NCBI GenBank assembly: GCA_902801515.1
Contig: CADCII010000011.1
Location: forward strand, 85,334 to 129,062
Source: an uncultured Lachnospiraceae bacterium
Lineage (GTDB): Bacteria > Bacillota > Clostridia > Lachnospirales > Lachnospiraceae
DNA: 43,729 bases
Direction of reading: 5' to 3'
The notes beneath the pieces were generated by a model. The model was not told where the DNA came from. It was given only the letters and a program-made list of their open reading frames with translations, and made no database searches. Both the position numbers and the translations under genes were made by a program. Below, piece after piece: positions 1-43,729 of this stretch (the stretch's first letter is position 1; each line of letters begins with the position of its first letter).

Positions 1-83
1 CGGTGCCTCGGTCTCTTCGACTGCTGCTTCGGTCTCAACTACCGGTGCCTCGGTCTCTTCGACTGCTGCTTCAGTCTCAACGA
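1..83. repeat. 42-bp tandem repeat, about two copies at the window edge
   Basis: Bases 1-42 and 43-83 are nearly identical copies starting CGGTGCCTCGGTCTC, differing at a few positions. Each encodes a 14-residue unit of the lipoprotein tail. The array probably continues past the edge. Looser 30-60 bp repeats with the same codons extend to about base 420. Confidence 0.75.
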
Positions 84-531
84 CTGCTGCTTCGGTCTCG
101 GCGACTGCTGCTTCGGTCTCGGCGACTTCCTCAACCTCGGTCATAACTTCTTCAACTGCCTCAGATGCTGCTTCCTCTGCCTCAGTGATAGCTGTCTCAA
201 CTGCTTCTGCTGCCTCAGATGCTGCTTCCTCTGCCTCGGTCAGAAGTGTTTCAACTGCTTCTGCTGCCTCGGATACTGCCTCAGCTGCTTCAGTCTGAGC
301 TGCTTCAACTGCCTCTGCTGCTTCGGTCTGAGCTGTTTCAACAGCCGCTGCCGCTTCAGTAATAGCTTCGTCGACTGCTGCCGCTGCTTCTGAAACTGCC
401 TCGGATGCTGCTTCTACTGCCGGAGCCTGTGTCTCCTTGACAGCTTCTGTCTCTTTCTTCTTGCTGCTGCATCCGGTGAGAGCGAGGGCAGTCACAAGGA
501 GAGCCACCGCTGCTACTCTGAACTTCTTCAT
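1..531 (-). CDS. Repetitive acidic lipoprotein, C-terminus beyond window edge
   Basis: The reading frame starts at ATG 531 behind AGGAGGA and runs open through base 1, giving at least 177 residues with no stop. The N-terminus is a lipoprotein signal peptide with lipobox LTGC followed by SSKKKET, so the mature protein should be lipid-anchored outside the cell. The rest is almost only Ala, Glu, Val and Thr. It begins as helix-forming EAAEAVE/TEAEEAASEA units and passes into ETEAAVVETEAAVEETEAP units. Near the edge the DNA becomes a 42-bp tandem repeat. Short ETEA-type linkers are common behind the lipobox of Clostridia substrate-binding proteins, but this one is far longer. The folded part, if there is one, lies outside the window, so no function is assigned. 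It could be a binding-protein stalk or a structural surface lipoprotein. It follows the ABC operon but has its own promoter. Confidence 0.8.
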   Translation of the reverse strand, partial: MKKFRVAAVALLVTALALTGCSSKKKETEAVKETQAPAVEAASEAVSEAAAAVDEAITEAAAAVETAQTEAAEAVEAAQTEAAEAVSEAAEAVETLLTEAEEAASEAAEAVETAITEAEEAASEAVEEVMTEVEEVAETEAAVAETEAAVVETEAAVEETEAPVVETEAAVEETEAP

Positions 532-589
532 AGTCTCTCTTCCTCCTAATACATTGCACACACCCATGTGTATTGCCAAAAGTCATTTC

Positions 590-619
590 ATTATACCAAC
601 TTCCGGCATGATAACTCAA
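590..619 (-). promoter_or_regulatory. Sigma-A promoter of the repetitive lipoprotein
   Basis: Read on the minus strand: -35 TTGAGT (619-614), an 18-bp spacer and a perfect -10 TATAAT (595-590). It lies in the gap between the binding-protein stop and the lipoprotein start, so the lipoprotein can be transcribed apart from the ABC operon. Confidence 0.75.
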
Positions 620-637
620 GACCCTTTTCCAACTATA

Positions 638-2239
638 TCATTTCTTCCCGGACCGTATCCTGTCGACGATCAGATACAGCAGGATCAGTACCCACGCGGC
701 GCCCAGCAGTGCCAGCAGCCCGACTGCAGTAGCGGGGAACGGGCCCAGATCCCGGGAGTTCTCTTCTGCGCCTGAAACCTGTATCTGGTCAAGGTGATAC
801 AGTTTCCTGGTATTTTCGAACAGTTCCTTAAGGTACTTGTCGTCGATCTCTTTCTTCCGGCGGGCTCCCTTGGATACGTCTTCGATCAGGTAACCGGCGG
901 CGTCGCGCAGTGAAGCGGAGCCGTTGAAGACAGGCGTGACAAAGGTCTCATCTGTGTGGTCCATGATCAGTCTGGAGGCGTCGATCTTTATCTGATAGTG
1001 TTCCTTCGTATCCGTCCCGGCAGCATCCAGGTATTTCTGGTACTCATCAGACTGCTGAGCTTTCGACGTGACCGGCAGATATCCTTCCGTTCCGGAATAG
1101 GCGATCTGTACGTCATTCGTGAGCAGGAACTGGGCGAACAGCCAGCTGGCAAGAACTTCTCCCCGATCTGGCTTGTTAAATATGCAGACGGAAGGTCCCT
1201 GCGAGATCATCTGCATATTGTCCGGGTCTTGCTGCGGGACCGGCCTGACCGCAGTCTCAAATTCGACCACCTTATCCGGACTGATGTCCACAAGCGGCGC
1301 ATCCGATCCCATCCAGGTCGCACCTGCGGTAGAATCAATAGCGAAGATGCACTGGCCGGCATTCAGGAAGTTCGCAGGATAGCTGGAGATCTTGAAGGTT
1401 GAAAATGCGCGGCTCCTGGCGTGAGATGCGATCTCCTTAAGCAGTTCCTTCGTAGTGTCATTGAAAATGAGCACTTCGCCTTCCGGCGTGGAGTACCCTG
1501 CTCCATACTGCTGCAGCATCTGGATCATCATATTGTCGGTGGACTTATACAGGAACGGAATCATGACATTCTGCCCGTTCACCTTGAAGTTCCCGTCCTT
1601 GTCCTTCTCCATGGCGGCTTCCGAAACTTCCCAGATATAATCCCAGGTCAGAACATCCGGAACTTCATACCCCAGTTTCTCCACATAAGTCTTGTTGATA
1701 TAGCAGGCTTCCGTGGAGCGCATGAAGGGAAGCGCGTACAGGAAATCATCGATACGGCCCTCTTCCAGGAACTTCGGGATCATCTCCTCCTGCGTGGGAC
1801 CTTCAAATCTCAGTTCAGATCCGCCCAGGCCGTACTTGTCATCATTGACCAGATCATCCAGCGGGACCACGATGTTCTCGCCTGTTTTGTATGTGGCAAT
1901 GTGGTCCGGATAGGTGATGCAGACATTAGGCGTTGTCCCGGTCGCAATATTCGTGATGACATCATTATAGATATCCCCATAGTTGGTATACAGACGCAGG
2001 TTCACCTTGATATTAGGATACAGTTTCTGGAATTCTGCCACCGCGTTGTTGTAGATCTTTACCTGCGTCTTGTTGGTGTCATTCTTTGCCCAGAAGGTGA
2101 TCTCATAAGGGGCATCTTCATTAAAAGTATCGGGTACTGCAAATGAAGTCGTGGACACGCCTCCATGACAGCCGCTCAGTCCCAGTGCGCAGACCAGAGC
2201 AAGAACAGCCGGGATTACAGTCTTTCTGAATAATTTCAT
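638..2239 (-). CDS. Family 1 extracellular sugar-binding lipoprotein with C-terminal transmembrane helix
   Basis: This 533-residue protein is the likely substrate receptor of the ABC importer encoded just upstream. The signal peptide ends in lipobox LSGC, followed by a family 1 solute-binding fold (ITFWAKNDTNKTQVKIYNN at about residues 48-66; TTPNVCITYPDH for the hinge region). Unlike ordinary binding proteins, the C-terminus has a strong hydrophobic helix of about 22 residues (from TAVGLLALLGAAW) followed by basic DRIRSGKK, predicting a second membrane anchor with a cytoplasmic tail. The start ATG overlaps the permease stop as ATGA and is preceded by GAGGAGGG, which points to translational coupling. 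The substrate is not evident: no glycosidase or regulator gene is nearby. The family call is secure; the specificity is unknown. Confidence 0.9.
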   Translation of the reverse strand: MKLFRKTVIPAVLALVCALGLSGCHGGVSTTSFAVPDTFNEDAPYEITFWAKNDTNKTQVKIYNNAVAEFQKLYPNIKVNLRLYTNYGDIYNDVITNIATGTTPNVCITYPDHIATYKTGENIVVPLDDLVNDDKYGLGGSELRFEGPTQEEMIPKFLEEGRIDDFLYALPFMRSTEACYINKTYVEKLGYEVPDVLTWDYIWEVSEAAMEKDKDGNFKVNGQNVMIPFLYKSTDNMMIQMLQQYGAGYSTPEGEVLIFNDTTKELLKEIASHARSRAFSTFKISSYPANFLNAGQCIFAIDSTAGATWMGSDAPLVDISPDKVVEFETAVRPVPQQDPDNMQMISQGPSVCIFNKPDRGEVLASWLFAQFLLTNDVQIAYSGTEGYLPVTSKAQQSDEYQKYLDAAGTDTKEHYQIKIDASRLIMDHTDETFVTPVFNGSASLRDAAGYLIEDVSKGARRKKEIDDKYLKELFENTRKLYHLDQIQVSGAEENSRDLGPFPATAVGLLALLGAAWVLILLYLIVDRIRSGKK

Positions 2240-3069
2240 CCCTTTGTCCCTCCTCTCAGTACACCGGCCATGATCTTATTTCTGAAGATCAGGAACAGTA
2301 CGATCAGCGGAATCGATATGACCACGACCGCAGCCATCATCGCAGGAATATTCTCACGGCCGAATCCATTTTCACGGATCTCCTGGATCCCGTTGGAGAC
2401 CAGGTAGTATCTGGGGTCGTCAGTGATCAGGCGCGGCCACACATAGGAGTTCCAGCACTCGATGACTTTCAGGATGATGATCGTGATAATCGTCGGCCTG
2501 CTGATCGGCACCAGCACGCGGAGCAGATATTTCAGGTCGCTCGTACCGTCAACCTTCGCCGCCAGGTACAGGTTGTCGGGAACCATCTCAAAGTTTTCCT
2601 TGAGCAGGTACACATAGAAGACCGACATGACCGACGGCAGGATCAGGCCTGGAAATGAGTTCCTCAGCCCTGCGTTGGTGATGGTGACAAAGTTCGTGAT
2701 GATGACCAGTTCATTTGGCAGCATCATCAGGGACAGAAACAGTGCGAACACCAGGTTCTTGCCTTTAAACTTCAGTCTGGCGAAGGCAAATGCCGCCAGC
2801 ACGGCTACCACGACCATAATGGCTGTCGTCAGCACCGTGAAGATCAGCGTGTTCAGCAGGTATCTCCCCAGGGGAACCTCAGTAAACACGTTGGCGTAGT
2901 TCTGGAGTGTAGGCGACAGTGTGTAGAACTTCGGAATGTATTCCGAGTTGTAGGAACTGTAACTCTTCAGGGATGTCAGGACCATCCAGTAGAACGGGAA
3001 CAGAACGATCAGCCCCCAGAGTACCAGCAGAATATAAGTCAGAACGGTTTTAATTCTTCTTTTTCCCAT
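2236..3069 (-). CDS. Carbohydrate ABC transporter permease, MalG/UgpE type
   Basis: This 277-residue inner-membrane protein has about six transmembrane segments. The EAA loop that docks on the ATPase reads AAKVDGTSDLKYLLRVLVPI at about residue 168, matching the CUT1-family pattern with conserved Gly and Pro. Length and N-terminus (a cytoplasmic basic stretch, then a first helix starting VLTYILLVLWGL) are normal for MalG-type subunits. The start is supported by GGAGGGACGGAT upstream. It lies 12 bases after the partner permease and overlaps the binding protein by four bases, so the operon is tightly coupled. The two permeases should form the heterodimeric channel. The substrate is probably a sugar or oligosaccharide. 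Confidence 0.93.
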   Translation of the reverse strand: MGKRRIKTVLTYILLVLWGLIVLFPFYWMVLTSLKSYSSYNSEYIPKFYTLSPTLQNYANVFTEVPLGRYLLNTLIFTVLTTAIMVVVAVLAAFAFARLKFKGKNLVFALFLSLMMLPNELVIITNFVTITNAGLRNSFPGLILPSVMSVFYVYLLKENFEMVPDNLYLAAKVDGTSDLKYLLRVLVPISRPTIITIIILKVIECWNSYVWPRLITDDPRYYLVSNGIQEIRENGFGRENIPAMMAAVVVISIPLIVLFLIFRNKIMAGVLRGGTKG

Positions 3070-3081
3070 ATCCGTCCCTCC

Positions 3082-3972
3082 TTAATAGTACACATGCTTC
3101 CTGCTGACCAGCAGGTTGATGACCGTGATCGTCAGGATGATCGCGAACAGCAGGATCGCCGCCGCGGCCGCATAGGACGGATAGCCGCCGGAATCACCGT
3201 AGAGCATATCGTAGATATAACCCACGATCGTATTCATTTTCGCGGCGTTCAGGTCCGTACCGAACAGAGCTACCGCATCCGAGTATTCCTTGAAAGCTCC
3301 GATGAATCCGGTGATGATCAGGTAGAATACAGTCGGGGAGATCATCGGGAGCGTGATGCGAAGGAAGATTCTCCATCCCTTCGTCCCGTCTACCTTCGCG
3401 GCGTTGTAATAGCTCACATCGACAGACGCCAGAGCGCTGGTCAGGATCAGGATCTTAAACGGCATGACAATCCAGATCACGTAGAAACACAGCACGAACA
3501 TCTTCGCCCAGTAGGGACCGTCTATAAAGTCGACGGAAGGCCCGTGGAAGAAATGGATCAGCAGGTTCACCATTCCGTCCGTGTACGCCGTCTTCTTGAA
3601 CAGGATCATGAAAACCAGGCCGACTGCCAGCGTATTGGTCACGTAGGGCAGGAAATAAATGGTCTGGAACAGGTTTCTGAGTGCCTTGATCGAGCTGAGT
3701 CCGAAAGCGATCAGCAGGGACAGGCCGGTTGAGATCGGCACTGTGATGGCGACGCACAGGGCGGTGTTCCGGACAGCCTGCAGGAAATAAGGATCATGCA
3801 GGATATAGTTGAAATTGTACAGTCCCGTTCCGCGGGACGTCTGGGAGGCGAAGTTGTAACTCTCCTCCATCGAATAGATAAGAACGTCGATCAGCGGATA
3901 TACCATGAATACCGCCAGGAAGATCCCGGCCGGAAGCAGGTACAGCCACGCTTTCTTATTGTTCGTTTCCAT
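3082..3972 (-). CDS. Carbohydrate ABC transporter permease, MalF/UgpA type
   Basis: This 296-residue partner permease opens with KKAWLYLLPAGIFLAVFMVY, the typical first helix of UgpA/MalF proteins without the long MalF P2 loop. The EAA loop is AAKVDGTKGWRIFLRITLP at about residue 198, followed by MISPTVFYLIITG. About six membrane helices are visible. The start has AAAGGAG eight bases upstream. The gene is 12 bases downstream of the ATPase and 12 bases upstream of the second permease, so one transcript is expected. No truncation or unusual residue was seen. Confidence 0.93.
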   Translation of the reverse strand: METNNKKAWLYLLPAGIFLAVFMVYPLIDVLIYSMEESYNFASQTSRGTGLYNFNYILHDPYFLQAVRNTALCVAITVPISTGLSLLIAFGLSSIKALRNLFQTIYFLPYVTNTLAVGLVFMILFKKTAYTDGMVNLLIHFFHGPSVDFIDGPYWAKMFVLCFYVIWIVMPFKILILTSALASVDVSYYNAAKVDGTKGWRIFLRITLPMISPTVFYLIITGFIGAFKEYSDAVALFGTDLNAAKMNTIVGYIYDMLYGDSGGYPSYAAAAAILLFAIILTITVINLLVSRKHVYY

Positions 3973-3984
3973 ACCGGCTCTCCT

Positions 3985-5157
3985 TTATCTGCTTCCGTAC
4001 AGCCGCTCCTCGGTATCCTCGGAGAATATAAAGATCTTGCCCGGGCGTACCCGGAAATGCACTTCACTCTTTGAGGTGTCGGGCCGGTTCTCCGAGTCCA
4101 CAATGGTGCGGATCGTCTCTCCTTCAAACTCCGGATGCTCCGACAGGACCGTGACGTCGCGCCCCATAATTTCCACACCCTTCAGGTTGCAGGTCAGAGG
4201 TCCATTCTCATCCACATAGAAGCCCTCCGGACGGATGCCGATCCAGACCTTGCAGTCACCGGCGTCCTTGGCGAGTTTTCCGGGGCCTTTCCTGACGCCG
4301 TCAGCACCGGGGCGAACGGTCCCCGGATCCGGCGCAAGATTATCGGCATCAAATACTTCGTCTTCTCCGATATAGATCTTGCCCCTGTGCAGATTTCCGC
4401 TGAACACATTGATCGGCGGAGTGCCCAGGAACTTCGCGACAAACAGGTTGTGCGGATCGTCATAGACGTCCTGCGGACGGCCTATCTGCTGGACCACGCC
4501 ATCCTTCATGACGACGATGGTGTCGGAGATCGACATCGCCTCTTCCTGGTCGTGGGTGACAAAAATCGTAGTGATTCCGGTCTCTCTCTGGATCCTCCGG
4601 ATCTCAACACGGGTCTGCAGACGCAGGCGTGCGTCCAGGTTGGACAGCGGTTCATCCATCAGCAGAACGCGGGGCATCTTGACCAGAGCACGGGCGATGG
4701 CGACTCTCTGCTGCTGTCCTCCGGACAGTTCCTTCGGCCGGCGTTCCAGAAGATGATCGATCTGCACCAGTTTGGCGGCAGTCTTCGCCTTCTCCTTCAT
4801 CTGCTCTTTGGTCAGCTTGTCCGCACCCTTCAGATTGCCCAGCGGGAACATGATATTCTGCTCCACCGTCATATGCGGATACAGGGCGTAGTTCTGAAAT
4901 ACCAGGCCGACACCTCTCTCTTCCGGCGGGATGTTCGTCACATCTTCATCGTCGAAAAAGATCTGCCCTTCTGTCGGCTTCTCCAGTCCGCAGATCATAA
5001 GCAGTGTAGTGCTCTTGCCGCAGCCGGAAGGGCCGAGCAGTCCCACCAGTTCCCCGCTGGGGATCTCAAAATCAAAATCATTGACCGCAGTGACGGCCGG
5101 ATCTTTCCGGGACCTTCCGGGGAACCTCTTGGTAAGATCCTTCAAAGTGACTTTCAT
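3985..5157 (-). CDS. Sugar ABC transporter ATPase, MsmX/UgpC type
   Basis: This 390-residue ATPase energises the importer. Visible motifs are Walker A GPSGCGKST (about residue 43), Q-loop FQNYALYP, signature LSGGQQQR, Walker B VLLMDEPLSNLDA and H-loop VTHDQEEA. The C-terminal third is the TOBE/MOP-like regulatory domain (GIRPEGF near residue 315). That domain carries an extra Gly/Pro/charged insertion of roughly 35-40 residues (about 275-312) not expected in MsmX-type proteins. The start has an excellent AGGAGGAGAAGGAG site. Unusually, the ATPase is the first gene, with the binding protein last. Many Firmicutes keep one shared MsmX ATPase elsewhere, so a dedicated ATPase suggests a self-contained system. 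Only 57 bases separate it from the transferase gene upstream, so read-through from there is possible. Confidence 0.95.
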   Translation of the reverse strand: MKVTLKDLTKRFPGRSRKDPAVTAVNDFDFEIPSGELVGLLGPSGCGKSTTLLMICGLEKPTEGQIFFDDEDVTNIPPEERGVGLVFQNYALYPHMTVEQNIMFPLGNLKGADKLTKEQMKEKAKTAAKLVQIDHLLERRPKELSGGQQQRVAIARALVKMPRVLLMDEPLSNLDARLRLQTRVEIRRIQRETGITTIFVTHDQEEAMSISDTIVVMKDGVVQQIGRPQDVYDDPHNLFVAKFLGTPPINVFSGNLHRGKIYIGEDEVFDADNLAPDPGTVRPGADGVRKGPGKLAKDAGDCKVWIGIRPEGFYVDENGPLTCNLKGVEIMGRDVTVLSEHPEFEGETIRTIVDSENRPDTSKSEVHFRVRPGKIFIFSEDTEERLYGSR

Positions 5158-5214
5158 ACTCCTTCTCCTCCTGTATGTGTACTGCTTTTTCTTTCTTCTG
5201 CCGGATATTTCTGT

Positions 5215-5955
5215 CTATAGCCACTGTTCTGAGAGCGCCTTTTTAAGATCCACACGGATCATCTCATCTGCCATGTGCCCTTCCAGGGCCATGCATGAAT
5301 ACTGATATCCATCGATCTGACCATACTCTTTCAATTCGATTACTTCCGATATATAGTCCTGCCTGACAGTTGTCGGATCCAGTGTGATCTCAAAAGATGA
5401 CAGCGGGATCAGCAGACCTTGTCCCGTAAGTTTCACAAAGCTTTCCTTCAGTGTCCAGATCCTGTAAAAAGAAGAAGGGTCTGCCAGTGCCTGTTTCCGT
5501 TCGGATTCCGTAAGGCACCTCGCGACATATCCGATCCTCCGGATATCCGCTTCTGTACACCCCGCCTCTTCCACATCACAGCCTACCTTTGTCTGTGAGA
5601 CAGCGCACATCACCCGGTCCCCGGAATGCGACAGGCTGAAGTGGATCTTCGGATAATCAGGAAGATACGGTTTCCCATGTTCGTTCTCAGCGATCTTGAT
5701 CTCTCTGAGATCGTCTCCCGGCAGATCTGCTTCTCCCTGTGCATGCCGCAAAGCGCGCACATAATCTGCAAGCGCACAGGTCAGAAGCGCGCCTGCAGCG
5801 AGGCTCAGCTTCCTCACTTCCGGGTTCTTCGGTCTGAGCGCTTTTTCCCTGCGAACTGCAGGCACCCGATCCAGCCAGCCCTGGAACACCTCTTCATCTC
5901 CCAGACATCCGGCGGACGCCATATATACTTTTACATCATGCCATGTATTCATCAT
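5215..5955 (-). CDS. 4'-phosphopantetheinyl transferase, Sfp/HetI type
   Basis: The protein of about 246 residues transfers the 4'-phosphopantetheine arm of coenzyme A to a conserved serine of carrier proteins. The family motifs are present: KVGCDVEEAG, corresponding to the Mg-binding GxDxE motif, and WTLKESFVKLTGQGL, the WxxKEAxxK motif. HFSLSHSGDRV matches the conserved SHS segment. I chose ATG 5955 (5952 is equally possible). A longer open frame reaches 6069 but would run through tRNA-Leu and its terminator. The ribosome binding site is weak. No polyketide, peptide or fatty-acid synthase genes are in the window, so its carrier substrate is unknown. It could serve the primary acyl carrier protein or a remote cluster. 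Confidence 0.85.
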   Translation of the reverse strand: MMNTWHDVKVYMASAGCLGDEEVFQGWLDRVPAVRREKALRPKNPEVRKLSLAAGALLTCALADYVRALRHAQGEADLPGDDLREIKIAENEHGKPYLPDYPKIHFSLSHSGDRVMCAVSQTKVGCDVEEAGCTEADIRRIGYVARCLTESERKQALADPSSFYRIWTLKESFVKLTGQGLLIPLSSFEITLDPTTVRQDYISEVIELKEYGQIDGYQYSCMALEGHMADEMIRVDLKKALSEQWL

Positions 5956-6003
5956 GCTTCTATTTTGCATTCCCGGACAGTCTTTTGCAATTGTAATTTC
6001 ACG

Positions 6004-6035
6004 AAAAAAGGAATGCCGAATCCATTCAGCATTCC
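6004..6035 (-). terminator. Intrinsic terminator after tRNA-Leu
   Basis: On the minus strand, stem GGAATGC / GCATTCC (6035-6029 with 6016-6010) is followed by a run of T. It lies directly downstream of tRNA-Leu and upstream of the transferase gene, leaving only about 50 bases for a transferase promoter. Confidence 0.85.
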
Positions 6036-6042
6036 TCTTATG

Positions 6043-6122
<80 letters not shown>

Positions 6123-6133
6123 CGACACTGGAA

Positions 6134-6162
6134 AATCTACCACAAAAATTGGTTCAGCGCAA
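6134..6162 (-). promoter_or_regulatory. Probable promoter of tRNA-Leu
   Basis: Minus strand -35 TTGCGC (6162-6157), a 17-bp spacer and -10 TAGATT (6139-6134), with the start point expected at about 6127, just before the tRNA 5' end. It overlaps the last codons of the small upstream ORF. Confidence 0.55.
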
Positions 6163-6360
6163 CTTTACCGGTTTCTTTATTATGAGTTCGATCTTATCTG
6201 AATATCTCATGACAAAAACATCTGTCAGTAACACAGCCGCGAATAAAAATACACAAAACTGTTTGGGATAATTTGTCACCAGACCGGCAACCCGGTCAAT
6301 GAATGACATAATCGGAAGAATAATATATCTGAGCAGAAAATGTATGATACGTGTTCCCAT
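6154..6360 (-). CDS. Small predicted membrane protein, 68 residues
   Basis: An open frame with two hydrophobic stretches: FLLRYIILPIMSFI near the N-terminus and FCVFLFAAVLLTDVFV in the middle. It ends in a basic tail (KKPVKLR). The start is preceded by GGTAAGGGGAA, a fair ribosome binding site. I recognise no family. It sits alone between the tRNA-Leu promoter and the tRNA operon terminator. Hydrophobic pattern plus a binding site make a real gene plausible, but short AT-rich hydrophobic frames also arise by chance. Confidence 0.4.
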   Translation of the reverse strand: MGTRIIHFLLRYIILPIMSFIDRVAGLVTNYPKQFCVFLFAAVLLTDVFVMRYSDKIELIIKKPVKLR

Positions 6361-6510
6361 TTCCCCTTACCACCTTCACTGCTTTGTTCCATCACCTGAA
6401 AGGCCGGGAGATATTCCTCCCAGACTGAGATGAATAACAAATTATGGAACATGTTCTGGTGATTCGCAATGATAACAGGCAGAAAGAATACCGTTTATAG
6501 AAAATAGAAA

Positions 6511-6543
6511 AACCCCTGCAGCTTAAGCATCTGCAAGGGTTTT
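6511..6543 (-). terminator. Terminator of the tRNA Pro-to-Lys operon
   Basis: On the minus strand the stem AAAACCCTTGCAG pairs across a 9-nt loop with CTGCAGGGGTTTT and ends in a T run. It is symmetric enough to work in both directions and lies just downstream of tRNA-Lys. Confidence 0.85.
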
Positions 6544-6546
6544 AAG

Positions 6547-6619
6547 TGAGACATCGGGGACTCGAACCCCGGACAACCTGATTAAAAGTCAGGTGCTCTA
6601 CCGCCTGAGCTAATGTCCC
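6547..6619 (-). tRNA. tRNA-Lys (UUU)
   Basis: Acceptor GGGACAT pairs with ATGTCTC with one G-U. The anticodon arm is CCTGA-CTTTTAA-TCAGG, anticodon UUU. The T-arm is CGGGG-TTCGAGT-CCCCG and the discriminator is A. It is the last gene of the minus-strand tRNA operon. Confidence 0.96.
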
Positions 6620-6654
6620 AGAAAAATAATAAAAATGCGGGCCTTACGGCCAAG

Positions 6655-6726
6655 CTGGGCTAACCGGATTCGAACCGGTGTATGCAGGAGTCAAAGTCCT
6701 GTGCCTTACCGCTTGGCGATAGCCCA
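6655..6726 (-). tRNA. tRNA-Gln (UUG)
   Basis: Acceptor TGGGCTA pairs perfectly with TAGCCCA, discriminator G. The anticodon arm is CAGGA-CTTTGAC-TCCTG, anticodon UUG. The T-arm is ACCGG-TTCGAAT-CCGGT. Confidence 0.96.
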
Positions 6727-6734
6727 AGGGAAAG

Positions 6735-6817
6735 GGTGGGTACAGGGATTCGAACCCTGGGCCTCCAGAGCCACAATCTGGGAAGGCCGTTGCTCTATCC
6801 GGCTGAGCTACAGACTC
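6735..6817 (-). pseudogene. Chimeric tRNA: 5' half of tRNA-Arg(UCU) joined to 3' half of tRNA-His(GUG)
   Basis: The 83-nt segment sits where one tRNA should be. Its 5' part (6817-6782) is GAGTCTG, a normal D-arm and ACGGCCTTC, which is the first half of a tRNA-Arg(UCU) whose loop would read CTTCTAA. Its 3' part (about 6781-6735) is a complete His anticodon arm CCAGA-TTGTGGC-TCTGG, T-arm CAGGG-TTCGAAT-CCCTG, acceptor strand TACCCAC and the C73 discriminator typical of tRNA-His. The two acceptor strands do not pair: three Watson-Crick pairs and one G-T out of seven. Nine extra bases lie before the anticodon stem. The simplest reading is a deletion that fused adjacent Arg and His genes. It is almost surely non-functional as a tRNA. 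An assembly collapse between similar genes could give the same picture. Confidence 0.85.
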
Positions 6818-6828
6818 ATGTTACAAAA

Positions 6829-6899
6829 AGCGGGTGATGGGAATCGAACCCACGTATCCAGCTTGGAAGGCTGGTGTTCTACCATTGAACTACACCCGC
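6829..6899 (-). tRNA. tRNA-Gly (UCC)
   Basis: Acceptor GCGGGTG pairs with CACCCGC, discriminator T. The anticodon arm is CCAGC-CTTCCAA-GCTGG, anticodon UCC. The T-loop is TTCGATT. Confidence 0.96.
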
Positions 6900-6920
6900 A
6901 TATGTATTATGCAATTGTAA

Positions 6921-6995
6921 TCGGGGTGACAAGATTCGAACTTGCGACCCCCTGCTCCCAAAGCAGGTGCTCTAGCCAAACTGAGCCACACCCCG
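6921..6995 (-). tRNA. tRNA-Pro (UGG)
   Basis: Acceptor CGGGGTG pairs with CACCCCG, discriminator A. The anticodon arm is CCTGC-TTTGGGA-GCAGG, anticodon UGG. It is the first gene of the minus-strand tRNA operon, about 20 bases after the predicted start point. Confidence 0.96.
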
Positions 6996-7023
6996 TAATC
7001 CTGTTTCCCAAGACACAAATGGG

Positions 7024-7052
7024 ATTATATTACGTGAAAACCGCTTTGTCAA
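7024..7052 (-). promoter_or_regulatory. Perfect-consensus promoter of the tRNA operon
   Basis: Minus strand TTGACA (7052-7047), exactly 17 bp, TATAAT (7029-7024). This is the ideal sigma-A promoter, as expected for a strongly expressed stable-RNA operon. The transcript would run tRNA-Pro, Gly, Arg/His chimera, Gln, Lys. Confidence 0.95.
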
Positions 7053-7103
7053 TCCCCTTCCGGAGAAATTTGTGCCCGTCAGCGCAGGAGAATTCCGTAC
7101 CGG

Positions 7104-7595
7104 TCAGATGAACTTCAGTTCCACTTCAGGCTTTTCATTTTCCTTCAGATCCAGGACCATATAACTCTTCCGCCGGCCTTCCTGCCGGGGATAGGTAATG
7201 CTGCCAGGATTGAGGATCAGCAGTTCTGGATTGCTCTCATCGATCTGAGGCCTGTGCGTATGTCCGTAGATCGTTATATCACAGTCATTTGCCAGGGCAT
7301 CCGCTTCCAGGTCCCTGGTCCCGAAGTTGACATAATAGCCGTGTCCGTGCGCCATAAGTATCCTGTGGCCGGCAAGTTCGATGATCCGTGAAGGGGGATA
7401 AGCTACAAAATAATCGCAGTTTCCCTTCACCATGTAGATCGGAACATCCTCTCCCGCCACGATCTCTGCAAACTCTTCCTCTTCCTCCTGGGAATCCCCC
7501 AGATGCAGGATTGCGTCAACCGGCCATTCCCGGTCCAGCGCCACGGCGACATTGACGTCGACTCCGTGCGTATCACTTACTACTAATACTTTCAT
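7104..7595 (-). CDS. YfcE/YsnB-type metallophosphoesterase
   Basis: This protein of 163 residues has all motifs of the calcineurin-like phosphodiesterase fold: MKVLVVSDTHG, ILHLGDS, VKGNCD, MAHGHG and YGHTHRP, which together bind two metal ions. Family members hydrolyse phosphodiester model substrates; the natural substrate is not settled. I chose ATG 7595 because it has AGAAGGA seven bases upstream and starts directly at the first strand. A 14-residue upstream extension has no good ribosome site. It follows rdgB by 85 bases, the same neighbour order as ysnA-ysnB in Bacillus, which suggests co-transcription. Confidence 0.93.
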   Translation of the reverse strand: MKVLVVSDTHGVDVNVAVALDREWPVDAILHLGDSQEEEEEFAEIVAGEDVPIYMVKGNCDYFVAYPPSRIIELAGHRILMAHGHGYYVNFGTRDLEADALANDCDITIYGHTHRPQIDESNPELLILNPGSITYPRQEGRRKSYMVLDLKENEKPEVELKFI

Positions 7596-7680
7596 GAATA
7601 TTCCTTCTGTACAATATTCTCTCTGTAACCCTTTCATTCAGACACATGGAGTGTACACCGTTATCATGGGAATTGCAATA

Positions 7681-8355
7681 TCACGTCAGGCTTTTAAGCA
7701 CTTCCCGCATCTTCCGGAAGGCTTTTCCGCGATGGCTGACCGCATTCTTCTCTTCCGGTGAGATCTGAGCGGAGGTTTTTCCGAATTCCGGAAGATAGAA
7801 GATCGGATCGTATCCAAAACCATTCTCCCCGGCAATCTTATATCCGATCCTGCCTTCCATAACGCCTGTCACTGTCTTCACCGTTCCGTCCGGCCAGGCG
7901 GCAGCAACTGCGCAGACAAACCTCGCTGAACGCAGCGGACCCGGTGTGCCGTCAGGCAGACTCCCGGGATGACCGACAGCTGCTGCCTGCCCGTCTGTCT
8001 CCTGTCCGTCTGCCTTCTGCCTGCAGTATTCATTTACCTGGTCTATGATGGCATTGTTCTTCACATCATAGGATGTGTCTCTTCCCATGTACCGGGCGGA
8101 ATGAATCCCGGGTTCACCGTCCATTGCGTCAACAACCAGCCCCGAATCATCCGCAAGTGCCATATGGCCGCTCGCCTGAGCCACTGTGCGGGCTTTGATG
8201 ACCGCATTCTCCTCAAATGTCGTTCCGTTCTCTATGATCTCTACATCGACCCCGGCGTCTTTCATGCTGATCAGTTCCAGGTCCGGATCGGACCAGATCT
8301 CCCGGATCTCATTCAGCTTATGCGCATTTCCTGTTGCCACAATGATCGTTTCCAT
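7681..8355 (-). CDS. rdgB: XTP/dITP diphosphatase (HAM1 family)
   Basis: This 224-residue house-cleaning enzyme hydrolyses dITP, XTP and ITP to monophosphates and so keeps deaminated purines out of DNA and RNA. Family motifs are present: VATGNAHKLNEI at the N-terminus, ALADDSGLVVDAMDGEPG with the catalytic Asp, FGYDPIFYLPEFGKTSAQ, and the final SHRGKAF. Between the second and third blocks there is an extra loop of about 30 Gly/Pro/Asp/Gln-rich residues (about 118-148, QKADGQETDGQ) that is absent from typical 195-200-residue homologues. The start has AAAGGAAG upstream. It lies between the protease and the phosphoesterase on the same strand. Confidence 0.95.
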   Translation of the reverse strand: METIIVATGNAHKLNEIREIWSDPDLELISMKDAGVDVEIIENGTTFEENAVIKARTVAQASGHMALADDSGLVVDAMDGEPGIHSARYMGRDTSYDVKNNAIIDQVNEYCRQKADGQETDGQAAAVGHPGSLPDGTPGPLRSARFVCAVAAAWPDGTVKTVTGVMEGRIGYKIAGENGFGYDPIFYLPEFGKTSAQISPEEKNAVSHRGKAFRKMREVLKSLT

Positions 8356-8406
8356 TCTGCATGCTTCCTTTCTGTGCTGTCACATGACACATCCTGACAG
8401 AGTCTG

Positions 8407-9768
8407 TCATCCTGCCGGTCCGCCGGACAGTTCCTTATCTCTGGTGAATACCTTCATACAGACATTGGTCTGATAAGCCTCCTGTGTATTCTCCCATACC
8501 GCCCCTGTCCGGCTCAGCCAGGTCTCCCTTCCCCTGGTCGTCACTGACTGTGTATAACGGTCCTTTGCCAGTTCTACGGCAACAGGCTTGCTTTCACCCG
8601 GGGAATCGACCCACACTGCCACTGCAAATCTCTGGCCTTCCCGAAGACTGACTTCTCCGGTGACCGGCACGGTATGGAATCCGGGGTTGGCGATCTGTCC
8701 TGCCGCAAGTATGCGGGAAGGGCTGCCGGATACCTGTTCATTTCCCGCCTCACCTGCCGCGCGGGCAAGATCTTCCCGGTCAGTGTAGTCCGGGATCAGC
8801 AGGATCCTGTAAGCGGTATACGGGCCGGTCGTATAAAACCCTATGCCTGTAACTACCTCTGCCTGCTCCGCCTCAAATACCCCCGCGAACCAGCATTCCT
8901 CACTCCCGTATCCCTGTCTGCCCAGCCAGCCGAGGCTGTCCTGCTCATATACCTTCTCTCCTGCAACGGCAGCATGGATGTCACTGTATACAAGGCCGCC
9001 CTTCCTGAACAGATTGCGGTCTTCATAGGAAACGTGGAAGATACCGTCCTCTCCAAAGTCCTCGCCCCAGGTATTCTGGCAGATCCACGCCCCGTCTCTT
9101 CGCGGCCGGATGCGGAAATTGTCAGCCGGGTAGCTGTCATCCCATCCCAGGATGAGGATATCATGGTTGAGTTCTTCCACAAAGGGATCATAATAGGCGG
9201 ATGTCACCTCATTATAGTAATGGTATTCATCACTGTCCGTCCTTGCCCGGTCCATCGACAGTGAAGACTGCGCCGCACCATACGAGAGGATCATCTGTTT
9301 GATCCTCTGCTGCGGCATCCCTCTCATGAACCGGATGTCCCCGACATGTACTGAGGCAGTCAGCCTCTCCGGCGACACACCGTCCCCGTAAGGATCGTCT
9401 GACTCATTTACAGGCCCTTTCCAGTCGGCAAGGTAAGACATGATCATATAGTAATCACCGCCGTCCTCCTGCACGGAATCATATCCGTTGCTGAGGGACA
9501 TGTGGTCCGGTGAAAATGAATACTTCTGTCCGGGAAGCAGCGCAGACTCAATGGCAGAACATGCTGAGATTGCCCAGCATGTCCCGAGTTCCCCCTGGCT
9601 TCTCACGGCAGGCTTTTTCCCCTGCTCCGCCAGGTTGTAATATTTCGGAAGCCTGACCAGCGGTGAATATTCAAAGGATGCTTCAGCGCCAAAGCATGAC
9701 ATTGATCCGGCAGTCAGAACGGCTGCCAGCAGGACTGCTGTCATGGTTTTCTTATTGATTCCGGTCAT
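8407..9768 (-). CDS. Secreted papain-family (C1) cysteine protease with lectin-like domain
   Basis: This 453-residue protein begins with a signal peptide (LLAAVLTAGSMSCFGAEA). The papain-type active site is clear: QGELGTCWAISACSAIES holds the oxyanion Gln and catalytic Cys, LNHDILILGWDD holds the His, and QNTWGEDFG holds the Asn of the triad, giving a catalytic domain at about residues 35-275. No obvious inhibitory propeptide precedes it. The C-terminal 150 residues (WFAGVFEAEQAEVVTGIGFY onward) resemble the lectin-like domain often found behind C1 domains in Clostridia and archaea. The protein should act at or outside the cell surface. It is 42 bases downstream of the Hsp70-like gene on the same strand, so co-expression is likely. 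Its substrate is unknown. Confidence 0.9.
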   Translation of the reverse strand: MTGINKKTMTAVLLAAVLTAGSMSCFGAEASFEYSPLVRLPKYYNLAEQGKKPAVRSQGELGTCWAISACSAIESALLPGQKYSFSPDHMSLSNGYDSVQEDGGDYYMIMSYLADWKGPVNESDDPYGDGVSPERLTASVHVGDIRFMRGMPQQRIKQMILSYGAAQSSLSMDRARTDSDEYHYYNEVTSAYYDPFVEELNHDILILGWDDSYPADNFRIRPRRDGAWICQNTWGEDFGEDGIFHVSYEDRNLFRKGGLVYSDIHAAVAGEKVYEQDSLGWLGRQGYGSEECWFAGVFEAEQAEVVTGIGFYTTGPYTAYRILLIPDYTDREDLARAAGEAGNEQVSGSPSRILAAGQIANPGFHTVPVTGEVSLREGQRFAVAVWVDSPGESKPVAVELAKDRYTQSVTTRGRETWLSRTGAVWENTQEAYQTNVCMKVFTRDKELSGGPAG

Positions 9769-9809
9769 AACGCTCCTGTGTGTTCAGCCAGGCTGTATAT
9801 CCTGCGGGC

Positions 9810-11723
9810 TTAGCCAAGCGGTATCTCCACCACCTCTGCCATCCTGGTAAGGCACTGCTCGATCTGCTCGGAGATCTCCTCCGTCAGCCTGCCTGTTATC
9901 TCTGTGTTCTTCTCTTTCTCAAGGCTCTCGAAGAAACTAGCCTTCACCTCCGGAGAGATCTTCTTCATACGATTCTCAAAGGAAGATCTGGTGACCACCT
10001 TCCTGAGCGGTTTGGGCAGATTGATGTCCATCATGCGGTTCTCGATATGCCCCTGTCCGATCAGCAGCACGCTGAGTGATATGATTGCTCCGACAATGAT
10101 TCCCTCCAGCCCACCTGCGATCAGCGCGATCCCGCTGCCGCCGCACAAAAGGCCGACCAGTACGGAGATGATTGCGTTAATCATCCAGGTAATCTGGTCA
10201 AGGGCAAACATGTCCTTCGTATCAATCTTTATATCGATATCAGAGAGCGACAGATAGCTGTTCAGGTTCAGCGCCTTGTAGGGGACATTGTGCCGCACAC
10301 AGATCGGCATCGTATATTCCTCAAGTTCATAGGCTACAGGACTCAGCCATGAGGAAATGGTCTCCACCAGAAGCTTCTGTGCATCTTCTCCTCTGAGATA
10401 ATGTTCAATCTCCTTCGCCAGTTCTTCGTCGATCTCCGACAGACGGCTGATCTCTCCTGTTCTCCAGCGGTCAAACACATTCATGACCGGAGTCTCTATG
10501 ATCGGATCCACCAGGGCATCGACGATCCGGCGGTACAGGTCTTCCATGTGGCTCTCGACGATACTCTCAACCGTGCTCGTCTCTATGAGGTCATCCACCT
10601 CTTTCCTGAAAGCCCTCATATCCTCGTCGATCTTACCGCAGTACGCCAGCCCGCGGGCAACCGAAAACTCCGGCTGCGGCGTCGTAACGATAACCGAATC
10701 AGGGAACGCCTCCTGGCACCACTGCCCGATCGCGGGAAGTCTCGACACTCCGCCGGTCAGGAAGATCAGTTCGGGAGATTCATCCGCGATCTTCGAACGG
10801 ATCTCGGCAAGGCTCTCGCAGAAAGCCTCTTTAAATGAAGCCCCGTTCAGTCCCGGAGCAGGCGAGTACAGAATCCTGTCCGCGATCGTCCGGTTCATGC
10901 GGATCGTCAGGTTATGGCTTCCTTCATAGAGGATCTCGACACTGCGGCTGCAGGAACGGCTCGCCCAGTAATCCTCATCCGCAAAGTACTTCTCCTTCAG
11001 ACGCCTTGCAGCGAATTCGCAGTAATTCTTCCAGGCTTCACTTTTCTCAAAGATGCCTTCAATGGCAGTCCTGTCGGAGGATGCCTTCACGCTCTCCTCC
11101 AGCAGCATCCGGTCCATGATCCCGCCGCCCAGCATCACTTCTCCGGCCGTCTGCAGTTCCACTTCCCTGCCGGATTCGATAAACGCAAAGTCCGTTGTCG
11201 AAGATCCTATGTCCACGACAAGGACAGGTTTTGACATAATGTCATAGGCGACCTGGAGATGCTTCGACCGGCAGGCAGATATCAGTGCAGCCCTGGACTC
11301 GGATATGATCCTCGCCGGCGGATATCCCGCGTCTTCAAAGATCCTGCGGTACCGCTCACGGTCCGCCTTCGACCAGCCTGCCGGGCAGCCGACATAGAAG
11401 CAGGAATCCTCCCCCTGCACCAGATTACCGTCCCGGATCAGACAGGACAGCACTCCTGCCGCGAAAGTCCGCACATCCCTGGCACTTTCAGGATCTGTCA
11501 GGAACCTGCTCTTGAAACGCAGTTTTCTCTCAAGAACATCCGGGGCATAGCATGCGCTCTCTCCGATCAGAAGATCCCCCTGCGTGCGTCTGGCGAAAGC
11601 CGTGATGAAACTCTGCGCGTCACAGACAGGCAGCACATCCGGATCCTTCAGCATATTTTCTTTACTAAGCCTGGCAACAGCACTCTCTGCATCCCCCAGG
11701 TCAAATCCGTAGTAACGTTCCAT
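9810..11723 (-). CDS. Membrane-anchored Hsp70-like ATPase
   Basis: This 637-residue protein has an Hsp70/actin ATPase fold: phosphate-1 loop YYGFDLGDAESAV at the N-terminus, phosphate-2 loop LVVDIGSSTTDFAFIE (about residue 165) and adenosine loop FLTGGVSRLPAIG (about 320). It lacks a recognisable peptide-binding domain. Instead the C-terminal 300 residues are helical, with a hydrophobic hairpin at about 507-551 (WMINAIISVLVGLLCGG and GIIVGAIISLSVLLIG) that should embed it in the membrane, then a charged cytoplasmic tail. I start at ATG 11723, behind AGAGGAC, because it precedes the first strand; a TTG at 11762 lies inside the previous gene. It follows its partner by 25 bases. It may be a dedicated chaperone or a cytoskeleton-like scaffold; the family is not one I can name more precisely. 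Confidence 0.82.
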   Translation of the reverse strand: MERYYGFDLGDAESAVARLSKENMLKDPDVLPVCDAQSFITAFARRTQGDLLIGESACYAPDVLERKLRFKSRFLTDPESARDVRTFAAGVLSCLIRDGNLVQGEDSCFYVGCPAGWSKADRERYRRIFEDAGYPPARIISESRAALISACRSKHLQVAYDIMSKPVLVVDIGSSTTDFAFIESGREVELQTAGEVMLGGGIMDRMLLEESVKASSDRTAIEGIFEKSEAWKNYCEFAARRLKEKYFADEDYWASRSCSRSVEILYEGSHNLTIRMNRTIADRILYSPAPGLNGASFKEAFCESLAEIRSKIADESPELIFLTGGVSRLPAIGQWCQEAFPDSVIVTTPQPEFSVARGLAYCGKIDEDMRAFRKEVDDLIETSTVESIVESHMEDLYRRIVDALVDPIIETPVMNVFDRWRTGEISRLSEIDEELAKEIEHYLRGEDAQKLLVETISSWLSPVAYELEEYTMPICVRHNVPYKALNLNSYLSLSDIDIKIDTKDMFALDQITWMINAIISVLVGLLCGGSGIALIAGGLEGIIVGAIISLSVLLIGQGHIENRMMDINLPKPLRKVVTRSSFENRMKKISPEVKASFFESLEKEKNTEITGRLTEEISEQIEQCLTRMAEVVEIPLG

Positions 11724-11748
11724 ATCGGTCCTCTGTATATTGATCAGC

Positions 11749-12642
11749 TCAGCAGGTTGCAAGTCCCTTGCGGATCAGCATCCCGTCATGCAGCATAGCA
11801 GGTCTGATGGTGACATTCCCGCCTCCGGACGGGAGTACTTCGAACCATCCCGCACTCTGCTCCGAATAATCTTCCGTCTCCACCCCTCTGGAATGAAGAT
11901 AATACCGGATGCTCTCCACCTGTTCGCGGAGCGCCGCGTCATCAGGAGCTTTTCTCCTCCTGGCGTACGCATTTTCCAAAAGTTCAGAAAAGAAAGCCAG
12001 TTCATCCTTATCCAGTACGACAGAAGCGCTTCCTTCAGAAGACGTCTCAAGCCTGGCGTATTGCTCCGCCTCTTCCAGGCTGTGGTCTGCTGTCAGAACG
12101 ATTCCCTGCAGCACATGCCAGACCTGTGCAGGATCCACCAGAAATGAATAGGTTTTCTCCAGTTCCTTTTGTTTTTTGCCTGCGCCGCCCCGGCCTGTCA
12201 GATAACCGCCCAGCGCCAGCAGAGCGTAGCCGCCCACTGCCCACAGTACAGCACCCAGACTCAGGACCTTTCCTGCCGATGCCTGGCTGAACAGCCCCGC
12301 AGCCACAGCAAAGAGTCCTGCTGCAAGGGACACAACCCCGGGAATGCTCACGCGGGATTTCCTGCCGGATGCCTGAGGCGCATTCTTCTCCCAGACCTCC
12401 GTGTCCGTAACAGACTCCAGAAGAGGCAGCGTGTTCTTAACGACCTGCAGCATTCCCTGGACGGCCCTTGATCTGGAACCGTCATCTGTCATACGCGCGG
12501 CACGGTACATGAGACGGTCTGTCTCTTTTTCCAGGACCTGCCTTGCCCTGCTGCTCTCTCTGTCTGCCTGAAGACTCGCGCAGACCTGTTCCCTGTCCTG
12601 CTCCAGCAGCTGAGACAGGCTTTCCTGATTGTCAGTTGTCAT
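11749..12642 (-). CDS. Membrane protein partner of the Hsp70-like ATPase, possible exchange factor
   Basis: This 297-residue protein has a soluble, helical, Arg/Glu-rich N-terminus (1-95) and two to three hydrophobic segments at about 98-150 (VSLAAGLFAVAAGLF, LGAVLWAVGGYALLALGGYL). A cytoplasmic helical domain follows, with a short C-terminal segment VTIRPAMLHDGMLIRKGLA. The RPAM motif weakly recalls the last beta strand of GrpE (LRPAMV), the nucleotide-exchange factor of DnaK. Together with its place directly before the Hsp70-like gene, that suggests a membrane-tethered exchange factor; this is inference. The start has GGGGAGCAG upstream. I do not recognise a named family. Confidence 0.7.
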   Translation of the reverse strand: MTTDNQESLSQLLEQDREQVCASLQADRESSRARQVLEKETDRLMYRAARMTDDGSRSRAVQGMLQVVKNTLPLLESVTDTEVWEKNAPQASGRKSRVSIPGVVSLAAGLFAVAAGLFSQASAGKVLSLGAVLWAVGGYALLALGGYLTGRGGAGKKQKELEKTYSFLVDPAQVWHVLQGIVLTADHSLEEAEQYARLETSSEGSASVVLDKDELAFFSELLENAYARRRKAPDDAALREQVESIRYYLHSRGVETEDYSEQSAGWFEVLPSGGGNVTIRPAMLHDGMLIRKGLATC

Positions 12643-12691
12643 ATTTCTGCTCCCCTGTCTGAATAAAAATTCTTCGATAGCATCATTGATT

Positions 12692-12721
12692 TTAACATTT
12701 TACCATAATTAATGATAGAAT
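12692..12721 (+). promoter_or_regulatory. Probable promoter of the phosphoglucomutase gene
   Basis: Plus strand TTAACA (12692-12697), an 18-bp spacer, TAGAAT (12716-12721). It is followed by a leader of about 90 bases and the GGGAGG ribosome site at 12803-12808. The gap is divergent, so the Hsp70-pair promoter must also lie near here, but I see no clear match for it. Confidence 0.5.
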
Positions 12722-12818
12722 GGATTCATAGGTTGGCACTGAGCCGCCAGACAGTCTCCGAAGTGTGGCAGTCAGGGAAAACTGCCGGAGCAATATGGGA
12801 AAGGGAGGTATAACTCTG

Positions 12819-14573
12819 ATGGATTTTAAAGATCGTTTCAATCTGTGGCTTGCAAATGTACCTGAGTCGGATCCGCTTCATGCACAGCTTCTGGAACTGC
12901 AGGAAAACGAAGGCCAGATGCGTGAACATTTCTTCCAGGATATGCACTTTGGTACTGCGGGTCTTCGCGGCGTTGTCGGCGCCGGAACCAACTGCATGAA
13001 CGTCTATACCGTAGGCAGAGCGACCAGAGGTATTGCACAGTATATTATCGAAGCCGGACCGGAAGCTATGGACAAAGGTGTGATCATCGCTCATGATCCG
13101 CGCCATTTCTCCAAAGAATTCTCACAGCTGGCTGCATGCATCCTTGCCAGAGCCGGGATCCGTGTATACGCATTCCCGTCACTTCGTCCGACGCCTGAGC
13201 TTGCCTGCCTGATCCGTGTATTCAAAACAGTATCCGGCATCAACATCACAGCTTCCCACAATCCGAAGGAATACAACGGATACAAAGTCTACTGGGAAGA
13301 CGGATGCCAGGTCAGCGCAGACGTGGCAGACGGAATGACAGAGAAGATCGATTCGCTGGATTATTTCACAGATTCAGACGTAGATTACTCTGAATACGAT
13401 TCGCTGGTGGCAGAAGGAAAGATCACTCTCCTGGGTGAGAAGGAGGACCGTCTCTATCTGGATATGGTAGAGAAGCTGGCGATCCATGAGGGAGATGAAC
13501 TGGATCTGACGATCCCGATCGTCTACACTCCGCTGAACGGCGCAGGCTCCATCCCCTTCTCACAGATGATGAAGGAAAGAGGATTCGAGAACTTCCACAT
13601 GGTGGAAGAACAGAGATATCCGGATCCCGACTTTACAACTGTCGGATATCCGAACCCGGAAGATCCCAAGGCATTTAAGCTCAGCGAAGAGCTTGGCAGA
13701 AAGATCGGCGCAGAACTGCTGATGGCAACCGATCCCGATTCCGACCGTTTCGCAATAGAGCTGCTTGCCGATGACGGCAGCTATGTCCCGCTGAACGGAA
13801 ACCAGACCGGCTATCTGCTGGTGAATTATATACTTGAAGGTCACAAGGACGCCGGCACTCTTCCGGAAAAAGGCGCAATGGTGAAGTCCATCGTCACCTC
13901 CACACTGACCACCGAGATCGCGGAAGCATACGGTGTGAAAATGTTCGAAGCCCTCACCGGATTCAAGAATATCTGCGGCCGCATCCCGTATCTTCATGAA
14001 AATGGATATACCTATCTGTTCGGATATGAAGAATCCGTCGGCTACGCTGCCTGCCCGGAGATCCGTGACAAGGACGGCATCAGCGCCGGTATGCTGGTTG
14101 CGGAAGCAGCAGCATATTACAAGAAGCAGGGCAAGACCCTCTTCCAGGTACTTGAAAACCTCTCTGAGAAATATGCAGCCTATGCAGAAGACGAGCCGAA
14201 TCTGGTCCTGAAAGGAATCGAAGGTGCAGAGCGCATCAGCCGCATGATGGAGAGCGTCCGCCGGAACCTTCCGAAAGCAGCCACTGTTCCCGCGACGGCT
14301 GTCCAGGAGAATCCGGACGGAAGCTGGGACAGCGTTGCCGGCTACAAGGTCGTGAAGGTCATCGACTACAAGGACGGCTACGAAGATATCCCCGCCTCCA
14401 ATGTACTGCGCTTCTTCCTGGATAACGGCACATGGTTCGCAATCCGCCCGTCCGGAACAGAGCCGAAGATCAAGTTCTACTTCTACTCCAGGCAGGACTC
14501 CCGCGAGAAAGCGCTGGAAGTCAATGCAGCCATCAGAGATGCCGTACTAGAGACCATTAAGGCTGTAGAATGA
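12819..14573 (+). CDS. Alpha-phosphoglucomutase (phosphohexomutase family)
   Basis: This 584-residue enzyme interconverts glucose-1-phosphate and glucose-6-phosphate. All four phosphohexomutase loops are intact: TASHNPKEYNGYK with the phosphoserine, DPDSDRFA for Mg, GYEESVGY for sugar recognition (the GEES-type loop of glucomutases), and RPSGTEPKIKFY for phosphate. Length and motifs fit the Bacillus PgcA type. The start at 12819 (MDFKDRFNLWL) has GGGAGG ten bases upstream; an in-frame ATG at 12795 sits before that site. It is monocistronic, between its own promoter and a strong terminator. It should feed UDP-glucose and cell-envelope sugar synthesis. Confidence 0.95.
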   Translation: MDFKDRFNLWLANVPESDPLHAQLLELQENEGQMREHFFQDMHFGTAGLRGVVGAGTNCMNVYTVGRATRGIAQYIIEAGPEAMDKGVIIAHDPRHFSKEFSQLAACILARAGIRVYAFPSLRPTPELACLIRVFKTVSGINITASHNPKEYNGYKVYWEDGCQVSADVADGMTEKIDSLDYFTDSDVDYSEYDSLVAEGKITLLGEKEDRLYLDMVEKLAIHEGDELDLTIPIVYTPLNGAGSIPFSQMMKERGFENFHMVEEQRYPDPDFTTVGYPNPEDPKAFKLSEELGRKIGAELLMATDPDSDRFAIELLADDGSYVPLNGNQTGYLLVNYILEGHKDAGTLPEKGAMVKSIVTSTLTTEIAEAYGVKMFEALTGFKNICGRIPYLHENGYTYLFGYEESVGYAACPEIRDKDGISAGMLVAEAAAYYKKQGKTLFQVLENLSEKYAAYAEDEPNLVLKGIEGAERISRMMESVRRNLPKAATVPATAVQENPDGSWDSVAGYKVVKVIDYKDGYEDIPASNVLRFFLDNGTWFAIRPSGTEPKIKFYFYSRQDSREKALEVNAAIRDAVLETIKAVE

Positions 14574-14610
14574 TTATTACTATATCCGGATAGTAGATAA
14601 AAATAGGAAA

Positions 14611-14650
14611 GGGCCGAAAAGACCGGGAATCTTCCCGCTCTTTTCGGCCC
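14611..14650 (+). terminator. Bidirectional terminator between convergent genes
   Basis: A 12-bp stem, GGGCCGAAAAGA with TCTTTTCGGCCC, encloses a smaller CGGGAATCTTCCCG hairpin. It lies between the phosphoglucomutase stop and the stop of the giant protein on the other strand. T-rich sequence on the minus side and TTTA on the plus side suggest it serves both. Confidence 0.85.
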
Positions 14651-14672
14651 TTTAGTGCTCTCTTAAAGCAGA

Positions 14673-17600
14673 TTATCTGGTCACCTCGACAGTAATCGTT
14701 TTTTTCTTCTTCCCGCATTTAACGGTAATCTTAGCTTTCCCCGGTTTCTTTGCTGTGATGATGCCCTTCTTGGATACAGCGGCGATTTTAGGTTTATTGC
14801 TCTTAAAAACAGGCTTAATCAAAGCAGTAAATGGGTCAATTCCTAGTTTAACTGTAAACTTGTTCCCCTTCTTCAGTTTCAGTGTTCCACCAACATTTAG
14901 AAGAGTCAGCTTTGCAACTGCTACAGGCTTCTGTTGCACTTTCACCGTAATAGTGCGTTTAAGTCCACTTGCAAGTATAATTGTTAATTTTGCGGATTTC
15001 GCTTTTTTACCAGCTTTTATTGTACAGGTTCCATTTTTAGTCCCGTTTACAGTGAATACCTTGGAATCGCTGGAAGACCATCCTCTAACATAATCGCCTT
15101 TTGCCATTCCGCTGACAGACAGGCCGGATGTCGATTTCCCCTTCTGAAGGGTCAAGGTTTTAATATTCCCTGTAATCTTCATTGTCGGGCGCAGCTTCGC
15201 AATTGCTTTATGATTGCTTTTACCGCAGACACTGCAAGTTTGTTCCTGCTTTCCTTCAGATACTGCCGTCGGCTGCAGTACCGTTTTCCAGGAACCCCAG
15301 TTATGTTTTTCTGTTGCCGGTATTTCAACTGTTTCTTTCACCTTACAGATTACACAGTTCCTATACTTGCTGCCAGTATGGTCACAACCAGCTTCGTCCT
15401 GAACCATCCAGGAAGTATACTTATGCTGTGTTTTCTCCAGCACAGCTACAGCAGGATGATCTTCATCTGACTGACCACATACGGCACAATGCCAGCCAAC
15501 TGTTCTGCCTTCATTCTGACAGGTTGGTTCAACAGCACTATCCATCACCCAGAAATGGGCAACCGGCTGCGTATTGAGCACCTCTTCGTATATGCAAAAT
15601 GTATTCGAGCATCCCCATACTTCGGTACCACCTTCTGTGCAGGTTGCTTCCACATACCGTTCGTCCTCCTTTTTCTGCACCAGATTATGAGAAGAACAAA
15701 CTGCATTCTCGAATGTAAAATCACTGAGAGACGGTGTGACGAAAGTGATCGTATTATCCGGATTTCGAGTATACTCCATTTTCACTTTAGTAACAGAGCC
15801 ATCCTCTTTCTCAACATGATGATACAAATCAAATCCCATTTCTTCATAACCGGCAGGAACAGCCATAGTAATCATAATCGGGGCTGCAAGCTGAGTTTTT
15901 CTCTCCTCTTCCTGAATAGCATTCTTCCTGACGTATAAACTGATGTCAAGAGTGCATGTTGCTTTCCCGACTTCGTCAGTCCCAAGCTCCGGTTCACTGA
16001 TTCTGACCACAGCTTGATAAGTGTCCTCACAGGTACTGTCAAGATTCCTGATATCTGCCATTGAGGCTGCAGCTGCTGTCACACTTGCGCCAACTACAGT
16101 CAGTTCAGGAGTGCCAGTAATCGTCTCTGCAATCTTTGCGACAGTTGTGATATCTGATGAAAAATCATCCTGATACAACTGCTGTTCCAACTGACTGATC
16201 AAAATCATGTTTGTCTGATCAGTCTCTGAACATTGTGTGTCTGCCAGAACCAGCGTTTCATTTCCTGTTCGCTCAGCTATATCTACCTTTTCTGCAACAG
16301 AAGCAAAATCATCCATCAAAGTTGATGCAAACGCATCCAATTCAGCCTGTTTTTCAGTAGTGAATCTGACTACCGGGTTCTGAACGGTTCCACAGATCTT
16401 GCATTGATCATAAACGGTCTGTGTTCCTGCCTCTTCATCAATAACCGGATCTGTCTGTTCCCAAATATGCGCACCAGTTGAAGGTATTGAAGCTGGAGTA
16501 TCTGCCGTATTACAAAGGAGGCAGTACCTGGCTTTCTGCCCTTCATGGAGACAATCCGGCTCGATAGTCACTTCCCAGTCTCCCCACTCGTGTTCTCCCT
16601 TCGTACACGGATCGTCAGTCAGTGTCAGAGTCACGGCAAGCGTGTCCGGCGCACTGTCTTTCGCACGAAGACATAATATATATGCAACACCTTTTTGTAG
16701 TGTCATCCCTGAAGCCATTGCAGTGATCAGCCCCTGACCAGGAAGATATACATATGATTCACTTAGACAGATATCAGAATCCCCCAACGCATACTCACTA
16801 CTAACAACAGGAATGAATATTGCATAAAAGTACCTGCGGGCTTCTTTTTCAATAAATGCTGTTCCAATCCTCAAATGCGGAAGGTTATCTATATCCGGCC
16901 TTTCTGCTTCACAGCTTACAAACTGGTCTCCGCAAAACATATACACACACGTTTTGTCTGCTGAAACAATTCTCTCCTGCATTCTGATAGTATTACCATA
17001 TGGATCAGTTTTCATATCAGAATATACAGTCGCCACAGTTCCATCACTGTATGTCACCTCAGCTGCCATTCCAGAGACAGACGCAGCAGCTCCCGGAATC
17101 ATTTTTCCCAAAGGCGTTGTTTTAAGAGACATTGCAGCCGGAGTCTTCCTTCTGGAAACAATAAGATCGAATGCAGGCACTCCGTATTCACTGGCTCCCT
17201 CAAGAAGTTCTCTTGTATCTACTGCGATCACACAGGTAACTCCTTTTGATAGATGAACACTCTCTGTCACCCACGGAACTACATACTCATCTCCTGCCAG
17301 AGAAAGAGCGGTGTCCGGATCAATTACCTTTACGCCATAGCCTCCAGCACTGATTTTGTAATCGCCGTCTTCCTGAGACGTAAAACGATATACCTGCCAC
17401 CCACTCTCATCTCCAACTACTGAGAGAGTTTCCCCCTCTATGACCTCATTCAAAGAATCAATACTGTCATTAAACTCTTGCGTCTGTTTAACATTGTTCA
17501 GGCTGTAGCGATAACCCTGCCTGTCTTTGAAATAGAAATCAAAATGACATTCTTCAAACTTATACTGGTCGCACCAGTACGTATTTCCATAACAGTCATG

Positions 17601-20600
17601 TTCCCCTTCCTCTTCTATCTGTGTAACTTCATCCTCGGTATAGAACAGTGTTACGTTATAGAGCATGCCGGCATCTCCGGAAGCCAGATAGGCCCAATAG
17701 CGCTGTCTAATATCCTCCCTGGGTACAGCCTGAGCAGAAACCGGCGTCTTCTTCTTATTGATCCTGAAGCCAAGGGTGTCCTCCTTTCCTTGCCAGATCA
17801 TTTGTATATGACACTGTTCATTTTCGGAAAGAATGACAGCCCCCTGGAATGTATTCCCTGATCCTTCATGCAAAAGATTTTTTTCGTCCTCGCCTGCTAA
17901 TATCTTCGGACAGGTCAATGCAAGACCATTCTTGTCCGCGGCAGTTACCGACAGGATATACTCTCCCTCCTCTTGTGCTGTAAATGACAGATCAATTCTG
18001 TCTCCATTGTGAACAGGAAGATCCAGATTGGTTCCTTCTGCCAGAGTACCCGACAGGTTATCTCCTGAAGGAACAAGCACAACCGTTTCTTTCCGATAGT
18101 TTTCCGGGCAGACTGCCAGATAAGCTTCCCCTGCTTTCAGCACACCTGTAATATGAACTACTGTATTGTCTGCGATCTGATAAAAAGAGAATCCCTTCCC
18201 GCCGCTTCCATCTGTCAGATATAGCGAATCGTGTTCTGGTACGAACCGGAATAGAGTAGGTCTGCTGAAGACTCCTAACTCAAGAGGCTGTTGTTCCTCT
18301 ATCGCAGGACAATTATCTATGTCGGGCAGTTCCACATTCAGATTGACCGTCTGGGTCTGAATGCTGCTCAGCGAGCTATGCACCGCCTTTATCTGATAAT
18401 CACCCGGCTGAAGAATAATATCGGAATTCACAGAGTCCTCTATATCTACTTTATTTCCTTCAGAGTCAGTGATTACGAAACGGAAGCTGTTGCCAAAACG
18501 GTCTGTCTCCCGGCCATTGATCTCAGCTGCGTCTTCTTCCGGATTCTGATATGAAAGGCCTATGCTGAAACTGCTCAGATCAACAGATTCTATCCCTGCG
18601 ATTAATGGCCGTACTGCCCCCGCATTCCGGGAGAGTGTCGCTTCACTGATGATCCCTTCTGATACAATTCGCTGTAAGGTAATCTTTTGCCCTGCAGTTG
18701 AAGCTCTTATCGCTATTAAATAATTCTTTCCCTTTTCAAGTCTTGCGACAAATGAGTCTGCGTTCAAAGAAGTATCCACCGCTGCAGGTATACTGTCTTC
18801 TTCTCCAAGTTCATAAAACTGCGCAAAAGACAAGCCATGATCTGCTTTAATCGTCTGGAACCCATCCTGTTCAGGATTGAATCCGGCAAACAGGTAATAA
18901 TCATCCGGATTTTCCAATTCAAGAAATTCACCTGAAAACTGACAATCCCGTGCAGCATCATTTGGCGAAATAATGGAAAACATTCTCCATTTATCAGTCT
19001 CATCTTTCCCCGGCAATTGCCACTCCGTCTGAAGAACGAGCGCATATGTCCCCGGTTCTTTATAGAAACCACATTCTATATTGTGTTCCTCCGGATCCTC
19101 ATCATCAAAATACTCCCTTGTCATAAAGGGAACACCATCCCGCAATGAAGATACACTGATTTCGAACCAATTATCGTAGATATCCCCTGTCGAATCATGA
19201 TAAGTATTTAAGTTTTCATCCCTCCTGAAAAAGAGAGTACGGTCGGCTGCCTTCTGATAGTGTACTTTAACTCCCAGTGATCCCAGATTGTATAACCCGG
19301 TCTCCCAGTTACTTCCCTCGAATATTGGTTCACCATAAACAGGGAATCCCGCTACATAACAGGTTCTTCCCAGTTCTCCTACAAGAGAAGCAGATATGAT
19401 CTCGCCAGAATCATCAACCTTTGTCAGCAACAGACTGATTCGGGGTTGATCTTGATTCCATATATCCAGATAATATTGTATTCCGGAATCCAGATAAATC
19501 TCTTTTTGCTTCTCCCCGGCAGGCAGGCTTTCATACTCCAACAGAGAAGGACTTTCATCTTTCTCCCAGTACTTGTATGCAAAACGATCCGAACCAAGTA
19601 TGGTTAGTTTATAGAAACCCTGTTTTCCGCGAAGATCGATCCACTGTGTAGTTCGTTTTTCACCCTGCTCAAACAGCAATGTTTTTTCATGATCAGGTTC
19701 CAGAGAACCATTTATTTTCGCGTCCTGTACCCGGATTCGGGTTTCAGCCAGCTGACGCCAATTCCAGGAATCTGTATCTTCAGTCTCCTCCAGTAATTTC
19801 AGCGTATAATTGCCTGAAGGCATATAGCTATTACTTGACAGTTTCCGTAAGGAAACAGGTGCTCCATACTCATCTGTCAATTCCAGGCACAATTTCTTTC
19901 CGTAAAAGATATCTCCCTCCAGATAGTTGAACCATGAGTCATCGACCTGATGATCCATGTCTATTCCGGAATAGATTTCCTGCCGGCCATCTTCAGCTGT
20001 AACAGAAAACAAAGGGCTCTGTAAAGTCTCATCGAACTCTTCATAAAAAGTCGTCTCGAAATAATCAAATTGCTCCTGAACAAAAGACGCATTTGCGATA
20101 TCGGGAAGATACTGAAGCGAGAAAGATCCTGAAGCGTCAGTCTCTTCGCCGCGATTATGAAAGACTGCAATATAATCCCCATCTAGTTTCGTTTTTCCAT
20201 TATATATATCAGTTATATAACGCAACTGTTGCCGACGCCTTGGTGGATTGTTTTCCAGCTTATATAAGCAGACAGTTGAATATTCTTCCGTTATATCGGT
20301 CACGAGAGAAAGAAACTGCCGGTTGTCAGCGTGAATCCTGATGGATGTAGCTTGCATGCCTGGCAATTCTATCTGCACTGGAACATCTTCTGATAACTCG
20401 TACTCTGTTGAAATAACAAATGATTCCTCCAGCACAGCAATCGGATTAATTTCATTTAACGTATGTGATGACTCAGCAGCAAGCCACTCCTTAAGGTTAT
20501 ATAATTCAATCTTTATATCGCCTACAGGTAAAACTCCATTTTGGAGCGTAATTATAGTGTTGTCTAAACTGTCACTATACACTACATGTTCCTTAACTCT

Positions 20601-23081
20601 GAGGAGAAAAGTATCCTTGTACCTACCTGTACATTGTAAACCGATTGGACGAAATTCACCACTGACATATGGTTTTCCTTGAGGGTTAAGTGTTTCGGAT
20701 AATCCATTTTTGTAAAGAACTCTGACCTGATAGCTTGTATTATCACTTGCCAGAATATCTGTTAATGAAGCATTCCGGTCATACGGCGAGATTATTTCTA
20801 CATTTTCAATTTGGGGGGCTATCGTTATATATGTTTCCCCCCTACTATCGCCTACTTTTACTGAGATAGGGGCTTTAACAAATGCTTTTATACAATATGA
20901 GCCATATTCCAGTTCTTCCTGCAGATCAGAAAACAGAACAGGCTTCAATTCAACTCCTGTACTTTTACTGAAAGTAATAAATATACTCCTTCCAGAGTTT
21001 AAACGTCTCATCAAAAAGCTGTATTCTCCATCTGGAGAGACATACAGTTCATCAAAGGAAGAAAGAGGCAGTTCTTCAGGTTTAGTCACTTTATATGTAA
21101 CACGTACCTTAATATTCTCCACCACCTCCGAGACTTTTCTGTCACGAATACTGCCTGAATTGGATAATACAAGAATCGAATCAATTGTAGGACTATTACA
21201 CAGCTGGCAGTTAACAGAATAAGTACCATCTTCTCCTGAGCCTCGAATAACTGCAATATAGTCGCCCGGTTGATTGAAGTCATATGTTTGCCCGTATGCT
21301 GGCTCTATCTTTAATAGCTGGCAGTTTAAGGATGAGGTTTTATACAGTTCAAAGGAACACCCTGCAGAAGCTGTATCAGTCAAAAGCGTGCGCTCACTCT
21401 GATTCTTATCAATATGAATGCAGAAGGCAGCTGTATTTGTCCCTTGCAATTCATAAGATAATGGATTGTCAGAGTTTAACTCGTCTTGCGCTTCACAAAC
21501 CATAGAAATCTGCTTTGTTGTAAAAGGCTCGGCATTATCCTGTAACCTCCACTCGTCATAAATATATACTTCCAGCACAACATTTCCTGTTGGGATGAAT
21601 CCATTCATCAGCGCATCTGTCTCAGCAGTTACTGATCCATAACTAGAATACTGTTCCGATATTTTAAACCTTACCAGATAGCCAATATCATTGCTGTCCC
21701 TATACATAATCCCCGCATAATATGAGGTTCCTTGCACCATAACAATTTCAGGTGTTGGGTGTAGTGTTTCTTCTTCCCCATCATAATATCTGAGCCTCAG
21801 TTGAATTCCATTCTGTATAAAAGGTAAAAACTCAGATACATTGACAGTATCCCCATAAGCAGTAATAATCTCAATTTCTGCCAGTCCTCTGGTATTGTTT
21901 ACAGATAAACTAATATCTGTTGATGAACCCTCCACTGTATCACGAACAGCAATGAGGCTCTTCTCTCCTTGTTTTAATGTTTCTGTTATGCATCCAGAGG
22001 CACTGTCAGACTCTCCATTCCTTACCCATGCACCAGTCGAATTCTGTTTATAATTTCTTACAATTGTATGATCACTGTCCGCGCTGAATGTAACTGAATA
22101 TCCGCTGTCAACAGGTGCCGTCAACACAAAATACTTCCATCCGTCAGAATCAGCAGTAACCGTTTTTGTCTCGCCTTCGTCAATTATCCCCTGATACCCT
22201 GTTCCTTCTTCAACATCTTTTATAGTTACTGTTTTTTCGTCTGAAGCAACACTATAATACTCGAGTTTCATCTGGTATGTTCCCGTCCGAAACTCCTTTT
22301 CGGACGGCATGCGAAAAGTCTGTCCGTTCTGATCACACAGTTTTAGTGAAAAATCGCCCCCTCCGAGATTTCCGCCTTCAAGAGTGTTACGTATATACGA
22401 CGACAAGCCATTATATCTCACCCAGGCTCTTATTCTGTATGATTCAGTAACCCATTGATTTGATCCCCATTTTTGCAGTCTGAAACTGGCACTGGCATCC
22501 AGTAAGTCTTTATCCAAATAACCATAATCCTCAGGAAGAACATCCATCAATTCAAAAGGATCATATATATCTTTGGTATATAAATGTACAGAAAGCAGTT
22601 CTGCATCCTGTACATACATACTTGTACCAGGATCCAGATAGTCTTCCTGCATTGCATAAAGAAGGCCATCTTCCAGCGCCTCTGTCTCTTCATCAATATT
22701 CTCATAAGATTCTTCTGCCGTCTCAATATCGTTGTCACTACCTATCGTACTGGAAGGGTTCAGCACTTCATCTTTCTGTAATGGTATAGTATTATGCGTA
22801 TCCTCCGTTTCATCTTCGCCCGGTATAAACGCATCTGCTTCAAAATCTTCCTCTACAACAGATTCATCCTCCACAAACGTATTTTCTGCTGCAGATACAG
22901 TGCTCTCCGTTTCTTCTAAATAACCAATCCGCTCTGAATAGTCTTCTGTACTGTCTTCAATTATCTCCGAAAATGCAGAATCTTCAAAAGAGTCGTCCGC
23001 ATACCCTATCATGGCCGCATTCGGCAAAGACGTGCCTAACATACTGAATATCAAAGCAAAAGAAACAAATTGTTTTTTCAT
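14673..23081 (-). CDS. Giant secreted modular protein, 2802 residues
   Basis: The start ATG 23081 has GGAGCGGTG upstream and opens a signal peptide (MKKQFVSFALIFSMLGTSLP). An acidic, disordered stretch of about 120 residues follows. Then come many beta-rich modules of 200-300 residues, several with the pattern of a GWKYFVLTAP/GWQVYRFTSQ pre-peptidase-like strand pair. Two related modules are evident: around 21890-21210 (IITAYGDTVNVSEFLPF) and 20815-20105 (IISPYDRNASLTDIL). The C-terminal fifth holds repeated W-CxxC segments (CLLCN, CKICG, CAVCG, CVICK, CSVCG; about 16620-15220) that may bind metal or form disulfides. Two Big-2/Ig-like lysine-rich modules end the protein (about 15190-14676). 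There is no LPxTG signal or C-terminal membrane helix, so it is secreted or held non-covalently. Its middle is visibly more AT-rich than its neighbours, hinting at separate origin. Function unknown; adhesion or matrix role is a guess. Confidence 0.88.
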   Translation of the reverse strand: MKKQFVSFALIFSMLGTSLPNAAMIGYADDSFEDSAFSEIIEDSTEDYSERIGYLEETESTVSAAENTFVEDESVVEEDFEADAFIPGEDETEDTHNTIPLQKDEVLNPSSTIGSDNDIETAEESYENIDEETEALEDGLLYAMQEDYLDPGTSMYVQDAELLSVHLYTKDIYDPFELMDVLPEDYGYLDKDLLDASASFRLQKWGSNQWVTESYRIRAWVRYNGLSSYIRNTLEGGNLGGGDFSLKLCDQNGQTFRMPSEKEFRTGTYQMKLEYYSVASDEKTVTIKDVEEGTGYQGIIDEGETKTVTADSDGWKYFVLTAPVDSGYSVTFSADSDHTIVRNYKQNSTGAWVRNGESDSASGCITETLKQGEKSLIAVRDTVEGSSTDISLSVNNTRGLAEIEIITAYGDTVNVSEFLPFIQNGIQLRLRYYDGEEETLHPTPEIVMVQGTSYYAGIMYRDSNDIGYLVRFKISEQYSSYGSVTAETDALMNGFIPTGNVVLEVYIYDEWRLQDNAEPFTTKQISMVCEAQDELNSDNPLSYELQGTNTAAFCIHIDKNQSERTLLTDTASAGCSFELYKTSSLNCQLLKIEPAYGQTYDFNQPGDYIAVIRGSGEDGTYSVNCQLCNSPTIDSILVLSNSGSIRDRKVSEVVENIKVRVTYKVTKPEELPLSSFDELYVSPDGEYSFLMRRLNSGRSIFITFSKSTGVELKPVLFSDLQEELEYGSYCIKAFVKAPISVKVGDSRGETYITIAPQIENVEIISPYDRNASLTDILASDNTSYQVRVLYKNGLSETLNPQGKPYVSGEFRPIGLQCTGRYKDTFLLRVKEHVVYSDSLDNTIITLQNGVLPVGDIKIELYNLKEWLAAESSHTLNEINPIAVLEESFVISTEYELSEDVPVQIELPGMQATSIRIHADNRQFLSLVTDITEEYSTVCLYKLENNPPRRRQQLRYITDIYNGKTKLDGDYIAVFHNRGEETDASGSFSLQYLPDIANASFVQEQFDYFETTFYEEFDETLQSPLFSVTAEDGRQEIYSGIDMDHQVDDSWFNYLEGDIFYGKKLCLELTDEYGAPVSLRKLSSNSYMPSGNYTLKLLEETEDTDSWNWRQLAETRIRVQDAKINGSLEPDHEKTLLFEQGEKRTTQWIDLRGKQGFYKLTILGSDRFAYKYWEKDESPSLLEYESLPAGEKQKEIYLDSGIQYYLDIWNQDQPRISLLLTKVDDSGEIISASLVGELGRTCYVAGFPVYGEPIFEGSNWETGLYNLGSLGVKVHYQKAADRTLFFRRDENLNTYHDSTGDIYDNWFEISVSSLRDGVPFMTREYFDDEDPEEHNIECGFYKEPGTYALVLQTEWQLPGKDETDKWRMFSIISPNDAARDCQFSGEFLELENPDDYYLFAGFNPEQDGFQTIKADHGLSFAQFYELGEEDSIPAAVDTSLNADSFVARLEKGKNYLIAIRASTAGQKITLQRIVSEGIISEATLSRNAGAVRPLIAGIESVDLSSFSIGLSYQNPEEDAAEINGRETDRFGNSFRFVITDSEGNKVDIEDSVNSDIILQPGDYQIKAVHSSLSSIQTQTVNLNVELPDIDNCPAIEEQQPLELGVFSRPTLFRFVPEHDSLYLTDGSGGKGFSFYQIADNTVVHITGVLKAGEAYLAVCPENYRKETVVLVPSGDNLSGTLAEGTNLDLPVHNGDRIDLSFTAQEEGEYILSVTAADKNGLALTCPKILAGEDEKNLLHEGSGNTFQGAVILSENEQCHIQMIWQGKEDTLGFRINKKKTPVSAQAVPREDIRQRYWAYLASGDAGMLYNVTLFYTEDEVTQIEEEGEHDCYGNTYWCDQYKFEECHFDFYFKDRQGYRYSLNNVKQTQEFNDSIDSLNEVIEGETLSVVGDESGWQVYRFTSQEDGDYKISAGGYGVKVIDPDTALSLAGDEYVVPWVTESVHLSKGVTCVIAVDTRELLEGASEYGVPAFDLIVSRRKTPAAMSLKTTPLGKMIPGAAASVSGMAAEVTYSDGTVATVYSDMKTDPYGNTIRMQERIVSADKTCVYMFCGDQFVSCEAERPDIDNLPHLRIGTAFIEKEARRYFYAIFIPVVSSEYALGDSDICLSESYVYLPGQGLITAMASGMTLQKGVAYILCLRAKDSAPDTLAVTLTLTDDPCTKGEHEWGDWEVTIEPDCLHEGQKARYCLLCNTADTPASIPSTGAHIWEQTDPVIDEEAGTQTVYDQCKICGTVQNPVVRFTTEKQAELDAFASTLMDDFASVAEKVDIAERTGNETLVLADTQCSETDQTNMILISQLEQQLYQDDFSSDITTVAKIAETITGTPELTVVGASVTAAAASMADIRNLDSTCEDTYQAVVRISEPELGTDEVGKATCTLDISLYVRKNAIQEEERKTQLAAPIMITMAVPAGYEEMGFDLYHHVEKEDGSVTKVKMEYTRNPDNTITFVTPSLSDFTFENAVCSSHNLVQKKEDERYVEATCTEGGTEVWGCSNTFCIYEEVLNTQPVAHFWVMDSAVEPTCQNEGRTVGWHCAVCGQSDEDHPAVAVLEKTQHKYTSWMVQDEAGCDHTGSKYRNCVICKVKETVEIPATEKHNWGSWKTVLQPTAVSEGKQEQTCSVCGKSNHKAIAKLRPTMKITGNIKTLTLQKGKSTSGLSVSGMAKGDYVRGWSSSDSKVFTVNGTKNGTCTIKAGKKAKSAKLTIILASGLKRTITVKVQQKPVAVAKLTLLNVGGTLKLKKGNKFTVKLGIDPFTALIKPVFKSNKPKIAAVSKKGIITAKKPGKAKITVKCGKKKKTITVEVTR

Positions 23082-23162
23082 AATCACCGCTCCATTAATT
23101 GTTTTGGATCGACTTCTTCCTGTCATGAGCAACTGTGTAAAAATAGTTACAATATATATTTC

Positions 23163-23190
23163 AGTATATCATGAAAAACCTTTGTGAAAA
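23163..23190 (-). promoter_or_regulatory. Probable promoter of the giant secreted protein
   Basis: Minus strand TTTTCA (23190-23185), a 16-bp spacer, TATACT (23168-23163) in an AT-rich gap. The expected leader is about 75 bases. Confidence 0.5.
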
Positions 23191-23206
23191 TAGGATTTAT
23201 GATAGC

Positions 23207-23250
23207 ATAAAAAAGAGAATACCTGCAGATAATATCTGAAAGCATTCTCT
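23207..23250 (-). terminator. Terminator after the anti-sigma gene
   Basis: On the minus strand AGAGAAT pairs with ATTCTCT, with an inner CAGAT/ATCTG stem, followed by TTTTTTATG. It separates the sigma/anti-sigma operon from the giant protein gene. Confidence 0.85.
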
Positions 23251-23297
23251 CTTATAGGTTATGTCTAATGATAGTGCTTCATCCGTCCCCGAAACTA

Positions 23298-24205
23298 TTA
23301 CATCATTGTTTCAGCCAGCTGCCGGATTTCTTTTGACTGAAACAGTTTCTCTTCCGAGCAGATTGCGAACGAATATGCACTCTTCTCATCTCCCGCATCT
23401 ACTGTCCACACTGCCACAGACCAGGCATCTTCCTTATCTCCGCGAAGGATCACCTTCGTTCCGTCTGACAGGCGGATCGTCTTCTCTTTCGCATATTCAT
23501 TGTAATCACCGCTGATATCAGCTTCTCCCGCAGCCTTGCGGATGCGGTATCCTTCCTCGCCCTCCTTATCACAGAAGATGATCTCCAGCATCTCGCCTTC
23601 GATTGCCCGGTAGCTTATGGCTGTATATGGGCTTACAGCTGCAGGGACTTTCATGTCAAACCCTGCGATTTCCTGCGCCTCTTCCAGCGTATCTGTATCT
23701 GTGAAGGGATTCGCGAGCTGAGAAGATTCGTACAGCATGCCAGGTTCCATACCTGCCTCTTCGCCTTCTGCTGAAGCAGCGTCATATACCTCATCAGCAT
23801 CTTCTTCAGGCGCCTGAGCTGCCGCTTCGCCAGCAATCTCTACCGGATCAGCATCGTCAGCTTCCTCAGCCATATCGACCTCGCCGGCCGCTTCCTGCAG
23901 TTTTGCTTCGTCTCCCACTTCAGCCGCATCCTGGCTCTTCGCTTCGCCGGCTGCCTCAGGCACTTCGGCATCTTTTATCTCATCCGACACTTCCACAGGC
24001 TGTTCATTTTTCAGGCCCGCATTCCGGTTCAGCGTCACATAGCGGCCGATGATCACCACTGTCAGGCATGCGGCAGCTGTCAGCGCCCATGTACTGTATC
24101 TGCGGAGTTTCCTGTCATTGCTTCTTCCAGGAACCGGTCGTCTATATCCGTAAATGAACGGAGCAGTTTCTGTGCCTGTTCTCTTTTTTCATTATTTCCG
24201 CTCAT
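23298..24205 (-). pseudogene. Anti-sigma factor gene with a one-base frameshift
   Basis: Translation should begin at ATG 24205, which overlaps the sigma stop as ATGA. The first frame gives MSGNNEKREQAQKLLRSF and then TDIDDRFLEEA, the usual cytoplasmic start of Clostridia ECF anti-sigma proteins, but ends at a TGA at 24082-24080. The continuation is in the -1 frame: DRKLRRYSTWALTAAACLTV is the expected basic stop-transfer and membrane helix. It is followed by an extracellular acidic EAAGEA-type repeat linker and a C-terminal domain of about 110 residues (YTAISYRAIEGEMLEIIF onward) that resembles the DUF4367-type domain. The shift lies near 24113-24130. No canonical slippery heptamer is seen, so a single-base loss or a sequencing error is more likely than programmed shifting. 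If real, the membrane-bound inhibitor is not made intact. Confidence 0.8.
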
Positions 24206-24753
24206 ATACTTACTCCTTCCGCCTCCAGGCATTCCTTGAGAGTGTTGCGGCTGCGAAGCAGGGTCATTTTTACCCGGCTCTCACCCAGACCATACATCTG
24301 GGCGATCTCCTTCACACTGTCTCCGAACCAGTAACGTCTCAGAAACACCTTCCTTGCAGTTTCTGTCTGACCTTCCAGAAAACGGTTCAGGATATCACGC
24401 ATCTCTATCGGCAGTTCCATCCCGCCCTCAGACGGAATGCACTCTTCCAGTTCGTCCAGGATCAGAGGGATCTGGGATCCGCCTCTTTTCTGGGCATGTT
24501 CACGTTCATAGCGGTCCAGTGCAAGATTCCGCGCGATCTTTCCCAGAAATGCAGCCAGGATATTGGGACGCTGAGGAGGCATGCTGTTCCATGCCTTCAT
24601 ATAAGTATCATTCTCGCACTCGTCCGCGTCTTCATGGATCCTGAGAATCTTCATTGCGATCGAATAGATCAGCCGCCCGTACCGGGTTTTTGTTTCTGTG
24701 ATCGCGTCCTGGGACCTTGCCCAGTACAGATCGATTATCCGGCTGTCTTCCAT
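24202..24753 (-). CDS. ECF-type RNA polymerase sigma factor
   Basis: This 183-residue protein has region 2 (about 25-90: RLIYSIAMKILRIHEDADEC, then ENDTYMKAWNSMPPQRP and FLGKIARNLALDRYERE). It also has region 4 (about 120-175: RKVFLRRYWFGDSVKEIAQM, then YGLGESRVKMTLLRSRNTLK), a helix-turn-helix that reads -35 elements. There is no region 1 or 3, as expected for group 4 sigma factors. The start has GGGAGG six bases upstream. The stop overlaps the anti-sigma start by four bases, the usual coupling of such pairs. It should direct RNA polymerase to a small envelope or stress regulon. Because the anti-sigma is frameshifted, this sigma may be unrestrained. Confidence 0.93.
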   Translation of the reverse strand: MEDSRIIDLYWARSQDAITETKTRYGRLIYSIAMKILRIHEDADECENDTYMKAWNSMPPQRPNILAAFLGKIARNLALDRYEREHAQKRGGSQIPLILDELEECIPSEGGMELPIEMRDILNRFLEGQTETARKVFLRRYWFGDSVKEIAQMYGLGESRVKMTLLRSRNTLKECLEAEGVSI

Positions 24754-24773
24754 AGAAAGCCTCCCTTACTGTC

Positions 24774-24801
24774 TGTATATATAGACGGAATCTCCTGTCA
24801 A
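24774..24801 (-). promoter_or_regulatory. Promoter of the sigma/anti-sigma operon
   Basis: Minus strand TTGACA (24801-24796), a 16-bp spacer, TATACA (24779-24774). The -35 overlaps one arm of a 7-bp inverted repeat, CTCCTGT at 24792-24798 and ACAGGAG at 24808-24814. Confidence 0.65.
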
Positions 24802-24814
24802 AAGGTCACAGGAG
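24792..24814. promoter_or_regulatory. Inverted repeat over the sigma-operon -35 box
   Basis: CTCCTGT (24792-24798) and ACAGGAG (24808-24814) are perfect complements separated by nine bases. One arm covers the -35 of the sigma promoter, a position fit for a repressor or activator. No known regulator site is recognised. Confidence 0.4.
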
Positions 24815-24821
24815 CAGATAC

Positions 24822-24867
24822 ATCAAAAACGGTCTTTCATACATCATACCGTATAAAAGACCGTTTT
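24822..24867 (-). terminator. Terminator of the decarboxylase-like gene
   Basis: A perfect 12-bp stem, AAAACGGTCTTT with AAAGACCGTTTT, is followed on the minus strand by a further T. It is 36 bases downstream of the decarboxylase stop. Confidence 0.9.
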
Positions 24868-24903
24868 CACGATGAACTTTATTAAATTACACTTGATTTT
24901 CTG

Positions 24904-26127
24904 TCACCTTTTCACGAAGCGGCCATACTGGGAACGGCACATAACCTTGGCATACCCATTTGCATAAGTATCCTCGCTGGATGCGAGAGGCGCGGTAAGT
25001 TCGAATCCGGTCTTCCCGGAGAACAGCATGACACAGTCGGAGCCGCCGAACAGGAAGTATCCGAGCTCGTCCCCCTTGTGGATACGCTCGCCGACTTTGA
25101 TGTTATCGGTAAAATGAACGCTCGATACCTGTCCCTGGGCAACCGGCAGCACCGCACACAGTCCGTAATCATCGGTTTCAATGATCACACAGCCGCGGGT
25201 CTCATAGGACTGCCATCCCGCGAAGCAGGATTCCAGGACATACATTCCTCTCTCAGGCTCCCAGGTCGTGATCCCACCCACGGCATCCGGGTTGCCGATC
25301 ACATAAGCCGCCAGCACTTTGCCGGATACCGGCGTGTGGCATCTGTGATAATCATCAAAATTGTAAAATGTATGTGTCAGGGTTCCGCCGTTGAATTCAG
25401 ATGCATACGATGCACCCTCTTCTCCCAGCAGATCAGCAGTGCTGAAAAACGTGGATGTCTTAATCAGTACGCCGTTCTCATCATATACGTCACCGGAGCA
25501 GAATCTGCCCTGCTCATCGATCTCCCAGGTTCCCTGCGGAAGTGAATCTCCCGGAGAAGCGACGATGCTGTCATCATCCGGAGCCACCAGTGGACGGACC
25601 TTATCCGCGTCACTCAGTTTCCTGGAGAAGAATTCATTGAAGGAATGCCAGTTCGAACGGTCCTCAAACCAACCCTGGTCCAGATGCCAGGTAGGATCCT
25701 TATAGAGAGACTCGTAATACTCATCCTTCCAGGATGCCTCGGAATCCATATAGACCTTAAGCGCGTTGTTGTAATCCTTCAGCCAGTGATAGACCGGCTC
25801 AAGGAACTGCACAGACGGTCTGAATTCGAGTACCTCTTCCAGCTCCGGCAGCGGTCTGTCCAGCAGATAATACAGATAGAGGCAGCTCTGGTCTGTCCTG
25901 GTCACGAAGTTCCGGAAACATTCTTCCGGAAGGTATGCCCACGGCATGACAGTCTGGGTGAAGTCAATATATTCATAGAGCTGCTCAAGGCTCCGCACCG
26001 GGTTCTTAACCGGATCCGGGTTCTCCTTCGCTGCAGCGGTTATGGATTTCTCGACAAGGCTTCTGAGCCACTCATCGCCATCCAGGAGATTCTTGAGCTG
26101 CATTGTGATCTGCGTGTATTCCTTCAT
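24904..26127 (-). CDS. Phosphatidylserine-decarboxylase-like pyruvoyl enzyme
   Basis: This 407-residue protein belongs to the PSD family of self-cleaving pyruvoyl decarboxylases. Visible features are a large helical N-terminal domain (1-130), DYHRCHTPVSGKVLAAYVIG (the conserved YHRxHxPVxG segment with the active-site His), and the self-cleavage site FLFGGSDCVMLF near residue 370. Cleavage between Gly and Ser would convert that Ser to the pyruvoyl group. The residue after Ser is Asp instead of the usual Ser or Thr. The long N-terminal extension is unlike short bacterial PSDs and recalls PSD-related enzymes that act on other substrates, including amino acids. No phosphatidylserine synthase gene is next to it. 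Phospholipid synthesis or amino-acid decarboxylation are both possible. The ribosome site is weak (AGGATG). Confidence 0.82.
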   Translation of the reverse strand: MKEYTQITMQLKNLLDGDEWLRSLVEKSITAAAKENPDPVKNPVRSLEQLYEYIDFTQTVMPWAYLPEECFRNFVTRTDQSCLYLYYLLDRPLPELEEVLEFRPSVQFLEPVYHWLKDYNNALKVYMDSEASWKDEYYESLYKDPTWHLDQGWFEDRSNWHSFNEFFSRKLSDADKVRPLVAPDDDSIVASPGDSLPQGTWEIDEQGRFCSGDVYDENGVLIKTSTFFSTADLLGEEGASYASEFNGGTLTHTFYNFDDYHRCHTPVSGKVLAAYVIGNPDAVGGITTWEPERGMYVLESCFAGWQSYETRGCVIIETDDYGLCAVLPVAQGQVSSVHFTDNIKVGERIHKGDELGYFLFGGSDCVMLFSGKTGFELTAPLASSEDTYANGYAKVMCRSQYGRFVKR

Positions 26128-26170
26128 AACTACATATCATCCTATATCCCTTTTTTACGCCAGCCCGACC

Positions 26171-26199
26171 AAGATATCACAAAAATACAGTACAGGCAA
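26171..26199 (-). promoter_or_regulatory. Probable promoter of the decarboxylase-like gene
   Basis: Minus strand TTGCCT (26199-26194), 17 bp, TATCTT (26176-26171), about 45 bases before the start codon. Confidence 0.5.
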
Positions 26200-26209
26200 G
26201 CCAAATATA

Positions 26210-26242
26210 TCAAAACGGGCGCCTGCTGCATCACAGGCGCCC
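26210..26242 (-). terminator. Terminator of the TrhA-type gene
   Basis: The 9-bp GC-rich stem GGGCGCCTG / CAGGCGCCC is followed on the minus strand by GTTTTGAT, just after the hemolysin III family stop. Confidence 0.85.
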
Positions 26243-26264
26243 GGAGATGTTCATTTCCGAAATA

Positions 26265-26912
26265 TCACAGGACAAATTTATACATGAATATGATGTGGCA
26301 GAGGCTTCCTGCCAGCACGAACAGATGGAAGATCTCATGGCTCCCAAAGTTCCTGTGCCTGCTGTTAAACAGCTGGAGCTTCAGGGCATAGATAACGCCT
26401 CCGATCGTATAGATGATGCCGCCTCCGGCAAGCCACGCCAGTGCCTCAAGATCAAATGCTCCGATCAGCGGTTTCATGATGATTACACAGGACCAGCCCA
26501 TGGCGATATAGATCACTGAAGAAAACCACTTAGGGCAGGTGATCCAGCACATCTTGACAAACATACCTATCAAGGCCAGTGTCCATATAACGATCAGCAT
26601 CAGGTTTCCGCTCCTGCCGTGCAGTGTCAGCATGCAGACAGGCGTATAGGTTCCGGCGATCAGTACGAAGATCATCATATGATCCGCCTTCTGGAAATAG
26701 CGCAGTGTCTTCTGCGGTACGACCACCGAATGATAGATCGTGCTTGCGGAATACAGTGCCGCAAGGCTCAGCAGAAAGATCATTGCCGCAGCCACGCTCT
26801 GAGGTGATGTGCGGCCGGCTTTGGACAGCAGCGGAATGGCAGCAATCAGCGCCATCATTATCCCTGCAGCATGTGTGATCGCGCTTCCGGGTTCTCTGAT
26901 TGAAACTGACAT
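26265..26912 (-). CDS. Hemolysin III / TrhA family seven-helix membrane protein
   Basis: This 215-residue protein has seven predicted membrane helices and the PAQR-superfamily signature positions: SASTIYHSVV after helix 2, FQKADHMMIFVLIAGTYTPV, and the C-terminal GSHEIFHLFVLAGSLCHIIF, whose Ser and His residues are the putative metal site. Bacterial members (YqfA/TrhA) have been linked to membrane fluidity homeostasis; the historic hemolysin name reflects one Bacillus cereus report. The start has AAGGGGGG upstream. It is a single gene with a near-consensus promoter, a palindrome at the start of the transcript and its own terminator, so it is probably repressed under some condition. Confidence 0.9.
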   Translation of the reverse strand: MSVSIREPGSAITHAAGIMMALIAAIPLLSKAGRTSPQSVAAAMIFLLSLAALYSASTIYHSVVVPQKTLRYFQKADHMMIFVLIAGTYTPVCMLTLHGRSGNLMLIVIWTLALIGMFVKMCWITCPKWFSSVIYIAMGWSCVIIMKPLIGAFDLEALAWLAGGGIIYTIGGVIYALKLQLFNSRHRNFGSHEIFHLFVLAGSLCHIIFMYKFVL

Positions 26913-26980
26913 ACAGGTGTCCCCCCTTCCGAACGCAATGACCGCGTCTGTTATCGCAGTCAGGTTTCTGATATCGCTTG

Positions 26981-27001
26981 ATGTAGTTTATAAAACTACA
27001 T
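26981..27001. promoter_or_regulatory. 21-bp perfect palindrome, operator candidate of the TrhA-type gene
   Basis: The 9-base arm ATGTAGTTT and its exact complement AAACTACAT flank a 3-base ATA centre. It begins about six bases downstream of the predicted start point of the gene at 26265, where a bound repressor would block escape. The outer ATGT/ACAT resembles PadR-type sites, but the regulator is not identified and is not encoded next to it. Confidence 0.6.
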
Positions 27002-27013
27002 GCTGTACTGCAG

Positions 27014-27042
27014 ATATTACACCAGGTCTTCAATTATGTCAA
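27014..27042 (-). promoter_or_regulatory. Promoter of the TrhA-type gene
   Basis: Minus strand TTGACA (27042-27037), exactly 17 bp, TAATAT (27019-27014). The predicted start is at about 27007, next to the palindrome at 26981-27001. Confidence 0.85.
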
Positions 27043-27093
27043 GCACGGGGAACTGCTTTCACTTTATTATCACATTCCTGCCATCCTGCATCA

Positions 27094-27118
27094 GAAAAGG
27101 GGCCGGTTTCCCGACCCC
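27094..27118 (-). terminator. Terminator of the SH3 envelope protein gene
   Basis: Minus strand stem GGGGTCGG / CCGGCCCC closed by a GAAA tetraloop and followed by TTTTCTG, 29 bases after the stop codon. Confidence 0.85.
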
Positions 27119-27146
27119 CTGGTTTGTTCTGTATAATTCAGTTGTC

Positions 27147-28532
27147 TTACTGCAGGAACTTCGGTCCGATATATCCGACGATCCCATTGCACTCGATCTT
27201 GTCCCAGCCTTCTTCAAGGCCGTAGAACAGTACAGTCTCTCCGCCGTACAGCTGCCCGATGACATTATCGCCATAATCCGGATAACTGCGGATATTGCAG
27301 GCACTCACTACCGTACGGTATTCCGGCTCCGGTGCCGGTTCTGCAACAGGCTCTACAGGCTGCGGTGCCTCGATTACAACATCCGCACTGCCATCCTGTG
27401 TAGTTCCTGCCGTCTCGATCATGCCTCCTGAGTTATCAGTATCTCCGGCGCCTTCTCCGGGCACAGCTGCAGTTTGTGTGCCTGTGCTGCTTACTCTGCG
27501 GTAGGTACCGATCGTATAGCCGGTATCCATATTGGTCACAGACGCCCGGTTTCCGCTGGTGGAGGAACCACCGCTTACCAGTACTGTAACATTTGCCGCG
27601 TTTCCGGTACTGCTGACAGTGATACTGCCGGTACTTACGCTGTTCTCAGTCTCTGTCTCCTGCTCTTCCGAACCAACTCCCGCAAGGGTCGCAGATGTGA
27701 CCGGCTTCTTGCTGTTCGAACTGGCATTGACAGTCTTCTCTGTCGAACTTGTCGTTGTCAGTCCGACGGACTTTCCGGGCTTCTCCGAAGTATTCTCAGA
27801 CTCTTCCTCAACATACTTCTCAGGTTTAACTTCCGGTTTCTCCTCAGCTTCCTTTTCAGGTTTTGTTTCCGGTTTCCTGGCTTCGGCTTTCACTGCGGCT
27901 TCTTCTTTTTCCTCAGTCGCCTTTTCGGTTGCCTTTTCAGTGACTTCCTCTGACTGTGCTACCTTGGCTGCCTCTGTCGCCTTCTCGGTTGTCTTCTCAG
28001 TGACTCCCTCTGACTGTGCTTCCTCTGCTGCCTCTGTCGCCGTCTCGGTTACTTTCTCTGTAACTTCTTCTGCGGCTTCAGTCGCTTTCTCAGTGGCTTC
28101 CTCTGCTGCCTCTGTCGCCGTCTCGGTTGCTTTCTCTGTGACTTCTTCTGCGGCTTCAGTCGCTTTCTCAGTGGCTTCCTCTGTCTCAGTGGCTTCCTCT
28201 GACTTCTCTGCCTTTGCGTCCTTCTTCTCTGTCTCTGCCTTCACAGCAGCTTCCTTCTTCTCCTGAGAAGTTTCCGGAACAACAGCCTCCGTAGAGAGGA
28301 TCACAACAGCCTCCTGCGTTTCTTCTTCAGACTTAACGTCAGAAGCAGCACCCGCATTGCCGGCGCTCCTGTTATTCCGGTTCATGTTGTTGTCGATCAG
28401 AGTTGAGATCATAGAGATCGCTGTAATCGCAATAAGAAGTGCGATCAGCAAAATAAAATAGCGAAGGCGATCCGAGAGCCATTCCCGGAACGCATCCCCG
28501 CCTTTGTTTCCATTTCCTGATGAATTGCGCAT
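27147..28532 (-). CDS. Membrane-anchored protein with TEKATEAAEE repeats and C-terminal SH3 domain
   Basis: This 461-residue protein starts at ATG 28532 behind GGGGAGG; a longer frame upstream has no ribosome site. A short cytoplasmic N-terminus precedes one membrane helix at about residues 24-45 (YFILLIALLIAITAISMIS). About 200 residues of TEKATEAAEEVTEKATETA-type repeats follow, then a Ser/Thr/Gly-rich stretch. The last 60 residues are a bacterial SH3 domain (VVSACNIRSYPDYGDNVIGQ onward). Such domains often bind peptidoglycan or its peptides, so a role at the cell wall is likely. The repeat part could span the wall. It is divergent from the deacetylase-like gene, also an envelope protein with a single N-terminal helix. 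The exact function is unknown. Confidence 0.85.
   Translation of the reverse strand: MRNSSGNGNKGGDAFREWLSDRLRYFILLIALLIAITAISMISTLIDNNMNRNNRSAGNAGAASDVKSEEETQEAVVILSTEAVVPETSQEKKEAAVKAETEKKDAKAEKSEEATETEEATEKATEAAEEVTEKATETATEAAEEATEKATEAAEEVTEKVTETATEAAEEAQSEGVTEKTTEKATEAAKVAQSEEVTEKATEKATEEKEEAAVKAEARKPETKPEKEAEEKPEVKPEKYVEEESENTSEKPGKSVGLTTTSSTEKTVNASSNSKKPVTSATLAGVGSEEQETETENSVSTGSITVSSTGNAANVTVLVSGGSSTSGNRASVTNMDTGYTIGTYRRVSSTGTQTAAVPGEGAGDTDNSGGMIETAGTTQDGSADVVIEAPQPVEPVAEPAPEPEYRTVVSACNIRSYPDYGDNVIGQLYGGETVLFYGLEEGWDKIECNGIVGYIGPKFLQ
27905..28200. repeat. Imperfect coding repeats (TEKATEAAEE units)
   Basis: Near-identical blocks such as GCCTCTGTCGCC-GTCTCGGTT and TCAGTCGCTTTCTCAGTGGC recur several times, encoding the Ala/Glu/Thr repeat of the SH3 protein. 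Copy number could vary by slippage or recombination. Confidence 0.75.
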
Positions 28533-28568
28533 AATAAACCTCCCCTTACTGACTCCCCTGTCGCGTTT

Positions 28569-28597
28569 ATAATAATAGATTTTTTGTCTGTCTTCAA
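28569..28597 (-). promoter_or_regulatory. Probable promoter of the SH3 envelope protein
   Basis: Minus strand TTGAAG (28597-28592), 17 bp, TATTAT (28574-28569), about 35 bases before the start codon. Confidence 0.55.
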
Positions 28598-28703
28598 CCC
28601 TTTTGTTGCCTGCCTCTGACAGGTTGTGGTAAGATAAATCAGTTATATTCCAGTAATACTCATTTCCGGAGAATGAATAAAGGGGAATAAGAGGGGAGAC
28701 GGC

Positions 28704-30359
28704 ATGGATAAAGAAGATTACAGAGATAATTACTCTATGACTGAAGCTCAGATGGAAGAGGCGGCCCGCAGACGAAGGGCAAGAAGGAAGAGGGATCATA
28801 AACTGAAAGTAATATTTACTACGATTGTGGTCCTCTGCCTGCTGGCAATCTGCGCAGTGGTGTACGCCCTGTTCCTGGTTCCCAGAGACTCTGATCTGCC
28901 GTGGCCGAAGTTTCTCGGGGCACGCCCCCAGCTCAAGAGCGGTACGACAGATGTCTCCAAAGATGAGGGCAATCCACTTCTCAATGCCATTGAAAACCAG
29001 CTTGGCGCACAGTCTGAGACACAGAGCGCGCCGGAGCCGGCAGCTGCCCCGGTCATTGTCGAGACCGAAAAGCAGACAGAACCCCAGACACAGCCTGTAA
29101 CAGAACCCTCAGCAAGCGCAGAGGCGCAGAAGATGATCAGTGACGCGCAGCTTCTGGCTGCAGGATATGACTATGACGGTGCGATCGGTATGCTGATGAG
29201 CATCTCCGGATATGATACCGATGCATCCATCCAGCAGATGATCACCGACTACACTACGCAGAGAGACGCCTGTGTCGCGGTCGAACCCACGACAGTTCCC
29301 CATATCTTCTATCATTCACTGCTGAATTCTACTGCGAAAGCATTTGATGTTGAAGCACTGGGACAGGGTGCTGTGGACGGCTACAATGCATGGATGGTGA
29401 CTGTCGATGAATTTGACAAGATCACCCAGCGGCTGTATGACGCAGGATATGTGTATGTCCGTCTCCGTGATCTGGTCATCCAGACTACCGATGCGGACGG
29501 AGTTGTTCATTTCACACCGAACACTGAACTGAAGCTTCCGGAAGGAAAGAAAGCGATCGTCCTGTCGGTGGATGACTGCAGTTATTATCATTCCTACGCA
29601 CCGGCAAGCTTCCCGGAGAAACTTGTCCTGGACGAAAACGGAGATGTTAAATGCCTCTACACAGACCCGGCAGGCAACACTTCTGTCGGTGACTATGACG
29701 TTGTTCCGAGGCTGAACAGTTTCCTTAAAGAGCATCCGGACGGAGCCTATCACGGAGCCCGAGGTATTCTGGCGATGACCGGTTATAACGGAGTCTTCGG
29801 CTACCGCACGGATACGGATTATCTCCTTCAGGAGAATCTGATGGAAGATCAGCGTGCATGGCTCGATTCTCATCCGGATTACAACTATGACCAGGATGTA
29901 GCGGATGCAACAGCTGTCGCTGACGCCCTGAAAGAAGAAGGATGGGAATTCGCTTCTCACACATGGGGCCATCTGTCTGTCACAGACAAGAGCGTCGACA
30001 CGCTCCGTACCGACAATGAGAAATGGGTCGCGACTGTTGAGCCGATCACCGGACCGGTCGACACGATCATCTTCGCCCACGGCAATGATATCGGCAACTG
30101 GGAAGGTTACAGCGATAATGAGAAGTACGATTACTACAATTCTGTCGGATACCACTTCTACTGCAATGTTGACGGATCGGTTCCCTACTGGGTACAGATT
30201 ACGGACAGATATGTAAGGCAGGGCCGTATCGATGTAGACGGATACAGACTGTATCTGGCCATGAACGGTGAGGACTCCTCGCTCAGTGAGCTTATCAATC
30301 TGGATGGCGTCTTCAATGAGAGCCGGCCGACTCCTGTGGTGGCCAACGGCGAAAGCTGA
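28704..30359 (+). CDS. Membrane-anchored polysaccharide-deacetylase-like protein
   Basis: This 551-residue protein has a cytoplasmic basic N-terminus (ARRRRARRKRDHK), a membrane helix at about 34-58, a Gln/Glu/Pro-rich linker (100-140), a short helical unit and a C-terminal NodB-type domain (about 195-520). Motif 1 is VLSVDDCSYY, corresponding to TFDDG with the base and metal Asp. Motif 2 is FASHTWGHLSV, the HxxxH metal pair. Members remove acetyl or N-acetyl groups from peptidoglycan or other glycans outside the cell. The SVDDC version and several large loops suggest a divergent substrate or loss of activity. The start has GAGGGGAG upstream. It is followed by a strong terminator. Confidence 0.8.
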   Translation: MDKEDYRDNYSMTEAQMEEAARRRRARRKRDHKLKVIFTTIVVLCLLAICAVVYALFLVPRDSDLPWPKFLGARPQLKSGTTDVSKDEGNPLLNAIENQLGAQSETQSAPEPAAAPVIVETEKQTEPQTQPVTEPSASAEAQKMISDAQLLAAGYDYDGAIGMLMSISGYDTDASIQQMITDYTTQRDACVAVEPTTVPHIFYHSLLNSTAKAFDVEALGQGAVDGYNAWMVTVDEFDKITQRLYDAGYVYVRLRDLVIQTTDADGVVHFTPNTELKLPEGKKAIVLSVDDCSYYHSYAPASFPEKLVLDENGDVKCLYTDPAGNTSVGDYDVVPRLNSFLKEHPDGAYHGARGILAMTGYNGVFGYRTDTDYLLQENLMEDQRAWLDSHPDYNYDQDVADATAVADALKEEGWEFASHTWGHLSVTDKSVDTLRTDNEKWVATVEPITGPVDTIIFAHGNDIGNWEGYSDNEKYDYYNSVGYHFYCNVDGSVPYWVQITDRYVRQGRIDVDGYRLYLAMNGEDSSLSELINLDGVFNESRPTPVVANGES

Positions 30360-30387
30360 TCAGAACAAATAAAAATCCATAGATAAA

Positions 30388-30426
30388 CCCCGTATCCGGT
30401 CCTGATATGACGGATACGGGGTTTTT
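30388..30426 (+). terminator. Terminator of the deacetylase-like gene
   Basis: An 11-bp stem, CCCCGTATCCG / CGGATACGGGG, followed by TTTTT on the plus strand. It lies between convergent stops and may also act on the AI-2E family gene. Confidence 0.92.
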
Positions 30427-30457
30427 AGTTACTGTGTTTCCAGCGCTTCCAGCCTGT

Positions 30458-31660
30458 TTATTCCGTTTCATCCTTCCTGCTGTTGCTGCCTTTTTTGCCA
30501 GCCCTGGCTGCAGCGGCGGCATCTCTTTCACTTCTTCTTCTCTCAAGCCACACCAGCAGGCCGTCCCGGATGATGTAATCCAGGATCGCTGCAATCGGGA
30601 TCGCCAGAAGAATTCCGACAACACCCCACATTCTTCCGAACACGATCAAAGCCATCAGGATCCAGATCGACTGTACTCCCAGCTGTCCCCCGAACAGCTT
30701 CGGTTTGATAATGTAACCATCAACTGTCTGCAGAATGATCGTGAAGATCAGGAATCCCAATGCATACAGCGGATTGATCAGAACCAGAATTGCAGCTCCG
30801 ATTACTGCTCCGAGAATAGGACCGAACGTCGGGGCCAGGTTGGTAACGCCGACAACAACAGATATCAGTGGTACATACGGATATCCGGCAATCAGCATAA
30901 AGACCGCATTCGTTAAGCCGATGATCAGTCCGTCCAGCAGGTCGGCAAGAATGAACTTGATCATGATCTCATTGCAGCGTCCGAGAAAATCATAAGACTT
31001 CTGATAAGATTTCTCATTTGTCAGAGCTCTCCACAGACGCTTGAGTCCGGCGAGCAGACTCTTCTTTCCCAGAAGGATATAGATCGCGATAATAGTTGAA
31101 ATCACACCGTTGAAGATGTCAACACCATATGAGATCGTCGTATTCAGGATCCCATTGAGACTCTTCGGAAGATTATCGGTCAGCGATCCGACCATGTCGC
31201 CTACTGACGTTGTGAATTTAGATATGTCCACATTGTGCTCTGCCGCGAACTCCTGAAGGTCCTGAAGCATTCCATTGAGCGACTTGGCATAAGAACCCAT
31301 GTTGCTGACAAACATCTGCACACTGGAGACCAGCTGCGGGATCATGGCTACCAGCAGGATCACTATGAACACGATCAGAATTATGAAGGTGATTGTCACG
31401 CCCAGTCCCCTGGCTGCCTTGTTGTTCAGTTTTCGGAACACCTTCTCTTCCCAGAACTTGACCATCGGATCCAGCACATATGCGATCACAATTCCGATCA
31501 CAACCGGAGAGATAAAGTGATAAAATGACCCCAGTGCTCTCCAGAACAGTGCTATATGTGACAATACCAGAAACAGGACGACGCCTGAACATATAGCAAA
31601 TGTATACGCTGCCCACGGAGCATTCAGGTGTTTTCTTAATGTACTCCACCAGTTTTTCAT
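30458..31660 (-). CDS. AI-2E family transporter (PerM/YdbI type)
   Basis: This 400-residue protein has about eight membrane helices. They are grouped as two N-terminal pairs, a long extracytoplasmic helical segment (about 115-160: FVSNMGSYAKSLNGMLQDLQ) and a C-terminal bundle with the conserved GYPYVPLISVVVGVTNLAP and FGPILGAVIGAAILVL segments. Members were named for TqsA, proposed to export autoinducer 2; others transport ions or have unknown substrates. The C-terminus is a basic cytoplasmic tail (LERRRSERDAAAAARAGKKG). The ribosome site is weak and no clear promoter is seen. The function is inferred from family only. Confidence 0.88.
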   Translation of the reverse strand: MKNWWSTLRKHLNAPWAAYTFAICSGVVLFLVLSHIALFWRALGSFYHFISPVVIGIVIAYVLDPMVKFWEEKVFRKLNNKAARGLGVTITFIILIVFIVILLVAMIPQLVSSVQMFVSNMGSYAKSLNGMLQDLQEFAAEHNVDISKFTTSVGDMVGSLTDNLPKSLNGILNTTISYGVDIFNGVISTIIAIYILLGKKSLLAGLKRLWRALTNEKSYQKSYDFLGRCNEIMIKFILADLLDGLIIGLTNAVFMLIAGYPYVPLISVVVGVTNLAPTFGPILGAVIGAAILVLINPLYALGFLIFTIILQTVDGYIIKPKLFGGQLGVQSIWILMALIVFGRMWGVVGILLAIPIAAILDYIIRDGLLVWLERRRSERDAAAAARAGKKGSNSRKDETE

Positions 31661-31791
31661 AATAATACCCGTCTCACATCAGACATTACACAGTCAGAAT
31701 AATGATACAGGCATAGTTTATCACACCCGGTCGTAAACTGCTATGGCGATCTGTTCAGGTCAGTCTGTTTCAGATATCCGGCAAGTCTGCT

Positions 31792-34700
31792 TCATCTTCT
31801 GTCCGTGGCTCTTCCCCGTCTGCCGGACAGCATCAGCGCCATCACGCAGACAAGGATGACGGCCAGCGCCCCTGCAGTTATAAAAATGAAAGTCATAAGG
31901 GGAGTCCGGTCTCCCGTCCTCGGAGCACCGCCGGCAGACGGGTTCTTCTGCGGTTCATCCGGGACCTTCAGTCTGATCTCAATACTCTCCCGCGACGAGT
32001 CTTTGTAACTGCAGTCACAGTCATACTGCCTGGCATTCAGAAGATAACCTGTCGGTGCTTTGGTCTCCCGGACGAAATACTTCGCATGCGGAAGGTTCAT
32101 ATCAAAGGTCAGCTTTCCGTCCTTTCCGCTCACCTTCCTGGCAATTTCAGCACCCGCGCTTACAAGAAGACGTCCCTGCGTTTTCCCGTCCTCGCTTCTC
32201 GCATAGATATTTTCTTTTGTATAGAGTGCAAACTCCGCCCCTTTCAGTGGAGTACGTTTTGAGTCACTGCTGTGTTTTACGATCTGGATCTCAACTCTCT
32301 GCATCGGATCCTCAATCTCCAGATTCTCTATCACCAGCGGATTCTCTCCGTCATAGCAAAGTTCTGTTTCGTGCGTCTTATTCTCAAGCACGGTCCCATA
32401 GGGAGCAGTAGTCTCTCTGACTGTATATTTCCCGAGCGGAAGTTCCTGCGACTCCGCCTCCCCACTGCTGTCTGTGGTCAGGCTGGCCACTGTCTGTCCC
32501 TTTCGGTACATGACCGTGGCGGGCCCATTTTCATACCCTTCAGTATCTCTGCGTAAGATATCTTCAGCTGCCTTTACCTCAAACACCGCTCCGGCAAGAC
32601 CTTTTATCTCGTAACGGAACTTATGACCGCTGTATCCGGTCAGCATCGGTCCCTTCTTGACGATCCTGATCTGACCCATTACCTTGCGGTCTGTCAGCGT
32701 CATCACCGGCTGGGGTTCATCCGGACTGTCTTCCCTGATCTCGACAAAGAAGTCTTCTGCCGGAAGGTGTCCCTCCGGCACAGTTGTCTCCCTGACCAGA
32801 TACGTTCCGTAAGGAATCGGTATGGATGCAGCCATCCCCGCCTCATCCGTGAAGATCTCCGCAGAACCGTCTTCTCCCAGCACGACAGGTTCTGCCTGAG
32901 AAGTATCATAACTCTCCCCTTTTTTCTCCAGAGAACTCACAAGCCAGGCTTTGAATCCGGCGCCTGCAAGCGGCAGCGGATCAGAGCCGTTCTTCTCTGA
33001 TAGTTTTTTCAGCTGAAAAGCCTGCTTCGCCACCACTTCTGTTACCGTCAGTTCTTCAGTGACTACCGGAGTCTCTGCATCCGCATAAATAAGCTCCACG
33101 TCATATTCCGTTTCGTCAAGTACATACCCTTCGGAAGGAGTGACTTCCTTGACATAATACTTACCGAGAGTAAGATCCTCCCATATAATCTCCCCCATCT
33201 CATCTGTTGTTCCCGTTATGACCTGCTCCCCTGCGTGATAGAGTATCTGTCCGCTCTGGTCCTGATTGAGTATATCTTCCCTTGCGTACAGCCCGTATAC
33301 TGCTCCGGACAGCACAGCATCTCCCTGTGCCAGAGGCGGCTGTTCATCAGAATCTGTTTTTCCCTGTGACTCTGCGCTTTCTGCCTGGGTAAAATCCCTG
33401 TCTCTTTTTATCAGCCGTATCTTCCCCTTAACCGGATCATTTTTAAAAACCTGCCGGATCGTCTGGGGAGTGCCGCTCCCGGAAGTCATGTTGAAGACAA
33501 CCGGCATCCGGTCCTGCGAGTTATTCAGATATCCGGAAGGTGCCTTGTCTTCTTTTACATAGTATGAAAGGCCAAGCGTCAGAGCGTGGGTAAACTGTGC
33601 CTTTCCGTCCGCTCCTGTCACAGCACTCTCGATCAGCTCATCCTGTTTCCACTCCCTGCCGTCTGCTTCAATCAGGTCTTCCTGGGCGTACAGTCCGAAC
33701 TCAGCCCCCTGAAGTCCATGCTCTGTGCCGCTGTCTGCCTTGCAGGGGTTTATCATGACATTCGGAGTAAACCTCGCTGTCAGCGACGCTTTATTTGCGT
33801 CCGATACAGCATCCGCGAATACCAGCCCCAGGTTCTGTGTATCTTTATCTGTTGTAATCTTGTACGCGTTATAATCCCTGCTCAGTTTGCCCACTGCGTT
33901 GACCCTTACTGCCAGGTTGCTTCTGGCAGGAGAAGGGTATGTCAATGTAAATACATCCCGGGCGGCAAGAGTGACAGTACCGCTGCCGGATCTTGCGGGT
34001 GCCGTCTGATTCCTGAGGATAACTCCCGCAGGCAGTGTCACAGCAGCTGTATTTCCTGAGTCTGCTATCAAAGTCACTGTCTGTGTCTGAAATACGTTGT
34101 CCTTAAGTACTGAGTTGACACTTGCAGGTGAAAATGAGATTGACGGATCCTGGATTGCCGGCATCGATTCTGCATAATCGATAAGTGCATTTGCCTCTTT
34201 GACTCCTTTCGAAGAAGCATGCTTATCCCAGCTGGAGGATCCTGCTGCTTTGGCTGCTGCGATATGTGTAATGATAAACCGCTTCTCATCATTGTATCCA
34301 GGATGCTTCAGCGCAAAATATCCTTTGTTGGCTGCATCCGCCTGCGCATAGAACAGAACCTTAGCCAGTTTATTTCCATCGTCATACTTCTTGATTGAAA
34401 AATGGTCGCTTTCCTTCGGATTATCCTTTTCCGGCTGCAGGCAGTATGCGATAGCCGTAGCGCCGTTGTATGTAACCTGGTACTTGCGGGTGATCATGCC
34501 GGTGCCGTCACCCAGGTCGACATCATCATAATTATAGCTGGCGAGTATCTTGATCTTAACCTGTATCTCTGCTGCGGCAATAAGGTCTCCTTCACCGCAG
34601 AGGTCATCAACGCTGATCATAATCTCCTCACCAACGCCAAGGCCGAACAGGGGATCCTTATCTTCCTCCTCCGTTTCCGATTCTTTCTCTGATTCCGACT

Positions 34701-34956
34701 CGGACTGCGGCTCAGCATCCGCTTCGGGTGCCGGCTCAGGTGCCGGTACGTCCGCAGGCTCACTCTCTGTTTTCACTGCACCGGCTTCTGTCTGAATATC
34801 CGGCTCAGACACTGGTTCAGGGTTCCCTGCCGGCTCACTCAACTGAGCCGCAGTTTCCGGGACGGTCTCCGGCTCCGTCTCTGATGCGTATCCCGGCAAT
34901 CCGGTCATAATAAGAAGAATACACAGTAAACAGACAATACTCCGCACATGCTTCAT
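31792..34956 (-). CDS. Sortase-anchored thioester/SpaA-type adhesin
   Basis: This 1054-residue surface protein has a signal peptide (CLLCILLIMTGLPGYASE) and a Glu/Pro/Ser-rich spacer. A thioester-type domain follows with YCLQPEKDNP near residue 170, where the Cys can form an internal thioester with a downstream Gln and bind host or surface amines. Five SpaA/prealbumin-like domains then run from about 395 to 990. Each has an E-box such as YYVKEDKAPSGYL, YYVKEVTPSEGYV, YLVRETTVPEGH, YTVRETTAPYGT or YFVRETKAPTGYL, which supports Lys-Asn/Asp isopeptide bonds. The C-terminus has a variant sorting signal, APRTGD, then a membrane helix and RRGRATDRR. Wall attachment or pilus incorporation is expected. 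No sortase gene is in the window. The ribosome site is GTGAGG. Confidence 0.9.
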   Translation of the reverse strand: MKHVRSIVCLLCILLIMTGLPGYASETEPETVPETAAQLSEPAGNPEPVSEPDIQTEAGAVKTESEPADVPAPEPAPEADAEPQSESESEKESETEEEDKDPLFGLGVGEEIMISVDDLCGEGDLIAAAEIQVKIKILASYNYDDVDLGDGTGMITRKYQVTYNGATAIAYCLQPEKDNPKESDHFSIKKYDDGNKLAKVLFYAQADAANKGYFALKHPGYNDEKRFIITHIAAAKAAGSSSWDKHASSKGVKEANALIDYAESMPAIQDPSISFSPASVNSVLKDNVFQTQTVTLIADSGNTAAVTLPAGVILRNQTAPARSGSGTVTLAARDVFTLTYPSPARSNLAVRVNAVGKLSRDYNAYKITTDKDTQNLGLVFADAVSDANKASLTARFTPNVMINPCKADSGTEHGLQGAEFGLYAQEDLIEADGREWKQDELIESAVTGADGKAQFTHALTLGLSYYVKEDKAPSGYLNNSQDRMPVVFNMTSGSGTPQTIRQVFKNDPVKGKIRLIKRDRDFTQAESAESQGKTDSDEQPPLAQGDAVLSGAVYGLYAREDILNQDQSGQILYHAGEQVITGTTDEMGEIIWEDLTLGKYYVKEVTPSEGYVLDETEYDVELIYADAETPVVTEELTVTEVVAKQAFQLKKLSEKNGSDPLPLAGAGFKAWLVSSLEKKGESYDTSQAEPVVLGEDGSAEIFTDEAGMAASIPIPYGTYLVRETTVPEGHLPAEDFFVEIREDSPDEPQPVMTLTDRKVMGQIRIVKKGPMLTGYSGHKFRYEIKGLAGAVFEVKAAEDILRRDTEGYENGPATVMYRKGQTVASLTTDSSGEAESQELPLGKYTVRETTAPYGTVLENKTHETELCYDGENPLVIENLEIEDPMQRVEIQIVKHSSDSKRTPLKGAEFALYTKENIYARSEDGKTQGRLLVSAGAEIARKVSGKDGKLTFDMNLPHAKYFVRETKAPTGYLLNARQYDCDCSYKDSSRESIEIRLKVPDEPQKNPSAGGAPRTGDRTPLMTFIFITAGALAVILVCVMALMLSGRRGRATDRR

Positions 34957-35015
34957 AGATGAACCTCACTTTCAGATATGCTTTAAGAAATGAATGATTT
35001 TAGAAATGTGAAATG

Positions 35016-35044
35016 AGGATATCACAACAAAATGCAAATATCAA
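35016..35044 (-). promoter_or_regulatory. Probable promoter of the adhesin gene
   Basis: Minus strand TTGATA (35044-35039), 17 bp, TATCCT (35021-35016), about 60 bases before the start codon, in an AT-rich gap. Confidence 0.45.
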
Positions 35045-35142
35045 CACTGTATCTGCAATGTATCATATGCATAAGAGAATTGTTCAGAATCCATAATGAG
35101 CTGCAGTTCAACTGGCACTCAACCGGCTGAAGCCGGGAATAT

Positions 35143-35186
35143 AAAAATGGCGTCAGGGCAGCTCTACAGCCGCCTGACGCACATTT
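35143..35186 (-). terminator. Terminator after the cytidylate-kinase-like gene
   Basis: Minus strand stem GCGTCAGG / CCTGACGC, with a further GC inner stem, is followed by CATTTTTAT. A smaller palindrome, CCGGCTGAAGCCGG, lies at 35123-35136. Confidence 0.8.
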
Positions 35187-35213
35187 TGGGATTATCTTTC
35201 GAGCTTCTTCCGT

Positions 35214-35858
35214 CTACAGAAGAGCCGGGTTATCATACTCCGGGAAACGGATCTTAATATATTCCTTTACTGCCTTCACGCAGCCATCGAATCCGATCGC
35301 TCCGCTGTTCAGGCAGAGATCATAATTGCGGCAGTCATTCCACTCATGTCCGGTATAGTGCTTATAATATCCTGCCCTGTACTTATTGATCTCGTCTATG
35401 TAATGCATCGTAGTCTTTCCGCCCAGGGCGCCCCTTATCTCCGCCTGTTCCAGACAATAGGCGGGAGACGCATATATAAACACCCTTATCAGATCCGGAT
35501 GACCGTTCAAAATGAAATCCGCACATCGTCCGATGATTATGCAGGATTCTTCCTCCGCAAGCGCCCTGATGATCTTGGCCTGATAGTTGAAGAGATTCTG
35601 GTTGGATAAGAAGTCCCTGCTCTCGGGGGGGATCACTGTTCCGTCGTATGCTTTCCGCGCGATGCGGAACAGTGCAGTGCCCCTTACCTTCTCATCCACT
35701 TTTGCGAACATTTCTTCACTGATGCCTGAATCGTCCGACGCCAGCTGAAGGATCTCCCGGTCATATAACGGAATGTTCAGATCCTGGCTGAGCATCTTGC
35801 CAACGGTTCTGCCACCGCTTCCGTAATACCTTGCTATTGTTATAACTACCTTCTTCAT
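35214..35858 (-). CDS. Cytidylate-kinase-like family protein
   Basis: This protein of 214 residues starts MKKVVITIARYYGSGGRTVG at ATG 35858; the glycine-rich loop GSGGRTVGK corresponds to the P-loop. Other recognisable parts are YDREILQLASDDSGISEEMF and CIIIGRCADFIL, shared with the cytidylate kinase-like family common in Clostridia. True Cmk (pyrimidine monophosphate kinase) has different nucleoside-binding residues, so the substrate is unproven. A longer frame to 35900 would run into the copA terminator, so I prefer the internal start although its ribosome site is modest. It is the first gene after copA but is separated from it by a terminator. Confidence 0.82.
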   Translation of the reverse strand: MKKVVITIARYYGSGGRTVGKMLSQDLNIPLYDREILQLASDDSGISEEMFAKVDEKVRGTALFRIARKAYDGTVIPPESRDFLSNQNLFNYQAKIIRALAEEESCIIIGRCADFILNGHPDLIRVFIYASPAYCLEQAEIRGALGGKTTMHYIDEINKYRAGYYKHYTGHEWNDCRNYDLCLNSGAIGFDGCVKAVKEYIKIRFPEYDNPALL

Positions 35859-35890
35859 ATGGTCTTCACGTTCTTCCTGTCTTCTTCCTG

Positions 35891-35939
35891 AAAAAAACAT
35901 TCGTGGCGTTCTTCATCTAAGTGAAGTATACCACGAATG
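35891..35939 (-). terminator. Terminator of the csoR-copA operon
   Basis: Minus strand stem CATTCGTGG / CCACGAATG with inner CTTCAC/TGAAG pairing, followed by TTTTTT. It lies 42 bases after the copA stop. Confidence 0.92.
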
Positions 35940-35981
35940 CCAATGTTGTGTAAACAAATTTGTGCAAACAAGGTGCTTTTG

Positions 35982-36191
35982 TCACACAATTCCCGTTACT
36001 GTATAGTCCTGATCCTCAACAGCCTTCTTCAGAACCTCGTCATCGACTTCTCCGTTCAGAGTGACGATCGCGGTTCCTTTCTCATGGGAAACTTCAGCAC
36101 TGCTGACCTGGTCGATCGCTTCCAGGACCTTTTTGACTCGTGCCTCGCAGTGCACGCACATCATTCCCTCGATATTCATTGTCTTTGTCAT
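35982..36191 (-). CDS. Possible internally initiated CopZ-like copper chaperone
   Basis: In frame inside the 3' end of copA, ATG 36191 is preceded by AGGAGG (36205-36200) with an ideal 8-base spacer. It would give 69 residues, MTKTMNIEGMMCVHC onward, exactly the size of free CopZ with the CxxC copper site. Such a strong ribosome site inside a coding region is unlikely by chance. Either copA and copZ fused by loss of a stop and kept both starts, or both products are made today. Expression of the short form is inference. Confidence 0.6.
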   Translation of the reverse strand: MTKTMNIEGMMCVHCEARVKKVLEAIDQVSSAEVSHEKGTAIVTLNGEVDDEVLKKAVEDQDYTVTGIV

Positions 36192-38594
36192 AACTGTTTC
36201 CTCCTGTGAATCTGTATTGTCTTCCATTGTTTCCTGCTGTTTATCTGATAAGGCTCCTGCGGAGAAATCCGCCTGCTGCCTGATCTTCCTGTCATGCTTT
36301 GTGTTTCTGATGTCGAAGAGATTAAGTCTCAGCGCATTTGTCACGACGCAGAAGCTGGAGAGGCTCATGGCCGCGGCGCCGATCATCGGATTCAGTTTCA
36401 GTCCGAATGCCGAGTAATACGCACCCGCTGCAACCGGGATCAGGATCGCGTTATAGAAGAAAGCCCAGAACAGATTTTCATGTATATTCTTCAAGGTCTG
36501 TCTGCTGAGCCTGATCGCTGCCGGTACGTCGCTGAGCCTGCTGTTCATCAGGACCACGTCTGCAGAATCGATCGCCACATCGGTACCTGCGCCGATCGCG
36601 ATACCCGTGTCCGCCCTGGTAAGCGCCGGCGCGTCATTGATGCCGTCTCCTACCATCGCAACCTTTCCCTTCTTCTGAAGCTCACGTATCACTGCTTCTT
36701 TTCCGTCCGGAAGGACACCTGCCGCAACCTCGTCCACGCCTGCCTGTCTGCCTACAGCCCTGGCAGTACGCTCATTATCGCCCGTCAGCATCACAACATG
36801 GATCCCCATGCCCTTCAGTTCCTCGATTGCCTGTCTGCTGTCTTCCTTCATGGTATCCGCTACCGCTATGATACCCAGCATCTTCCCATCCGCCGCAAAC
36901 AGCAGGGGCGTTTTCCCCTCCTGCGCCAGTTCTCCGGCTTTTTTCTTCATATCGTCTGTTATCGATACGATAGAGCTGATGTATTTCAGGCTGCCGCCTG
37001 TCAGGACGATCCCCTCATCTGCCAGCGTCCCTCTGAGTCCGTTTCCGGGTTTCGCCTCAAAACCGCTCACTTCCTGCAGCTTCATCTGCCGTGCGGATGT
37101 CTCTTCAATGATGGCCTTTGCGAGAGGGTGCTCACTCTTTTTCTCCAGAGCCCCGGCGTACAGCAGAAGTTTTTCCTGCGTCACTCCATCCGCCGGCACC
37201 AGGTCTGTGACCTTCGGCTCTCCGCTGGTGATGGTTCCGGTCTTATCCAGTGCAATGATCTGTGTGCGTCCTGCGTTTTCCAGGGACGAGGCCGTCTTGA
37301 ACAGGATACCGTTCCTTGCGCCTTTTCCATTTCCAACCATAATCGCTACCGGAGTCGCCAGCCCCAGGGCACACGGACAGCTGATGACAAGAACAGAAAT
37401 CGCTCTTGCAAGCGCGAATGACAGTCCCTTGCCCGTCAGTGTCCATACTGCAAATGTGAAAAGCGCGATTCCGATGACTGCAGGAACAAAGATCCCGCTG
37501 ACTTTATCAGCGATCTTGGCGATCGGCGCTTTTGTTGCGGCAGCATCCGACACCATCTGGATGATCTGGCTCAGAGTCGTGTCCGTGCCGACCCTGGTCG
37601 CGCGGCACCGCAGATAGCCTGACTGATTGATCGTAGCGGCGCTCACCTTCATGCCCGGCTCTTTGTCGACAGGTATACTCTCACCGGTCAGGGCGGATTC
37701 ATTTACCGCAGAGATGCCATCCTCCACGACACCGTCGACCGGGATGCTCTCCCCGGGCTTAACCACAAAGATATCACCCACTTCGACACTGTCGACAGCA
37801 ACTTCGGTCTCCACTCCGTCTCTCACCACAACGGCCGTCTTCGGCGCCAGTTTCATCAGGCTTCTGAGGGCGTCAGTCGTGCGTCCCTTGCTCATTGCCT
37901 CCAGCATCTTTCCGACAGTGATCAGAGCAAGGATCATAGCTGCCGATTCGAAGTAGAGATGACCATGCATGTAGTCATGGACAGCAGCCATATTATTGTC
38001 GGCCGCAGCCCTGGTCATGGCGAACAGGACTGCCATGCTCCAGACATAGGACACTCCGCTGCCCATCGCCACCAGCGTATCCATATTCGGAGCGCCATGG
38101 ATGAGTCCCCTGAATCCGCTGATGAAGAATTTCTTATTGATGATCATGACAATGAGTGCCAGGACAGCTTCAAGAAGCGCGATTCCGATGGGATTGCCCT
38201 CGAAAAATGACGGGACCGGCCATTTCCACATGCCATGTCCCATGGAGAAATACATCAGCACCAGCAAGAATGCGACAGAAGAGATCAGCCGCCTCTTCAG
38301 AACGGGCGTCTCCTTATCCCTGAGAGCCTCTTCCTCCTGCGTCAGTTTCTCACTTGCGCTCATCCCGGCTGTCTTCCCGGAAGACTCAGCGCCATCGCCT
38401 CTCTTTGAAGCGCCGTATCCCGCGTCCTCTACCGCTTTGATGATCTGTGATTCGTCTGCCGTGCCTTCCACGCCCATCGAATTAGTCAGCAGGCTTACAG
38501 AGCAGGATGTCACCCCCGGCACCTTCGATACTGCTTTCTCGACCCGGGCCTGGCAGGCGGCGCAGCTCATTCCCGTTACAGTATATTGTTCCAT
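35982..38594 (-). CDS. copA: Copper-exporting P1B-type ATPase with HMA domains at both ends
   Basis: This 870-residue ATPase exports Cu(I). It has an N-terminal HMA domain with GMSCAACQARVEK (1-70) and eight predicted membrane helices. The ion-binding helix contains ISCPCALGLATPV (about 405). The phosphorylation site is DKTGTIT (about 450), followed by HPLAKAI and GDGINDAPALT in the ATP-binding and hinge domains. After the last helix a linker leads to a second HMA domain, GMMCVHCEARVKK, at residues 802-870. That tail has its own ATG and a perfect ribosome site, so it may also be made alone as a CopZ-like chaperone. The start has AGAGAGGAC upstream. It is downstream of csoR and should be induced by copper. 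Confidence 0.96.
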   Translation of the reverse strand: MEQYTVTGMSCAACQARVEKAVSKVPGVTSCSVSLLTNSMGVEGTADESQIIKAVEDAGYGASKRGDGAESSGKTAGMSASEKLTQEEEALRDKETPVLKRRLISSVAFLLVLMYFSMGHGMWKWPVPSFFEGNPIGIALLEAVLALIVMIINKKFFISGFRGLIHGAPNMDTLVAMGSGVSYVWSMAVLFAMTRAAADNNMAAVHDYMHGHLYFESAAMILALITVGKMLEAMSKGRTTDALRSLMKLAPKTAVVVRDGVETEVAVDSVEVGDIFVVKPGESIPVDGVVEDGISAVNESALTGESIPVDKEPGMKVSAATINQSGYLRCRATRVGTDTTLSQIIQMVSDAAATKAPIAKIADKVSGIFVPAVIGIALFTFAVWTLTGKGLSFALARAISVLVISCPCALGLATPVAIMVGNGKGARNGILFKTASSLENAGRTQIIALDKTGTITSGEPKVTDLVPADGVTQEKLLLYAGALEKKSEHPLAKAIIEETSARQMKLQEVSGFEAKPGNGLRGTLADEGIVLTGGSLKYISSIVSITDDMKKKAGELAQEGKTPLLFAADGKMLGIIAVADTMKEDSRQAIEELKGMGIHVVMLTGDNERTARAVGRQAGVDEVAAGVLPDGKEAVIRELQKKGKVAMVGDGINDAPALTRADTGIAIGAGTDVAIDSADVVLMNSRLSDVPAAIRLSRQTLKNIHENLFWAFFYNAILIPVAAGAYYSAFGLKLNPMIGAAAMSLSSFCVVTNALRLNLFDIRNTKHDRKIRQQADFSAGALSDKQQETMEDNTDSQEETVMTKTMNIEGMMCVHCEARVKKVLEAIDQVSSAEVSHEKGTAIVTLNGEVDDEVLKKAVEDQDYTVTGIV

Positions 38595-38705
38595 AGATAA
38601 TCCAGTCCTCTCTCAATTCCCGGTAATTCATTTACCGGAATTCAAGTCTGCCGCCGGCAGACATGGCGCCAGGATGACGCCAGGATGCACGGTACGGCGA
38701 GTGCC

Positions 38706-39086
38706 TTACCGCATGAGTTTCCTGAGCAGGTCAACCAGCTCATCCACCGTATCTTCATCTCCTCTGCGGATATCCTCCACAACACAGGTTTTCACATGGG
38801 AGGAGAGCAGTTCCCGGCTGAATGCGTTCATCGCAGCCGTGACAGCTGCCGACTGCGTCAGGATGTCCGGACAGTACGCTCCGTTTTCAACCATCCCCCG
38901 GATCCCCCGGATCTGGCCTTCGATCCTCTTGAGGCGGTTGGTAAGACATCTGATCTCTTCCTGCGTGCGCTCTTTGTGACGGCTGCCGCAGCAGCAGTCC
39001 TGAGCGGCATCCTCCGTCTGGCACTGCACATTTTCCGCAATCTGCTCATCTGCAGTTTTTTTCATTTCATTCAGGATCATGTCCAT
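38706..39086 (-). CDS. csoR: CsoR-type copper-sensing repressor with Cys-rich N-terminus
   Basis: This 126-residue all-helical DNA-binding protein represses the copper operon until Cu(I) binds. The core RLKRIEGQIRGIRGMVENGA and the Cu ligands Cys (YCPDIL), His and Cys (SHVKTCV) match the C-H-C pattern of CsoR. Unlike typical 85-100-residue members, it has a 40-residue N-terminal extension containing CQTEDAAQDCCCGSRHKE, four Cys and one His that could bind extra metal. The start has AAGGGAAGGATGAG upstream. It lies first in an operon with copA and behind two operators. I take copper as the effector because copA follows. Confidence 0.92.
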   Translation of the reverse strand: MDMILNEMKKTADEQIAENVQCQTEDAAQDCCCGSRHKERTQEEIRCLTNRLKRIEGQIRGIRGMVENGAYCPDILTQSAAVTAAMNAFSRELLSSHVKTCVVEDIRRGDEDTVDELVDLLRKLMR

Positions 39087-39152
39087 TATCTCATCCTTCC
39101 CTTACCGCAACCCATAACAGCAACTTCTGATTGCAGGTACTCCGCCGATCAT

Positions 39153-39169
39153 ATACCCCATGGGGGTAT
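39153..39169. promoter_or_regulatory. CsoR operator 1
   Basis: ATACCCCATGGGGGTAT is a near-perfect palindrome of the CsoR/RcnR type (TACCCC...GGGGTA). It lies just downstream of the predicted csoR start point, 36 bp centre to centre from operator 2. Confidence 0.88.
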
Positions 39170-39183
39170 CTTTGTCTTCATTC

Positions 39184-39212
39184 TTTATATACCCCCTTGG
39201 GGTATTTGTCAA
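39184..39212 (-). promoter_or_regulatory. csoR-copA promoter containing CsoR operator 2
   Basis: Minus strand TTGACA (39212-39207), 17 bp, TATAAA (39189-39184). The spacer is filled by the second palindrome ATACCCCCTTGGGGTAT (39189-39205), so bound CsoR would cover the whole promoter. Confidence 0.92.
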
Positions 39213-39261
39213 CAGTCATCTGAAATACATCATTCCAACCTGGGCAATCTTATTTCACGCA

Positions 39262-39290
39262 TTGACACCTGTCGAAAAAAAGAATAATAT
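39262..39290 (+). promoter_or_regulatory. Promoter of the OhrR-like gene
   Basis: Plus strand TTGACA (39262-39267), 17 bp, TAATAT (39285-39290). It diverges from the csoR promoter about 50 bp away. Confidence 0.85.
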
Positions 39291-39303
39291 TAAACTAATT
39301 GGA

Positions 39304-39318
39304 TACAATGTAATTGCA
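39304..39318. promoter_or_regulatory. Likely OhrR-type autoregulatory operator
   Basis: TACAATGTAATTGCA is a 6-3-6 inverted repeat with one mismatch and is close to the known OhrR site pattern TACAATT/AATTGTA. It lies about ten bases downstream of the predicted start point of the regulator gene. Confidence 0.6.
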
Positions 39319-39355
39319 TGACCATACATTTGTCTGTCAGGAAGAGGATTGCCCT

Positions 39356-39790
39356 ATGAGCAATGAGTTTGATACGCTGAAACTGGAAAATCAGCTTTGT
39401 TTCCCGCTGTACGCATGTTCCCGGGAGATTGTCAAAAAATATAAGCCCTATCTCGATGAACTGGATCTGACCTATACGCAGTACATAACCATGATGGTCA
39501 TGTGGGAGCGGAAGCAGATCAATGTGAAGGAACTGGGTGAATGTCTGTTCCTGGATTCCGGCACTCTGACGCCCCTGCTGAAGAAGCTTGAACAGAAGGG
39601 CTGGGTCACCAGGCAGCGCGCGAAGTCAGACGAGCGGGTTCTGATCGTAACACTCACCCCGGCCGGAGAAGAGCTTCGCAAACAGGCCGTGACTGTTCCG
39701 CAGAAGATGGCATGCTGCGTGAAACTGTCCCAGGAAGAGGTGCGGACACTGTACACTCTTCTGTATAAGCTCCTGGACGACGGATGCTGA
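39356..39790 (+). CDS. MarR-family regulator, OhrR-like
   Basis: This protein of 144 residues has a winged-helix fold. The N-terminal LCFPLYACSREIVKKYKPYL carries the peroxide-sensing Cys position of OhrR, and the next helices LDLTYTQYITMMVMWE and VKELGECLFLDSGTLTPLLK match its dimer and recognition parts. The wing is RAKSDERVLIVTLTPAGEE. OhrR proteins sense organic hydroperoxides and repress the ohr peroxidase gene. I start at 39356, behind GGAAGAGGA, which places the sensor Cys near residue 14. No ohr gene is adjacent; the next gene is a small membrane protein with its own promoter. The effector is inferred from the Cys position. Confidence 0.88.
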   Translation: MSNEFDTLKLENQLCFPLYACSREIVKKYKPYLDELDLTYTQYITMMVMWERKQINVKELGECLFLDSGTLTPLLKKLEQKGWVTRQRAKSDERVLIVTLTPAGEELRKQAVTVPQKMACCVKLSQEEVRTLYTLLYKLLDDGC

Positions 39791-39813
39791 CCGTTTCGTG
39801 CTGTGCATTTTTC

Positions 39814-39864
39814 TGTAAAAATTCAGAATTAATTCTGTAAAAAAATCCGGAACTAATATTGTAA
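39814..39864. promoter_or_regulatory. Tandem AT-rich repeats upstream of the small membrane protein promoter
   Basis: Two imperfect copies of TTCTGTAAAAA...CAGAATTAAT lie head to tail, and include the palindrome CAGAATTAATTCTG (39824-39837). They end at the -35 of the next promoter. This resembles a binding region for a regulator, possibly the MarR-type protein encoded just upstream. Confidence 0.4.
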
Positions 39865-39887
39865 TCGGGCCGCCTCCATGATATTAT
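39859..39887 (+). promoter_or_regulatory. Promoter of the small membrane protein
   Basis: Plus strand TTGTAA (39859-39864), 17 bp, TATTAT (39882-39887), about 60 bases before the start. Confidence 0.7.
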
Positions 39888-39946
39888 GAGGGTGAAAGAA
39901 CAGTTGTTTATACATGTTCTTATCCTTACGATCCGGAGGTGCTGTT

Positions 39947-40312
39947 ATGATGAAGCACATAAAATTATGGCTCGGCATTCTGGGGTTGGTCATCGGTGCG
40001 TACATTATGATCATCTCCTGCTATGAAGCATCATGGAACCTGCTGACGACCAGCGGTCATTTTAATGGAGCCGTCGGAATCGTCATCGCAGTTCTTCTTC
40101 TTGCAGGAAGCCTGGTGAGGATCGGCATGAGAAGTTCATCGGATGATTCCGGGTCCATCATCTCACTGGTATTGTTCGCGATCGCGGCAGCCATTGCATT
40201 TGCTGCGACCCCGATCTACCATTACATGCAGAACTGGGCGATCATATGCCTGGTCATGGGAATTATTTCTGTATTGATGATTATGTGGAAGAATTCCAGA
40301 AAGGAGGGTTAA
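39947..40312 (+). CDS. Small four-helix membrane protein, unknown function
   Basis: This 121-residue protein starts at ATG 39947 with GGAGG eight bases upstream. Four hydrophobic helices are visible: LWLGILGLVIGAYIMIISC, AVGIVIAVLLLAGSLVRIG, SIISLVLFAIAAAIAFAAT and WAIICLVMGIISVLMIMW. The C-terminus is basic and cytoplasmic (KNSRKEG). It resembles the many small membrane proteins of Clostridia with no assigned role. Its promoter carries tandem repeats next to the -35, and the gene ends in a hairpin terminator, so it is an independent regulated unit beside the OhrR-like gene. Confidence 0.8.
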   Translation: MMKHIKLWLGILGLVIGAYIMIISCYEASWNLLTTSGHFNGAVGIVIAVLLLAGSLVRIGMRSSSDDSGSIISLVLFAIAAAIAFAATPIYHYMQNWAIICLVMGIISVLMIMWKNSRKEG

Positions 40313-40335
40313 CCCTCCCGAAGGATATGTGTACA

Positions 40336-40372
40336 GGGCGGCTGCATGGAAGGCAGCCGCCCTTCGTTATTT
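40336..40372 (+). terminator. Terminator of the small membrane protein gene
   Basis: A 10-bp stem, GGGCGGCTGC / GCAGCCGCCC (40336-40345 and 40353-40362), followed by a T-rich tail, TTCGTTATTTT. Confidence 0.8.
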
Positions 40373-40385
40373 TGGAGTAATAACT

Positions 40386-40889
40386 ATGGCAGAATACGTC
40401 ACCCTCACTCACACCTTTGGACCGCTCTATGATGAACAGAGCCGCATTCTGATCCTCGGTTCATTTCCGTCAGTCAAAAGCCGGGAAGCGAACTTCTTCT
40501 ATGGCCATCCGCAGAACCGCTTCTGGAAAGTGATCGCCGCTGTCACCGGCAATCCTGTCCCGGCAACGATCGATGAAAAGAAGGCTCTTCTTCACGGGTC
40601 GCATATCGCTCTGTGGGATACGATCCGGCAGTGCGATATCATCGGATCCAGCGACAGTTCCATCAGAAACGTTATTCCCAATGACCTGTCTAAGATCCTG
40701 GACCATGCACCTGTTCGCCAGATCTACTGCAACGGAGCCGCCAGCGCAAACCTCTTCCACAAATACCAGGAGAAAACGCTAGGCCGTACCGCCATCAAAC
40801 TTCCCAGTACCAGTCCGGCAAACGCGGCATTTTCTGTCGACAGGCTTGTCAGAGAATGGAGTATTATAAAACAGGCACTCTCCAATTGA
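40386..40889 (+). CDS. DNA-deoxyinosine (hypoxanthine) glycosylase, UDG superfamily
   Basis: This 167-residue protein resembles the hypoxanthine-DNA glycosylase branch of the uracil-DNA glycosylase superfamily. Motif 1 is LILGSFPSVKSREANFFYGH, motif 2 region is PQNRFWKVI, and the C-terminal motif is KLPSTSPANAAF, equivalent to the HPSP-type loop that inserts into DNA. It would excise deaminated bases and start base-excision repair. I start at ATG 40386 (MAEYVTLTHTFGPL) behind TTGGAG; an upstream in-frame extension would run through the terminator. Endonuclease III, another repair enzyme, is nearby on the other strand. Confidence 0.88.
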   Translation: MAEYVTLTHTFGPLYDEQSRILILGSFPSVKSREANFFYGHPQNRFWKVIAAVTGNPVPATIDEKKALLHGSHIALWDTIRQCDIIGSSDSSIRNVIPNDLSKILDHAPVRQIYCNGAASANLFHKYQEKTLGRTAIKLPSTSPANAAFSVDRLVREWSIIKQALSN

Positions 40890-40902
40890 CGGAAAGTGCC
40901 TG
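40866..40902 (-). terminator. Terminator of the nth-larC unit
   Basis: Minus strand stem CAGGCACT / AGTGCCTG (40902-40895 with 40879-40872) followed by TTTTATAAT. It overlaps the last codons of the convergent glycosylase gene. Confidence 0.8.
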
Positions 40903-40910
40903 CTGCAATT

Positions 40911-42299
40911 TCATTTCTCCGGGAACGTCCGGGCGTACTCTTTCACATAATGGTACATCTCCGGGTATCCTTTTTTGTTCTCCTTCGCAAGCCTGATCAC
41001 TGAATCCGCTTCCGGGTATATGATCTGCTCGCCGTTTATTTCACAGCACTTTACATCTGCCATCCCAAGCGGAGTCTCTATGGAAATGATCTTCCTTGAA
41101 AGTTTTGTCCTGTCCGCCTCAAATGCCCTGATCCCGATCGTCGTCGTATTCTTGAAGATAATCTCTTCCATCTTACTCCGGTCAGCCGGATGGCACAGTG
41201 CGCAGAGCATATATGCCGGACGGTGCTTCTTCATATAGACCGGGGTAAACCAGGCATCCAGCGCTCCCTTCTCCATCAGCGTCTCCATGGTATATCCCAG
41301 AGCTTCACCGGTACTGTCATCGATATTTGCCTCGAGCTTCAGGATCCTGTCACTCTCGAAAGAACCATCCGCAGGCCCTCTCTCTTCCTCGATCAGCATT
41401 GCCCTCACAACACCCGGAACCTTGTAATCTCTTTTGCCTGCTCCAAGGCCGGTCTTAACAATGCGGAACGTTTCCGGCAGCTGTTCAGAGGTACGAAGCG
41501 CCGCAGCAATAGCAGCCCCGGTCGGCGTGATCAGTTCACCCTGCACACTGGAGGCAACATGGAACGGGATCTGATATCTGCTAAGGATCGCTGTCGTAGC
41601 CGGAACTGGTATTGGGAGAAGTCCATGCTGACAGTTCACCGTACCGGTACCTTCAGTAAGATCCGTAATGATCACGTCCGTGATTCCCAGGTTATCGACA
41701 CAGACTGCCGCGGCGGCAATGTCCAGGATCGAATCCACCGCACCGACTTCATGAAAATGAATATGATCGATCGGCTCACCATGGACCTGTGATTCCGCCT
41801 CTGCAACGATTCGGAAGATCCTAAGAGCAATCGCAAGCGCATTTGGAGTCAGATCGCCTGAGCGCAGGATTGCCTCGATGTCAGCAAGATTCCTTCCATG
41901 GTGGTGATGATGGTGATGACCATGTTCATAATCGTGATGATGGTCATGTTCTTCATGGCTGTGGTGATGCTCCTGATCATGGTCATGGTCTTCATGGCTG
42001 TGGTGATGATCATGATCTGCGTCACTATGCACCGGGAAGCGGTCAGGATGCAGATATGCCATATCATGATCATGATTCTCATGTTCCGCATCCAGCACAA
42101 CATTAAAATCACATGCATCCAGCGCAGACTTTTTCACACGGCTGATTACAACACTTGCACCTTCCAGATGAAAACTGTCCAGCGCATTCAAAAGAACTTC
42201 CCTGTCGGCACCAAGATCGAGCAGTGCCGCAACCGTCATATCTCCACTGATACCACTCGCGCAGTTCAAAATCAGAGTTTTTTTACATGAAGTATTCAT
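40911..42299 (-). CDS. larC: Nickel-pincer cofactor biosynthesis protein LarC with long His-rich loop
   Basis: This 462-residue protein inserts nickel into the pincer nucleotide cofactor of lactate racemase and related enzymes. The N-terminal LILNCASGISGDMTVAALLD and the C-terminal KLEANIDDSTGEALGYTMET are typical. The central loop (about 41895-42092) holds about 28 His mixed with Asp and Glu (DHDHHHSHEDHDHDQEHHHS and similar), probably a nickel store. In Lactobacillus plantarum LarC needs a ribosomal frameshift; here it is one continuous frame. ATG 42299 has AGGGAG upstream and begins right at the domain. No larA, larB or larE gene is in the window, so the cofactor user is unknown. It follows nth by 34 bases. 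Confidence 0.94.
   Translation of the reverse strand: MNTSCKKTLILNCASGISGDMTVAALLDLGADREVLLNALDSFHLEGASVVISRVKKSALDACDFNVVLDAEHENHDHDMAYLHPDRFPVHSDADHDHHHSHEDHDHDQEHHHSHEEHDHHHDYEHGHHHHHHHGRNLADIEAILRSGDLTPNALAIALRIFRIVAEAESQVHGEPIDHIHFHEVGAVDSILDIAAAAVCVDNLGITDVIITDLTEGTGTVNCQHGLLPIPVPATTAILSRYQIPFHVASSVQGELITPTGAAIAAALRTSEQLPETFRIVKTGLGAGKRDYKVPGVVRAMLIEEERGPADGSFESDRILKLEANIDDSTGEALGYTMETLMEKGALDAWFTPVYMKKHRPAYMLCALCHPADRSKMEEIIFKNTTTIGIRAFEADRTKLSRKIISIETPLGMADVKCCEINGEQIIYPEADSVIRLAKENKKGYPEMYHYVKEYARTFPEK
41895..42092. repeat. His/Asp codon repeats inside larC
   Basis: Imperfect repeats of GATGATCATGATGGTCATG-type units recur, with a block near TGGTCATGGTCTTCATGGC present twice. They encode the His-rich loop and are prone to length change. 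Confidence 0.7.
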
Positions 42300-42333
42300 T
42301 TCAGTGTACTCCCTGCTGATTTGCATTATTTCT

Positions 42334-43005
42334 TTATCTGTTACTCTTACTATACTTTGAAGACGCACAAAGATCACTCAGACAGCATCTGTCGCAATAA
42401 GGATCTGTTCTGGCCGTGCAGACTTCGCGGCCATGCAGTACAAGCCTGTGGCAGAAATCATTTCCCTCCTCAGGCGGAATGATCTTCCAAAGCTGCATCT
42501 CAACCTTCTTGGGGTCCTTCTCAGGTTTCTTCCTGTCTTTCTCATTTGCCACAAGACCAATCCGGTTCGTCAGCCGGATGCAGTGGGTGTCCGTCACGAT
42601 CGCCGGCTTACGGAATACATCGCCCATGACAAGATTCGCACTCTTCCTGCCGACTCCCGGCAGTTTCAGCAGTTCATCAAAATCCTCCGGAACTCTGCCG
42701 CCATATTCAGTCACAAGCATCCTCATGCACGCACTGATATCCCTGGCCTTGCTCCTGCCCAGACCACAAGGGCGCACGATCTGCTCAATATCATCCGGAT
42801 CCGCCTTCGCCAGAGACTCCATCGTAGGATATTTATCATAGAGGATCGGAACGATCTGATTCACTCTTGCATCCGTACACTGAGCAGCAAGCCGGACACT
42901 CACAAGCAGTTTCCATGCATCGTCATAGTCCAGCGTACAGTCAGCATCAGGATATGCTTCTTTGAGACGCTCAATAACCTTCAGCGCCAGCTCCTTCTTT
43001 CTCAT
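42334..43005 (-). CDS. nth: Endonuclease III (DNA glycosylase/AP lyase)
   Basis: This 223-residue enzyme removes oxidised pyrimidines and cuts the abasic site. The helix-hairpin-helix LLKLPGVGRKSANLVMGD holds the catalytic Lys, and IVTDTHCIRLTNRIG holds the catalytic Asp. The iron-sulfur cluster ligands are CTARTDPYCDRCCLSDLC; the first spacing is seven residues, not the six of E. coli. Between the catalytic Asp and the cluster, about ten charged residues (ANEKDRKKPEKDPKK) are typical of Clostridia. ATG 43005 is preferred; GGAGG lies 12 bases upstream, with a TTG at 43014 as an alternative. It is co-oriented with larC. Confidence 0.94.
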   Translation of the reverse strand: MRKKELALKVIERLKEAYPDADCTLDYDDAWKLLVSVRLAAQCTDARVNQIVPILYDKYPTMESLAKADPDDIEQIVRPCGLGRSKARDISACMRMLVTEYGGRVPEDFDELLKLPGVGRKSANLVMGDVFRKPAIVTDTHCIRLTNRIGLVANEKDRKKPEKDPKKVEMQLWKIIPPEEGNDFCHRLVLHGREVCTARTDPYCDRCCLSDLCASSKYSKSNR

Positions 43006-43056
43006 ATAAAGCAAGATCCTCCAAAACCATTACCTATTAATCGAGTGCCTGTTCTT

Positions 43057-43112
43057 GAACAAGTGCCTGTCACTCGTTCATGGACACATGGACAAGTGAC
43101 AGGCACTTGTTC
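43057..43112. repeat. 17-bp perfect inverted repeat upstream of nth
   Basis: GAACAAGTGCCTGTCAC (43057-43073) and GTGACAGGCACTTGTTC (43096-43112) are exact complements around a 22-base loop. Further partial copies (GAGTGCCTGTTC at 43043, GCACTTGCTC at 43118) flank it. It is not followed by a T run, so it is not a plain terminator. A REP-like or MITE-like mobile repeat is possible. Confidence 0.7.
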
Positions 43113-43133
43113 AATATGCACTTGCTCATATTA

Positions 43134-43165
43134 ACAAAAAACCTCCACCCTTAAAGGATGGAGGT
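43134..43165 (-). terminator. Terminator of the rRNA/tRNA-Asn-Glu-Cys transcript
   Basis: Minus strand stem ACCTCCATCC / GGGTGGAGGT followed by TTTTTTG, six bases after tRNA-Cys. Confidence 0.92.
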
Positions 43166-43171
43166 CTATCG

Positions 43172-43242
43172 AGGCGTCAACCAGAATCGAACTGGTGATA
43201 GAGGTGTTGCAGACCTTTGCCTTACCGCTTGGCTATGACGCC
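43172..43242 (-). tRNA. tRNA-Cys (GCA)
   Basis: Acceptor GGCGTCA pairs with TGACGCC, discriminator T. The anticodon loop is CTGCAAC, anticodon GCA. The T-arm is ACCAG-TTCGATT-CTGGT. Confidence 0.96.
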
Positions 43243-43254
43243 CTGTTTTATAAA

Positions 43255-43326
43255 TGACCCCTACGGGATTTGAACCCATGTTACCGCCGTGAAAGGGCGG
43301 TGTCTTAACCGCTTGACCAAGGGGCC
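43255..43326 (-). tRNA. tRNA-Glu (UUC)
   Basis: Acceptor GGCCCCT pairs with AGGGGTC with one G-U, discriminator A. The anticodon loop CTTTCAC, closed by CCGCC/GGCGG, gives UUC. The T-loop is TTCAAAT. Confidence 0.96.
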
Positions 43327-43364
43327 CTTAATTCCGTCAGGAATCGTCCGTGCTTTCGCACAAG

Positions 43365-43436
<72 letters not shown>

Positions 43437-43631
43437 AAATGGTTATGATAAGCGCTTACGCACCCTCAAAACTGCACATAAAATATCATATCTGACACAA
43501 GATTTCAACTCTTTTTTTCCAATACCTGGCCTGGCTACTAAACTCACGCTTCGCGTTCGTTAAGGGCCATGCATGCAACGCACTAACCTTGCGCTTCGTC
43601 TTCGACTTGCGCTCGCTAAGTGCTCCTGCTA
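43437..43631. other. 23S-to-tRNA-Asn spacer, no 5S gene
   Basis: This spacer of 195 bases has no 5S-like sequence. It holds two loosely similar blocks at about 43537-43564 and 43582-43620 (both with ACTAA, CGCTTCG and CGTTAAG/CGCTAAG). It also has the rRNA-operon-type segment CCTCAAAACTGCACAT (43462-43477). Confidence 0.7.
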
Positions 43632-43729
43632 AGGACAAGCTTACGACCGATTAGTAACAGTCAGCTCCATACATTACTGCACTTCCACCTCTGTCCTATC
43701 TACCTCATTCTCTCTAAGGGGTCTTGGGA
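43632..43729 (-). rRNA. 23S ribosomal RNA, 3' end (partial)
   Basis: On the minus strand the last 98 bases read TCCCAAGACCCCTTAGAGAG and continue through AGTGCAGTAATGTATGGAGC to TACTAATCGGTC and GCTTGTCC. This is the conserved 3' end of bacterial 23S rRNA (domain VI). The 3' boundary near 43632 is estimated from that conserved end. The 5' part lies beyond the window. Confidence 0.92.

Follow-up and report, generated by a model that had tools for sequence, protein, structure and literature searches.

A hybrid tRNA-Arg(UCU)/tRNA-His(GUG) gene in a draft Lachnospiraceae genome, most likely an assembly fault

The hybrid gene and its tRNA neighbors

The window analyzed here is the whole 43,729-nucleotide stretch of DNA, taken from the draft genome (G000) of an uncultured Lachnospiraceae bacterium. 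It contains a cluster of tRNA genes in which five intact members (Pro, Gly, Gln, Lys, and Leu), all on one strand and scoring 53.9–77.5 bits with the Rfam tRNA model, surround a gene of composite structure. Read along the minus strand from 6817 to 6735, this gene consists of the 5′ part of a tRNA-Arg(UCU) fused to the 3′ part of a tRNA-His(GUG). The features, in the direction of that strand, are as follows (G018 being a genome of the same genus):

6921–6995, minus strand: tRNA-Pro(UGG), intact (ARAGORN; tRNA model 65.8 bits)
6829–6899, minus strand: tRNA-Gly(UCC), intact, upstream neighbor of the hybrid (ARAGORN; 77.5 bits)
6782–6817, minus strand: tRNA-Arg(UCU) nucleotides 1–36, comprising the acceptor 5′ strand, the D-arm, and the 5′ side of the anticodon arm through the second anticodon base
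6781–6782, minus strand: joint, with 74 bp of G018 missing between these bases
6760–6788, minus strand: extended hairpin made by the joint, GGCCT/AGGCC atop the His anticodon stem, with a two-base bulge
6735–6781, minus strand: tRNA-His(GUG) from the first anticodon-stem base (nucleotide 27) to C73, anticodon GTG
6654–6726, minus strand: tRNA-Gln(UUG), intact, downstream neighbor of the hybrid (ARAGORN; 64.5 bits)
6546–6619, minus strand: tRNA-Lys(UUU), intact (ARAGORN; 70 bits)
6042–6122, minus strand: tRNA-Leu(UAG), intact (ARAGORN; 53.9 bits)

The fusion had been proposed in a first-pass annotation, and both of its halves are now matched at 100% to intact genes of congeners: the Arg part over nucleotides 1–36 in six genomes (G002, G007, G009, G010, G011, and G018), and the His part (hybrid nucleotides 37–85, 49 nucleotides, the match running two bases past C73 to 6733) in nine, with 94% identity in G010. 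The nine extra bases which the same annotation had placed ahead of the His anticodon stem are there as described and correspond to Arg nucleotides 27–35. Relative to G018, exactly 74 bp are missing at the joint, which shares zero bases between its two sides (maximal prefix 36, minimal suffix start 36) and thus has no microhomology.

As a tRNA the hybrid appears to be dead. The Arg 5′ strand forms four of seven acceptor pairs with the His 3′ strand, one of them G-T, as compared with seven of seven in each parent and a mean of 2.0 for random 7-mers; the earlier statement that the acceptor strands do not pair therefore stands insofar as the proper stem is gone, but has to be softened for the four scattered pairs that survive. 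The GGCCT/AGGCC hairpin, also noted earlier, is present in the minimum-energy fold, the energy of which is nonetheless no better than that of shuffled sequences (z = −0.26; matched or bettered by 80 of 200 shuffles). Scored against RF00005, the tRNA model of Rfam, the hybrid reaches 27.0 bits over model positions 7–64 only, and no match is returned at the gathering threshold (29 bits). ARAGORN calls a 69-nucleotide tRNA-His at 6734–6802.

Processing of the hybrid into a working tRNA-His, or its use as a regulatory RNA, is hardly credible. It would be consistent with the retention of the GUG anticodon arm, the T-arm, and C73, as well as with the lack of any other His gene in the assembly; against it stand the missing G-1 and seven-pair acceptor stem, the model score under the cut-off, the shuffle-like fold energy, and the lack of a full-length match to the hybrid among 60 relatives. 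When 199 bases were searched for an alternative acceptor 5′ strand, the sole 7-mers making six of seven pairs with the His 3′ strand lay inside tRNA-Gly. A functional hybrid was rejected on the acceptor pairing and the model score, which support the earlier suspicion that the transcript is useless; it should be neither chargeable nor usable. Split or permuted tRNA genes, which occur in archaea and some algae, resemble the hybrid in being made of tRNA gene halves; the hybrid differs in joining halves of two different tRNAs in one gene, and their partner halves were not found in G000.

The locus in related genomes

One full-length tRNA-His (96–100% identity) is present in each of ten of the 18 same-genus genomes (G002, G003, G004, G005, G007, G008, G009, G010, G011, and G018), and the tRNA-His DNA query gave no such match in the other eight (G001, G006, and G012–G017; completeness 68–91%). 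The His gene is intact in all ten, an intact Arg(UCU) lies directly upstream of it in nine, and the order Arg(UCU)-His-Gln-Lys is likewise intact in nine. Nine of the ten carry a single full-length Arg(UCU) (97–100%), and no second full copy of either His or Arg(UCU) was found in any genus member searched. The interval matching the 74-bp gap measures 74–91 bp in the seven intact congeners in which both ends were located, with 89 bp in G010 and 94 bp in G003. The spacers on both sides of the hybrid closely resemble those of G011 and G018. With both flanks pointing to these two close relatives, the halves belong to a single locus in a single lineage rather than to a cross-species chimera. The geometry is thus that of a deletion between neighbors, as the first-pass annotation had supposed.

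A different lesion is seen in G005 (L005 1398–1446, contig C17), in which Arg(UCU) is without 24 bp spanning the anticodon arm. No full-length Arg(UCU) was found elsewhere in that genome, the best other match to the Arg query being Arg(CCG). In three congeners (G007 contig C8, G002 contig C117, and G008 contig C5) the array is interrupted between Gly and Arg, where extra DNA places tRNA-Pro/Gly approximately 2.1–2.4 kb from Arg(UCU)-His; the part of the G007 insert that was read (~1.4 kb) holds protein-sized open reading frames, one of which may encode an MntP-type transporter.

Beyond the genus, the Arg 5′ stretch is common to at least 119 stretches of the genome collection. Of these, 80 were listed: in 69 of them ARAGORN recognized the Arg(UCU) and His(GUG) genes together, in seven it recognized Arg(UCU) but not His(GUG), and in four neither. 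In three of these four the match sits right at the record end, so that 77 of the 80 can be judged; the last of the four (L202), inspected by eye, is an intact tRNA whose anticodon is a different one. No Arg-His fusion was seen in these 77. An exact-letter pattern of the fusion, which fusions with other letters would escape, matched one of 392 genomes of the order, namely G000 itself. None of the titles listed in a literature search concerns a bacterial fusion of Arg and His tRNAs.

The sister gene tRNA-Arg(CCU) shows another kind of disruption. In some genomes of the genus, orphans of the gene's 5′ half stand ahead of it; they end in CTCCTAA or CTCCTAAG and have spacers of approximately 80–310 bp:

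L126 (G005, contig C3): three orphan halves, then the intact gene
L130 (G007): one orphan half, then the intact gene
L127 (G013): one orphan half, then the intact gene
L069 (G000, contig C9, 234–266), minus strand: half, then other sequence to the contig end
L128 (G016): half, then other sequence to the contig end

A single intact Arg(CCU) gene is present in G004, G006, G009, and G018, and outside the genus G033 and G057 each have an Arg(CCU) half that does not continue as a tRNA. The orphan halves look like the trace of an integration hotspot at the anticodon loop, where repeated integration may have rebuilt the 5′ half. A scan of viral contigs with the Arg(CCU) 5′ stretch returned 22 stretches, 19 of which are tRNA-Arg(CCU) by ARAGORN; the remaining three are L338 and L355, both near the record end, and L351.

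Missing tRNA genes and the origin of the hybrid

G000 is the draft of a gut bacterium, comprising 3,076,480 bases in 94 contigs (completeness 100, contamination 3.46), in which the tRNA model recognizes 38 genes over the cut-off, none of them an intact His(GUG) or Arg(UCU). The intact His query gave one partial match, the hybrid half, and the intact Arg query gave three, namely the 36 nucleotides of the hybrid and weaker matches to Arg(CCG) and to half of Arg(CCU); the tRNA-His in the ARAGORN list for G000 is the hybrid itself. A genome-wide count of both genes with the tRNA model and the two DNA queries thus yielded no intact copy anywhere in the 94-contig assembly, contrary to the earlier thought that other copies might exist. 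Codon use in the window is ordinary, with AGA at 10.6, CAC at 6.5, and CAT at 13.2 per 1000 codons in a mechanical pick of 30 open reading frames longer than 120 amino acids (13,165 codons in 43.7 kb, some frames being spurious and one running across the tRNA cluster), and disuse of AGA codons was rejected on that rate.

Taken as complete, the assembly would leave the cell without two needed tRNAs, but it has gaps in its tRNA complement. It contains neither Leu(UAA) nor Gly(GCC), both of which are present in loci fetched from relatives, the list of its anticodons does not include Ile(GAU), and Arg(CCU) is represented by its 5′ half only, approximately 230 bp from a contig end, with no intact copy. 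Contig C11 ends within the 23S rRNA. The drafts of nine relatives have 27 to 45 tRNA matches each.

Most probably the hybrid is an error in the assembled DNA; failing that, it is an unremarkable dead copy of a gene. In the reading favored here, with a probability of roughly 0.5, the fusion does not reflect the living genome but arose in a fragmentary draft, through a mis-join or along a damaged, rare, or minority read path: where conserved tRNA sequence tangled the assembly graph, the conserved neighbors Arg(UCU) and His(GUG) would have been connected across the gap of ~74 bp. That the living genome probably differs is argued from the parents being needed, being single-copy in the genus where found, and having no intact copy in the rest of the assembly. 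The rarity of the fusion, seen in none of the 77 judgeable stretches of the 80 listed and without a full hybrid match in 60 relatives, also favors such a fault. The Arg 5′ stretch, shared as widely as it is, could tangle a metagenome graph, the number of contigs suggesting that G000 is of metagenome origin, and the different lesion in the sole detected Arg(UCU) of G005 fits a recurrent fault of drafts. Known local mis-assemblies at tRNA and rRNA loci of metagenome-assembled genomes share with the present case a fragmented draft, other missing tRNAs, and contig ends (here one at rRNA and one near a repeated tRNA half). It has to be noted, however, that the joint lacks the shared word which plain graph mis-joins would have; such a word is usual, though not obligatory, as the place where assemblers go wrong, and in its absence the joint must have had the backing of a read or of a gap-closing step. 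The same-lineage flanks and the apparently sound remainder of the window likewise speak against an assembly fault.

A real deletion of ~74 bp, for which the odds appear a little less than even, would have left a dead hybrid in this strain, with intact copies of His(GUG) and of Arg(UCU) lying in stretches missing from the assembly, for example in a tRNA array at an rRNA operon, on a mobile element, or on a plasmid. The clean deletion geometry, the same-lineage flanks, and the intact neighboring genes found in the same order in nine of ten congeners are in its favor, and the separate 24-bp lesion in Arg(UCU) of G005 could mean that such loss is tolerated. Moreover, Leu(UAA), missing in G000, sits in five relatives in a contig-end array Asn-(Glu)-Met-Asp-Leu, next to which a 23S tail is found in G009 and G010, so that there is room for unseen genes. 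Yet no His or Arg(UCU) occurs in 12 array stretches from five relatives (G004, G005, G009, G010, and G018), and no genus member has a second full copy. Known tRNA pseudogenes formed by deletion in an array share with the hybrid the adjacent genes, their strand and order, the missing stretch between them, and the lack of a working fold; they differ in that the window's deletion, if real, would remove genes both needed and single-copy in the genus, while ordinary tRNA pseudogenes usually lie beside working copies. Because the backup copies are missing from the assembly, the assembly fault is placed slightly ahead of a deletion with unassembled backup. Two further readings carry far less weight. 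Integration of an element at the anticodon loop of Arg(UCU), followed by imprecise excision that removed adjoining bases, is suggested by the split of Arg(CCU) close to the same loop position, with its orphan 5′ halves and spacers, but is quite unlikely: all ten genus members with the locus are free of an orphan half or element inside Arg(UCU), the hybrid breaks after the second anticodon base and Arg(CCU) after CCTAA or CCTAAG, and no integrase was recognized by eye in ~1.4 kb of the G007 Gly-Arg insert. Still less probable is a deletion that is real and fixed with no intact His(GUG) or Arg(UCU) left in the chromosome, the tRNAs being supplied in some unusual way, for instance from a mobile element or as a repaired or hybrid molecule; were it true, the G005 lesion would mark the genus as repeatedly losing Arg(UCU), and one would have to ask how histidine and AGA codons are read in the cell.

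The case serves mostly as a caution: in a draft rated 100% complete, a tRNA gene that is needed and single-copy can appear broken. Given that ARAGORN still lists the hybrid as tRNA-His, tRNA tallies of such draft genomes can be wrong.

Other features of the draft genome

Some further features of G000 were observed apart from the hybrid. On contig C53 (L356 9010–10403), a gene for an RtcB-type RNA ligase (Pfam PF01139, E = 6.8e-55) adjoins a tRNA-Ile(UAU), and a weak tRNA match of 31.8 bits lies beside the ligase gene at 10243–10323; among the matches to this tRNA pair listed in relatives, most are single tRNA genes. On contig C58 (L357 3112–3183), ARAGORN reads a two-base anticodon in a tRNA-like gene whose anticodon loop has six bases; the contig also encodes an HNH endonuclease and a replication-associated protein and is perhaps a mobile element. 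Within the window itself, the minus strand at 14673–23132 holds an open reading frame of 2819 amino acids, in which Pfam recognizes only a bacterial Ig-like domain near the C-terminus.
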